Source: Prosopocoilus inquinatus
Taxonomy: Eukaryota > Arthropoda > Insecta > Coleoptera > Lucanidae
Reading direction: 5' to 3'
Length of the DNA stretch: 64,000 bases
NCBI GenBank assembly: GCA_036172665.1
Contig: CM069875.1
Location: forward strand, 20,677,806 to 20,741,805
Shown here: in pieces, positions 1 through 64,000 of the stretch
How positions within the stretch are numbered: position 1 is the stretch's first letter
How the letters are laid out: every line of letters begins with the position of its first letter
Program-made: the position numbers and the translations under genes
Notes under the pieces: generated by a model
Databases searched by the model: none
What the model was told of the DNA's origin: nothing
The model's input: the letters and a program-made list of their open reading frames with translations, nothing else

Positions 1-345
1 TGTTCAGTTTTCACTATCATTGATCAAGGATGTGCTGATAGTTTGGTATAAATCAAATTTAATTACAGGTTTTTTTTAATATCTTGAAACTGAGCGAATG
101 AAAAATGCTCAAACTTCACAGACAGATTCACCTTGAACAGCACTTTAAAAAACTTAATAAATTTTGTTCGTTTCTGAAAAAGATTGATATAAAAAGTTTC
201 TCCACTGTTTTATTTTAATATTTACTGATCAAGGGCGTGCTGATAGTTTGGTATAAATTGAATTTCTTTACTGATCTTTTTAAATACCTTGAAACTTCAC
301 AGACAGATTCATCTTGAAAAGTATTTTAAAACACCTAACTGGAAT
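1..345. repeat. Tandem duplication, about 205-bp period
   Basis: Two diverged direct copies lie at about 21-160 and 226-341. Both contain tgatcaagg, gtgctgatagtttggtata and cttcacagacagattca in the same order and spacing. No coding potential is seen. It may continue to the left of the window. Confidence 0.75.
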
Positions 346-1594
346 TTTGCTCTAAAATAATTAGGGAAGCTAATATTCGAGCACCTTTAAATTAACATGG
401 GATTTCTTATGTTGCGTTTCAAAACGTAAACTGTATATCTATGTGTGGAAGATACATATCACCAAATTAAGATTTGATATATTAAAATAGATATTTATTT
501 ACATAAGCAGAATTTGTTTTAACTATTTCATAGACATCTGGTGTTTACATCTTCCTTCACAGAAGCAAGTGAAAAACTCTTCCCGAACATGTTTATATTA
601 TGTAAGATGCTAATTCGATTATTATTAAAAAATACATTTGTAAATATGGTTAAATCATTCGCGGCCCCTATCCTCGACGGAAATACTCTGAGAATATAAT
701 ATTTTAATCATCAATCACTACCAAGTACATATTTTTCTGGCGTAGTTTTTTTTTGTCTAAAACTGTGTCACAAGCATGTTAATAAATGTGACAGTAATAC
801 TAGCTTACAAACATATGGTTTCTACATTTAAGAGTCTGTTAATATAATAAACACTCAACCGAAAACAATAATTTGAACGCGCCCGTTAACATATGGACGG
901 CACATAGACAAAAAAAAATACATTCAGTTTTTCCTTACGTCATGAAACACCCATTGTCAAAATACAATTCTCTCCCATTCACGTGATCACATTCACTATT
1001 TCAACATCAAGCAGTAAAGAAAGCTTTGTGGAAGTCCATTGTAAACTCATATTTCATGATATGACATTCGTCCTTAGGGTCTTTTGTGAACTATTTAGTT
1101 TAGGATTACTCGCCCATTCTACAAACATAAATATTGCCTGCAGTGGGTCTTTAGACACGGTTAAATCTGTCACTCAGGGGAACTGCGTACAGAACCGGCG
1201 GAAACGCGTAAGAAAGGAAATTTTAAACGTCTATAGGCTTACGAAGATTAAGTTAATTCTACGTTTGTTGGATGTATCAGACTAGTAGCTGCAGCTGCTG
1301 CTCCAGTTGTTGCAACAAATTTTATGAGAAATTAATTCGGTGTAATCCCAGTGCTTTCAATTTCATCAGGTACTGAAATATTTTCCTTCAAAGATAACAT
1401 AATTACTGAATTAAGGAATAGATCTTATTTCGTGCAATTATATTGTTACACAATTCCTTGGAATTGTCGATTATAGTAAGACAAACAAAATTTGAATTTT
1501 CAGGCGCATTATAAAATAAATCATTTTGAAGTAGCTGTATTTCAACTCGCACTTTAAAAGTTTACGGACTTCCCCTTTGATTTTCTAATTCTTA
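346..1594. other. AT-rich stretch without a recognised gene
   Basis: The only open frame of note, about 100 codons at 983-1285, does not begin with ATG and shows no family resemblance or signal. I see no repeat or RNA gene here. Confidence 0.5.
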
Positions 1595-1608
1595 TTATGT
1601 ACTTATAG
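1595..1608. repeat. Left target-site duplication of the hammerhead array
   Basis: TTATGTACTTATAG here matches 3779-3792 exactly on the far side of the array. The last three bases (TAG) also match the element's own sequence before AAAAATTTTG, so the true duplication could be 11-14 bp. The shared TAG would suit microhomology priming. Confidence 0.85.
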
Positions 1609-1648
1609 AAAAATTTTGTGCAAATCGTTTTTGATTGCAGTGAGAACC

Positions 1649-1713
1649 TCGAGCAGCCTCTGGACAGCTGTTTCAGCCCTGCTTGGGGCTTCTTCAGCAG
1701 AAACGTAGCTCGA
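1649..1713 (-). ncRNA. Type I hammerhead ribozyme, array unit 1
   Basis: Minus-strand copy with the full core: CTGAAGA, stem II AGCCC/GGGCT, GAAA, and cleavage triplet GTC, with the predicted cut between 1663 and 1662. The sequence is the same as the plus-strand copy at 2908-2972, where the fold is described. Confidence 0.85.
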
Positions 1714-1960
1714 CATTCCCACTGCAGACCAAAAACGACTTGCCCAATTTATTCGCAAATGCGATGTAAGAATGATGAACATATAAAACAGCGACATCTT
1801 ACTATCGCTTTTTGACCTAACATTGCAGTAGGATAGACAAATTGAAGCGGGATTTGCTCCTAATGAGTCCCCCATGCAAGGCGGCCATGCTTGCTGTCAT
1901 AGCATAATGAAAGATTTTAGAAAAATTTTGTGCAAATCGTTTTTGATTGCAGTGAGAACC

Positions 1961-2025
1961 TCGAGCAGCCTCTGGACAGCTGTTTCAGCCCTGCTTGGGG
2001 CTTCTTCAGCAGAAACGTAGCTCGA
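1961..2025 (-). ncRNA. Type I hammerhead ribozyme, array unit 2
   Basis: Exactly 312 bp from the previous copy, with identical core and stems. Predicted cut between 1975 and 1974, so a 312-nt monomer would be released between adjacent sites. Confidence 0.85.
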
Positions 2026-2272
2026 CATTCCCACTGCAGACCAAAAACGACTTGCCCAATTTATTCGCAAATGCGATGTAAGAATGATGAACATATAAAA
2101 CAGCGACATCTTACTATCGCTTTTTGACCTAACATTGCAGTAGGATAGACAAATTGAAGCGGGATTTGCTCCTAATGAGTCCCCCATGCAAGGCGGCCAT
2201 GCTTGCTGTCATAGCATAATGAAAGATTTTAGAAAAATTTTGTGCAAATCGTTTTTGATTGCAGTGAGAACC

Positions 2273-2337
2273 TCGAGCAGCCTCTGGACAGCTGTTTCAG
2301 CCCTGCTTGGGGCTTCTTCAGCAGAAACGTAGCTCGA
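2273..2337 (-). ncRNA. Type I hammerhead ribozyme, array unit 3
   Basis: Third minus-strand copy in register. Predicted cut between 2287 and 2286. Core and both stem I helices are intact. Confidence 0.85.
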
Positions 2338-2584
2338 CATTCCCACTGCAGACCAAAAACGACTTGCCCAATTTATTCGCAAATGCGATGTAAGAATGAT
2401 GAACATATAAAACAGCGACATCTTACTATCGCTTTTTGACCTAACATTGCAGTAGGATAGACAAATTGAAGCGGGATTTGCTCCTAATGAGTCCCCCATG
2501 CAAGGCGGCCATGCTTGCTGTCATAGCATAATGAAAGATTTTAGAAAAATTTTGTGCAAATCGTTTTTGATTGCAGTGAGAACC

Positions 2585-2649
2585 TCGAGCAGCCTCTGGA
2601 CAGCTGTTTCAGCCCTGCTTGGGGCTTCTTCAGCAGAAACGTAGCTCGA
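2585..2649 (-). ncRNA. Type I hammerhead ribozyme, array unit 4, next to the inversion
   Basis: Complete minus-strand copy ending only seven bases from the head-to-head junction. Predicted cut between 2599 and 2598. The plus-strand half of the array starts at TCGAGG, inside the 3' strand of the same ribozyme's stem I, so the breakpoint lies at the ribozyme on both sides. Confidence 0.85.
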
Positions 2650-2907
2650 CATTCCCTCGAGGTTCTCACTGCAATCAAAAACGATTTGCACAAAATTTTT
2701 CTAAAATCTTTCATTATGCTATGACAGCAAGCATGGCCGCCTTGCATGGGGGACTCATTAGGAGCAAATCCCGCTTCAATTTGTCTATCCTACTGCAATG
2801 TTAGGTCAAAAAGCGATAGTAAGATGTCGCTGTTTTATATGTTCATCATTCTTACATCGCATTTGCGAATAAATTGGGCAAGTCGTTTTTGGTCTGCAGT
2901 GGGAATG

Positions 2908-2972
2908 TCGAGCTACGTTTCTGCTGAAGAAGCCCCAAGCAGGGCTGAAACAGCTGTCCAGAGGCTGCTCGA
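2908..2972 (+). ncRNA. Type I hammerhead ribozyme, array unit 5 (reference copy)
   Basis: Self-cleaving RNA fold of 65 nt. Stem I distal helix is UCGAGC/GCUCGA, an internal loop UACG/CU follows, then the proximal helix UUUCUG/CAGAGG. Core CUGAAGA fits the CUGANGA consensus. Stem II is AGCCC/GGGCU with loop CAAGCA and the expected purine-pyrimidine closing pair. GAAA follows, then a two-pair stem III with loop AGCU and the cleavage triplet GUC (cut after 2958). All universally conserved hammerhead positions are present. The stem I internal loop and stem II loop are where natural hammerheads make the tertiary contact that speeds cleavage. Such a short stem III is known from Penelope-like and retrozyme hammerheads, which often act as dimers. 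Activity is not shown here. Confidence 0.9.
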
Positions 2973-3219
2973 GGTTCTCACTGCAATCAAAAACGATTTG
3001 CACAAAATTTTTCTAAAATCTTTCATTATGCTATGACAGCAAGCATGGCCGCCTTGCATGGGGGACTCATTAGGAGCAAATCCCGCTTCAATTTGTCTAT
3101 CCTACTGCAATGTTAGGTCAAAAAGCGATAGTAAGATGTCGCTGTTTTATATGTTCATCATTCTTACATCGCATTTGCGAATAAATTGGGCAAGTCGTTT
3201 TTGGTCTGCAGTGGGAATG

Positions 3220-3284
3220 TCGAGCTACGTTTCTGCTGAAGAAGCCCCAAGCAGGGCTGAAACAGCTGTCCAGAGGCTGCTCGA
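3220..3284 (+). ncRNA. Type I hammerhead ribozyme, array unit 6
   Basis: Identical to the 2908 copy, 312 bp downstream. Predicted cut after 3270. With the neighbouring site it delimits the monomer 2959-3270. Confidence 0.85.
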
Positions 3285-3531
3285 GGTTCTCACTGCAATC
3301 AAAAACGATTTGCACAAAATTTTTCTAAAATCTTTCATTATGCTATGACAGCAAGCATGGCCGCCTTGCATGGGGGACTCATTAGGAGCAAATCCCGCTT
3401 CAATTTGTCTATCCTACTGCAATGTTAGGTCAAAAAGCGATAGTAAGATGTCGCTGTTTTATATGTTCATCATTCTTACATCGCATTTGCGAATAAATTG
3501 GGCAAGTCGTTTTTGGTCTGCAGTGGGAATG

Positions 3532-3596
3532 TCGAGCTACGTTTCTGCTGAAGAAGCCCCAAGCAGGGCTGAAACAGCTGTCCAGAGGCTGCTCGA
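3532..3596 (+). ncRNA. Type I hammerhead ribozyme, array unit 7
   Basis: Last complete copy of the array. Predicted cut after 3582. The array then runs 196 bp further and stops inside the next unit at TTTTATATGTT. Confidence 0.85.
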
Positions 3597-3778
3597 GGTT
3601 CTCACTGCAATCAAAAACGATTTGCACAAAATTTTTCTAAAATCTTTCATTATGCTATGACAGCAAGCATGGCCGCCTTGCATGGGGGACTCATTAGGAG
3701 CAAATCCCGCTTCAATTTGTCTATCCTACTGCAATGTTAGGTCAAAAAGCGATAGTAAGATGTCGCTGTTTTATATGT

Positions 3779-3792
3779 TTATGTACTTATAG
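3779..3792. repeat. Right target-site duplication of the hammerhead array
   Basis: TTATGTACTTATAG, a perfect match to 1595-1608. The element sequence just before it departs from the tandem unit here, marking the insertion border. Confidence 0.85.
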
Positions 3793-5976
3793 GTTAACGA
3801 TAACGACCTATTAAAATATTGTTTTTCCAATTTCGGACATTTCTATATATACCGGAAGATACTGTCAACTTTGTTATTTTAAAATGGAATACTCCACTTT
3901 CTACTGTATTTTTGAATTCTTTGAACTCCTGAATCTTTACCGCTAACCTATACGAAATATAAATCCCAATAAGAAGTCCTAAACTTTTAATGAACAGTAT
4001 GCCTGAAATACGTCCTCTCTTCTTGTCATAACAGACCTGCACCCAAAACAACTTTCAAGTAGAAGTGTTTTCTTGATGACTTTTCAAAGATTACTGAAAT
4101 GTTTTTACACGTGTAAACAACTAAAGAGGGACTTACGATTGCAAAATATGAACTAGCTAAAATTAAGCATGTACGAAGCTAAAAGATAATAATTCAAAGA
4201 TATTTTTAAATGTACGACGGTTTCATTGAACTTTTATTTAAAACCGAGATATAAAAGTATTTGTGTTAAAGATGCTTGAATTAAAATACTGTTCCAGGAT
4301 AAACCACTTACGAACTTAAACATTTGGAAGCTTTTCTGTGAATAAATAAATGACAATAAATCATGATTAACATATTACTTGTATGAATTAAAGTCAATTA
4401 ATTACACGTACTTATGCACATAAAATTGCTATTCATTCATTGTCACAGTAGCTGATTTGATTGTCTCAGTTAACTGTAATCAAAATAATCTTTAAACAAT
4501 TGAAAATTGAAACGATAAGTAGAATTTGATTTTTCTTTCTTGCGACATGACGGACTGGTACAATTAATTAATAATATTAACTGTACTCCCTTCTTCACTA
4601 TAAACTTGAACAGTCTGCTTTTAATTTGAATCCTAAGACTCAAATCAAAAGTCATTAACAAAGTAAACAAATACATCGGAGAGCTTTCTAACTTTTAAAA
4701 GCGTAATAAAATAAACTGTTTTAGATTATTTGCCGGTTTAAGAAGAGTTAACTGTTTATAATAACAGTTTAATTATTCAATATCTACGAAAGAAATTGAT
4801 TGTAAAGTATGACAAGGGTTTATTCAAACGAAGGCATTTCGACGATATGATTTATTGATCAAGATTTTACTTTGCAACATTATTATTATTTATTATTTAT
4901 TGTCTCTGGGAATGTGGTTATAAATAAATGACACTCGTACTTTAGGGTAAATTGCTTATAAAATGTTTTTACATAATCAAAAGTCTTTCAAAAGTTCTCT
5001 CGAAGAAATGATTTTGTCAGATACGACTTCTATTCTTAACAGGACTGTATATACGACTACACAAATATATAAAGGGTTATTTTGATCAAATTGAGGTATA
5101 GTTTGGACGAAATCAGTTTGGGTGTGACTCATAACTATTCAGTACAAGTTTTGCCTATTGATTGTATTCTATTTCATATATGTGCACTAATTTTATTATA
5201 ATATTAAAAAAGAAGGAAATCTGTAATAACTTACATGTTATTGAAGAAGTACGGTTTCCAGGTATTGATCTCGAAGCAATGATTTTGTCAAATACAACCT
5301 CTATTTTTAACAGGCAGTATTATCATTACATTTCTGCCCAACAAACACATCAAATAGAGTGAAATCTTGCAAAGATTATTGTCGAAGGTTAAAATGTTTA
5401 AACGGCATAAGTTGTTTCATGAAGGTGGCAAAATGGTGCAAACTTCTACATATTGTTGTCGATACTGCACTAGTTGAATGCCAGAGAAAATGCAGATCAT
5501 TTAAACTTTCTTTTTTGAGATCAGCTAATTTAAGTACCTACATAAAAAATATCTCTTGTGACTACTATTTGTTTAGGTCCCTAAAGGAATTTTCAAGAGG
5601 AGAGAAATATGAAGGGGAAAGGATTCCCGCGCGAATGGTTCCATACATATCAAAATATTTTTTTCTATTTAAGCACAGCTTTCATCACTCCCAAACGAGT
5701 GCGTTAAGAAGATTTGAGTGGTTTAATGGCCTTGGTAAAATTTATTCCTTTAATGTTGGTAGTACTAATTCCAAGTGAAAACGAGATGTCAAAAATTGAA
5801 TTTCCCGGTGTCTATTTAAACGATGTTAAATAAATGTCACCGGTTACATCAAAATTCCTTAAATTTTAAAATATCGTTTTTTTTTCTTTAAAAAGGGGAA
5901 AGGTGCTAATTAAAAAAATGTATAAATACCCACTCGTTTCAGAAGGCTATTCAAGCACTTATCTGTTTTTTTTATG
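3793..5976. other. AT-rich stretch; two unrecognised short frames and a 46-bp direct repeat
   Basis: A diverged 46-bp direct repeat sits at 4998-5043 and 5269-5314, beginning TCTCGAAG and ending AACAGG. Open frames of 66 and 139 codons (5162-5362 and 5359-5778) overlap slightly; both begin with non-ATG codons and neither resembles a known family or carries clear splice or signal features. I do not call them genes. Confidence 0.5.
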
Positions 5977-6929
5977 TACAAGATGATACGCGAGAATTCC
6001 CATCCAATTTAGCTCTTTTATTTTTGATTTTAGGAAAAAATGCTTAATACACAACTTAAAGGGACTAATTCAAAGTTTCTCTGTGTGTTCACAGAAAAAC
6101 AATTGAATGTAGGATAAACGACATATAAACTAAACTTAAGTTTTTTTTAATGGAACAACCTGTATATTATTACGTTTTTCGATTCAAAATTAAATTCTAA
6201 TGGGACTACATGTATAATAAAACTAATAATGTAGAAGGTGTAAAATAATTCCTTATTTTTGATTTTAGAAAGAAAGAAAGATAAAAGAAGTTGTAGAATT
6301 TATTTCAGTACTTTTAGTTATTCACTAAAAAACAATTGAGCGTTGCATACCCAAAAAAATAAACGGACTTTTGGTTTTAAATAAAATAATATTATTTTAC
6401 CATTAACATATTAAATAGATTTAGATGTTTTCTAAAAACTTTTAAACTAGAAACGAAAAATGTTTCGGAAAAATTGAACTTTAAAAAATGACGTACTTTA
6501 ACGTAAAACATATTCAAAACGCCCTCAAATTTTTTTTACGCAAAGTGTAAATCTTTTTAACATGTTTTAAATCACATCTCTTATTATAAAATGATCATTA
6601 TTCAAGTTTTCTATTTCTAAAATTCAAAAACAAAATTAATTAAATAGGTATTATTTTATAGACACCTTCTACATTATTAATTTTATTATGTACGTAGTTC
6701 CAGTAGAATTTAATTTAGAATGAAAATCGCAATAATATACATGATGTTCCATTAAAAAAAAAACTTAAGTTTAGTTTATATCTGGTTTATCTTAGCATCA
6801 ATTGTTTTTTTTGTGAGCACACAGAGAAATTGTGAATTAGTGCATGCAAGTTTTGTATTAAGTATTTTTTCCTGAAATCAAAAATAAAAGAGTTAAAGGG
6901 GCTAGGAATTCTCGCGCAGTCACCCTGTA
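5977..6929. mobile_element. Foldback DNA element with about 270-bp inverted arms
   Basis: The left arm (about 5977-6250) and right arm (about 6655-6929) are inverted copies with roughly 85 percent agreement by eye. Ends read TACAAGATGATACGCG on the left and, reversed, TACAGGGTGACTGCGCG on the right, each starting at a TA that could be the target duplication. About 400 bp of AT-rich DNA separates the arms. No transposase is encoded, so it is non-autonomous. The TACAGGGTG-type ends recur in other elements of this window. Confidence 0.75.
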
Positions 6930-8559
6930 CTATTTTATACTTTATATTAAAAGTAGATAACTTAGGTAGATCTGTGGAACACAATGAAAAGTGCCATCGG
7001 GTGCAAATACAAGTAAATGACTTCTAAGGGTTTCTTTTGCATCGTGTTAGTTTTGTAAAACCGGCTCAACTACACTTTTTGATAAATATTTGAGACAATC
7101 AAGTAACACCAGTCCGTTACTTAGCATGGTAAACTACACATACAGTAAGCATTAAAATGCACCACCCCTCAGTAAAAAAATATATTTCATGCAATTCTTT
7201 ACATATTTCTTAAATAATTTATATTTAAATAGTCTCCTTAATATTAGAAATATTCTCGTACCTACTTATACTCAGTTCTCAGAATTCTCCAAGCAACTTT
7301 CGAATGAAGAAAAAGTCAAACATTTCAGAATCTCTAAATCAAAACAATGTTTAAAATTCTAGGTGATGGATAAGAAAGACATGTTTTAAGAAAACAGACT
7401 AATAATACGGACGTTATATTGAAGTGAATATAAACTAGCCAAGTTTGTCTGAGATTCTTTACCAATACTTACGTCAAGTCTTTCCTTTTCTTTTTTTCTT
7501 TTACACACAAACATTGCAAAATTATGCGAAGATAATTCCGCTACCTTATAAAATAAATATTTTGATGTGCCGGGATTGTTTAGGAGATCATTAAGTGCTA
7601 TCTTTGTGGCACTAATGAAACACTAGAATTGACGTTAAGCGCAGATGCTCAGCTATTTTCGGACTCACTGATGGAAATATGCGCTCCGTTTCCTTCCATT
7701 ATAAATTTTATTTATTCCGTAGATTTCCCTCGACGCCGCGTGAATGGAAAAATCCTGCCAAAATCGCCTTCGCGGCCAAGAATTTCTTATTATTAATAAA
7801 GAAGTAAATATTTAGAAGAGTTCTGCGCGGGCTTTCGCATTCTCGCACGGTAATTTAATGAAGGCAGCAATTGTTTACCGAATAAATTTATAAAGCAGCA
7901 TACACCTGCCTCTTGATTTTCACCAGCTATAACACGAACTATTGTTAAATAACGCGCTGTTATTTAAAGAAACGAATTTATTTTATAACTTTCCTAGTAA
8001 ACATGGTTTCGTGTATGTATTTCTCGGATGTAAGTTTTAAACATTGTTGAAGAAAACGTTTTTACTTTATGTATTTATTTTTTCAAATTCATTTAGCATT
8101 ACATTGTTTATAAATTATATCGTTGTAAGAACTAAGAAAATATTACTGTTTATATCTCACATTTCATCAATGCCATATAATTTGAAACAAACAGATCGCT
8201 ACTTGAACTTCAACTATAAATGGAAAATACATGTGTTTTTTAAGTAGATTGCAATTAATGAATTGATTGATTTGATGCATTTTTGTTGTGTATTAATAAA
8301 AACAATGAAGAAACTCAAAATAACGCAAAGAATTACACCCTGAAATTACGGACCGTACTTAGGAAACAGCCTGTATACTGTAAAATTAAATTTCACCTAT
8401 TATTTTCCAATTTGATTTGAAAGAATACAGAGCCATCAATGCATCAATAAAATTTAATAAAAATCGATAATAAACATTTTGAAAGATCCGAAGTACGTTC
8501 AAAGGAAATTTAAAGAAAAGCAAATGTAAGTAAACGTAAACAAAACGTGTCTGGCTTTT
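6930..8559. other. No gene seen; one less AT-rich patch
   Basis: Around 7,620-7,860 the sequence is less AT-rich (cgacgccgcgtgaatgg, cgccttcgcggccaag) than its surroundings, which might mark conserved non-coding DNA. Around 8,335-8,380 acaccctga and cagcctgtata resemble MITE ends but do not pair convincingly. Confidence 0.4.
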
Positions 8560-8569
8560 CCTCTGTTCT

Positions 8570-8675
8570 CCACAAATGCAAATTGCATGGCGGTGATACC
8601 GATTTGCACTTCAAATGGGAAACATTTACATGCAAATGACTTCTGTAAATTAGTAAACATGAATTTGCACATAAT
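8570..8675. promoter_or_regulatory. Cluster of octamer-like sites (candidate enhancer)
   Basis: ATGCAAATTGCAT (8576-8588, itself nearly palindromic) and ATGCAAAT (8630-8637) match the octamer bound by POU-domain factors. GATTTGCAC (8601) and GAATTTGCAC (8661) contain the related GTGCAAAT on the other strand. Four such sites within about 100 bp is more than I would expect even in AT-rich DNA. The enhancer role is inference, with no gene nearby to test it. Confidence 0.3.
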
Positions 8676-10239
8676 TCACAGGGAGCACGTTTAATTGTCT
8701 CTGTTAAGCCTTGATTTGAATCTGCTGTGCTTTGTGTAAAAGTCATTATTAATTTCCAGGTTCTCAAGACCTCATTGGAAAGTCTCGAGAGATTGTCCTG
8801 AGTTCTCGTTTCGCCGAGACAAAATTAATCGAATTTAATTAATTTAATTCACTTAAAGAATGAAATGAAACTAGGAGGATTAAAATATATGACAATGATG
8901 AATATGTACATAGAGGAATTAATTAATTACGGAGTGCATAATTGAAAAGTAGATTGATATGTCTTTCCAAAAACATTTATTTATACCAATATTTTGTTGT
9001 CATACTTAGAACTTAATAAATGTATTTTGTATCTTTCCAAATGACCGGTAGCAACATGAATAAATTTAATATGTTATGTAGACGTTTAGAATAGTAGTAT
9101 TTTAAAGTTGCAGTTTATTTTTGTAATTATTTTCAACCATTTTCATGAAAATATTATCTTCTAACTGTCACTATTAACGGTTAAATGGGCTTTAAATTAT
9201 GCAGAATGAGGAAGGCTAAGTGAATTAGTGCGTCAGTTATAATAGCCTTCGACACCCCTACTAATTCTATTATAAGCAACATTAATTGAACTCGACTAAC
9301 TCTTTTACATTCAGTAAAAGCGAACTAAGAGAAGAAGAGGATCTCGTATCCCTTAAAAATTCCATTACGTTGAAGTGCATTACAAATTATTCGTCGACGT
9401 CGTCGCAATCCCATAAAAATATCCTAATGCTATCAATCTTCATAGGATCAGATCAAGGATTACGCGCTTCCTCAAATGACTGATAAAATAAACGTATCCC
9501 AGGATATTTTTGTGAGCTGTAAATCATGCGCCATTACGGTCGTTAATAATAAATTTTTCCGGTAAGTATAAACTGTCGCCGGCACTCCTCGTCTTTGTTT
9601 AAATTACTCGTAAGTTATTCAGGATGCGTTTTTATTCACAAAGCATCGATATTCTAACATTGGGCGTGTTTATCATAATAAAATAGGGATAATAGTTTCT
9701 TGAAACGTTGTGCCTTACGCATTAATATTAATAAGACGACCACACGATTCTGAACGGCTACATGTTTTCTATCAACGTAGACGCTCAGATACTAAATATG
9801 CAAAGGGTAAGAAGTCTTGTGTATTTTAAAACCTCCAGACAAAATCGTATTGTTATTTAAAAAGAGTCATAGAAGCATTCTTTGTTATGACAAAAGGATA
9901 AATTTTGTGTTTATTTTTCTTCCTATTTTACTTATAATAAGTTTCTTATTTAATGCGTTTCATTATTTTCGACTACAAACAAGTATAAAATTATTTAAAA
10001 TGTGACAGTGAGACAATATTTCTTAATTTTAATCAAATATTCTTTTATTAAAACACGTGGGCGTAACTAGGATCTTGTTCATGGGATTGCAAAAGTATAT
10101 TATATCTTACCGAAATAAAAAAATAATAAAAATGTAAAGTTTTAAGGAGATTCGAAAAACTATGGAACATTGAAAGAAAAAATGCCAAAAATTAAATATT
10201 TTAAAAATTTAATAATGTTAATAAATTTCTGACTGAAAT
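8676..10239. other. No gene or mobile element recognised
   Basis: Short open frames at 9286-9483 and 9817-10005 lack any recognisable motif, and their composition follows the surrounding AT-rich DNA. No repeat structure stood out. Confidence 0.45.
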
Positions 10240-10560
10240 ATGTTAATAAATTAGTATAATTTTTCTTGAATCACGGTCATCTATTTTTTCTTTTCTTGCT
10301 GCTCGTTACATTAACGTTTTCGACAAGGATTTTTTGTCATCTTCAGAAGTATTACTTACTTATGTCGACGTACCTAAAAACTGTAAGTTTTTTAGTTTAT
10401 TTGTACTATTTTTTTTATTTATACTAATTTTGGATATTACTAACTGTTATCATCCTCTTCTTTTTTTATAGTAAGCAATACGTCTGAAGATGACAAAATA
10501 CCCTGTGACAAGACTGTGATTCAAGAAAATTATTATTTTATTAATATTTTAAAAATGAAG
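10240..10560. repeat. Inverted pair carrying hammerhead-like motifs
   Basis: The left arm, read on the minus strand, has CTGAAGATGAC, a GACA/TGTC hairpin and CGAAAACGTT (10,310-10,352). The right arm (10,483-10,535), read on the plus strand, has CTGAAGATGACAAA and then the shared tail GACTGTGATTCAAGAA. The pattern CTGANGA, hairpin, GAAAC(GTT) is widespread at the ends of Penelope-like retroelements. One extra base before stem II breaks the strict hammerhead layout, and the right copy has lost GAAA, so I call these hammerhead-like only. Confidence 0.5.
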
Positions 10561-10589
10561 AAAGTAATGATCATTGAGAACTTAAACAC

Positions 10590-10612
10590 GATATATTATA
10601 TATATATATATA
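10590..10612. repeat. (TA)n microsatellite
   Basis: Alternating TA run interrupted once, directly followed by an A-run. Confidence 0.85.
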
Positions 10613-10670
10613 AAAAAAATCGAAGTCAACCCAAAAATATAATTTTATAATAGATAAAAAAATGTAAAAA

Positions 10671-10767
10671 ATTATGAAAAATCTGAAAATTATGAAAATC
10701 TGAAAATTATGAAAATCTGAAAATTATGAAAATCTGAAAATTATGAAAATCTAAAAATTATGAAAAA
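10671..10767. repeat. 17-bp minisatellite, about 5-6 units
   Basis: The unit TGAAAATCTGAAAATTA repeats head-to-tail with one base change (CTAAAAATT) in the last full unit. No coding role. Confidence 0.9.
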
Positions 10768-10824
10768 TAAACTGTAGGAGACTGAAAAAGAATTCTTCAA
10801 AATAAAAATTTTAAAAAAATTCAA

Positions 10825-11300
10825 GGTCAACCGAACCCAACCCAACTAAACCGAAGCTATGCGAATCCAACCCTATTGAACCAAACCTAAATGAACTCAA
10901 CTTCTTTTAAATTCAAAATGTGAAACATTAAAAACGTTCCAAGGTCAAACCAAATCAACTAAACTTAACCTAACTGAGTCCAACCTAGAAAAGTAATTTT
11001 AGAAAACGTAAAATAGTAAAAAATTATCAAAAATCGAAACAAAAATATAAAAAATTTTAAGGAAAAGTGAGCGTCAAACTGAAAAATTAAAAAAAATCCA
11101 AAAAATAAAATGTAAAAAGTGTCCGAGACAACCCAATTTAAAATTTTTTAAAAAAAATTAAAGTGTAAGAAATTATTAAAAATCGAAACAAAAAATAAAT
11201 ATTAAAAAGCAAAAATATATTAAAATTTTTAAGCAAATGAAAAAAATTAGAAACGAAAATTTAAACAAAAAATAAATTAAAAAGAAGCCTAACTAATCTA
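10825..11300. repeat. Degenerate CCAAC/AAAAT low-complexity tract
   Basis: Loosely repeated caacc, aaccgaa and caaccta words to about 10,990, then A-rich DNA with recurring aaaaatcgaaacaaaa. It appears to have grown by slippage and shows no reading frame of note. Confidence 0.6.
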
Positions 11301-12107
11301 ATAACTTGTTTATCTCTAGAAAAGAATGTAATTTTGAATACAGACGGAAAAATTTCTAGAATTTCGTTTCTTGAAGAAAATGCTACTGTAACATCATTTG
11401 TATCTTGTTTAGACTTCTTCCACCTTTAAGAATTGTTTTCAAAATTATTATAAGAGCTTTTCTATTGTATTAATATTAAAGAAATTTACTTTTTATTTTC
11501 ACACACAACCGATTTCGCCTTAACAAAAAGGCATTTTCAAGTGTTAAAAATTAGCATGGAAGACTATATTATTAACTTTTCTATTGTCTTTGATTTTGGA
11601 TCGAAAATTTCCTTTGTTCATCGTTTTCCCTCCTTGATCTTTTCCATCTTTCTTCTTCTGCGTTTTATTGCATCCATTTGTTATTTTTTTCTTTTGCGTC
11701 TTTCTTTTCTTTCATCCTTGACCTTTTTCTTGCTGTCTTCTAGTCAACAACCCAACTTTCTTTTTATTTGACAAAATGTTTATGTAGTATAGAGAATTGA
11801 AATTGTTTTTTTCTTGGCTCCGTGAGCTAGGGGTAGGCAACTGCCACATTTGCCCCAACTTGGCTACGCCCATGTTAAAACAGATAACACGAAAACAGAA
11901 ACTAATAATTAATATATATGTATAAATAAACTTGCTTTAATTTTATAACAATGTGACTCCTTGTAAATTATTATTAAGATACAGTAATTAAAAATCCCCA
12001 TCTATGACTTATTACTTCGCTTTTGTATCAGTTTCCTTTTTTGGCATAGTATTTACAGGTAGTTTTCAAAATTTTGGTTGAAACCGTTTCGATCGGAGAA
12101 GACCAAT
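11301..12107. other. No gene seen; pyrimidine-rich patch
   Basis: 11,580-11,765 is rich in T and C on the plus strand (runs of ttcttt and tttct). A 76-codon frame there is a product of this composition. Confidence 0.45.
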
Positions 12108-13251
12108 TAAATCAAATAGAAGATTATTATACCAATAAACTAACTATTTTCAAACCACTTTCTATGATTTTCTAACATCAGAAGTGGGATTGTACCCCGT
12201 GCTTTGTGAGCCGCATCCGCATTTATTGCGATTTACTGACAACGGAGTGAGGGAATTACGCCGCAAACAGCCGATGAGCGAGGAAAATTGGTAAAGGTGA
12301 CCTACGAACAACTCGAGCCGCAATGAATCTCTATGGTCGCACCATGGATGAATTGGAGGGTCGAAGGTGTGGATGATTTCAGCGTTATGGTTCGACATAC
12401 CGAAAGTATGCGAACGAGTCCTCGGGGGTGGCGACAACTCCAGGGTTGGTCATAGGAGTTGGTTGCGAAAAAGAAGTTTCGCAATTTGGCGCTGTGATGG
12501 TATCCAGGATTGAGAGGGTGGTTGAAAACAGACATCTGACAATTTGTAGGTAACTATGGGAAGCCTCATCACGAACGATGTAACACTTCCACGGGGAAAT
12601 GGATAAATTGGAAGGTGTAATAAGGTAATTAAAAACTGCCTAGCACCAATAAATTTGAAGATATGGAATGGAACCACCCGAAAACCATTACCATGTTGGA
12701 GAAGACCGTTTAGGGTCAGTAAGTGTTGGAAAACGACGGATATAGGGTAACTGACGTACCTGACGCTACTCTTTCAAGGGTACCCTATAAGATTATTGCA
12801 GGTTTAGAAAACATAGAGCCCTGAATACGATATTATGATGACCAACGAAAGGAAAGGAACATTGCAGGTGAGAATCCTGGTACTTTATTCTGGTATAGAA
12901 TAGTGCAGGTGAAATTCATGGTACTTTGTTCTAGGCAGAGCTCTGGGTAAGGGAACTGACCGCAGGTGAAAACTCTGGTACTTTTAGTCCTATCCGGAAA
13001 TAATTGGAGATCCAATATTATTTCCAATTTGATTTTCGTCACTTGATTATTTTTTAGAAATTTTATATTTTTGTATTGCCCATATTTGACTGTGTATGCA
13101 TACACGCGTTCCCTGGAAGACCAAAAGATTACTTAAGTTGACTGCACTAGTTAATACGTCGTATTAATACCTAATTATTTTCTAAATCTAATAGAAGATT
13201 TTTGAACCAATAAACCAACTATTTTATATTACTTTCTATTGTTTTCTAACA
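12108..13251. mobile_element. Candidate non-autonomous LTR (TRIM-like) element
   Basis: Direct terminal repeats of about 70 bp lie at 12,108-12,176 and 13,183-13,251; both contain aatagaagatt, ccaataaac, aactatttt and actttctat. Immediately after the left copy comes ACATCAGAAGTGGGAT, which resembles the priming region of copia-like insect elements. The interior (about 12,180-13,000) is clearly more GC-rich than its surroundings and has no long frame. It contains three spaced copies of GCAGGTGA followed by GGTACTTT (from about 12,863, 12,904 and 12,962). The left repeat may be truncated and I found no clean target duplication. Class assignment is inference. Confidence 0.45.
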
Positions 13252-16200
13252 AAAGATTACATTAAGTTTAATTATACGCGTTTTACATCTATTTTTTATT
13301 TTATCAAATTAAGATACTTTGTTCTAGAAGGGTTAAGAACTATTTCTGCTTATATGTATTGTTCACATATCGCAAGCGCAACGTGGATGATAAATATAGG
13401 TGATACGACGGCGCATACAGTATTTGCGCTCGGTGAATCAACAATGTTTACGCTTTGAGCATGGCATAACATCTCGTACCCGTGGAAGACACGAAAACAC
13501 AAGCACTAGACTATACCGATGGAAGAGATTACAAAATTACAAATATTTATACGTAAAAATTTACCATTTTCGCCTATTAGATGGAGTTCAGGAGATACTC
13601 TATAAATCATACATACACTAAAAAATTAAATATTCTCTAAGTAAGTAAGTAATAGAAGAAATTCTGAACTATGCTGTAACATTGATGTGCATACCAATTG
13701 AAGAGAACTTGATACAAATCAAGTCGATTGCGGAACGCGAATTGAAGAGACATGCATATTAACTCGATATCACACATGATACGGATTAGAAGTTGTTACG
13801 AAACTCTTTACAGAATATCAATTGTGCAAGATCACTTGATTCATAGCATTAATTGTTACGTATCAAGTCCATATCAATGTTACAGAATACCCCATTATCT
13901 GAATTTCCCTGTAGCCTACACAGTACTATGAAATGAATCATAAAATTGTCGATATTTTACCTTATTTTATTGCAAGTGATTCTATGAACCATGCACCATT
14001 TTCATTAGGAAGATTTATCTTTTTTTTCTGATACTAAATTATCATAGACGTTTCTGAAACAAGAGAGGAAATTCTTGATAATGATGGATGTTAGTGACAC
14101 AAAGTCAGTCAAAGCAGAAATCTACTGAAAGAAGAAAATAATTGATAAGAACGAATCTGTAGTTGAATGTGAATGGTTCAGAAGTTTTTGTTATTAGGTA
14201 CTTGCTTGAAATCTTCATGAAAATACAGATTCTATTTTCTGAAATACTTAAACTTATTATTTCTTAAAGTTGCGATGGGAAAGTTAGCTGATGGTGAAAG
14301 CGAACTGTCAGACGAACAGTGCGTTCATCGTTTGTTCTATTTCTAACTTACATAATCGGAGGTATGCATGTGTGTGAACGACAGTGCAAAAATGGAATAA
14401 TGATCTAGCATCTAACTCGTCTAAAAATAACGTCCCAAGAAAGATCAACACGCATATCGTCCACTGCACGATAAAAGCAGTGCCGGCGACCTAATTTTAA
14501 AACCCATAAACAAACTTCTGTGGATCCGGCCAGCCTCGTAAAAATAAAATTCGAGCACTTCTGGTTTGCTTCAGAAAGCACGTTGACATGTCCGTCCCCA
14601 GCTAATGGTTATTAACTGTGATCAAACGTTTAAAAATAATAATTCGGTGACAAAGATGAATGCACTCACTGAACATTTAAATTGATTTTTTTTCTTTCTA
14701 TTTGAGGGCTTCCAAGTTGTGGTTAATTTATACTGTACAAACCCAGTAATAAAATGAAAATTCTCACCTGGAGTGTTATAAAAATGCCATAAAAACTGAA
14801 TTAACATTTAAATATGGGTGCTGCTGTTGCAATGTTGAATGAAGCACAGCAACAAAAGCGCTCTTATGTACACTTGCGTAACTGATGATTAGTTTTGTGT
14901 CAACGTTTACGAGTGACCTCCAGGCTAATGCATCTTTATTAAATTTTATTTCGATTGGTTAGTATAATAAGATATTTTACTACTTTTTTATTATTTCTAT
15001 TTTATATCATTAATAAAAAAAAACCATCATCCTATCTCTAATTCAGCGATAAGTTTTTTTTATTATGTTTCTGATTATTTTATTTAGTAACAGCTTCATA
15101 TTTTTTCTTCTACGACGGATATTTTATGGATTGGTCATGCAATCATTTGAGCATTGAGTTCTTAAGCAAACATGGTGTATAGTAAGATGCATGTTATTAT
15201 AAAATATGAAGCCATTCGCAAATCTAACAACATTAAATTAAAAAGTATATAAGTTCCAAAATGCTTTATAGCCAACGCAAATAAAACAGAATCGAAAAAA
15301 AAACTTAATTAAAATGGGGTTCAAATTGAGAGTATATTTACGATTTTGATTTATTTTTTGACATCTGTATATGTAATATTTTTTTGCCTCATTCCTTCAA
15401 TTTAATGTCAGAAATACTCTTTGACTAATTACTTAGAATACTGTCCCTACGAGACATAATTTAACCGAAAAATCTGTTCCTCATCCGTCATCAATCAAGA
15501 GACAAACGTCCTGTCATTTGCCATGTCCATTTCAAACCTTTCCCATCCCTAACAGCGTGAAACGTGTTGGTATTGTCCCAACAATATTCCACCATTATTT
15601 CCATTCGGAACCACACACGCGCGAACGTGCGCACGGCCTCGGCTAACTGAAATGCCATAGCCATAAAAAGTTGGATATCAAACCAGGTATGAAATTGAAC
15701 TTCGTGCTTCGATTCGGTTTCAGATTAAAATGCAAATGTTTGAATCGACGCGGTTTAAACGCTCCTGCTGTTACGGTGCGTTCATATTAATTGAATAATT
15801 TCATCGATCAATAAATTGAATTCATACACCAGTCACATTCACCTGTGAAATAAATTAGAAAACTAAAAAAATACAGTTGCCATTAAATAGTTATAATTAC
15901 AAACAAATGAAGTGACATTTTCAAAATGTTGTTAATGTTTCCGATTAAGTAATAAGTAATTTAATTGTTCACTCTGGAAAACTTTATAATTGTTCATTTC
16001 TCGATTTATTCATTACATGAACTTCGGCACATCACTCCTTTTGATATATTTTCTACTTCTGTAATAATAGATTCCTCCATTTAAAGGCAACGTACACGAA
16101 ATAAAATTAGAATAAAATGCAATAAGTTTGTACATTTCTGCAGTAAAATGTTTTAAAATATTACTGTTAACATTTGCAATACATTATATTACAATGAACA

Positions 16201-16726
16201 ATGATAATTTTTAATACTTTTCAATACGTGCAGTTGAAATTTATGCAAAAATTAAGATTTTCCTGCAGTCTATTTACTACAAAATTATTTTACCTTTTAC
16301 CGCAGATTACTTTCTTATGAATTACAATTTACAAAAATATTATCTACAATCGTGTTGTTGCCACGATTGTAGAAAATTTTACTCTACAATTTTCTTCAGA
16401 AAGAGGAGCATTGGTAAATGACTATTTTAGAATTTCCTTTGTAATTTTATATTATTTTCAACTTACAGAATTTTATTTATTGATACTGAAGATTCAAATA
16501 ACCGACTTATTCAGCAATATTCTAGATAATGTTTATTTTATTAAACTATATTATAATACCTTTTATCAATTATTTCTGTTTCATCAAAACGAATACACAT
16601 TTGTTTTGATTTGTTTATAACCAAAACAATTTATAATTTATTGACATTATGTCATGCGCGTAAATAATGCATAAAATTAAAGAAAGTATGTATATATCAC
16701 GGGAGACATACAAAATGAGAACACTT
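13252..16726. other. No gene seen; weak inverted repeat near 13.7-13.9 kb
   Basis: CTGTAACATTGAT at about 13,673 is mirrored by ATCAATGTTACAG at about 13,875, with ACTTGATAC partly mirrored inside, so an old MITE is possible. Around 15,480-15,780 the sequence is more GC-rich (cacacacgcgcgaacgtgcgcacggcc) and could be a conserved non-coding block. Nothing else stands out. Confidence 0.4.
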
Positions 16727-17104
16727 ATAAAGGGTGTAACAAAAATGCAGGCCGCTACTTCAGGGACGTATTCTACAGGACAAAACAAAGAAAAAAGTTC
16801 ATATAAACATGTAAATACTGTGTTCATGGGAAGCAGCAGCAGTAGTTAACTGTCTTATTTGAATTTTTACGAAGTAACTTATTTGAAGTCATTTATTTTC
16901 CCCATATTGCTATAAAATTGGGCAGGAAGGGTCCTGAAACTTTTCCAATATAAGTTACTTCGTAAAAATTCTAATAAGAAAGTTATCTATTGTTGCGGCT
17001 TCCGATGAACATCCTGTATACATGTTTATATGATTTTTTTTCTTTGTTGTGATCTATAGAATACGTTCCTGAAGTAGCGGCCAGTATCTTTGTTACACCC
17101 TGTA
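16727..17104. mobile_element. Palindromic MITE with TACAGGGTGTAACA-type ends
   Basis: Both halves mirror each other over most of their length. Shared words are GGGTGTAACAAA, GGCCGCTACTTCAGG, ACGTATTCTA, CATATAAACATG and ACGAAGTAACTTAT. The element is bounded by TA at both ends, which fits insertion by a Tc1/mariner-type transposase. It has no coding content. A half copy lies at 25,672-25,877. Confidence 0.8.
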
Positions 17105-17330
17105 TTGCTTTACTGTAAACTAGCGTTTCCGAAAACTGAGCCTGTTCTGACTCCACTTTTAAATTCTACACTAAGTTCTGCATTAAATTCACTCGAGTCA
17201 AACTTTCAGTGGTTTATTACATCTAAAAATTACTATACTCTTAATAACTGCTCGAATATTTGAATTGGATTCTACAAACCGTACATCACTAAAAAGCGTG
17301 TCAAAAACGCTACGGAATGGCGTGGAAATA

Positions 17331-17635
17331 TACAGGGGGTTCCATTTGAAAAAATGGAGTTTTGTTATTTGTAGTTGATCATATTCAAAAAATCGTAGCA
17401 AGCGTTGGAACATCTCTCTTCACGACCCGGCAATATCTCGAAAGATTGGCCACAGCCTAGGGCATTGACTGGAAAAAAAATTGATTGCGCTATCTTTAAA
17501 AGTTACGAATTTTTGCACAGAACTAGAGAAAAAGTTGACAGTTAATGCAATAGAAGTGCACATATTACAAAAACAAAAATCTATAATAGCAAAGAAATTA
17601 TGGAACTTTTACAGAGCTGTGGGTCATCCTGTGTA
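17331..17635. mobile_element. Possible MITE, weak terminal repeats
   Basis: It begins TACAGGGGGTTCC and ends GGGTCATCCTGTGTA, whose reverse complement starts TACACAGGATGACCC. Both ends carry TA. The interior is not palindromic and no transposase is encoded. The TIR match is short and imperfect. Confidence 0.35.
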
Positions 17636-20339
17636 AGGTGTTCCTTTAGAAATACGAACATTGTGTTTTATGTACAAGAAACTAGATGCTCTGGATAGCT
17701 TTTTGAAGTAAGTAAAAACGACACCTAAAATTTTCGTCTACGTCGCCTATACGCATTCTAGAAGAAAAAACCACACTCGGTGACATGGTGAACAGTAGTA
17801 TGTACCACAGCGGAGAAAATACTGCGACAAATAAATTGTCATTTTTGACGAAAATCAAGTAAGATGTGTGGTTTAACCCCAACTTTGAATAAAAATTTCT
17901 TTTCATGGTCTTACTTCGACCATTAAACTTTTCTTATTTATTCTTAATTCATCCGAGATTGAATGATACCAATTTAGTAACAACTGCTTCATGTTCTTCG
18001 GGTAAGCGTATCATCTTTCAAATATTTATAAATTTTGACAGGAAAACGTCATGAATAAAAGTCCACTTTAATTAATAAAATCTTTCCTTGTTCCAGTATT
18101 TTGTGGCTGCAATGGGACTTATTTGGTATTTTGTCAAAAAACGTGTCTATTGGAATAATTTGCGTCTGTTCTTAGTTAAGACATGAGTGTTCCTTTTGAT
18201 GTCAGACTTATAAGTCGTTTATTATTTTGATGCTCGTCTCAAACTACCAAAAGTAATGTGTCAGGATATTTTGAAAATTCCAAAGAAAAACAAATTAATG
18301 TTAAACAAATTATTTTTTTCAAAATATCTTCACATGAGAAAAATATCAATTATACTTAATTTCATATAATTGTATAAATCCTTCAAGAAAAAGTTTAATA
18401 GTTTTCGAACTACTACTACTATCTTCTGTCTTTGCGGTTCTCTACGGGTTTTCCGTTAAATTATATTAATAATTATATTAAATGATCGGCTAGATACTGT
18501 TATTTTGTTTTAGTTGACGCATAGATTGATCGTAATTATGTTTTTCACCAAGAGAATTGCACAAAATGACAAATCATTATTTATAATTGAATTCACTAGT
18601 TAATGCAGTCGCTACCTTGAGAATTTCTAAGTAACGCGCTATTGATCTTTTTTATTGTTTTGGAATGGATGTTTCCAGTAAATTAATAAAAAATAAAAGC
18701 TTTGGATTATAAATGTCAGTTAATACCACAAAAACATAATATACAACATATTCCTGAATCAATGGGGAATAGCACAGCTATTTCCTGCAACAGCTGGAAT
18801 TTTTTTACTTTGTTCAGACTACGAAGCTGTACAATTTTATTATAAAGTTTTTTTTTTGTAAAATATGTTAAAATATATAGTCATAATTAAAAGTAATGTC
18901 TTTCCAATAAAACTTTAGGTTGCTGTCTGACAGATAAAAAACACAAGTGGAATTTAATTCGTGTACTTATTTTGTATTTGTTTACCTACTTACTGCTGCT
19001 TGTCTGTTTATTAATTATAATGGTCAGAAGGCATCAGGCTGCAATTTAAAATTTATAGAGGAGACATTACTAAAAATTATGACTGCACATTATTAAATAT
19101 TTTCTTTGGGAAATTCTCTATACCGCATCCATGAACGGCCCTACAGGTATAAACAATCCAGACCTAATGAATATATTACACTAATTTTGTAATGTTCCGT
19201 TCTTCAGCACATAAAAAAACTGTAGCACCTAATCAATTCGCATTTTAGTTTATCGTCTTATTAGTTTGCCCGGATGTGAAGCGGAAGTTATCTTTAACCG
19301 CGGTTCTGACTGATATGTTGCAAGCTGCTTTGGAATGTTGATTACTAAAAAGCTAATTAGTAGTAAGATTTTTTATTCAACGTTAATAAACAAATTATAG
19401 TACTGGAACGTGTGTAGATGCATCAAAAATTAAATTAAGAGCAATAAAATTGTGAAAAATAAAAATATTTTTCTTCTGATCCGTTCAAAATTACAAGACT
19501 TAAGTTCTCAACCTCTCCGACTGCAACGGACGTTTAATTAAATATTTTTCCACCAGACGACATAACGCAGAGTCAGAGAAAAGCGAAAACACATTTAAAA
19601 CAGTTGCCTCTAGCTATTATTCACGTTTAATAAATCGGTTTACAGGGCCTGAAACGTGTAATTAAAACACTTCTTACTCGGTTTTATTATGGGAGAACGA
19701 TATGATTTGTATATCTAAACGGTAAATTGAATTTTATGGTTCATAAATCGGGAAGGTGAAACGCTAACGATAATGGTAAAAGCATGTAGGACGGTGATAC
19801 TGAAACTGTAACATAAGCTATCATTAATCAGCATGTAAAATGATGTGTAAGGAGAAGGGTGTAACCTTCAGCGCCGGGGTTGCTGCTCACAAACAAGCAC
19901 ATCTGCTACGTCTTGGTGAGAACCTAATTTGACAGTATCAGCGACTCGGATAACTTTATTTTTCTTGTCTTTACTTACGCATTCACGTGAGCAATACTCG
20001 CGTAGTATTACTCGCTTACGTGCAACTCATACAAATCCAAGTTCCGGTCTAACGAATTTGGTATAATCACGATTTAAAAACCCTGTGCCGACATTATTAG
20101 TAGATGCTATTAATATGCATTAATTTTTTTTAACTTCCGAATCGTAAAATGACGTTACGAATACCCTTATTAACAAGTAGTTTATTTAAACATCAGAGTA
20201 AATACAAAATTATAATCAGTAACAAACATGATTTTATGCCATTTAAATCATCTGAAATGACCATTAATTCTTTCTATCATCATGTTCTGAACAGTATTGA
20301 AGCAGGAAAATGACTTATCCGACTTTCTTGCAACACGAC
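17636..20339. other. No gene or element recognised
   Basis: Uniform AT-rich sequence with short frames only. A slightly GC-richer piece at about 19,860-20,060 includes cagcgccggggttgctgctcac, with no identifiable function. Confidence 0.45.
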
Positions 20340-20342
20340 CCG

Positions 20343-20636
20343 TGGTTTTGATTGTGTTAATAATAAAATCCCATACAATAAACTTTTTAACTATGGAGTC
20401 AGAGGTGATATTCTTCTGGATTGGTTAATACCTTCTCACACGAATCGTAAGAATTACATTGCTTCGGATCATAAAGTTACTAAAAAGAAACAAATAGTGT
20501 CAGAGAAATTAGAACATTAACTTAGGCGTCTCTCAGGGCTACGTACCCCGACCCATTTCATTTCCAATGCATATAAACGATTTCGTCAATTTACACTTCA
20601 TTCTGAATGCAGACTATGTATCACTTTGATTGCCTG
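20343..20636 (+). pseudogene. LINE reverse transcriptase fragment (Jockey/CR1-like), decayed
   Basis: Translation gives FDCVNNKIPYNKLFNYGVRG, then a segment with LLDWL and NRKNYI, as in the fingers-palm of non-LTR retrotransposon RTs (AFD, KL..YGIRG, WL.SYL.NRKQYV). A stop after KLEH and a frame change follow. The second frame reads LGVSQG, PMHINDF and NADYVSL, corresponding to GVPQGS, IYINDL and the catalytic YADD box, where one catalytic aspartate is lost. Only about 95 codons of the domain remain. No endonuclease, 3' tail or target duplication is evident. It is a dead remnant; the clade is uncertain. Confidence 0.8.
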
Positions 20637-22524
20637 AGAAATCACACTGAAGTTTAGCAGAAATGTAAAAATATATTAACGTCTGGTTTGAAAGACATAT
20701 TTTGTATTTTAATAACAGTAAAATATATGTAATTAACTTTTACAATCGTCGAAAATCGATTACTAAATTGAAAGTAATTTTAAATAGTATAACTGTTGTT
20801 CAAAAAGAAAAGGTTAAATCTTTAGAAATCATGTTTGATGGCATCTATCATGGAATAGTATTGTGCAGGTAAATGTAGTAAACTAAACTTAAATCAACAG
20901 TAGTTACTAAATCTATACATAATGCAGTTTGTATTGTAAGCATTAAGATAATAATTACATAAAGATTGCTTAAACATAAAGCTGCGAATAAGGTTAAGTT
21001 TTCTCTACAATTTTCTTATCAATGCATTGCACTTTGATTGTCAAACTTTAATATTTAGGACATCAACATTTCTTTATTGCATTGCATACATTAAAGTATT
21101 CTACATTTTCTAATTCTGCACGTACAACAGAAAAAAAATATTTAGAATAATAAATTGCAGGAGTTTTAACCATTCCAAATTTTAATTTTAACAGAATTAT
21201 ACATTTCTGAACAGTGCAAATATGTTTTCAGTAACAGAACTAAATTTATCCGTACCGACTCTTTTCCCAATGAAAACACTAAAAGCAAATTTGATTTTAA
21301 CGTACTTTTTGTATCTACTAATATTACAAAAGCTTGATACAATTGCGTGCAGCTACAAATATTGTATCACCAGTCGAAGGAATTAAAACTTGTTCATTTT
21401 CAGCAGAAAACTGAAACTAAATGTTTAGATTCTTTAAGTGATTATTTCAGTTACTGTTGACTTGTAATTAAGCAGTTATATTTTTAATCACTGGTTCTTA
21501 CTGTGATTTTACTTGGTAATGTGAAGAGTACTTTTGGGTAATGTATCGTGTTCTCTCGCAGTACTGAACTATTCTTTAACTTACAATTTACAAAGCAGCT
21601 ATTATAGAGTTTATCCAAAGGCATCATTACGTTATAAATACACAGTTATAAATTAAAAAAGGTAGTTAATGTTTCAAAATGGAATAATTAGAACAAAATT
21701 TGAAAAATATACTCTTAAATTTAGATACTTTTTGAATATGGTGCTTCTCCTGTTTGTGTTTTCAACGATTTTATATTTTATAACGATTGCATTTATAACG
21801 TAAAGATGTTTACTATATTAAGTATATTTTTAAGTGATTGCACTGGCTGAGGAATTGTATTGTAAATGACATGTATAAGAAATTTTATTGTTTTAACAGC
21901 TTGTTAATAAGTTATAGAATCTTCTCCAAAATGTACTAAATAAATATAAATTCTAAACTCTAAATATAAAATTAAAATGTAACCTGAAGTTTATAGGTAT
22001 TTGTAAAGTTTGTGATCGTAAATTTTCTTTCACTTTCACTTATCTTAAATCGTGACCGTTTATGTTGCGGAATATGCGAGATACTGACGACATTGATCGC
22101 ACATTGATAAAATTGACATTGACTTATTAAAGTTCGCCTCTATGAATATACAAGACAATCTTAAACGTTAAGACGAACTTACGAAAGACGGTCTTGCACT
22201 TGTTTAACACACTTTATGAGTACGGACCTTAAGACTTAGCAGTGTTAACAAGACTGATTTATAAATGATTATAAACATGATTAGTGAATTTTAAAACTGT
22301 AAACACCAAGAAGTATTTTACTAATATTCGCATAACACAAAGTTTTAAAAAAAAGTTTTACTTACTGTTTCGTACATGCGGCAATATTTAGGAAAGTTCG
22401 ATTAACCCAATTATGCAAGTTTAAATATTATTTAAAACAGAATAACAAGAATCAAATTCATTAACGTCATAAAGTTTTTCGCAAGTTTTATGCAAAGAAT
22501 GGAGAAAAATTATATTATAGTAAA
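20637..22524. other. No gene seen; possibly the rest of the LINE remnant
   Basis: This lies downstream of the RT fragment and may include its eroded 3' part, but I could not align any of it to a known domain. AT-rich, with no other structure. Confidence 0.4.
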
Positions 22525-23125
22525 TACAGTCGAACCGCCAAGGGACCTGAAATTAAGTTCGAATTACAGAATATTTGAGTTAAAGGACATGAGTACATAC
22601 CATACATGTTCATACATAGTATGTATTTATTTACATATTTTAATAAGAAGTAAAAAAGAAACATATAAACAAAAGTATACAGACATTCCTCAGCAATATT
22701 TTTCTTTTTGACGCCATTTTCGACTTTTTTTAATTTCAAGCTGTTGTTGGACTGTAAGACTTTTAAGTTGATGGAAATTTATGTGTTTTTAAAGAAAATA
22801 CGACCAAATTAATTAAAACACTAAACGCAACTGAAGTACATAGTATTATTGTCTCACAACCGATTCCTAGAAGCACCATTGCTGGAAACGTAAATTGATG
22901 ATAAAAGGGTGGGGATTTATCATAAAAATTCGAATTATAGAGCTTTGTGAGTCCTTTGTTCGTGAAATTTATATCGAATTACAGACATTTTCGAGTTAGA
23001 GAAATTCGAAATAAAGAGCGAAAAATCTATGCGAAACGCTAGGCAACTGCAGGGGACAGCAAGCGACTTCGAGTTATAGAAAAATTCGAGTTATAGGACT
23101 TCGAGTTAAGGAGCTTTGGACTGTA
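22525..23125. mobile_element. Pogo/Tigger-like non-autonomous element
   Basis: It starts TACAGTCGAACC and ends TTTGGACTGTA, whose reverse complement starts TACAGTCCAAAG, both at TA dinucleotides. Sub-terminal words on both arms vary around TTCGAATTA, CGAGTTATAG and CGAGTTAAGG, as is common in pogo-like TIR regions. It is about 600 bp with no transposase. A 73-codon frame on its left arm is incidental. Confidence 0.55.
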
Positions 23126-24433
23126 TAAATTTATGCGAATTTATGGTATGTCAAAAAAAAATATTTCCTTGAAAAAGAGAACCAAACGTGAAAAAAGAAG
23201 AAATTGCACAGCTACGATAAAATATAAAGGAGAAAAAAGTTAAATATTAGCATTTGATTTTTTTATTATTTATTATTATGTCCTGCAATAATAAATAAAT
23301 ATGTATGTACGAGGTCCTTTCAATCGTAAAACGAACTTTAGTAATATGAATAACCACAAACCTGTCAAAACCTAACCTGTAGCTTCATTTAAAGTCGGAA
23401 TTTCCAGGCGAGGATTAAAAGAGGATGAGAATCTATCAGGGATTATCAAACGGGTCGTTAGATGAATAAATTTTATAATTCCTGTGGGTGACTAAATGAA
23501 ATATGTTATGCTCATTAAAACAGAAGAACTTTTTTTCAATTACGAGAAGACCGTTAAGTTTAACCGTTACGATAAAACTTTTACAACTTTTAGTTTCTGA
23601 TAAGGCTGCAGTAAGTCATTATTAATAAGTTCTCAAATTTTTTAATTAGATCCGCTTAATTATGACATTTGTGCAATTAAATTATTTCGAGGTAGTTTTA
23701 AGAAGATAATTCAACTTAAGAAAATGGGATATAGATACATTGGGTCTGTTAAATAATTTTTAATTTATTGACCACTTTCAATTGACCATGAAAATAATTT
23801 ACAATTTAAAGTGTAACAGATTAGGCTTTTGTAGTAGCACACTGAAGGTGTTCATAAAACCCATTAGTCATGTTTAATAACTGATTGCTATTAACAATAT
23901 GTTGAGCGTATCGTTTAGTTTCGCGGTTCTTGGGAGCCAAAAAAAAAAATTAAATAATGTAATAAAAAAATAACATATAATTAAAACGCATTCAATTTAT
24001 TGTCTTCCTGTTATGCACCTTAACATCAACGATCATGGCGAACATAACAACTTCATTGTCAATGAATAAATTATATATATAAACTTCGTCTATAAGTATC
24101 TATAAAAGAGTGTAGGTAATAAAGGAAATTCATAATGATATTCGAATAGTTGTATATGTTAAATTATGTAAATTATCCTGTAAGAGGAGGTATCCAGACG
24201 CGCAAATATGTTCGCGAACATGCCAATGCAGTGATAACAAATTTTTCTTTGGCAAATGAGACAATATAAAAGCAGGACATAAAACATAAAACATCAGCTT
24301 AAAAGGATGCAGCTGCCATCCTCGTACATTCCTGTAATCATTGAATATATTTATTCAAGTAATTAAAAATCATTGTAATTCGGTAAAAATATGATACATA
24401 ATACATTGACTAGATCGAAACTGGCATATCTAA
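23126..24433. other. No gene seen; TATA-like sequence near 24,266
   Basis: CAATATAAAAGCAGG at about 24,264 followed some 30 bases later by catcagctt resembles a TATA promoter with an initiator, but no open frame follows. It may belong to an eroded transposon. Confidence 0.35.
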
Positions 24434-24727
24434 ATGAACAATTTACCAAAAATTTTGTCCAAATCGTTTTTGATTGCAGTGAGAACCTCGAGCAGCCTCT
24501 GGACAGCTGTTTCAGCCCTGCTTGGGGCTTCTTCAGCAGAAACGTAGCTCGACATTCCCACTGCAGACCAAAAACGACTTGTCCAATTTATTCGCAAATG
24601 CGATGTAAGAATGATGAACATATAAAATAGTGACAACTTACTATCGCTTTTTGACCTAACATTGCAGTAGGATAGACAAATTGAAGCGGGATTTGCTCCT
24701 AATGCTATTTTATATGAACAATTTACC
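24434..24727. mobile_element. Hammerhead retrozyme copy with 14-bp target duplication
   Basis: ATGAACAATTTACC occurs at 24,434-24,447 and again at 24,714-24,727. Between them lies one minus-strand repeat unit fragment (24,448 to about 24,704). It is followed by a tiny plus-strand piece, GCTATTTTAT, which matches the terminal bases of the plus-strand half in the large array. Left end AAAAATTTTG and right end TTTTATATG are the same two borders used at 1609 and 3778. Few differences from the array units, so fairly young. Confidence 0.85.
24488..24552 (-). ncRNA. Type I hammerhead ribozyme, single copy
   Basis: All core positions and stems match the 2908 copy. Predicted cut between 24,502 and 24,501. 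As a solitary unit it could not release a monomer by itself. Confidence 0.85.
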
Positions 24728-25671
24728 GATTTTCAGTTAAAGAAATCTCGATTATATCATGGAAGAATTGGACAGATCAGTCCGGCAATATTTCTCGAGG
24801 TTCCAGAATGTGAACAACCATTTTGAAGGAAAATAGAATGAATAGATTTTAGAATTGAAGTTGATTTCCGTTATATTCACAATCAGTTAAGAATGCAATA
24901 AAGTCCTTTCAATTTCAGACCTATGTACATCTTTCCAAGTCCTCGCGTGTATGAAAGTGTACATACACACGTCGCGTCGTTGCGTTTGGCGGCACCTTAA
25001 GGTTAACTTTATAATTTCTAAAATATTTGAAGTTTAACTAAATACTGTTATTTAGCATATACTTCATAAGCATCATTAAACTAGATGTAAAAATTTGAGA
25101 ATCGCATGATAAATGGCTTTTCTCTGTCAGTTCTCCTTGTAAATTTAAATTATATGAAGACAAATCATGTCGTAATAAATTTCACTGTGTTATAACATAA
25201 CATAAAACAGAAGGAAATGATTTGCGTTTTAAGGCGACTCTCCAAGGAAAAAATCTAAGCGCATGCATAGCAATGCGCACAATGTGACAGTAGTTAAATA
25301 GATAAAATATTATTTACAGGCTAATTATAAACATTCAGTGCGCTTGTATAAACCTAATAAGATAAACAAATATACGCATAAATATTAATAAACTTCCATC
25401 GGACGTATTAATTAAATAAATATTTGTATGTTATTAAGAGCTACATAAAATGTAATGCGCGTTTGCCTTCTAAATTATTTGGGTTTACAGCTTGCTTCCT
25501 GATGTAAGCAAATAACTTGGTTTGCTTCATTGAAAATTTGCGTAAAATCGCCAGTAAATTACAGTCGGAAATCGCAAGCAACGGGGTGGTATGCGAAAAA
25601 AATGGAATTTATATTTTATTTTCAGAATTTTTACACTGGATTAACGACAAAAAACTGACAGTTATTTGTGT
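24728..25671. other. No gene recognised
   Basis: AT-rich DNA. A 69-codon frame at 25,517-25,726 overlaps the MITE fragment to the right and shows no family features. Confidence 0.45.
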
Positions 25672-25877
25672 TTCCGATATTTCTACAAAATTAGGCAGAA
25701 CAGGTCCTGAAACTTGTCTAACATAACTTACTTCGTATAAATTCAAATAAGTGAGTTAGATGTTGTTGTAGCTTCCCGTGAACACCCTATATACATGTTT
25801 ATATGATCTTTTTTCTTTCTTTTTATCTGTAGAATACGTCTGTGAAGTAGCGGCCTGTATTTTTGGTACACCCTGTA
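25672..25877. mobile_element. Half copy of the 16.7-kb MITE
   Basis: It aligns to the right half of 16,727-17,104 in the same orientation, sharing GGTCCTGAAACTT, TTACTTCGTA, TACATGTTTATATGAT, GAAGTAGCGGCC and the terminal ACACCCTGTA. The left half is missing. Confidence 0.7.
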
Positions 25878-26027
25878 TAGTAATAAAACTTGCATTTATA
25901 TTTGTTTAAAGAAATGGGAGGAGGATTTGATAAAGACATTTCCCAGTCACAATAGCGGACAGAGTATATAAACCACATGCATATTGCATATTGAGCATAA
26001 TATGTTCCGTGAACAGAACATACTGCC

Positions 26028-26245
26028 GGAAGCAAAAAAAGTAGACAAATTACAGTTTCCTGTAATCATTCTTTCTGAAGATGGTAGTGATTAAAGACGA
26101 CTACACAGATACTATTTAAAAAGCTTAAAAGCTCTGAAAAGTTTAAAACTTTGGTAAAATCTGTGAATTCGTCTTTCATCTATGGCATTTTGAGAAAGAA
26201 TAATTACAGGAAACTGTAGTTTGTGTACTTTTTTTGCTTTCAACT
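26028..26245. repeat. Inverted repeat with CTGAAGATGG motif
   Basis: The left arm (about 26,028-26,113) and right arm (about 26,165-26,243) mirror each other: GCAAAAAAAGTAGACAAA, CAGTTTCCTGTAAT, ATTCTTTCT and AAAGACGA. The left arm has TTTCTGAAGATGGTAGTG, the typical start of Penelope-associated hammerhead-like motifs. The GAAA half has decayed to AAAGACGA. Confidence 0.55.
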
Positions 26246-26308
26246 ATATATTCAAAGAAAATTAGGGTAGCATGAAAATTCGAGCTCGTTAACAAAAATA
26301 TTATAAGT

Positions 26309-26455
26309 AAACAGATTTTTAAACTTGAAACGGACAAAATTATAAGGGAAAAGCAACGTTTCGGTATTAATTAATAGCTTCCTACGAAGAGAAACGTTGA
26401 GTGTTTTCCCTTATAATTTTGTCCGTTACAAGTTTTAAAAAAACTGCTTACTTAC
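26309..26455. repeat. Long hairpin with CAACGTTTC arms
   Basis: Arms of about 55 bp share GGACAAAATTATAAGGGAAAA, then AACGTTTC, on either side of a short loop region containing TATTAATTAATA. ACCGAAACGTTG on the minus strand again resembles the GAAAC part of Penelope-type hammerhead-like motifs. No protein. Confidence 0.55.
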
Positions 26456-26948
26456 AATTTTCATCGGACAAGAATCAACTTCATTTAAATTATTATAGTG
26501 TCGTTGTTGTAATAAGAATTCTCTTCCCAAAAAAGTTAAAGTAAACGAAAATAAAGTATAAAACCAAATGCAAAAAGAAACAAATAAAATTAGATATACA
26601 ATGTTATGTTTTCTTCACGTGAGTCAAACAGTCAAAAACTTCTGAAACCTTCCGAAGAAAACGCACCAGGTCTACTCAAAACGCCTACGGTAATGATGAA
26701 TTTTCTTGATTCAAGAATCAAGTATGTAGTCTAAATTTCACAAAATGTTTCAAAACTTCGGTAGCTTCAACCAAAAATACCGTCAGACCAGCTTGCAGAA
26801 TAAAGGAAAATTTTACGAAGAAAACACCTCGTACTTAGGTGGAAACTTGATCAATAATGAATTATTGTTTTCACATAAACTAAAATCGCAAATGAACGAT
26901 AGAGATAAATTCTCGATACAAGCGAATGTGCAAAGAGGGTATTGACAC
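26456..26948. other. Possible eroded 5' part of a Tc1-like element
   Basis: Upstream of the transposase tail, with no alignable catalytic motif. A 66-codon ATG frame at 26,745-26,945 is unrecognised. Confidence 0.3.
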
Positions 26949-27146
26949 TCTGAAAAGACAAGAGATTGCATATACATACAGTCGCGAGCATAAAAAGAGA
27001 GAGCCCGGACCTGGGATGACCTCATTGCTATAATTCAGAAAGCTTGGAATGATCTTCCCCAGGATTATTTCAAAAATCTGTGCCTTTCCATGCACAACCG
27101 GTTAACTAAAATTATTGCGGCGAATGGAGCCATGATGAAATATTAA
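26949..27146 (+). pseudogene. Tc1-like transposase C-terminus, truncated
   Basis: The last 47 codons (27,003-27,146) include ARTWDDLIAIIQKAWNDLPQ and end with a segment carrying SMHNRL, IIAANGA and a terminal KY before TAA. This matches the conserved Tc1 tail (W..LP, N.I.SMP.R, vi.a.G..tkY). Upstream in a shifted frame LKRQ may be part of the W.yLK box. The DDE catalytic domain is not present. A one-base frameshift lies near 27,000. No TIR was found. Confidence 0.75.
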
Positions 27147-27783
27147 ATTTCATTTTATTTTGTTGTATTCCTGGTTTATACTGTTCGTTTTTTCGTTTCG
27201 ACTCCATTTTATTGTTCTATTACATTAATCAGTATCTTCTTATTATAGTCTCTATAATTGTAACTATGGGAATAAATGAACGATTAAAGTTAATGAGGGA
27301 TGAAAAGACGGGGCCTTAATCAACAAATAAAATACGCATGATACCATATTATTATGACAATCACAGCCATTTCACAATAAATCACTTGTAAAGGTGTCAA
27401 AGAATGACACTGACGACCAAAATTTATTGCTTGTGACCGTACGTAGTATCTTCCTTTAGAGCCGTATGAAATGATGTTAATTTTTGTGTAAAATTTACAA
27501 AAAATTGTTATAAGTGACAGAGATAAGTTACCATGGTGAATGCTTATTAATTGGACACTTATGTCAATTTTCACAAATTTTATACAAGGAATTACTACCG
27601 CGGGTTTTATGGGTCTTAAATAAAAATTACGTTTTGAAGTTTCTGGTTTGTACAAGGTCATTACCTAGAATTTCCACTCCCTTAACTTTTTTATATCTGA
27701 ATTTAGAGAAAAAAGTTTAATAAAAAACTTATATACTAATTCAAAGTATAAGCTGAAGTTTATGCAAACACAAATGAACATCG
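27147..27783. other. No gene recognised
   Basis: Frames of 113 codons (27,320-27,661, minus) and 68 codons (27,514-27,720, plus) overlap each other on opposite strands and neither resembles a family. Confidence 0.45.
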
Positions 27784-28020
27784 CCTAACTGAGATATAAA
27801 CTGGAGTTGCTTTTTTTTAATGGAGCACCCGGTATATTTGTAGATACATATTTGAATTCTAAATTCTTAAAATGTAGTGAGACTTTGAAGGTTATGGAAA
27901 ACCAAATGAAAATCGCCTAACAGAGAGATAAACTGGAGTTGCTTTTTTTTTAATGGAGCATTGGGTATATTTATACATATTTGAATTAGAAATTCTTAAA
28001 GTATAGTGAGACTTTGTCTA
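27784..28020. repeat. Two tandem copies of a 132-bp repeat
   Basis: Copies start at 27,784 and 27,916. Both read CGCCTAAC, gagataaactggagttgc, a T-run, AATGGAGCA and GGTATATTT. The word AAACT..AGTT..TTTTTTAATGGA.CA is also found in both arms of the foldback element at 5,977-6,929, so these are probably fragments of a related family. Confidence 0.7.
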
Positions 28021-28081
28021 CTTAATGCGTGCATAAAATGAATAGTTCTCGACATACCAATGACATGTGCTGCATATTTAG

Positions 28082-28334
28082 GAAACTAATAAATAGCTTA
28101 ACAGCGATATCTTACAATCACTTCTTGACCTAACATTGCATTAGGATTGACAAATTGAAGCCACTTTGCTACATAATAAGTCATCCCATGTAAGACTCCC
28201 ATGCTTGCTGTCAAAGCGTAATTTAAGTTTGAAAAAAAATAAAAATAGGGCAGAAACAGCTGTACAGATGCTGTTGGAGGGATCCACTGCATTCAAAAAC
28301 GATTTGTAACAAAAATGTTTTGAAATTAATAAAT
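28082..28334. mobile_element. Old hammerhead retrozyme copy, ribozyme truncated
   Basis: A minus-strand part (from about 28,098) joins a plus-strand part that starts inside the ribozyme at AGGGCAGAAACAGCTGTACAG (28,247-28,267). The CUGANGA half is absent, so the ribozyme is dead. The outer ends correspond to the same two borders as the other copies. GAAACTAATAAAT and GAAATTAATAAAT flank it, consistent with a 13-bp duplication with one change. Divergence is much higher than in the array. Confidence 0.7.
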
Positions 28335-31300
28335 TTCATAACATAGTTCGAAAATGTGTCCGGTAATTACGTAATTCAATCTTATATTACATAACAGTAT
28401 GTAAACATCTTAAAAAACATAATAATCAAATCTTAATTTTTAGTCCATTTATTTAAACGTTTCGTTTATTTTATATTGCCAAAATCGTATCGTCACACAA
28501 ACGCGTCCGTTAAAGAATTTAAAAGAGTTCCTTCGGATGTTGTGGAAGACTGCTAAGCAGATGATTAGTTATTCTGACGGCACGCTCAACCGGAACCCTC
28601 GTGAGTGATGCTAGTAGTACATCCGGTCACGTCACAGTGTATATTTATTGAACCTTGCAATTATGTTCGCTTGGTTGCGGTGGGTGGTAATTGTTTAATT
28701 ATTTATTGCAGTTGCGCTGAAATGCGATTGCGGTTTTAAATTGTTTGCAAATTAAAAATTTACATGTGTCCTTTGGATGATGACTGGCGAGAACTGTTTT
28801 AAAATTTGTACGACGCCTGTAACAAATTAAAGGCGAATAAATTAATTTAAAAATTCCTATACACAAAACAGAAAGTTCTCAGGAGATATGGAATAAAATT
28901 TTCTGCTATAAAAAATATTAGGAATTAAAAACAAAAGATCGTGTTCATAGAATCGTAATTAATTAATAGAATAAAATATTATCCAAGATTCTTTTGATTT
29001 TGATCCATACTTCTTAACAAAAAACTTTCCAATAACGTTTGTATCATGCACAGTTTTCCGAGTACTTATTCCAGGCTCCCTTTTTACTACTACCTTTACC
29101 TTTATTATTATTAGTATGTATTGTGTTTAAATATTTCTTTGGACTACTCGAAAAGTTGTAATAACCAGTAACTACATGTAAACGAGGCTGCTTCTTAATA
29201 ATAACAATGAACGAGCAGATTTTTAATTATAACAGCGCACACCTTAGTAACTACGGACAATGTCATTTATTTTTAGCTCTTAATACCAAAATTAAATAAA
29301 CTATTGCTTTAAACCAATACATTATGCATTTGTTAGAAATTGAATTTAATGAGCTATACAAATGTTTATATACAACGTGTCCCCGGATCGACTTCACGAC
29401 ATGTACGAACCAAACATTTATGAAATCAGAATTTCATAACAAAAATAATAAAAATATCAAGAATAACAAGAATAACAAGAATGCTCTGTGAGAAAACTCA
29501 CCTTTACTTTGGCCTGCAAAAATCAAGCACTATCACGACCCTCTGGCACAACACACACACAAGTCAATAGACGACTTTATAATGCGTTTCGAATAATTTC
29601 AGCTTTCGGTCCTTTGCTTATTTTGCTTAGGCCGCATTAATGTATTACCGCTGATCTCGTATTTCTTTCTAAGCCGTCGGTTAGTCATCGAAAGGTTACA
29701 GTTTTGTTTGTTTTAATAAACAGTTTTCGATAGCGCAGCATCGCCTCGCACGTTCGGATATTAAATCATTTGAGTAAAAATAATATTTCTTACACAATTA
29801 GGGTTGCAGTGTTATTAAACAGAGAAAAAGAGAAGTTTCTTGGGTCTTTTTCTTTATTAGATTATCAAACTCTCTCCCTAACAATCTCTTCAGTTTGTTT
29901 AAAAGTACAAGTTTTATAACAATTTTGCAAATTATGAAAATAGAATAATTCAAGGATCAAAGTATCTCAAATGAAAGGACCTCATTTCGATGTATTCATT
30001 CCGAAAGGCTGCTTGTAGGAGACGTAATAAACCCCTGCGGTTGTGTATTCGAGTAAATCGCGGGTGACTTCAATTAGAGAAACGGCAAACTACAAATTAC
30101 AGTGCACATAAACAAACAAGTCTTCCAGATTTAGGAGTTTACAATACTTAACGACCGGCTCCAAAGAAAAAGCCGATATGAGTTGAACGACTGGCGCGTT
30201 CGCTCTTTGAAGTTCAAAGGAGCCGAATAAATTAAGCGTAACCGTAGGGAAACGTGTCACCAACTGTCAGAAGTCTTGAAAAACTCCGCGCTGAACCGGA
30301 TATTTTTACACTAAATTAGTGTGAAGCCTAAGTTAACTTACAGCAGTAGCACATAGCCCAGAATTATGACCCATTTATCTTAAATATTTCCTTGCAATTT
30401 TTTTTTATACGGTTTTACTTTGTTGTTTCTAGACTGTCGATAAGCGAAAAGTTCATCAAAAATTTTAAGCAGTCAATTTCCGCATTTTCTGATGTAGATA
30501 ATCATTGTCGAATAATGTTCCACACTTTCCCACTGTATTGTTAAGAGAGCATTCGAGAAGAGTCGCTTAAGCGACAAAAGGGCTCGAGCACACTTGTCAC
30601 ATTAAACACGCTTGATTTAATAGAAGAATAAATACATTATTACGAATGCAAATGAAGCTGTAACAATGGAGGAGGGCACAAGTTCTTTGACCGCATCTTT
30701 AATACGACGTCGAATTAACCGCATTAAAAACAATGAGACGCAGTCGCTCTGTGAGGCCTTTTTATTCATGGAACGAGCTCATTAATATGGTAAATTATTA
30801 TAACGTTGACGACTTGCTCGTAACGTTGACAAATTTATGCGGGCACTCAATTTGGTAACTCTTTCTCTTTGCGTTTCGTCGCCCCTGCAATGTTGTCACT
30901 TAATGCGTTGAAATTAACGCCGGATGTTTATTGATTTCTGTTTGTATTTAAGCAGAGTACACAATTTTGATTATTTCAACAGTTGTGTTGGTATAGGGTT
31001 TTCACACAACGTTCATAAAAAAAATTAAAAATTGATATTACTTTTCCCTGGAAGGTAAACTAACATAAACTACTTACTGCAAATCATGGAGAACCCAACC
31101 AATAATAATAAGAATATTTTTATGTAATAATATCAGAAGTGACACAGCAGTAGATAATAATAAAGCAAAGCAAAATCTATACAGGGTGTTGAAAAATTCG
31201 ATTGCCGATTGCTAGGTTAAGTAATTGAGACTAAAATAAGCTGCTTTTGTTATACAGAGTTCTCCAACAGGTATGACCTGCGTTTATGAAGCTGAAAAAA

Positions 31301-31365
31301 AAACATAATTAAAAAATGAAATAACTCTACAATATTTAGAAACGTTATATTATGCAATTTTAAAC
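28335..31365. other. No gene recognised; scattered GC-richer patches
   Basis: Patches at about 29,540-29,760, 30,150-30,300 and 30,540-30,900 are less AT-rich and might be conserved non-coding DNA. At about 31,181 TACAGGGTGTTGAAAAATTCG looks like one end of a MITE, but I could not find its partner. Confidence 0.4.
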
Positions 31366-31797
31366 CTTAAAAATAACAGATAAAATAGCGACATCTTACT
31401 GTACTGTTGCTGCAAGGCGGCCATGCTTGCTGTCAAAGCATAATGAAAATTTTTAGAAAAATTTTGTGCAAATCGTTTTTGATTGCAGTGAAAACCTCGA
31501 GCAGCCTCTGGACAGCTGTTTCAGCCCTGCCTGGGGCTTCTTCAGCAGAGACGTAGCTCGACATTTCCACTGCAAACAAAAACGACTTGTCCAATTTATT
31601 CGCAATTGCGATGTAAGAGTGATGAACAGATAAAATAGCGACATCTTACTATCGCTTTTTGACCTGACATTGCAGTAGAATAGACAAATTGAAGCGGGAT
31701 TTGCTCCTAATAAGCAGGGCTGAAACAGCTGTCCAAAGGCTGCTCGAGGTTTTCAATCAAAAAAACGATTTGCACAAAATTTTTCTTAAAAATAACA
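31366..31797. mobile_element. Hammerhead retrozyme copy, head-to-head, 13-bp duplication
   Basis: CTTAAAAATAACA is repeated at 31,366-31,378 and 31,785-31,797. Inside, a minus-strand segment (31,379 to about 31,709, with an internal deletion of about 100 bp near 31,402) meets a plus-strand segment (about 31,711-31,784) that begins inside stem II of the ribozyme. Here the left border is the TTTTAT end and the right border the ATTTTTCT end, the reverse of the large array. Confidence 0.8.
31497..31561 (-). ncRNA. Type I hammerhead ribozyme, complete
   Basis: The core is intact (CTGAAGA, GAAA, GTC). The stem II loop is CAGGCA instead of CAAGCA. The proximal stem I reads TCTCTG against CAGAGG, turning a G-U pair into C-G and so strengthening the same fold. 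Predicted cut between 31,511 and 31,510. Confidence 0.85.
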
Positions 31798-31899
31798 TCG
31801 GATAAATGATTATCTTTGATTTGCAAGAAAACTATTGATTTCTTGAGAAACATTATCAATGTTTAACTTGCAGGGTTCCGCGGCTGTCGTCCATACTTG

Positions 31900-32165
31900 A
31901 ATTGGCTCCCTGTCACTCGGATTCCTTCTACTGCCGACATTTCGTTCTATATTGCAGAAGAACTTCCTCAGTACTGATGCTGGCGGAGGTGGTGCTGCTC
32001 GTTATTCTCGACGACTAACGAGAAGCAGCAGTAAGACCACCAGCAACAGCAGCACCATCGCACCAACAGCAGCACCACCACCACCCCAGCAGCAGCACCA
32101 CCACTCCGGCAGCAATGCTGAGGAAGTTCTTCTGCAATGCATAACGAAATGTTGGCAGAAGCCTG
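31900..32165. repeat. Inverted pair of CTGAGGAAGTTCTTCTGCA motifs with CAG/CCA-rich centre
   Basis: The minus-strand copy at 31,930-31,976 and plus-strand copy at 32,115-32,155 share CTGAGGAAGTTCTTCTGCAA, a GTTCT/AGAAC hairpin and CGAAATGT. This matches the Penelope-type hammerhead-like pattern with one extra base before stem II. Between them lies degenerate trinucleotide DNA (cagcagcacc, ccaccacc). A 91-codon frame over it is low-complexity and not a credible gene. The same motif occurs at the window's right edge. Confidence 0.6.
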
Positions 32166-33284
32166 CAAATTTAACATTGAAAGACAAAGTTAGACAATGT
32201 TTCCGGAGAAATCAATACTATTCCTGACGAGTTGCTAGTGCGAGTTATGGAAAATTTTAATGATAGAACGTCCAGACATCTATCCTGCTGGGAGAAGCTT
32301 CCAGAAGGACAACTGGGCACACTTGTCAGTCTTGCCTTACTTTTAAATAGGAGTTGTCCTGCCAGAAGGACGTGTACAGCTTCGGGCAGTACGTAAGCAT
32401 ATTTCAAAAGCGGGTAAGATGATTTTTATATTTTCTATTTATCCTTTATTTATTAAACAAGAAATAAATCTAGTTTGCCGAGTAACAATTTTAGTAATAA
32501 AAAAAATAAGGACATGCATGCTACTGCATTAATAACAATATTAATATGAGTTTAAATTAATGAAACTATTTTTACTAAGAACACCATGCAAAATGTGGTA
32601 TAAAAAGCAATTACGTCATTTTGTTACGAACTTTTCTTATTCTGTTTTAGAAAACATATTTACTTTGAACTCTTTGTTTTCCAGAAGCAGTAGTTAAAGT
32701 ACAATTTATGAGAGGTTTTATTCCTGTTTAGACTAGTGGTCACTGGATTACAATTATTATTTATATCTTTCAACTCTATTTTCATTAGTATTACTAGTTT
32801 CTCACTTATGAATAACAGGCTGCTAAATTTTTGATGAATTCAGCGTGAGGCAGTTTAACATCCTTGCTAAAATATTTAGATGAGCATTGTTTTCTATTCC
32901 ATAACAATCCGCACTCGATTTTTTCCAAACACGGACTTGCACCAATTAGAATTAGGTTTCCTGTCAAAATTGGTCGCTTTGTGCTGATTCTATCGTGAAC
33001 AAATAATCACCATCTGACCCAAAATTGCAGTAACTTAGAGAAGTTATTAACATACTAAAACCAAATAATAATAAGAATGAAATTTGTTATTGTATTTAGG
33101 ATTATTTTACAACACAGCGAGTGAATCCTCGAACCTACAAGATTCTTTCTCATTTGAAGATATTTCAGTGGAAGAAGTTTTAAATCTAGAAATGTATAAG
33201 ACAATCATTAACGTACCGTTGTTAGATGCAAGTTGAAGGGAAGAAATTGATGTATTCATTAATTATTTCGTTTCAGTAAGTTAA
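32166..33284. other. No gene recognised
   Basis: AT-rich. The piece just after the inverted pair (32,170-32,410) continues with gtttccggagaaatc and may belong to the same retroelement family, but no reverse transcriptase or endonuclease motif can be read. Confidence 0.4.
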
Positions 33285-33380
33285 TACAGTAGACTCCCAA
33301 ATATCCGACTTAATGTGAACCGAACCTAGGCCGGATAATCGAAAAAGTCGGATAATAGGAAGTTTTTTAAAGTTATTAAC
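33285..33380. mobile_element. One end of a pogo/Tigger-like element
   Basis: TACAGTAGACTCCCAAATATCCGACTT, with related internal words CGGATAATCG and TCGGATAATAGG, has the look of a Tigger-like TIR (CAGTAG.C.CCC..ATCCG). It runs into the hammerhead copy at 33,381; the other end was not found. Confidence 0.5.
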
Positions 33381-33522
33381 TGTAAATATTAGTAAAATTT
33401 TGTGCCGCCTTGCATGGGGGACTCATTAGGAGCAAATCCCGCTTCAATTTGTCTATCCTACTGCAATGTTAGGTCAAAAAGCGATAGTAAGATGTCGCTA
33501 TTTTATATGTTGTAAATATTAG
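33381..33522. mobile_element. Short hammerhead retrozyme fragment with 11-12 bp duplication
   Basis: TGTAAATATTAG is found at 33,381-33,392 and 33,511-33,522. Inside is a small minus-strand stub (AAAATTTTGTG) followed by plus-strand sequence from GCCGCCTTGCATGG to TTTTATATGTT. Both borders are the family's standard ends. The fragment lacks the ribozyme. The final G of the right duplication is also the first base of the mariner, so the duplication may be 11 bp. Confidence 0.8.
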
Positions 33523-33539
33523 GGTGTCCAGAATGTTCT

Positions 33540-34631
33540 GAGTGTTTTTTAGAAAAATAAATAAAATGACAACAACTTCCAACCATCTTTGTTCCAAAAG
33601 CTCAATTCCACGACGATAGAAGATGGGCTCTTTCGAGATAAAAAAACAAAAACTGTTGGCAAGCAGCTTCAACATGGTCGATACCTTCAAACTCCCGCAC
33701 TCTTAAGGTCGGTTATTTAATCACAAGTTAACTCTGACCCTCAGTTTATTGCCATGGAAACAATTATCTTCGTACTTGTTACCATGGAAAGAAACCGAGA
33801 GTTAGGGTTAACCTGTGATTGATAAACCGAGCCTTAGGAAGTGTTCCATTGAGCAGAATAAATGATAATGGGATGGCGCAGGGTCTGGACTATAGGGTGG
33901 ATGAGCCAGCCTAATTCATTCAGCTTTGCCGTAAGCGGTTTTGCGTTATCTTGCGAAAACATTACTTGGTTTCTGTTAACCGATGCAGAATATTTGAGAC
34001 GCAGAGATTCTTGAACTCGGTCCCGTTGCTGACAATAAAGTGCAGCGGTTATGCTACCACCATTTGGAATCATTTCAAAATGAACAATTCCATCTGAATT
34101 CTACCAAACACTTGTGCCAAAAGATTTTTTGTGGTACTGGTAGAGCAGGTTGACCAGGAAAACCACCACCGTGATCTGGATTTTGCAAAAGGATTCATTT
34201 TTTGTCGCTTGTAATGATTCGCCGATAAAATCGTCCATCAAGAGCACTTTGCCGTAATTGACGACATAGGTCGATACGTCGTTGCTCTGTTCAGCCATTA
34301 ATTATCTGGGAACTTGTCGAGACCTTCTGTTCGCTTTTTCAATACGATGAAGATGATTCCCAATGATGGATTTTGACACCTGTAGTTCGGTTGCCAATAT
34401 CCGAACACTAGTCCTTGGATTGCATTCAATGATTTGTCGGAGGTCTTCAAGATTATAATCTAATGGTCTCGGTCGTCTTGAACGATACTTATCTTTAAGA
34501 CCTTCCCCATTCCGAAATCTCGCAAACCATCGCCAACAAGTAGACTCTTTTACCGTTCCCGCACCTTCAGTTCTGCATATATTTCTTGTGGCTGCTGCCG
34601 CTTTCGGTCTTTTTCCATGATAAATAAACAT
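33540..34631 (-). pseudogene. Mariner transposase, inactivated
   Basis: Cut-and-paste transposase of the D,D34D mariner group. The N-terminal helix-turn-helix part (34,631-34,302, 109 codons) includes AAAATRNIC, CWRWFARFRNG and DLRQIIECNPRTSVRILA. After a stop, the catalytic domain continues with changes of frame. The first aspartate survives in TSDKK but the next Trp codon is a stop. A second Trp is TAG near 34,105. The second aspartate is in SQDNAK (about 33,962). The third lies in APSHYH (about 33,865-33,882), where the expected Asp is His. The C-terminus (YRRGIE, QRWLE; about 33,570-33,640) is separated by the MITE. It starts at the ATG inside MFIYHGKR, the usual mariner start region. Dead by several independent lesions. 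Confidence 0.85.
33706..33833. mobile_element. 128-bp palindromic MITE inside the mariner
   Basis: The arms AGG-TCGGTTATTTAATCAC and, reversed, GGCTCGGTTTATCAATCAC continue in parallel through GTTAACYCT and TTTCCATGG to a small loop. TTA flanks both sides (33,703-33,705 and 33,834-33,836), a three-base duplication typical of PIF/Harbinger MITEs. It interrupts mariner coding sequence between SMEHFLR and the C-terminal helix region. Confidence 0.85.
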
Positions 34632-34820
34632 TAACCATTGAAAATTGGTTAAATTCTATTACTATTCTATTACAACTATTCTATCTATTTAACTAAGAAA
34701 TGTCAAATTGTTTCTGAACAAGTATACCGGATATTTTTAAAAACTAACAAAAATTACACATTTATATAATATCATGAAACAGAATGCCACAAAGATGCTC
34801 AAGACTTATTAAACACCCTA

Positions 34821-35504
34821 ATAATAAGTATACAGTGACCGCCAAAAAGTTCGCACCATATGGGAAATTTTTATATTATTATTTTTTTAGGAAAGTTTTG
34901 GGCTAATAGTTTGTGAATATCCAAAAATAAGCGGAACAGATCCGGTGAGCAACTTTTAGGGTGGCTAAAAATGGTGGATTTTTAAATGCGAAAATTAATA
35001 AATTGTCTTAATTTCGAATTGCTGGACAAATTAGACATAATTTTAATAGGTTTCGACAAGTTTTCATAAAATATGTCGCTTGATAATCAGACAAAATTTT
35101 CTGCGACGTAATATTCCGAGAAAAACAAGATTTTTGATTTCTGAGATTTTCTCAAGATGTGAAGCAGTAAATGGGCATTTGGCACTTGGGTTTTACAAAT
35201 GGTACCCTTATTCATTTATATCCATAAGCGGTATTTAAAACAATCACATTTGCTCTTGGGTTCTTAACTGTTGCATGCACAAAAAAATTCAGACAATTTT
35301 TCACGTGATTGGTGCAAGCCTTTTTTTACATAAGGTTTGTGTTGTCACTTGTGATTTCTTGATTACATATATCTGGTAACTCTAACTTAGCCTAAGCAGA
35401 CCGAAACTTGCAAGCGTTGCATGCAATTTTTATTTTCGACCCGTTTAAATCCGTACTTACTAAATCGACACTACTACAAAACATTCACGGCTACTACGAA
35501 AAAT
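34821..35504. other. No gene seen; one Tc1-like terminus
   Basis: TACAGTGACCGCCAAAAAGT at 34,831 resembles a Tc1-family inverted terminus (CAGTG..GCCAAAAGTT). I found no matching end on the right, so its extent is unknown. Confidence 0.4.
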
Positions 35505-35555
35505 ATAGATTTTAGAAAAATTTTGTGCAAATCGTTTTTGATTGCAGTGAGAACC

Positions 35556-35620
35556 TCGAGCAGCCTCTGGACAGCTGTTTCAGCCCTGCTTGGGGCTTCT
35601 TCAGCAGAAACGTAGCTCGA
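35556..35620 (-). ncRNA. Type I hammerhead ribozyme, left unit
   Basis: Identical to the array ribozyme. Predicted cut between 35,570 and 35,569. Confidence 0.85.
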
Positions 35621-35951
35621 CATTCCCACTGCAGACCAAAAACGACTTGCCCAATTTATTCGCAAATGCGATGTAAAGAATAAACATATAAAATAGCGAC
35701 ATCTTACTATCGCTTTTTGACCTAACATTGTAGTAGGATAGACAAATTGAAGCGGGATTTGCTCCTAATGAGTCCTCTATGCAAGGCGGCCATGCTTGCT
35801 GTCAAAGCATAATATATATATATATGCCATATCCTACTGCAATGTTAGGTCAAAAAGCGATAGTAAGATGTCGCTATTTTATATGTTCATCATTCTTACA
35901 TCGCATTTGCGAATAAATTGGGCAAGTCGTTTTTGGTCTGCAGTGAGAATG

Positions 35952-36016
35952 TCGAGCTACGTTTCTGCTGAAGAAGCCCCAAGCAGGGCTGAAACAGCTG
36001 TCCAGAGGCTGCTCGA
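35952..36016 (+). ncRNA. Type I hammerhead ribozyme, right unit
   Basis: Identical core and stems. Predicted cut after 36,002. A transcript through this locus would contain both ribozymes as complementary strands, which would pair and probably block each other. Confidence 0.85.
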
Positions 36017-36062
36017 GGTTCTCACTGCAATCAAAGACGATTTGCACAAAATTTTTCTAAGG

Positions 36063-38548
36063 AATTATAATAAAAATAAAATATAATAAAATATAATAAT
36101 GAAAGAATTCTAATAAGAATTGTTTCCTGTTATTAAATTTAAATTGCGTTCCTAAAACTTCCACAAATACGATTACTACATTTTAATATGCATGAAAAAT
36201 CTAAATAACGCCTTATTAAGTAGAAATTTCAAAACAAAGAGGCACTGCGGTTTTGTACAGGTCAGTTTTCCTTTGAACTAGGTTATTCAAATTTGAAGAA
36301 TATCTTTTGTATGATGATGCATCTGTAGTATTAATTAATGACATCAGCATAATAAGGTCCTGTAAGGTTGCAATTTCAATTTGTATCATTCAAAGGTAAG
36401 ATAAATAATCTTTACAATTAGAAGCATGGGCAATTTTCAACGTATAACATTGCATACGCGTAAACCAGCCTTCATAGAATCCACAATTAGTGTGGTTTTT
36501 ACCGGCGTTAGCAACAGATTTCCAGCAATAGAATTTTAAAATTTTATAAACTAACCAAGCTGTTAAACTGATATTAATACGCAAGTAGATGTTCATCAAT
36601 ATTAACACCGTTTAAAACATCTATACCCCTTTTTTAGAAAAATACTTACTGAAAACAGCAGTAACTACGCCTTAAAAAACGACCCTTACGTATACGACTG
36701 ACTTGAAAAATCTTCAAAGTAATTATCAGAATACTAATTTACTAACTTTTCTACGCCACATATAAAAAAATTCCGATGGAACCCCTCTTAGTTTATTTTT
36801 TATTAAGTCTTAAATCCACGCGGCCCACCGCGCGCGCTCTCTAACAAAATGTCTATTGCTGCGTAGTTGACGTGAAAAATTTTGCAAATGAATACCAGGA
36901 TATCGATTTACTAACAATTCTACACAACATATAAAAAAATTGCGATGTGCGATATAGAATTTATAATAGATTAATAGAATAGTTAAAGGCGGAGATGCAA
37001 TTCACCATATTAATTATTTTGAATGAAAACTCCCCTATTATTTTATGTAAAGTATCAGAATGACAATTATTTTACAATCTTAAACGAATGAAACTCTAAT
37101 GTTATTTTAAGAGGAATTATTGTCATGTCATATTGATTCTGAAAATATCTAGAGGGAGTTTCTATACGATCACTTTTTCAATTTATTTAAAATACAGAAT
37201 GCGAATCGACACGATATATCGAAGTTTACGGTCAAATGCTTTTAAGTTTACGATTTGATTTTGCTGAATTCCTCGGTTCATTGACGTTCCTGTTTACAAT
37301 AAGCTGTGAATGTGCAGCGTCAGAGCAAAAGTCTGTCGTCGTCCAAACGGCCTCACAAATTTATCTTCAACTTTCAATTTCTCATGCAGTTATAATCCGA
37401 ATGTTACATCTCATAAACTAAATAGGCTGACGGATATTAAGACGGCTGAAGCGAGAAAAAATGTTATGAAAGAGAAGCTGGCAAGCGCGAAAGTGGAAAA
37501 AGCAATGTCCGTTGCTCTTTTAATACCAAAAAATGACAGGCAGTTCAAAGCAAATTTAGTTCACGGGAATGAAAAACAAACATAAGACATGATTTAGATT
37601 TGGCGACGTGTCGAGACGCTGGCTCCATTCCAAAATTATTTCTAAGTTTAAACTCTTAAACTCTGCGCGGATCCCCCCGCATATTTTATCTTCTTTTAAA
37701 CTACATAAATCTCGGACGGGTAACAAAGTTAGATAAACATCGTTGGGTATTAAATACAGATGAATTATTTTTATTTATTACGTACATTTAAACTAACAAA
37801 ACTTGCGAATGTTTATTAAATTTATACGTGTTCTTTGATGCATAAAAAGCTGCGCCGGTTATTTTGATAAGTTTCTCAGGGGAAGATTAAAAGCTTCGCC
37901 TAGTGATAGATGGGTCTACCGAAAACAGAACAAAATAAATTTTCTACTTACGAATTTTATTTAATGCATACCTCTGTTTTTAAAAGGAACGTTTTTCTGT
38001 TAAATTTGTTGCCGTTCCGAATTCATTTTAGATGAAAATAGATCTACATAGATTAAGTGGCTTAAACACATTAATTATATCAATTAAGCAACTGCCTCCA
38101 CAATAAATACATCCATAACCTAAATAATAGGTTTTAGATGTTATTAATGTTTATGGGGGAAAGACGGTTTACGAGCAGGATTCAAACAAATCCTGCTTTT
38201 TATTGAACACATTAACATTTTAATGTTTTGTTTGCAGATTGAAAATCTAGTTAATTTGGAAAATAATAATACAATGAGTAACTATTGCGGGATGATTCAC
38301 CATAATTTTTCTAGCAAAATTAATGTTTTAAAGGTTCGAAAAGAAACAGAAAATTTATGAGAAAACCTATTCAGTTATTTTTTTGGTCGGTTTGGGTTTG
38401 CTTTTCTGCTCTTTGCTATTGGTTTGCTATTTATTTCAGAGATATATTTTTCATCTCGTTTGCCGCTTCCGTGTTCCCCAGTAAGACACATGCATCTTTC
38501 CAAGTTTTTTCAGTACTTTGTTTATTTTAGAATAAGAGAAAAAAAGGA
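36063..38548. other. No gene recognised
   Basis: AT-rich with a cgcgcgcgctct patch at about 36,828. Overlapping plus-strand frames at 37,236-37,421 and 37,310-37,585 (61 and 91 codons) show no known domain. I could not tell whether they are part of a host exon. Confidence 0.4.
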
Positions 38549-38640
38549 AGTCTCACTACAAAATATTTTTAATGCTAGAATAGCAGCGACCGCGGTTTCG
38601 TCAGTTAAGATATTGTCAAGCAGAAGTTCCAATAAAAAAT
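38549..38640. repeat. Direct repeat, first copy (second at 39,009-39,100)
   Basis: A 92-bp unit containing CTCACTACAAAATATTTTTA, GCGGTTTCGT and AGATTGTCAAGCA in the second copy, with close equivalents here. GACGAAACCGCGGTC on the minus strand has the GAAAC element common to Penelope-associated hammerhead-like motifs. The copies are 460 bp apart in the same orientation. Confidence 0.65.
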
Positions 38641-38705
38641 ATCGATATAAGACCCAAAATCGAGATGGCAAAAAATGTCGATCTTCGATAAATTCGACGG
38701 AAATA

Positions 38706-38841
38706 ATGGGCACATTTAGCTCAGCGATTGAATTGCTTACTCAGCAATCGTTTGTGATTGGTTCACATTAAGGTAAAAGCCAATCACAAACGACTACTGA
38801 GTATGCAAATCAGTCACTGAGCGTCTCTAAATGCGCCCATT
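38706..38841. mobile_element. 136-bp palindromic MITE
   Basis: ATGGGCACATTTAG on the left mirrors CTAAATGCGCCCAT on the right. Inner words TACTCAG and CGTTTGTGATTGG mirror each other around a short centre. It has no coding capacity, and the target duplication is unclear. Confidence 0.65.
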
Positions 38842-39008
38842 GATTTTAAAAATCCTTGAAAAAAACAAAAATAGTAATTTAATTCTCAAAATTAAAAGGT
38901 GAAATTCTATTCTAAAGAAAGGAAATTTATTAATACATAAATTGTATAAAAACCATAAGAAAGTCCATTGGGAGCTTTTTTGTAGGTTAAAATATAGAGA
39001 TAAAGCGA

Positions 39009-39100
39009 AATCTCATTACAAAATATTTTTATTGCTAAAATAGCCGCCAATGCGGTTTCGTTGGTCAAGAGATTGTCAAGCAAACATTCAAACTAAAAAG
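39009..39100. repeat. Direct repeat, second copy
   Basis: Counterpart of 38,549-38,640. It lies just upstream of the Gypsy remnant. Confidence 0.65.
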
Positions 39101-39434
39101 TACAATAAAATGTGGTCAGAAAGTACAAATTTGAAGTACTAAAATCAACTTACACCTGATAAAAAGGGAACGCCATCAGCGAAAGACGAACAAGACAGGG
39201 AAATAACCTCCACCGAATGACAGATCAGTAGAAAGGGCGCTGAGGTCAACTTCAATGTTGCCATTGGAAGACACTATTCATACTAAAGCGCATTTGATCG
39301 TTGAGAAGAAGAAACGGGTGGAAATTATCGTGTAGAAAAACTTACAGCAGTAGTTTACCATACGCAATACGATTACCAGTCAGTGGCGCAGTCTCGTAAG
39401 CAATTTCGAAATGAGAAGCTAATTTGTAACAAGA

Positions 39435-39895
39435 ATGGCTACGGATGAATTGGTAAAAGAACTACTTGCATCAATGATAGAAGAGCGGACACAACGTAAT
39501 CAGCAGCATCGCGAATTGATTCAAATGCTAATGGGAAGGCAAAATTTCAATTTAGGTGGAGGTGACTCTACAATCGTAAAAGCGTTATCCAGTGTACCCA
39601 CTTTTCAATCGTTTAATCTCGAAGAAGATTGGCGAACGTATCATTCAAGACTTATGCAGCATTTCGAAGTTCATCATCTGTTATCAGCAGAAATTCGTCG
39701 AGCATACTTTTTATCATGGATCAATGATGAAGCGTTTGTATTTTTACAAAAATTATTTGACTCATCTGACATCAGTAAACAAACATTTAGTGCACTTACT
39801 GCAACTTTAACTGATCATTTTAAAGAAAAAATGTATCCAGTGACGGCTCGAATCAAATTTCGCAAGATGCTAATGAAAAAAGATTCTGCTCAAGA
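39435..39895 (+). pseudogene. Gag N-terminal part of the Gypsy remnant
   Basis: It starts at the ATG of MATDELVKEL, 52 bp after the putative primer site. About 150 codons resemble Gypsy-type capsid, with FQSFNLEEDWRTYHSRLMQH and, further on, ALTATLTDHF. The zinc-knuckle nucleocapsid region is missing, and the frame runs straight into a piece of pol, so the present frame is a deletion product and not a natural fusion. Confidence 0.75.
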
Positions 39896-40577
39896 TAAAG
39901 CACTTGAAAAGCCGAAGCAACACATCATTGGTGCAACCACGCTTATACACTACAAGCCAAACTCATTCTGGCAACTGATGCATCTTCGTATTGAAGATCG
40001 TGGCATTAGCGCTGCACTCTCACATCGTGATGAATATGAACAAGAGTACCCAATCGTATTCGCATCCCAAATACAGAACAAGCAAGAATTAGGTTACAGG
40101 CAAATTGAAAAAGAAGCTCTGGGCATCATTTTTGGCACAAAGAAATTTCATACATACCTTCATGGTCGCAATTTTGAATTTCTTACGGACCACAAACCGT
40201 TGGTACCAATTTTTCATCCAGACAAGAAAATACCTGCAACATCATTTTAGCGTCTTGCTCGCTGGGCTGTTTTACTTATGGCTTATCGCTATACTATACG
40301 TTATCGATCAACCGACAAGCATGTAAATGCTGACGCACTCTCACGACTTCCGACAGGTGCAGACACCTTGTTTGATGAAGATCAGACAACACATATGTTT
40401 CTAGAAAACATTGTAGAAGAAACTGATTTTCCAATTGATATAGAATGCATTGCAAAAGTAACAAGCCAAGATCAGGTTCTCCAAACTGTAATATGTTATG
40501 CGAACATGGTTGACCAGAAAAGCTACCATCGAAACATAGCAATTTACAGCCGTTTTTTATTCGTCGTGACACAATAG
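39896..40577 (+). pseudogene. RNase H and connection region of Gypsy pol
   Basis: After the junction (ALEKPKQHI) comes the RT-RNase H boundary and then RNase H, with RQIEKEALGIIFGTKKFHTY and LTDHKPL. The catalytic ATDAS motif is encoded in another frame at about 39,971-39,985, so two compensating frameshifts flank it and the open frame carries unrelated residues there. A TAG at about 40,248 replaces a sense codon, after which the same frame continues with RWAVLLMAYRY and NADALSRLP before stopping at 40,577. Confidence 0.8.
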
Positions 40578-40889
40578 GTGTTTTCTTTCGCTTAAAAGTT
40601 TGAATCATGTTTCGAATTGTTTGGAACTGAATTTCGTAGTTGTTGCAACAAAACACCTGACTTGAATATTTGATAGACAGTTCATTTGTAAATAACCATA
40701 ATTCAATCCAAACAAGTTTTAAAAATAGAGAGATTCAAAGAAAAGAACGTCTATTTTTGAATCAAAACACGTTTGGATTACGATTTTGTGAGCGAAAGAA
40801 AGCACGTAATCAGTGTAAAAGCTGGACCACTTGTTTGGTTCATGGATCACAGTCGCCTCATCATTCCAGAAATATTACAACCGAAAGTA

Positions 40890-41876
40890 AGTACTAGAAC
40901 TTCTTCACGATGATCACTGGAGAATTGTTCGGATGAAGCAAATTGCCCAGCGATATTGTTGGTGGCCGAAAATCGAAAAGGATCTGGAAAAACTCATCAA
41001 AGATTTTGCTCCATACCAACATAATGCTACGAATCCTACTCGAACGTACGTTTCAAATGTGACTACTATCTGATAGTAATAAACGCTTATTATTCAACAT
41101 TTCCTGTCATTGCAACTGTTCTTGACATTTCGACGCAAACTACAATTGAAGCTCTCCGAAATATTTTTTTTTAGAAGGACTACCGGAAATAATCGTGTCA
41201 GATATTGGAACACAATTTACTTCGAAAACGTTCAAGAAATTTTGCGAAAGGAATAGCATCGCCCACATCACAGTTGCACCTTTTCATTCCGCTTCAAAGT
41301 GTGAAAAACTATTGTACAGATATCGCACGACACCAAATCCACAAAGTAGAAAGTCGCCCACAGAGCTTCTACACAGTCGCAACTACCACACAAAATTTTC
41401 CAATTATGTTGAAAGCTCCTCACTACAAACCCTTTCAGGTGTTTCGACAACAAGATTTAAAATCAATGATCCAGTTTATATGAAACTATACGCAAATAAT
41501 TCGCATTCGTGAATTAAACACGAATGCGATTATTTGTGGATTAAAGCACGTATAATTTAAGGAATTGGTAAGACGATGAATCTTGTCAGCATAATCAGAA
41601 ATATTTAGAACACATCGACGACATCAAAATCAGTTGCGTCAAGCCACAAATTGCAGTTCTGTTCCCAACTCAGAAAACGTCGACGATGATTCTTCCAATC
41701 TTGCTTCTATTTTGCGAGAGTAATATGAAATTCATCAAGAGAAGCTATTAGATGCAACTGCAAGAGTTCTGTACCGCTACAAGAAAAAATTCTGATCCTC
41801 CTATTTCAGCACCGACTGTTCGACGTTACCATCGTCATCGGCTTCCACCAGTTCGTTATGTTCGCGGAAGTTGAAC
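40890..41876 (+). pseudogene. Integrase of the Gypsy remnant
   Basis: The H2C2 zinc-binding region reads LLHDDHWRIVRMKQIAQRY followed by CWWPKIEKDLEKLI. The two histidines remain, but the C..C pair is changed to F..Y. The catalytic core is broken by frameshifts; DIGTQFTSKTFKKFCERNSI at 41,201-41,260 holds the second acidic residue, and a following APFHSAS segment runs into deleted sequence before the Glu. The C-terminal tail ends with RRYHRHRLPPVRY near 41,866. Non-functional. Confidence 0.75.
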
Positions 41877-41895
41877 ATTTAAGGAAGGAGGAATG

Positions 41896-44130
41896 ATATA
41901 TCCGTCCACAAATAAATTAATCCAGGCGGCACAAGACCGCACTAGTTAGTTGATAAGCGGAAGTTTAGAGGAATCACAAGTTTTTTTTGAAAAATATAAG
42001 AATTGTATCTTTTTGATTACAAATAAAAACAAAACGTCCTTAAAAAATGACTCATAAGAATTACTTCACCAATTTTGATTCAGAGAAAAACACTAATTAT
42101 CAAACAGTGACACAAAAAGCTTAAAATAACTAGGTATGGCGTATTACAAAATAAAAGAAAACTTCTAAATTCAGTAAATTTGTAATTTATAATTAAAACT
42201 AGTGATGGTAAGAGAAAATATCATACAATATGATGCCTAGACAGTGTCTGGGTCATTCCTCTAACAACATCGTTATAGTAAATTTGCTGATGGTATTGCC
42301 GAACCACGCGACGATCCAGGTGCAAAATGTAAAGATCAACAAATTCATCATATTTTAATAGCTTCTGAAAGGAAGAGTAAATGTAAATGAAAAATCTACC
42401 TTCCTCACAATAAATAGGGGTATTACTTCTGTATAGATCAAATTAGAACTTAAAGATTTGACAATTCACCTTGAAGGAAAAAACTGGAAGCTAAAAGGCA
42501 ATGCTTAACCTTAAGCTAAGCAAATTAATCGATGTTGCTAAACAAATTTTAAAACTTTGAAGTTGTTCCTAAAAAATATTACAAAAGTCTCTCTCTTGAT
42601 CAATATGAAATCGGAATAAGCTCATAAAGAAGATTAAAAGGCAGTAAACTGAAGACTTTAATTAGAATAACTAACTTATTAGCAACAGGTTGTCTTTTAA
42701 AATGGTAATGAAAGTAAATAGCCGTATTTTTTTACGTCAATGCAATTATGGAATTAAATTTAGTTACTGTTTATTTCTTATATGATAATTGAACCGAAGG
42801 AATTCACATAAATATTAATAAAAGCTTGCGCAATTTCATTCAGGTCGAACGCAAATATTTTTGCAAATGAAAAATTACTTACCCTTTCACACACGCTCCG
42901 ACATGATCCTGTAGTATGTGAACAGCACATTAACTCTGAAATTAATTCAAATACATTAGATTATTATTCGTCGATAAAGCACTTATGAAACTTTATATGT
43001 ATTAACACACGAGACGGTATTAACAAATTAGCATGCAAATGTGACTGAGCAAGGTAATTATGTGTACATAAATTTAGAGAAACTGGAGCTTTTTCTGTTA
43101 ATTATAAAGTTTCAAAATTCTTGTATTTAGAAGTTTAAAAATATCTCTGGAATTTTAGAAAACGTTTCAAACCGACGTGCCGGTGTCGTAAAGTTTTCTA
43201 GTGCAGATTTGCCAGTAGGCGCAAATATTCCTTTGATGTTTAATTACGACTTTAATTTTTTATTGAGTGGTAATGTTTACAATAATTTAATAACTTTACT
43301 ACGGAGGAGAATTTTTGATACACTTAATTCCAAATTTCAGAAAATCACATCACGTTTTTTCTAGGAAAGATGAAAACGTGTAACTAGAGCAAAATAAAAT
43401 ATTTAAATGAAAGTACACTAAGGGTCGAACTTTCCACTTGCTAATAAAATTCAGAATAACATTATTTAGCAAATGAGTTGAATCTTATGAATGGTTGTTG
43501 TTGTGATTCGTCGAATTATTCTTCAAATAATTTTATTAGGAGGTTGGAAAGGTCGAACCTAAGTATATTCATATATTTAGATCAAAACCACTCAAAGTAA
43601 ACACAGAATTAAACTGGCATATATCGTCAAAAGTAATTAAGTAGGGAGATCAGTATGCGGTGGATATGCAGCAGTCGCTTGTGTGTGCATGTGCTAACAA
43701 GTGGGATGTTATACGCGCTGCGATCCTATTGCAATATTTCTTTTGTTATTTTTGTTCTCATTAGGGTAGTTTGTCTTTTATTTCCACAGTTTTTAAGTCG
43801 TAAGAATGTTATCTAATATTTTTATAATCAAAGTAATTAGAGTACAGGTTCAGATTACAAAGAAATCAAATTTTCGCTAGACCGTTTCAAATAGAGATCT
43901 CATGTAAAGGTGTTTCGTTAGCGAAAGAACGGTTCGTTCCACTTTCAGGTCGGGACACACACTAGACCGATACCGAAAATATCGCCAGTTGTGAAATAAC
44001 TTAAACTTTTTAATAATGTATTACATACGATTATACGGGTATGCGCATTCTAAGTCCAATTTCGGCCCTTTTAATGGTTAGATATACAGACAGCTGTAGG
44101 GGAGAGTGTTTTACCTCTGGACGCATATAA
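41896..44130. other. 3' LTR start, then no gene recognised
   Basis: The first 60-100 bp are probably 3' LTR (ggcggcacaagaccgcactag). Beyond that, AT-rich DNA shows no further structure apart from short frames. Confidence 0.4.
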
Positions 44131-44572
44131 TAGACACTTTGGGCAAACATTGCGTAGACGTATTCGTATCAAGTATACGCACATCTTTACGTATACTTCG
44201 AGTTTTTTAGTTAGGGAAATGGATTTTGGTTAATGTGTTACGTCGGACATTTAACAGGTTCGTATGAGTATTAGAAACGTATTCTTACAAAACATAGAGA
44301 TTATAAAAATGACAAAGTTTAAGTTTTGGATATCTTCACTAGTTTCTGACATGTTCCTAGCGAAAACGTTTGTAAAACATAAGCAAAATCAAAGTTTCTA
44401 TGATACGCCCAGCAGCAATAAACTGAACGTATCGTTAGGGTTTTTACGACGGTGTATACATATGTTAAGTTTGACGCATCCGTAGAAAGATACGGAAAGT
44501 GGGAGGAGCTAAACGTATCACAATACATATACGTCAAACGGATACGGATAAACATTTTGCCCAAAGTGTCTA
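44131..44572. mobile_element. MITE with TAGACACTTTGGGCAAA ends
   Basis: The two ends match for 17 bases as an inverted repeat, each starting with TA. Sub-terminal parts have similar but shuffled words (gtatacg, cgtatcaa, gatacg). 442 bp. Overlapping frames of 73 and 105 codons on opposite strands are incidental. Confidence 0.75.
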
Positions 44573-44859
44573 ATGTAATGTAATGTCGCAAGCAATAAAT
44601 TTTAGTCGTCACTGTCAAATAAAATGTCTGTTTCAATTCTGTAAATTAGAAATTTTCATAAAAATTTGTTTTATTTTGCCAAAAGAAAAAAAAACAAAAT
44701 AAATAGAATTTTTAAGAAATTATTCCTAGTTCTCAAAGTTAAGACATCAATCTCTTTACTTTTAATCAAATACGAGTCATTACAATATTACAATATTGAA
44801 ATGTATTGGAGACTGTGGTTTCCGGTACAATGAGACTGATTGAACCTCATAACTACAAA

Positions 44860-44940
44860 AAGGTTTTTAAAACTATATACGTATATCGGCAGCTAAGCTG
44901 CTATCTTCAGTAGATGACTTCTTAATCACAAGAGACTTCG
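44860..44940 (-). ncRNA. Hammerhead-like motif of a Penelope-type repeat, mutated
   Basis: The minus strand reads CTGAAGATAGCAGC, TTA-loop, GCTGCCGATATACGT, then GTTTTAAAAACC. Many animal genomes have the same block with GCCGAAACGTATATAG. Here GAAA has become GATA and an extra base precedes stem II, so a strict hammerhead is not met. It marks a fragment of a Penelope-like or related retroelement end. Confidence 0.55.
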
Positions 44941-45372
44941 CTCCCCTTTTACTTGAAGACAATCAGAGTTAACTGATATCGTTTACATAAAATATGCACA
45001 TATCTTATACCGCAGATGTACGTGACGTAATGACCAAAAGTCCATAAAATTTAAATGACTCCGTACTTCACTAGGGTGCCAAACAAGTGATGTCAGTATT
45101 TTCACGCTCTTTCCAATTACCATTTCTTTTAAATCGCGAATTAATTAATTGCCCTAACACTTAACACAATTACCCACTTATGTGTAAACTTGTACAGATA
45201 CAACAGCGACATCCTATGATCGCTTTTTGACCTAACATTGCAGTAAGATAGACAAATTGAAGCGGATTTGCTATCTAATAAGTCCCCCATGCAATGCGGC
45301 CATGCTTGCTATGAAAGCATAATGAAAGTTTTAAAAATTTTGTTGCAAATCATTTTGATTGCAGTGAAAACC

Positions 45373-45424
45373 TCGAGCAGCCTCTGTACAGCTGTTTCAG
45401 CCCTGTTTGGGTCTTCGTCAGCAG
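45373..45424 (-). ncRNA. Hammerhead ribozyme, 5' stem I missing
   Basis: CTGACGA, a stem II with one bulged base (GACCC/GGGC), GAAAC and cleavage triplet GTA are present. The inversion junction removes the upstream strand of stem I beyond CTG. Probably inactive. Confidence 0.65.
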
Positions 45425-45566
45425 CAAATTCGCTTCAATTTGTCTATCCTACTGCAATGTCAGGTCAAAAAACGATCGTAGGATGTCGTTGTATTATCTG
45501 TTCAGCACTATTACATGGCAATTGCGAATAAATTAGACAAGTCGTTTTTGGTTTGAAGTGGGAATG

Positions 45567-45631
45567 TCGAGCTACGTCTCTGCTGACGAAGCCCCAGACA
45601 GGGCTTAAACAGTTGTATAGAGGCTGCTCGA
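45567..45631 (+). ncRNA. Hammerhead ribozyme with broken core
   Basis: Stem I and stem II pair well and CTGACGA is intact. GAAA is replaced by TAAA, changing the invariant G12, and stem III reads ACAGTTGTA. Predicted inactive. Confidence 0.75.
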
Positions 45632-45680
45632 GGTTTTCACTGCAATCAAAACGATTTGCAACAAAATTTGTAAATTTGTA

Positions 45681-48600
45681 GTTATTTACAAGTCTTGTTT
45701 AGGCTTGCAGGTTCTACGCCTTGGTCGTTGACCATGCAGATCATGAACAATAATTAGCTACTAAAATTTCGTCCAAGGAACGGTTAAGAACATCTGTAAT
45801 CGCATGTAAGTACTCTTCACACTCGCACTGTAAGACTGCCTCGTGAGCACTCAGGTGTGTCTACTTAATGTGGTGGTAACAGTCTTATATAAACACCTTG
45901 TAAATTATCCTATACTCTATTCAGCAGTAAATCAAACATTTAATAACCTTTAATTGTTTAGAAATTTATTTCGAGGAGTTTAGAAAAAACAGAAGGACAT
46001 GAGTATTTCAATAAGTTTAAAAAATCCGCTTTTTTGTTAATGAAGTCGAAATATAAAACCAAAGAAATTGATCAGTAAAAGATAAATCATATAAGTGTAA
46101 TCTTGCGTATACAAAGTAGTACATAATGGAAATAACAAAAATATATTCATACAAATGCTATAATTAGATTAAAATATTTACGATTTTATAACCGATTCAT
46201 ATAAGCTTTCAACAACTATAATTTACTTTCTACTGATTTCAATAAGCAAGATAGCTACAAATTATTTCTTTTGCATGTTACAAGTAAGTAACAATTTAAA
46301 TTACTATTGCTGTAAAAAATAACCAATTACGTAGATGTTCATGCTGTTGGAATTTTGTTGTGTTTCTTTTTGTATTTCTAGCCCAATATTTAAGTAAAAC
46401 TATTACATAAATTTGCGCATATGAATATAATTATTTTTGAAATCTTGCACAAGATCTAATAAAAAGAATATTATTTCAAAAAATCATTAAATTAAATGAA
46501 AGTTTCCATTTGTATTCTGTAATATACAGGGTGCGACACCACAAATAGATATGGTAGAAGTAAGTACACGTGGTAACTTCTTTAAATCAATGTAGTGATT
46601 ATAAAACAAATAAATAGTATTAATAAACTGTGAAGCTGTGCAGAAAAAAATATTGAGTGTATTATTACACAATAAGAATCTTTCTAAAATGAATATAATG
46701 AAACCGTAATCTTTTAAAATTAGGTACGATGATTCACTAATACCACCCAGTAAGATGTTTTTAATAATGATCTGCTTATGGTTCTGATACAAGTATCAAC
46801 TTATCAATACTAAAATTACATTAATTATAAATGTAAACAGATCAATAGCGCTTTTATTTTAAATTATTAAATGCTTACGTTTACTGATACTGTTTCCAAG
46901 AGATTTTGTATTTATATTAACGAGGATTACAAACTATTTAAAATGAAGTAACAAGATGTCAATATTTTCTCAGTCGAAATCTATTTTTAAGGTTATGCAG
47001 TAAGTATGTATGTATTACGGTTTTCTCAGATATGTGTTTTTATTTCATTTGTCTAGCTCAGAATCCAAGTTTCACATTCATACAGTACTCATGATCTAAT
47101 CAGAGTATTATAAACTTCATCTCTGTCTATGATTATTATAGTCATTTAAGAATATTCGAACTATTCTACTTTTGAATATGCGTGATTGCTTATTATGGTA
47201 TATAATAATTGTGTTCTTCGTGCATCAAAATATTTTGTTTTGCTGAGTAAATATTCATATATTGACAGGTAAGGTTGGCACACGTAGAGAATTCAGAAAA
47301 GATACTAACAGAAAATACAGAACTTAAACTACTTCCAGAAGTTTTTTGACAGCTATTTATTATCTTACTAAAAAATAATTCAATTTAGGAATTTTGAATT
47401 CACATTTCTAGGAACGCGTTACGCTTACTTCTACTTAGCTTTAATGAATTAAGTGTTTAGGAATATTTAACTTGGTACTTATGAGAGAATTAACGTTAAT
47501 TAATGTGTCTGAAGTAAATGTTCAACGTCAGAATTTTTTTGTCTTTATATAGACATATGTGTTCATATCGTATTTAAACGATCAAAAATTGGTGCCTTCC
47601 GTCTTCTCTTGATTCATGAATAGTTTATGTGGCTTTTTAATAGGGACACTTAACAACATGAAATTCTTTCTTGACGTCATTCGATTCAATTGCTTCATTC
47701 TTTTTTCTAAAGCAAATAAAAAAAATAATCAAACAAAATTAAATGTAATGCGTAAACATTGAGTCAACTAACGTTATCCTTGTAATAAAACTTGTAATAT
47801 TTATAGCGAGAAACAGAGATCGTGTCGTCATTTCTTATGTTTGGCCCAACAAAACTTATTTATACAGCTCTAAATTTCGGTGTTAAACGGGGCTTGTATA
47901 TTTTTTCACGTCGGTAACTCTATATGAATCACAGAGGGCCGTTTTGTTAAAACGCTAATTTATTATTGTTCCGAGCTGCACAGAAGCGGGCCGGGATCGT
48001 GCAACAAACAAATTTTAAATTCGCGTAATTTATTACAGGAACATCCTAGTTTTTGAAAGGAGAAAGCTCAGCACTTTAAAAATAAACAAGTCCATGTAAC
48101 ACCATTTGGTTTCGGTTTAGTTGAAAGCACAATGTGGGTGAAAGAGAGCGCGGCCTTCAGTAAAAGTTCAAATATATATTTCTGTTTATAACGATAGTAT
48201 TTATCAGCATATAGAAGTGAAATGTCATGAGAAAGAAGTTCTTTCAAACGAAATTATTTATTGCTGTTTTATGAATTTATCTGCTATTATAAACATAAGT
48301 TTTAACGCACTTCTCATGAACTTAAACTGTCCGTTCTTATTTTTTTGAATTTAATTTTTGCGAACCAAGTAATAATATGGCAAAACAGGTACCTATTTTA
48401 TCCTATTTATTTTACTTTGTAATTGCTACAGCCGAAAAAATTTTGTTATTTTTTGAAGTATTCAGGTATTACACTAAACAATCAATGTTCAGTTACAAAG
48501 TTCATTAAGTTGTTTTGATTTTTGAAGAAAATGGAGCGGAACCTTATGACTTCCTGAATGTCATAATTTACAATTATCAAACAATAATTGTAGTTTTTTG

Positions 48601-49454
48601 CTTGTAGTCTAATATGACATAATCTAAAGTAGCATTTCACAAAAAATCTAATTGAAGACCTACTTCACAACGTTATGAAAAATTCAAAAACTCTTTGATG
48701 AACTCTTTTTTTAAACACTTAACATATCTATAACAAGTACAAAAGTACAAGTAGTTTTGAACTCTGCAGCAACGTGATTCAAAATTGACGTTCTAACTAT
48801 AGGTGTACACCGCAACCGTGAAAAAACCCAAAACCCAGTAAAAACCGAAAATTTTCTCGAACCTTAATCGTAACCGAAATCGAAATTAAATATGCCTGAA
48901 GTAACCCTAATCAAACTCGAAACATTTATTAATTTTTCGGTTAATTTCGATATCGTTTCTTTACAAGATGAGAGGCGTCTTTAATTGTTGCAAGGCCACG
49001 GAGAGAAAGAAAGTGCGTCCCTTGAAAACCTTAAAAAACCGACAGAAAACCCTAATTGAAACCGTAAACGACATCAGCTTCAAAATTGAAACCGAAACAT
49101 TAACCCTAACTTTTTACAACATGCGTGTACAACCCTGGTTCTAACCGACCTTTTTGACTTTGAAATTTCAAATATATTACAATAGGTACACCAAGTGAAA
49201 GGTTTTTCAGATATTAACCATTTACTTAAAAATACTGAATGAATCTGTAAAATATAGAAAAAAAATATTAATTATAAACAACGATTAAAACGAATTACGT
49301 TCAAAGTTAATTATGTAAACCAGTGAAATTAATTTAACGAAAGTGCTTCAATGGGTCACTCTGCTCCAGAGTAGAGTACTCTCAGAGTATACCATTATTA
49401 ATGAGATTAAAGCAAGATGACAATAATCTATGAGATTAAACCGAAAATACATAT
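45681..49454. other. No gene recognised; single MITE-like end and an AACC-rich patch
   Basis: TACAGGGTGCGACACC at about 46,526 looks like one MITE terminus without a partner. 48,790-49,130 holds a degenerate run of aaaccgaa and gaaaccc words. Short frames such as 46,487-46,792 (minus) show no family resemblance. Confidence 0.4.
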
Positions 49455-49690
49455 ATACAGACCATTAATAAATTATTTAGATCAACTCTTGCTATGAAAT
49501 TTTTAACGTATATTAATTAGTGCATACGAAGATACTGGCGTGTCAAAAAATAATAAAGAGAGACGGCTGTCCGAGCGAGAAAAAATCCCAGTTGAAGATT
49601 TGAAGGAATAACCGAGATTTTGACAATAAAAATCTGTCAAGCTGATTGCACGGCAAGAGTTAATCTAAATAAGTTAATAACGCAATGTAT
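49455..49690. mobile_element. Palindromic MITE, copy 1 (second at 60,785-60,980)
   Basis: The left arm TTAATAAATTATTTAGATCA and ACTCTTGC is mirrored by the right arm, which reversed reads TTATTAACTTATTTAGATTA and ACTCTTGC. Each arm agrees better with the opposite arm of the copy at 60,785, so the two loci are copies of one element inserted in opposite orientation. Confidence 0.75.
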
Positions 49691-49956
49691 ATTATAAACA
49701 TTTATTTTGTTTATAATCTAAAAAATGGCGTTTTTATTAAAGTAGGTTGATCTTAATGAAATTTTGTATACGAGCATACCTGCGGACGTACATGCTCGTT
49801 CTCAGCAATTTTTTTGCCATATCATGAACAAAATTCTTACTTTAACTGAAAAGAAAATAATTTTCGCTACACTGTCAAACGCAACTTGTTTCTAAAAAAC
49901 TGAAAACATTCTTATTCACACGAAGCAGAATTTAATTACACAAGCACATTCAGGTA

Positions 49957-50870
49957 CGAGAGCGGTCTCATAAAGAATTAGCTTGAAGCCGATAAATATA
50001 CAATAACGCAAAAAAGTAACAGCTATTTTTCAATATAATCTCCTTCAACTGTAACACACTTATCCATTATCCATTAATTAACATTTCTAACCCATTGGGA
50101 AAATACGATTTTGACACCTGAGTGGATTTTGACTCCTTAGACTTCCTTAGGGGTGCTTCGCACCTACTGCGCTTTTCCATAGATTTCCATTTGCTCTCGG
50201 GTTTATAATATGGAACCATAGTCTCATCTTCTGTAACAATTGAACTCATAATTGTCTTTTCTTTGCCACTGCAAAAATTGCCTAGCACACCACACACGTT
50301 TCTCTTTTTAAACAGCAGAGCAGTTTCAGAATCAATCGTGCGCTCTCTTTTTTCGTATGAAGATGATCATGGGGAGCACAAAGAACGGTGTTTTTGTAAA
50401 GATCTAATCTCTCAGCAATCTCGCGTATTTTCAAACGTAGATCACTCAGTACTTCCTCAATACAATCCTCAATAAGAGAGATTGTTTCTAAAGTCAACAC
50501 ATCAACAGGATGTCCTTCATGTGGGAAATCTTCAACCGATTCTCTTCCAAGGCAAAGTCTCTAACCCTGTTCTTTACTGTGGTATACAAAGAAGCAGAAT
50601 CGCCGTACATATTCTCGAGACGTTTTTTAACTTCGACCGGTGGCGGTGTTCCTTAAACAAAAACTTAATAATGCTTCGATACTCAGGTTTCAACATATTG
50701 TAAAAAATGAGAACAACGTGCCGCTTGATGTGTTATAATTTAACAACTACGTCTGATAGAAACTTGAAATTACAACATTAAACACGGGGAAGATTGAGGC
50801 ATAGTCTACAATGAAAATTTGAGCAGAAACGTTTTTATAAATACATAGGTCGATTATGGAACCGCCCTAG
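49957..50870 (-). mobile_element. Mariner element, internally deleted
   Basis: TA at 49,955-49,956 and 50,871-50,872 bound imperfect TIRs: CGAGAGCGGTCTCATAA on the left and, reversed, CTAGGGCGGTTCCATAA on the right (13 of 17 match). Length is about 914 bp against roughly 1.3 kb for complete mariners. It belongs to a different mariner lineage from the copy at 33.5 kb, judging by both TIRs and protein. Confidence 0.85.
50000..50703 (-). pseudogene. Mariner transposase, catalytic domain deleted
   Basis: Starting near 50,700 the minus strand encodes MLKPEYR and, after a frame change, LENMYGDSASLYTTVKNRVR (helix-turn-helix region), then DLRLKIREIAERL and HDHLHTKKESAR. IVTEDET at about 50,240 keeps the first aspartate; PLRKSKESKST follows. 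The frame then jumps to FPNGLEML near the C-terminus, and a shifted frame nearby gives the VTVEGDYIEK tail. The second and third catalytic acids are missing with the deleted segment. Confidence 0.85.
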
Positions 50871-50872
50871 TA

Positions 50873-53399
50873 TGTATTTTTTGGAAAAGTATAATAAAAT
50901 GTAGCGTACGTATATCACTTGAAACAGAACATAGTTGGCACTTTTGGCAATAAAATAGTGAAATGGGTAAAATAAATTCTATTTCACATGTACTTTACGT
51001 ATGGCCATTAACAGTAATACTTTATGTACTTCGACCAATATTGGAAAATACGACTTCACGCATGTGAGTAAATAAACCATTTTCTGTTTATTCATAAAAC
51101 TGTGATTAAAAATCTGTAGTTCATATCGGTTTTTTCTTCACGACTCAAAAAAAAATTGATAATTTTCTAACATTATGTAATTACATTATCATTTAATTAT
51201 TGATTTCGCACTGTTCTATGAATTTTAAAATATGTACATATAACATGCTCATTTGTAGTTACAATGTTGTGCTGCTAAACATGACAAGACAGCTAAGCGA
51301 CACAATTTATAGATAATATTCACGCCAAGAGCAGAATCATTAGCTAATTGATTTCAACATTCATTTTATAACTTACCGTCGTCGGGTAATTTTTATAGCA
51401 TTTAAATATTTTTCACTTATGTGTGCGTTTGTTTACTTCATCTGGTCATTGTCTGCTAAGTTGAGATCAATATTTATAAGGTACTTCCGGACACCTTTGT
51501 TTGAAGTCAAATAAAAAAGAATCATTAAAGACAACTATGTATTTATGATAACGCTAATGCTTCAGAAGTTTTCGTTGGAAATTAAAATGTAATTATCGGT
51601 AGCTCTACAAGTTATTTTAACAATTGTCAAAAATAAATTTTTGCAAGAATAATTTTAATTTTAAACATAATTGAAAATTATTGGAAATTGTTATAAAAAT
51701 GCTTTTCTGGCAATTTAGTTCAAAATTTGTTTTCGTTGAGTGCTAGTAATTCGACAATAATTCATCGGATTGCTTCTAATTACCTTTGAGTACAAAATAA
51801 ATGCCTCTTCATAATTTCAAAACTTCAGAAAATTTGAAAAGTTTTGTGTCATAATTATAGCGAAAACTGTCTTATTTTGCTGTGACTTCATTGTTTAGAT
51901 CAATGTGATATATGTTATGTTATTATGTAATGTGAATGAATGTTTATTTTTAAACAAGAAAAGTAGCATTAAACGTACAAGGAACTTTTAGATTAGTATA
52001 AATGTGACCGCAATTTTCGTTGGCTACCTACAACAATAGGTGCTAACTTTAGCATTTATAAAAGAATTTTCATTCCTAACGGATTTCAGCACTTGTTTTT
52101 AAGATAAATCTGATTTCTTTCCAAGATAAATGCCGAAATCGCCTTTGTTATCCCAGACCAAATGAGCTCGAGAAAAAACGCAAATTGCAAGTACTGTAAG
52201 AACGTCTAGACTTGCATAAAATATTCATCTCGAAGTACGAGAGTCGTAAGAGCTCAAATAAAACAAACGGAACAAAACCAGTTTGATTTTAGCCGAGAAC
52301 GTTTGACTAGTGGAAACTAGGCGCGTTATGAGCAAGGCGCGCCTATTTGCGATCGCATTGACAGATTTACCTCAATCAGGCGTTCAGTGGCAATCAGTCA
52401 ACCTGCCACGTTCCACGGCGTTCTTCATTCGTGATGGCTTATTTAGAGCCAAGTAGCAAGAAACAAAGTAGCCTTACGAGTTTAGAGCCTGCCGCAGATA
52501 CACTCGTAAACATGCAGTTGGACTTGCTCGCAGTATTTTAGTAAAATAATAAAACTCTTCATACTATATGTTTCATTTAAACTTGAAAATATACATGCTC
52601 ATTTTGCTCGTTCTTGTCTCAAATCCTTGATTTTTATACAGACTTTGAATATACAACGAAGTAGACATATACAATGACCAAGCGAACGTTTTAATTTTGT
52701 ATCTTCTGTGTATTTTATAATAAACCTCGTTCTGTCTTTGACGTTCTTCAACTTTTGGTGAAACAGGTAGTGTATCTCTTACTGCGGATGTACACGTCGG
52801 CCTATATATTTGCCGAGAAATTTGTCCGAACATTTGTTCAATCATTTGCGTATAAGTATACTATTCACACAGTGGCCAATAATACGACAATAAGCATTTG
52901 GTCAACGATAGCGACGCTGGAATCCCTTTGATTTGTCGCTTTTTACCGACACTCAGGCGAACAGAGACGAACTTGGCCAAATCAAAGCCAGTTAAGACAA
53001 AGTTAACTATACGTTCGTATTGGCTAAAATTTGCCAGCGCAACGTATGGATCCGGCATTACAGAAATATGGCAACAACAGCCGGCATATATCTTTAAAAA
53101 ATACGGCATAGCAATGGGTTTACCGAAATAAAAATATTTGAAACTGAAGGGACGTACTATGCCCCAAAATCAGGGATATTATAAATTTGACATGTTAGGT
53201 ATTTTTACTATAAAAACGAATCAGAGTGTACTGATATATCCTTAGCCTACTATAGAATACCATAACTTGGAACTCAAGTTATTTTAATATTTCACGTAAT
53301 TTCCTCTTAAACTAATACACTTACTAGTGTGAGTGTGCAACTCCTCTAATACTTTCAAAACATGCAAACCACCCCGTCACAGTCTCTATTGTGTTTTCT
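50873..53399. other. No gene recognised
   Basis: 52,320-52,560 is GC-richer (aaggcgcgcctatttgcgatcgc) and followed by opposite-strand overlapping frames of 77-90 codons (52,573-53,131) that resemble nothing known to me. A conserved non-coding block or unrecognised exon cannot be excluded. Confidence 0.4.
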
Positions 53400-53665
53400 A
53401 ACTGTGGCCATAGGGATTTATATGAAAAAATGTTGCTTCCTGTTAACTTTTGTTCTGCTAAAACTTCTAAACAAATTTTAGTCTCTAATAATCAATTACA
53501 CAATTAATTTAATTATTTTAATATTAAAAGTTGGAATTATTAACGAGCAAACTTTTAATATTAAAAATTGAAAAAAAAATTGTTTAAAATTTTGAGCAGA
53601 ACTTAAGTTAAGATGAGACAAAATGTAAATCATGTAAATCCCTATGGCTACATTTAAAAGAAAGC
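53400..53665. repeat. Inverted repeat, arms of about 80-90 bp
   Basis: GGCCATAGGGATTTATATGA at 53,404 is mirrored by CATGTAAATCCCTATGGCTA at 53,631. Further inside, GTTCTGCT mirrors AGCAGAAC and AACAATTTT-type words pair. Possibly an old MITE. Short opposite-strand frames here follow from the palindrome. Confidence 0.55.
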
Positions 53666-54217
53666 ATGTATATTTACTCTTCGTTGTACTCAAATTTATG
53701 TCATTTTGGACACCTTTTCAGTCGAGGGGGCTAGATATAGTGAATAGGAGGAATGTTCAAGTAATTCGAAACCCATTCCGAATTGAATTAATGGTCATGT
53801 GCAATTTGTTTGCAAGTGCAAGTCTCCTAAAAACAACACACCTTTTGTTAACAGATCACGTCTTTTTCCTTGATTTTTACTTTGATATTTACTTCACAGA
53901 TATCCCGAAAAATATAAGCAGGATTTTTTTCTAACTCGAAAATTTTTAGGTCTTGGAAAACCACAAGGCTCTCACTCCATCGACTGCTGTTTCGTTTCTG
54001 GGTCGCAAAATTTCAGCTATGGTCACAACGCGACTCAAAAAAATCTGCATCGCCCGAGCTTCCACTCTTGCTTTCTTTTAGACAAGTAAAGAAATGGGTT
54101 GGGTGCATTCCCGTCGTAGGGTTTTGTGCGTCTCGAAACCAAAAGAAGAAATAAAGTCAGTGGCAGCCGTAAAAGAACAGTTGAAGTTGATTTTTGTTTT
54201 ATGAAAATTGTAAATAA

Positions 54218-54345
54218 AAGTTTTTTAAACTTTAAGCGGAAAGTATTCAAATTGGAAAAGGCACTCAACGTTTCACCTTTTCGATAGTGAAACGTTGAGT
54301 GCCTTTTCCAATTTCCGCTTAAAATTTAAAAACCTTTTAATCGTA
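54218..54345. repeat. Hairpin with CACTCAACGTTTCAC arms
   Basis: AAATTGGAAAAGGCACTCAA then CGTTTCAC is mirrored after a ten-base loop. Outside, AAGCGG and TTTAAA also pair. It resembles the 26.3-kb hairpin (TCAACGTTTC and lysine-rich flank words), so both may be ends of the same retroelement family. Confidence 0.6.
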
Positions 54346-54410
54346 AAAGAGTAACTAAAATTGGTGAGAAAAACTAAGAGCAATTATCAACTTAATACCT
54401 GCACAATTTC

Positions 54411-54655
54411 TTACAGCCGTTTGCACCATGTCTAGTTAAAAATTAAACAAGGTTTAACAGTAAACCCAGTTTGCACCGCGACTTAAACCGTAGTTACAAA
54501 CTCGCTAAACCAACTCAACGTTAAACCATCACGGAAGAGGGATTAGATTGAGTTGGTTTAGCCACTTTCTAACTACGGTTTAAGCCGCGGTGTAAACTGA
54601 GATTACTGTTAAACCTGGTTTAATTTTTAACTAGACATGGTGCAAATGGCTATTA
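54411..54655. mobile_element. 239-bp palindromic MITE with TTA duplication
   Basis: The arms run about 100 bp each: GTTTGCACCATGTCTAGTTA, AGGTTTAACAGTAA, CTTAAACCGTAGTTA and GGTTTAGC/AACCAACTCAA. TTA flanks it at 54,411-54,413 and 54,653-54,655. The three-base TTA duplication suggests the PIF/Harbinger group, as for the MITE inside the mariner, though the sequences are unrelated. Confidence 0.8.
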
Positions 54656-57600
54656 TTGTCGAAAAGGAATGATAATATATTGTTTTTTTCCAATGTAATG
54701 TATAAGGGTCGGTCATTCCTAGGATATCTGGTAAAAACCAGTATAAAGATAAACAAAGCAGCGGCGTAGATTTCAATGTCGCCGCTGAACGGCTTGTATG
54801 CCCGACGCTCATTGCATCAGAAGCAATCTTTTGATGTAAATTACGTGTGTAACATAAATTGCCTTTATAGTTTTTTTCAAATTAATAATTATGAAAACAT
54901 TATAATTCTTTAATGTAGCTTTTAAAAAGACTGACATAATACGTACAATTCATATCAATTATAGCGCCGTCACTGCAGAATCAGTAGTGTAAACAAGTTT
55001 TTATATCCAGTAGACCAGAACTGTAGTGGTTACTGCGTACCGGATAGACTTCTCGAGCATCGACTGGTTTATTCTTTTGTGTTTACAGGGCAGACGCGTT
55101 AAAGATTCGAACTTTTTCCGACTATGATCGGATCAGCATATTAGTAGTTCCTCGTATATTTAACGAAACCTTCCGCCTAAAATGCGCCTAGGTCTAGTAA
55201 TGTATTTCATAAGAAACTTTAAAGCTGTCATTAAGTGAATTTGAAGTTGATCAAGCCAATCATACAGGAACGTGATATTTCTCACTTTCGAGCGAGTTTC
55301 GCTTAGAGAGATATGGTTTATTCAAATTCTAATATAAAAACAATGAATTAAGTAGACTTTTTAATCATGCTTGCTTGCACATATTAAAACAAAATAAATA
55401 AACTAAACTTATCAAGAAAGCTATGAGTGGAATAATATACAGACATAATTTTTGGGTGCCGACAATATCATACACACAAATAAATTTTTGATAAAGATAT
55501 GCCATAAAAGTGTATATGTATGTCGAAACCTACAATGCCAAGCAGTAGTCAATTCATAGATTGTCAAGTGAATAAATAAAATATTAAACTAAGACAAAAG
55601 TTTTGACTTCCATGGCATATCTTTATCAAAAATTTATTTGGACATACACATAGTATGCCAACTTGTATATTAGCTTATAGTACAATCGTAGAGCCTCTGA
55701 TGAACACATCATATTTCGAAATACATATAAAGTATACAACAAAAGGGTGTTTTTGAAATTATCGCCCGAAATTGCCGAACAACCCTGTTCTCCAAAATTG
55801 TCCAAAAATTTTGCTACTTCAAGAAATAGGGCGTACTTCCCAAGGACTTTCATACATTATATTATAAAGCTGATGACCAGTAACAAATATATTCTGACTC
55901 AGTTTCTTTTAAAATAGTAAAAGTGAGATTAAAATTATAATTAAATATTTATATTAAAAAAACATGAAATAAAAAGATACAAACGGCAATAACTTTCTAA
56001 TAATACAAGCCTGTGCTGGATGTAAGTATTTCTGGAAGTCAGTTTATTTTCATCGAAAGCTGTCAACCTTGAGATATAACCCATACTTTTTTGGACACCC
56101 GATATAATTGTGGCAGAGACAATTGATATCGCCATGGTTATGAATAATAATGACCGTGCCATGTAACACTTTTGCAATGAACCGTCTGTATAGCAATCAT
56201 AAAAATACACACTTCTCAAGAAATAAAAGTAATTATTTTTTTTTTCTGACGTGTGTCTCCTCTTATGACCATATTTTTTCAATAATTTATGAAAAATACA
56301 TTAATTCTTTTCCTTATTGTTTATGATCATTTTTTTTAATTTTGTTCTGGACTGTGCGCTTCACGCCATAATTTTTAGATATTTTTTTGACTTTGTATGA
56401 AAAGCGAGAGTACTCACGCCAATGCGCCAATACCCTTTGTTTGGGCAACGTAAATTTGAATATTTTTGCGGCCGTTAACCGTCTTCGGAGTTGCGCACAT
56501 TCACGTTCTTTTTTCTGTGTGTTTTAATAAACGTTCTGTTTTTGGCCGAACCTAAGCATTTTTTGCGGAGCCGATACTTGCGGCAGAGAACTCAAAAATC
56601 ACCAACATTGTTTATAAACTTCATTTTGAGTATACCATTGGAGAAGCGGATCATGCAATCTCGTTATCATGGGGGAGTTGTACCTTCAGCGGACATACAG
56701 GGATACATTTTGCCGGCCGTGTATTGCCTTTTAATTATGGGTTGCGTAACTTTTCTTTTCACGCCGTCTCCACTGAATGGGCACAGTTACGCTGCTTTTC
56801 TTCATGCCTTAGTATCTGAGGGAACGAGGGACCTTGCTTCTAGAGGTACGTTAAGTTACGGTTGGCGCAACCCCACAAACTCTTCATTAAAACGCGCTAA
56901 GCGCTCCTTTCGTTACCATATAATAAACTGAGTCAATGATTTGGATAAATACTTATCATAGTCGTTAACGGTAAGTTAAATAATTCATACCATTATTTAT
57001 TAACGATCTTCAGAAACAATAATCACAAAATTGTAACCCAATTTATTTTGTATTGATACAAAAATGTTACCCGAACATGGGCTACTCTGAATGTCAAAAG
57101 ATCGTTAACGTAAAACAGATATGTGAACTTTGTGTACCTTCCTTTTATACAATATAACTAAATCCTGTGTTAAAATTAAGCAATCTCGTTATCTGTTCCT
57201 TTTAATAAATCAGCTAATCGTGTATATGGATAAGAAACTTATGAGCCTCCTGGGTGGTCCACATATCAAATCTCAACTCGCCGGACTAATGTCTGATTGT
57301 GATTGAAAAGCTAAAAACATGCCTTCCTCCTTCGCAGATGGGAATATGATGCTTAGAGCATTCAAAACTCCTGCATAGACTGGATTTTTTCCGTGTTCAG
57401 CTAAATTCTAATAGGATTGGCAATACGACTTTAATAGTTAACGCCTACACTTACAAGGAGAATTTAAGAACTCGCCCATTAGAAACACTCAAAAAATATC
57501 TACATACTCTGAGAGTGCTCTAGTGTAGTCAATTGAAAACGCTACTTGACTTCGAATTAGGGAAAACAATCCTGGGAAGTCCCTATGCATTCTCGACTTT

Positions 57601-60600
57601 ATAGTATTGCAGTCGCTTAAAAATTACCAAATATTTCATTTCACTCAATCGTTTAAAAAATAAAACTAGAAGAGTGAAAACCTGAACAGACGACATGATG
57701 TATTCATTATTATTTTGTTTATAAATATTAATAAATTTTACTACCTACGTATTTGTAAAGTATTTTGTAAAAATATGAAACTGTTGGAAGGGACACTAAA
57801 TCCAGGGATGCATATTGGGATCCCGGGATTGTCAGTTTCATGAACCGGGAGCTCTAGGAATACCTGCTTTGAACGTGTAAAGAAGCGAGTTTTATTTTAT
57901 ATTTATCTACTTCAAATTAAAAATTAACGATTATCAATTTCAAAGTTCTTCGAGCAAGTCTACGAGTATGTATACGGGTTTGTAAAAACCAGAGGAACGC
58001 GATAACTTGATGCATGCTGTCACTGTTTTGCAATTAAACATATTGGCACTTTGAAACCATTCAATTTATATGCGATCCCCGATAACTATGCTAATGAGAA
58101 CGAATTGGAAGAACCTTTACCGATTTTTATAGCCAGATTTATTTGGAATTTACTTAAACACTATTTAATGTGCACTAAGTGCATCGTAACAAATACATAT
58201 ATTGTGTTTACAGCCTAACATTTTGATTACAATTATAGTCATCGAAAACGAGAATAGAAAAGAGACTATAAATATTCAAATTGATGTAACTGTTTCTGAT
58301 GAACACATGTCACATTAGCAATCTGATTTTAATTAGGAATAAATTAACCGGATGAATTTTAATGAATATAACTGTGTTGCAGATAAGTATATTTAAATTC
58401 ACAATATTTGATGCCGTCTTTTAGCTGCAGAAAATCAACCTCAGGATATACTTTTTTCTTTCTATTTCGTTTTATCGAGTCTACCTTATTTTCAAACACC
58501 TATGACTCCCCAGCTATAAGTAAAAGGAAATTTAATAATCCGTTTGCGATTTGTGTTTTATTGATTTCTATTTTCATTCTGTAAGAAGGTTTCAGAGGCA
58601 ATCTTGGAAATATTATCGAACATAAGTGCGAACAATATTTAATTTAATACCTACAAAAATTTAAAAAATTAATCAAAACAATAAGCATTACTCAGGGCCG
58701 CCTTGAAAGAGCCAAATTAATACAAGTTGGTTATTTATTTGCGTATTTTTTGAAAGGGTTAACCGGTAAATTACCATAACCTGAGGCTTATTTATAAACA
58801 TAATGAACTGTCAATCATAGCCGCTTTTCGTGTTTGTTTATCTACACGGCCTACTTGTCTGCATGCTGCACACAAGGCAAAAGAATGTGGGTCCACACGA
58901 GCGTATAATAAATAAATAAATAAGTCGATGCGAGTCTGGAGGGTATCGCATTGAAAGCAATTACAGAGCATTGATTGATAAGTTAAGAAGCAGAATAGAC
59001 CGAGGCAATAATTTCACATACGCATCTTTGACTACATAATTGTTCGTTTTAAACAAAGAAATGGGATATTTCCTTAAAAGTTGTTTTTTGTTAGTATCAC
59101 AAAATATTTTTCATAGATTAAAAATGTGTCTGCTTAATAGAGGTGCCCGCTAAAGAGACGAATAAAAACGATAAAACGTGAAACAGTAGTGCTTATTTGA
59201 TATGAAAATTAAAAAAAAAAAAACTTAAAACGTTATTTCAAATAATTTCCAAAAAACACAACAAACACTTATAAAAAATCTAATATTGTTGTTTGACAAC
59301 AATACACGTGTCAAAAGGTTGTTATAAATTAGATGCTTCTTCAAAACCTTTTGAATCCCTGCTATTGCATACAGCGTACAGTTGGGGAAACAGAAAACGT
59401 GACAGTAAACTTTCGTTAGTTTAAACCTTACTTCCAAATTTCGGTAACTATGGTAATTGATCAACTTTCACATTAAGTAAAATGATTAACCAATCCGTTT
59501 ATTATTAAAAATTATAACGAACAAAATACCTCATACAAAGAAATCATACTAATGTAATAGTTTTTATTTTACTTACATTTATTGCAATGCGAAATAAAAT
59601 GAAACAAAATAACAGTCATGCAGCCTTTCGATTGAATTATTGAATGCAAATGTCCGGATATTGATTGAATTAAGATTTCTAATATACATATTCCACATCC
59701 AACGAGTCACATAGTTCTTCCAAAGGCTTCACTAATTCCATTTGATTCACTGGTCGAAAATTTTCACTTACGTTTCCCTTAGAAAGACGATACACTCTTA
59801 AGAATTCAATTTGACAAGTTAATTCTGACGTTCACTGACGGTAATAAATTAATTAGAAGGGTCACGACCGTCACCAAGAAAACTTCACACTATAAAAATA
59901 ATCGGAAATTTCGTTATATTTGTCCCGCTTTATGTTTCCGTAACTGTACGTGAGTTTACGTCTTTTAATTTTACACCGCATGTTTCTACGACTGCAACTA
60001 CTACACGAAAACAATTTTTATAACGAATTGAACACTATCCGTTTTTGCTAAAATATGTTACGTTGGCAGCCAAAAAAAGTGAACAGTTTTTTAGACTTAA
60101 ATTTAATAATGCTAATAATTTTGCTGGGTGACTGTGATTACGTATTGACACTTGCGGATGATCAACAAAAATCAATGAAAATTATTTAATTTTGACAAAT
60201 ATCGGCTCTCATAAGCCGTACAGATAAGGCAAAAATGAAAAACTAATTTTTACATAAAACATTTAATTTTTCAGTCATTTGTAAATAACAGTTGATAATT
60301 ACAAAAACCTAGCAAAATTTTCGGCAACTTTACAAAAAAGTGTCCACATTTTTCAAAAATTTTTGAATTTTAAGTCCCTCGGTTGCTGCGTTATCAAGAA
60401 AAAGTAGTACTTTCAGTTTTTTTCAGTTCCATTTTCTTTTTCTTCTTTTGAGAGACATTTTATCTTGCTATACTCAACTAAACTGCTTGTACCGCAACGT
60501 TTACCACCAAACTAACGGTTATCTTATATCTTATCATCAATCTCCCTTCGTTTTTACTGTGAAGACATGCACTTTTGGGGAAGTCCCGATATTTTGGGAA

Positions 60601-60784
60601 CGTACCGTCCGCAGATAAACTACGTAGGTTATGGCATTTATAGGTCTGTGTTCGGTTAAAAGGGAGTCCGCTTAAAGGAGAAGACTTTATCGTTAAAATT
60701 ATATGATTTTTTTCGGTACTCAACAAACTGCCCGTTTAACAAATGTGCCCGCTTATGAGAGAGTGCCCGTTAATAGAGAGTACA
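54656..60784. other. No confirmed gene; one palindrome and one unassigned frame
   Basis: A 30-bp inverted repeat, AAATTTTTGATAAAGATATG with CCAT, lies at about 55,480-55,510 and 55,610-55,640, with a GTCGAAACCTACAATGCC word between. An open frame at 56,491-56,931 (146 codons) begins at TTG; its first ATG is at about 56,653, leaving roughly 93 codons, and no domain is recognisable. GTCYGCTTAA and TAGAGAG words recur at 59,125-59,160 and 60,665-60,785 in the same orientation, perhaps pogo-like TIR debris. The rest is AT-rich DNA. Confidence 0.4.
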
Positions 60785-60980
60785 TAGAGAGTAATTATTT
60801 AGATTAACTCTTGCTTTGCAATTTAGCTTGACATATTTTTATTGACTTTGAAAGTTTCGCTTTATTCGATTGAAATTTTTACGACATCAAACTCATAAAA
60901 GTGCAAAAAATGGTTTTCACTGTGCAGTGTTAAAAATTTCATAGCAAGAGTTCATCTAAATAATTTATTAACGCATCGTA
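60785..60980. mobile_element. Palindromic MITE, copy 2
   Basis: The arms TAATTATTTAGATTAACTCT and, reversed, TTAATAAATTATTTAGATGA with ACTCTTGCTATGAAATTTTT repeat those of 49,455-49,690. The flanking sequence differs between the two sites. Confidence 0.75.
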
Positions 60981-61465
60981 TAATTACTCTTGATAATGAT
61001 ATTTTTGATGTGTTTAATTAAAAATGTCATTATTAAGGGTAGACAGGCTAACCTCCTATGTTCCGCATTGAAAATGATCACCCCGTATAGGCTGTATGCA
61101 TGTCATTTAAAAAAATATTTAATAACTACGTTATCAAAAATTAAGTACTGATTAGAATTAATTAAAGTGAAAGAATAGAAAAACGATCAGATAACGATTA
61201 TTAATTTGCAATTAGAATATTACATTTAGGCATGGTGAGTATAGTTAATCACATTGTGATAAACACATAAACTTCTTTTAAATATTAATTAGAATGTGCC
61301 TGATATTTTGTTGAACTTAGATGTATAAATTATACACAACTTAAATCTCAAACTCTGGTAAAAATGTTGATATAACTGGCCATTAATAATTTCATCAAAA
61401 AAATAGGTACAATTAAAACTAAATATAATACATAGGAGTATAACATAAAACAATAAAAATATATA

Positions 61466-62127
61466 CAGGGTGTCCCACTTAAGGCGGATTCTTTCATACC
61501 TCTCTAGTTTTTAAATTTTACGAAAAAATGTTTCAAATGAAAGTTTCACAGGATCATGTGGGGCGTATTTTAAAATTAGTTTGACATGTAGTGTTCCGTT
61601 TAGCCTGGGCGTTACGTCACTTCATTATTTTAAAAGGAACACTCTATATATTTTTACATTTTTGGGTTCTGAATTGAATTTTAATGTGACTTTGTGTACC
61701 ATACATAGGGTTTAATCTAAACCGTTTTCGCGTTATTCAACTTTTTAATAAAAGTTATCGCTCTTGCAGTACCTCATGCAAATGCAAATATCTTCGGAAC
61801 AAATGACGTTAGGGACTTGTGGTTTTTTGCAAAAGTCTTGAAACGCTTTTTCAGTTACACTGTAAAGAAAAAACGGTTTAGACTAGACCCTATGTATGGT
61901 ACATAAAGTCACATTAAAATTCAATCCAAAATCCGAAAATGTAAAAATATATAGGGTGTTCCATTGAAAATAACGAAGTGACCTAACGTCCAGGCTAAAC
62001 GGAACACTCTCTACACATCAAACTAATTTTAGAATATGCTCCACATAATTCTGTGAAACTTTCATTTGAAACATTTTTTTGTAAAATTCATAACCAGAAG
62101 AATCCGCCTTAAGTGGGACACCCTGTA
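61466..62127. mobile_element. 662-bp foldback MITE with TACAGGGTGTCCCACTTAAG ends
   Basis: The TIRs are perfect over the first 30 bases, and the arms remain alignable for about 260 bp (61,466-61,730 and 61,865-62,127), sharing GTTCCGTTTAGCCTG/GGCTAAACGGAAC, CCATACATAGGG and GAAAGTTTCACAG-type words. A central 130 bp is unpaired. TA bounds both ends. No coding sequence. It is the clearest member of the TACAGGGTG-ended group here. Confidence 0.85.
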
Positions 62128-63539
62128 TTTAACTTCAAAAATTTTCATCATTATGCTTAACTAACAACAGAGCTGGCAAAACTGGTGAGACATTTTGGTT
62201 CCTAACGAGCATCATTTTAGATGTGTTCGTTTTGCATAAGTTAATAAGCTTGACTCACCAAACTTACATGCTTAAAGCTGTCTTCGTTTTATAAATTTAC
62301 AAGCCATAATTTACTTACAAACTTACTAATTTGTGAAGTGAAGTGAATACACCTCCTGTTGTCTATACTGGTTATTGAATCTAATTGAAATTATAAAAAT
62401 TCCATAACAACAAACAGCGGAGATAATAGAAGATTGAAATTTATCAAGTACGTACTGAATTATGACCGGCAAATACCTACAAAAACCGAAATCTGTCTTT
62501 TGCTAGGCCATACCGCTTTCTAGCTGTTGGATTGCCTATGTTTTCACCTTACAACAACGACCATTCAAACTGTATGTCTCAAGGTACTGTAAAAGGGCTT
62601 TCCCAAAATTGAACTAGCTCGCTTTATTCCAACTGCTGGACCAACAGAACAAGGCTTCATATAGTTTGAGAAAAAAGAAGGAAAGAAAATAACTTAAGAT
62701 TTTTACTTGCAACCCAACATAACAAAGAACAAATCGACAATTTTGATAAATTACCTTCTCACATTACTATTATAGACCCGTTTGTAATAATCCATTTTAG
62801 CCTTCTCGTGCAAAAACTCGAGATATACTTAAGGCCCAATTGTACCAATGAGGTTTAAACTGACGTTCAACTGAACCAGTTTCAAAGTAAACAAATTCGC
62901 ATAGAAACCCTTAAAAGATTATTTACGTAAGTACACAATTGTTATTGACAGCTATGTTTCTGAGACCAATGAAAAATGAGGCACTTTAAATGTTATGCGC
63001 AACACCATCTGCATGCTATGAATGTGTAGTATCTATAAAAAAACCATAAATCGCATAACAAACCGCCATTCATCTTCAAGACTATAGAGTTACATTGATA
63101 AAATTTCAATTCGGACTTATTATTTGTAAATGTTTTCTCTATTTATAAGTAGGTTAATCGTTACTTTGATCACGGCTCATAAATTATAACTACCGAACCG
63201 GACTTTTAGGTCGTAGAAATGTTCAAAAAAGGTACCTAATTTAGGCAACTTAATTAAGAAATTAGGTCTTTATTTTCTCATGTAGTTTCTTAAATAGGTC
63301 CTTAAAAATTAAATAAATACTCGATCCGTTTATCTTTTTTTTAATACATAATACTTTCGAACCAGGCCTGGTTTGACGTCAGTGCAGCTACAAACTTAAT
63401 AATTATAAATTAATGAAGATTTCTGAAGTTATAACATTTCAAATATTTAACAAAAGTTGACAATCTAGAAGTATTTTCTTTGGAACTCTTTAATTGTAAG
63501 TTTTAAAAAAATATTTTTGGATTGTCAACTCCTATTGTT
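62128..63539. other. No gene recognised
   Basis: AT-rich. TAATTAAGAAATTAGGTCTT with TATTTTCTC at 63,251-63,280 has a direct counterpart, TAATTATGAAATTAGGTTTT, at about 63,857 beyond the hammerhead copy. An older repeat may therefore have been split by that insertion. Confidence 0.4.
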
Positions 63540-63835
63540 AGATATTTGAGAAATTTTGTTGCAAATAGATTTTGGATTGCATTGAATTCCTCGAGCAGCC
63601 TCTGTATGTACAGTTGTTTCAGCCATATTTGTAGCTTCATCAGCAGAAGCGTAGCACGACAGTTCTGCTACAAACCAAAACAATTCGACCAAGGTTAATC
63701 ACAATTGCAATGTAATAGTAATGAATAGTTTAAACAGCGACATCCTACGATCGCTTTTTGTCAATCTTTATGCAATGTCAGGTCAAAAAGCAATCGTAGG
63801 ATGTCGCTGTTTAAACTATTCATTAAACATTTGAA
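63540..63835. mobile_element. Old hammerhead retrozyme copy
   Basis: A minus-strand part (about 63,549-63,770) joins a shorter plus-strand part (about 63,775-63,820) that mirrors its end, GCGACATCCTACGATCGCTT. Borders AAATTTTGTTGC and GTCGCTGTTTAAACT correspond to the usual two ends. ATATTTGA and ACATTTGA outside may be a worn target duplication. Confidence 0.7.
63591..63659 (-). ncRNA. Hammerhead ribozyme, CTGATGA core, stem I insertion
   Basis: The core is CTGATGA, the commonest natural form. Stem II is AGCTA/TGGCT with loop CAAATA, so pairing is kept although three bases differ from the array. GAAACAACTGTA gives a weakened stem III and cleavage triplet GTA. Four extra bases (CATA or ACAT) sit next to the cleavage site, and one distal stem I pair is lost. 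Activity is doubtful. Confidence 0.7.
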
Positions 63836-63929
63836 ATGGTAAAACTTCATGTTACTTAATTATGAAATTAGGTTTTTATTTTCTCTCAGTAAGTACTTAA
63901 AAAAGTTTGAATTCCTGGCTTCCAATTGG

Positions 63930-64000
63930 AACCATGTCTCTTCTTGGATTTCTTCTACTACCGACGTTTCGTTCTCCATTGCAGAAGAACTTCCTCAGGG
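63930..64000 (-). repeat. Hammerhead-like retroelement end, cut by the window edge
   Basis: The minus strand reads CTGAGGAAGTTCTTCTGCAA, then AGAACGAAACGTCGGTAG, the same motif as at 31.9 and 32.1 kb. Upstream words TTCTTCTACTACCGACG also match. An extra A precedes stem II, so it is not a strict hammerhead. Its continuation lies outside the window. Confidence 0.6.

What the first reader, a model, noticed from the sequence alone, without database searches (positions are those of the whole stretch)
1609..3778. Tandem 312-bp units each with a complete type I hammerhead ribozyme
Seen: seven ribozymes at exactly 312-bp spacing, each with CUGANGA, a paired stem II, GAAA, A-U closing of stem III, GUC, and two helices in stem I around an internal loop. 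Known: tandem hammerhead monomers of a few hundred bases define retrozymes, whose transcripts self-cleave and circularise. Inference: this is an insect retrozyme family, predicted to give a 312-nt circular RNA (for example 2959-3270). I do not know whether this family has been described.
Basis: partly seen in the sequence, partly recalled or inferred. Interest (0 to 1): 0.93.

Follow-up and report, generated by a model that had tools for sequence, protein, structure and literature searches.

The report
Two-armed insertions of hammerhead retrozyme
A 312-base RNA with a predicted self-cutting ribozyme has been copied back into this animal genome dozens of times, nearly always as two outward-pointing strings of repeats that begin at two fixed places in the RNA, the same kind of insertion that a Penelope-type retrotransposon leaves in the same genome, which points to the machine that spreads it.

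Summary
The seven type I hammerheads are real, but not in one direct tandem array. The locus is a back-to-back insertion: 3.37 units on the minus strand (1606-2656), 3.60 on the plus strand (2656-3779), between 14-bp target-site duplications. It is one copy of a dispersed retrozyme family: eight insertions in the window, 31 further events at 38 fetched loci of the same genome (duplicates collapsed).

All 35 two-armed events diverge. In 33 of 35 one outer end lies at unit position 52-71 (s1), the other at 192-209 (s2), counted from the predicted cut; inner junctions are scattered. The rule was noted from the window before the genome search answered.

A Penelope-like element (PLE; reverse transcriptase plus GIY-YIG) in this genome leaves a like footprint: 46 of 46 opposite-strand neighbours diverge; 16 of 21 copies seen whole pair one short with one tail end.

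Best reading: a metazoan retrozyme spread by PLE protein, with two starts on one circular or multimeric RNA, one per cut target strand. Retrozymes and the PLE suggestion are published; I found no description of this footprint in the papers searched. RNA circles and cleavage are untested.

The parts
1595..1608 (.). left target-site duplication TTATGTACTTATAG (overlaps the element by 3 bp)
   Evidence: 14/14 match with 3779-3792
1606..2656 (-). minus arm, 3.37 laps of the 312-bp unit, 100% identical copies; outer end at unit ~57 (s1)
2656..3779 (+). plus arm, 3.60 laps of the 312-bp unit, 100% identical copies; outer end at unit ~197 (s2)
3779..3792 (.). right target-site duplication TTATGTACTTATAG
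2656..2656 (.). inner junction, unit 255 (-) joined to unit 10 (+), 1 bp overlap
1643..1713 (-). type I hammerhead, core 1697-1663
1955..2025 (-). type I hammerhead, core 2009-1975
2267..2337 (-). type I hammerhead, core 2321-2287
2579..2649 (-). type I hammerhead, core 2633-2599
2908..2978 (+). type I hammerhead, core 2924-2958, predicted cut after 2958
3220..3290 (+). type I hammerhead, core 3236-3270, predicted cut after 3270
3532..3602 (+). type I hammerhead, core 3548-3582, predicted cut after 3582
24447..24716 (.). insertion B: s1 left, s2 right (plus arm of only about 10 nt, recognised by eye), duplication ATGAACAATTTACC on both sides
28095..28326 (.). insertion C (old): s2 left, s1 right, duplication 12/13
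31375..31790 (.). insertion D: s2 left, s1 right, duplication 13/13; about 70 nt of the unit missing inside the minus arm
33394..33511 (.). insertion E: s1 left (minus arm of about 12 nt, recognised by eye), s2 right, duplication 12/12
35507..36060 (.). insertion F: s1 on both sides, no duplication (exception to the rule)
45191..45669 (.). insertion G: s2 left, s1 right, duplication 11/12
63552..63823 (.). insertion H (old, about 77% identical): s1 left, s2 right; degraded duplication by eye (11/14), not found by the script

Best explanation
The locus is an insertion of a metazoan retrozyme, a non-coding element whose 312-nt RNA carries one type I hammerhead and no protein gene. Proposed cycle: tandem copies are transcribed and cut by the hammerheads; units may be closed into circles; the protein of a Penelope-like element takes the RNA in trans. 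It cuts both target strands about 13 nt apart, leaving 3' overhangs. Two reverse-transcriptase protomers start at two fixed internal RNA sites, s1 (about 57 nt after the predicted cut, end of ACAAAAUUUUU) and s2 (about 197 nt after it, end of UUUUAUAUGUU), one on each target 3' end. Each cDNA runs from a few nucleotides to 8 unbroken laps round or along the template. The two cDNA ends are joined in the middle, often through short complementary stretches, giving diverging arms. SHOWN from sequence: diverging arms, two fixed outer ends, their one-plus-one pairing, duplications, passage through the predicted cut position, multi-lap arms, agreement of the two arms at two diagnostic sites, excess microhomology at the inner join, a like footprint in the genome's PLE. 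INFERRED: cleavage, circularity, trans use of PLE protein, dimer action.
For: Window: 7 of 8 insertions pair s1 with s2 (rule written down). Genome, fetched: of 27 two-armed events (duplicates collapsed) 27 diverge and 26 pair s1 with s2; one more event met by chance in L048 also pairs s2 and s1, with a 14-bp duplication by eye. In the table 68 of 68 outer ends lie in the s1 or s2 range (45-75, 185-212, set by me) but only 10 of 65 inner ends (19% expected). Duplications score above the 99th percentile of 1,122 cross-paired flanks in 27 of 34 events. 47 of 68 arms exceed one lap (my count). Arms of one insertion agree at diagnostic sites u75 (17 of 20, 9.6 expected, p 0.0004) and u216 (18 of 19, 12.1 expected, p 0.002). 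Inner joins share 3 or more exact bp in 14 of 27 (null 6%). PLE in the same genome: RVT_1 7.5e-14 and GIY-YIG 6.9e-7, frames up to 788 aa, copies mostly 97-99.6% identical, own hammerhead with a palindromic stem III (by eye); among 150 scored of 2,232 GIY-YIG candidates 46 of 46 opposite-strand neighbours within 8 kb diverge; 16 of 21 copies seen whole have one short and one tail end, duplications 11-18 bp. Literature: an Anolis PLE protein cleaves and extends both strands in vitro and starts at two internal RNA sites (PMC11167929, section 3 read); inverted pLTRs with a tail on one of them (PMC3846280, passages).
Against: No significant sequence similarity between the unit and the PLE start-site region (P 0.485 for the whole region, 0.373 downstream of the hammerhead); the s1-s2 distance is 140 nt against about 40 in the PLE. 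Exceptions: winF is s1/s1, the second L032 event is s2/s2, four events are one-armed (L022, L023, L026, L034); L022 has a neighbouring s2-ended piece that I read as an older insertion, and counted otherwise it would be one more s2/s2 case. Of the 21 PLE copies seen whole, five depart: L058 two tail ends, L050 and L061 with a second arm that ends inside the element, L053 and L063 one-armed. Strict copying of one monomer circle is not met everywhere: among insertions with three or more laps covering the site, laps are mixed at u75 in 6 of 19, at u216 in 2 of 16, at u186 in 15 of 26, so a multimeric or mixed template, template switching or later gene conversion is needed in part. Arm agreement is not significant at u186 (17 of 24, p 0.07), u110 and u273. 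The PLE family that supplies protein is not identified; other GIY-YIG families exist here. In the Anolis assay hammerhead cleavage was not needed for insertion. Nothing here tests RNA or protein activity.
Confidence: 0.74

Rival explanations
1. A LINE-type retrotransposon mobilises the retrozyme RNA, and the inversions are ordinary twin priming.
For: Diverging arms, duplications of 12-14 bp and microhomology at the inner join fit twin priming as known for L1 (recalled). NAR 2020 names LINEs as possible partners.
Against: 35 of 39 events are two-armed and in 33 of 35 one end is s1 and the other s2; recalled twin priming inverts a minority of insertions and has one variable outer end. I saw no A-tail at the ends. 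A PLE with a like footprint is present.
Confidence: 0.1
2. The template is an uncut linear multimeric transcript of an older array (or a mixture of RNAs), not one circle; PLE protein still does the copying. This is a variant of the main reading and overlaps with it.
For: Laps are mixed within an insertion at u75 in 6 of 19, u216 in 2 of 16 and u186 in 15 of 26 insertions. In the Anolis PLE work uncleaved RNA was the dominant substrate.
Against: At u75 in 13 of 19 and at u216 in 14 of 16 insertions all covering laps agree; window array A has about seven identical units. Homogeneous source arrays could also explain this.
Confidence: 0.4
3. The structure is a DNA-level foldback or satellite expansion with fixed ends, not retrotransposition.
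For: Fixed ends and short duplications also occur in DNA transposons; tandem repeats grow by unequal exchange (recalled).
Against: Inner junctions and lap numbers differ from insertion to insertion, so each was made anew; the two ends are different sequences, not inverted repeats of each other; no Pfam match for the 103-aa frame and no codon-position bias.
Confidence: 0.04
4. Assembly or library artefact (fold-back reads) made the inverted arrays.
For: Perfect inverted repeats are a known long-read artefact (recalled).
Against: 35 two-armed events with different inner junctions, most with duplications in their own flanks; old diverged copies C, G and H show the same layout.
Confidence: 0.02

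Closest known systems
Metazoan non-LTR retrozymes (Cervera and de la Pena 2020, PMC7229834)
   Same: Type I hammerhead in repeats of a few hundred bp, dispersed, several units per copy, low GC, duplications longer than 4 bp, highly self-paired RNA, no protein; the paper mentions insects among carriers
   Different: Here 35 of 39 events are two diverging arms with two fixed outer ends; the main text of the paper has no occurrence of 'inverted' or 'twin priming' (supplements not read)
Penelope-like elements with hammerheads and a 'tail' (PMC11167929, PMC3846280)
   Same: Diverging inverted copies, an end with and an end without the tail, internal start sites downstream of a hammerhead, duplications, AT-rich targets
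   Different: The retrozyme has no reverse transcriptase or endonuclease, a unit of 312 nt, start sites 140 nt apart (about 40 in the PLE here), a fuller hammerhead, no shown sequence homology
pDo500 satellite of Dolichopoda cave crickets (Rojas 2000; paper not held, seen only in the reference list of PMC7229834)
   Same: Insect repeat family with a hammerhead
   Different: Sequence not compared; size known to me only from memory
Plant LTR retrozymes (PMC4918200, search listing only; features as told in PMC7229834)
   Same: Hammerhead retroelement spread through circular RNA
   Different: Type III hammerheads, LTRs, primer-binding site, 600-800 nt circles, 4-bp duplications

Membership tests
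metazoan non-LTR retrozyme | type I hammerhead with intact core and paired stems | tested here: met
   11 descriptor hits, 0 in 20 shuffles; Rfam gathering score not reached
metazoan non-LTR retrozyme | unit of about 150-450 bp in several copies per locus | tested here: met
   312 bp; arms of up to 8 unbroken laps, but some arms much shorter than one lap
metazoan non-LTR retrozyme | GC below 50%, no encoded protein | tested here: met
   136 of 312 G+C in the position-wise majority; no Pfam match for the 103-aa frame; no codon-position bias in 149 rare substitutions, 45/46/58
metazoan non-LTR retrozyme | target-site duplication longer than 4 bp | tested here: met
   11-17 bp in the 27 of 34 events over the null threshold
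metazoan non-LTR retrozyme | self-paired RNA | tested here: met
   circular fold -112.6 kcal/mol, z -6.5 against 200 shuffles, 65% paired
metazoan non-LTR retrozyme | self-cleavage and linear plus circular RNA in tissue | not testable with these tools
   no RNA data
metazoan non-LTR retrozyme | simple head-to-tail tandem genomic arrays | tested here: not met
   two diverging arms in 35 of 39 events; head-to-tail only inside each arm. This describes published copies rather than defining the family
PLE (the proposed helper) | reverse transcriptase plus GIY-YIG endonuclease in one frame | tested here: met
PLE (the proposed helper) | hammerhead, two end sites (short and tail), inverted copies | tested here: met
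   16 of 21 copies seen whole
PLE (as family of the 312-bp element itself) | encodes reverse transcriptase and endonuclease | tested here: not met
   non-coding unit
retrozyme mobilised by PLE | shared protein-binding sequence with the PLE RNA | tested here: inconclusive
   best local match 18 points, P 0.373-0.485; binding could be structural

The most novel reading that the evidence does not exclude
One RNA, two starts, two target strands: a PLE-type reverse-transcriptase dimer engages two different start sites on the same RNA, one protomer per cut strand, so a complete insertion has one s1 and one s2 end. The retrozyme is a minimal parasite of that dimer: a ring (or multimer) presenting both sites, which lets both protomers run lap after lap.
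Probability: 0.46. Interest if true: 0.82.

Novelty: new variant of a known kind. Interest (0 to 1): 0.74.

Why it matters
Which enzyme spreads animal retrozymes is an open question in the papers I saw: one 2020 paper names LINEs or PLEs as candidates, another of that year says that the repeats show no motif from which to deduce it. The footprint described here argues for a PLE in this genome and gives start sites to test in vitro. It also suggests a rule for PLEs themselves, that the two known start sites are used as a pair, one per target strand. Rfam's curated thresholds miss this ribozyme, so such families are easily overlooked.

Tried and rejected
Shared sequence between the unit and the PLE start region: an eye-catching match (TCGAGG...TTCTCACT) was no better than shuffles, rejected. 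A coding role for the 103-aa frame: no relatives (5 candidates, none significant), no Pfam match, no codon-position bias, rejected. Relatives in viral contigs: 0 exact matches, 9 pattern matches none confirmed by tblastn. Within- versus between-insertion divergence as a test of circularity was uninformative, because copies diverge about equally from one source and partial laps add alignment-end noise; replaced by counts of shared variants. A single-monomer-circle template for all insertions: not upheld. A regular hairpin 10-12 nt before each start site was seen by eye only and not tested. Copy number is only a lower bound (209 candidates, 40 scored).

Rows dropped or hand-set: L027, L028, L029, L042-L046 and L033 left out as duplicates or a recombinant of L023, L024, L018, L041 and L032 (by their flanks). 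The second L032 event and the four one-armed events are not in that table; their six outer ends also lie in the two ranges. One-armed status is by eye.

Full report
1. The observation. Tandem Repeats Finder gives two 312-bp arrays, 1606-2656 and 2656-3779, both 100% self-identical. They are reverse complements of one another: 3.37 laps on the minus strand, then 3.60 on the plus strand, meeting at 2656. Seven hammerhead cores are present, three plus and four minus. A descriptor with CTGANGA, stem II of at least 4 bp, GAAA, an A-U closed stem III, UH and at least 4 bp of stem I finds them, plus four in other copies, and nothing in 20 shuffles of the window. Rfam shows nothing at its gathering score and a sub-threshold Hammerhead_HH9 match of 14.5 bits in each of the seven places. 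The unit folds far better than its shuffles (-112.6 kcal/mol, z -6.5). In an old copy (H) stem II reads AGCUA/UGGCU instead of AGCCC/GGGCU, with one pair changed on both sides (read); another copy (G, minus arm) has a mismatch there, so selection on every copy is not implied.

2. More copies in the window. BLAST of the unit finds seven further insertions: B 24447-24716, C 28095-28326, D 31375-31790, E 33394-33511, F 35507-36060, G 45191-45669, H 63552-63823. Reading their ends gave a rule, written in the notebook before the genome search answered: the insertions consist of two arms whose RNA 3' ends face outwards, and the outer ends fall at two unit positions only. Counting from the first base after the predicted cut, these are s1 (52-63 in the window, after ACAAAAUUUUU) and s2 (192-198, after UUUUAUAUGUU). 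Seven of eight insertions have one of each; F has s1 twice. The small second arms of B and E were recognised by eye. Duplications of 12-14 bp flank A, B, C, D, E and G (C and G with one mismatch); for H only a degraded one is visible by eye; F has none.

3. Test in the whole genome. The window lies in a 650-Mb genome of 173 contigs; a first look found 209 candidate places, 40 were scored. I fetched the 38 places listed outside the window and extended three. After collapsing duplicates there are 31 events: 27 two-armed and 4 one-armed (L022, L023, L026, L034). All 27 diverge; 26 pair s1 with s2, and one (second event of L032, beside a microsatellite, no duplication) is s2/s2. L022 has a neighbouring s2-ended piece, 89% identical, which I read as an older insertion; read otherwise it is one more s2/s2 case. 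With the window that is 33 of 35; if each end chose its site freely with probability one half, the chance of 33 or more is about 2e-8 (arithmetic). In the table of 34 events, 68 of 68 outer ends lie in the two ranges (45-75 and 185-212, set; actual values 52-71 and 192-209), against 10 of 65 inner ends, where 19% is expected. Some end positions include bases shared with the duplication. Duplications exceed the 99th percentile of 1,122 cross-pairings of unrelated flanks in 27 of 34 events; winC, winF, winG, winH, L013b, L016 and L021 do not. One more event, met by chance in a locus fetched for another reason (L048), also fits, with a 14-bp duplication by eye.

4. What the arms say about the template. 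Arms starting at s1 and longer than 57 nt run through the predicted cut, so the template was continuous there; 47 of 68 arms exceed one lap (L032's by adding two blocks); the longest unbroken one has 8.06 laps, 10.8 if a second block 203 bp further on is added (L030). A circle or a multimer is required. The two arms of one insertion agree at diagnostic sites more often than chance at u75 (17 of 20) and u216 (18 of 19), as expected if both were copied from one RNA or one source; at u186 (17 of 24), u110 and u273 the excess is not significant. Against a single monomer circle everywhere: among insertions with at least three covering laps, laps are mixed at u75 in 6 of 19 (L012, L015, L021, L024, L031, L039), at u216 in 2 of 16 and at u186 in 15 of 26. 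Across insertions, 148 variants are in one lap only, 27 in some laps, 19 in all, 9 of these 19 covered by both arms. The middle joins share at least 2 exact bp in 16 of 27 cases and at least 3 in 14 of 27, against 17% and 6% for random joins; 6 of 27 have filler. This fits annealing of the two cDNA ends; the long overlaps of L010 and L015 are imperfect, with exact runs of 5 and 7.

5. The helper. A GIY-YIG search of the genome scored 150 of 2,232 candidates, many with the same score and frames of up to 788 aa. A representative (L066, partial frame of 601 aa) matches RVT_1 and GIY-YIG, so it is a Penelope-like element; among its 120 listed relatives the closest named ones are from beetles (Tribolium, Aromia, Molorchus), then a springtail and mosquitoes. 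It carries its own hammerhead, CTGAAGA-stem II-GAAA with a palindromic AUACGUAU stem III comparable to the retrozyme's ACAGCUGU (by eye). Its copies end at two sites, by hand count about 46 and 85 nt after the predicted cut; the second distance resembles the 85-92 nt that follow from the figures given for the Anolis element (start at 111-118, cut at 26). Among the 150 hits, 46 opposite-strand neighbours within 8 kb all diverge and none converge. I fetched 13 close pairs and had 20 loci from the search, 15 of them of the L066 family. In 21 copies both sides are in view: 16 have one short and one tail end, duplications 11-18 bp, some with one mismatch; L058 has two tail ends and the same flank on both sides; L050 and L061 have a second arm that ends inside the element; L053 and L063 are one-armed. 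In the other seven the second side lies outside the fetched stretch or was cut by it. The 13 were chosen for being diverging pairs, so they test the ends, not the direction. Duplications are AT-rich in both families (79% in 28 retrozyme, 75% in 13 PLE cases, window 67%, both lists chosen by me).

6. Reading. The retrozyme shares with the PLE of its own genome the diverging arms, the pairing of two start sites, the duplication length and the AT-rich targets. The published Anolis PLE protein cleaves and extends both strands and starts at two internal sites, which could produce such copies. I therefore take PLE protein acting in trans as the most likely mover. The duplication geometry implies that both target strands end in 3' overhangs of about 13 nt that serve as primers (inference). 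What is missing is a shared binding sequence (negative) and any biochemical test.

7. Novelty. Metazoan retrozymes, including a mention of insects, and the suggestion that PLEs move them are in print (PMC7229834, sections 13, 14 and 17 read). Another 2020 paper says that the repeats show no motif to deduce the partner (PMC7761336, passages), and a 2024 review repeats LINEs or PLEs (PMC11722881, passages). The tail on one of two inverted PLE repeats is known (PMC3846280, passages). Searches for retrozyme with head-to-head, inverted repeat, twin priming, Penelope, insect or target-site terms (listings only) showed me no title or abstract describing this footprint for retrozymes; subscription papers and supplements were not seen. 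Hence a new variant of a known kind: a new family, with an insertion architecture that I did not find described but that can be interpreted.

Noticed in passing
unit position 186 (just after the hairpin AGCGAUA..UGUCGCU), 15 of 26 insertions with three or more covering laps, e.g. L016, L017, L018, L023, L030, L035, L037: This site is G in some laps and A in others of the same insertion, more often than the diagnostic sites u75 (6 of 19) and u216 (2 of 16). RNA editing, template switching or gene conversion could explain it.
   Followed up: partly
retrozyme copies, 149 rare substitutions: A>G exceeds T>C on the RNA sense strand (28 against 12), which might reflect A-to-I editing of the rod-like RNA before copying; G>A (24) and C>T (22) are also common.
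   Followed up: partly
window 31971(-), 32118(+), 63998(-): A second repeated motif CTGAGGA-AGTTCTTCTGCA..GAAA with a hammerhead-like core, in a diverging pair at 31928-32161; the stretch also has an open frame, so it may be chance.
   Followed up: partly
L020, L023/L027, L022, L048: Some retrozyme insertions lie inside or near Penelope-like sequences: L020 interrupts a PLE-like frame (37% and 32% identity to the L066 protein), L023 lies within about 40 bp of a PLE-type hammerhead, L022 has one some 570 bp away, L048 lies some 360 bp from a GIY-YIG hit.
   Followed up: partly
L041-L046 (contig C11, 25.82-27.27 Mb): Six nearly identical copies of one insertion with identical flanks: a segmental duplication carrying the retrozyme.
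   Followed up: no
window 34302-34655(-), 39423-40250(+), 41150-41512(+): Remnants of a mariner-type transposase (HTH_48) and a Gypsy-type element (RT_RNaseH; rve below its cut-off).
   Followed up: no
L049, L051, L052, L057: GIY-YIG loci outside the L066 family with other hammerhead-like motifs (CTGATGA or CTGAAGA cores), so more than one PLE could be the helper.
   Followed up: no
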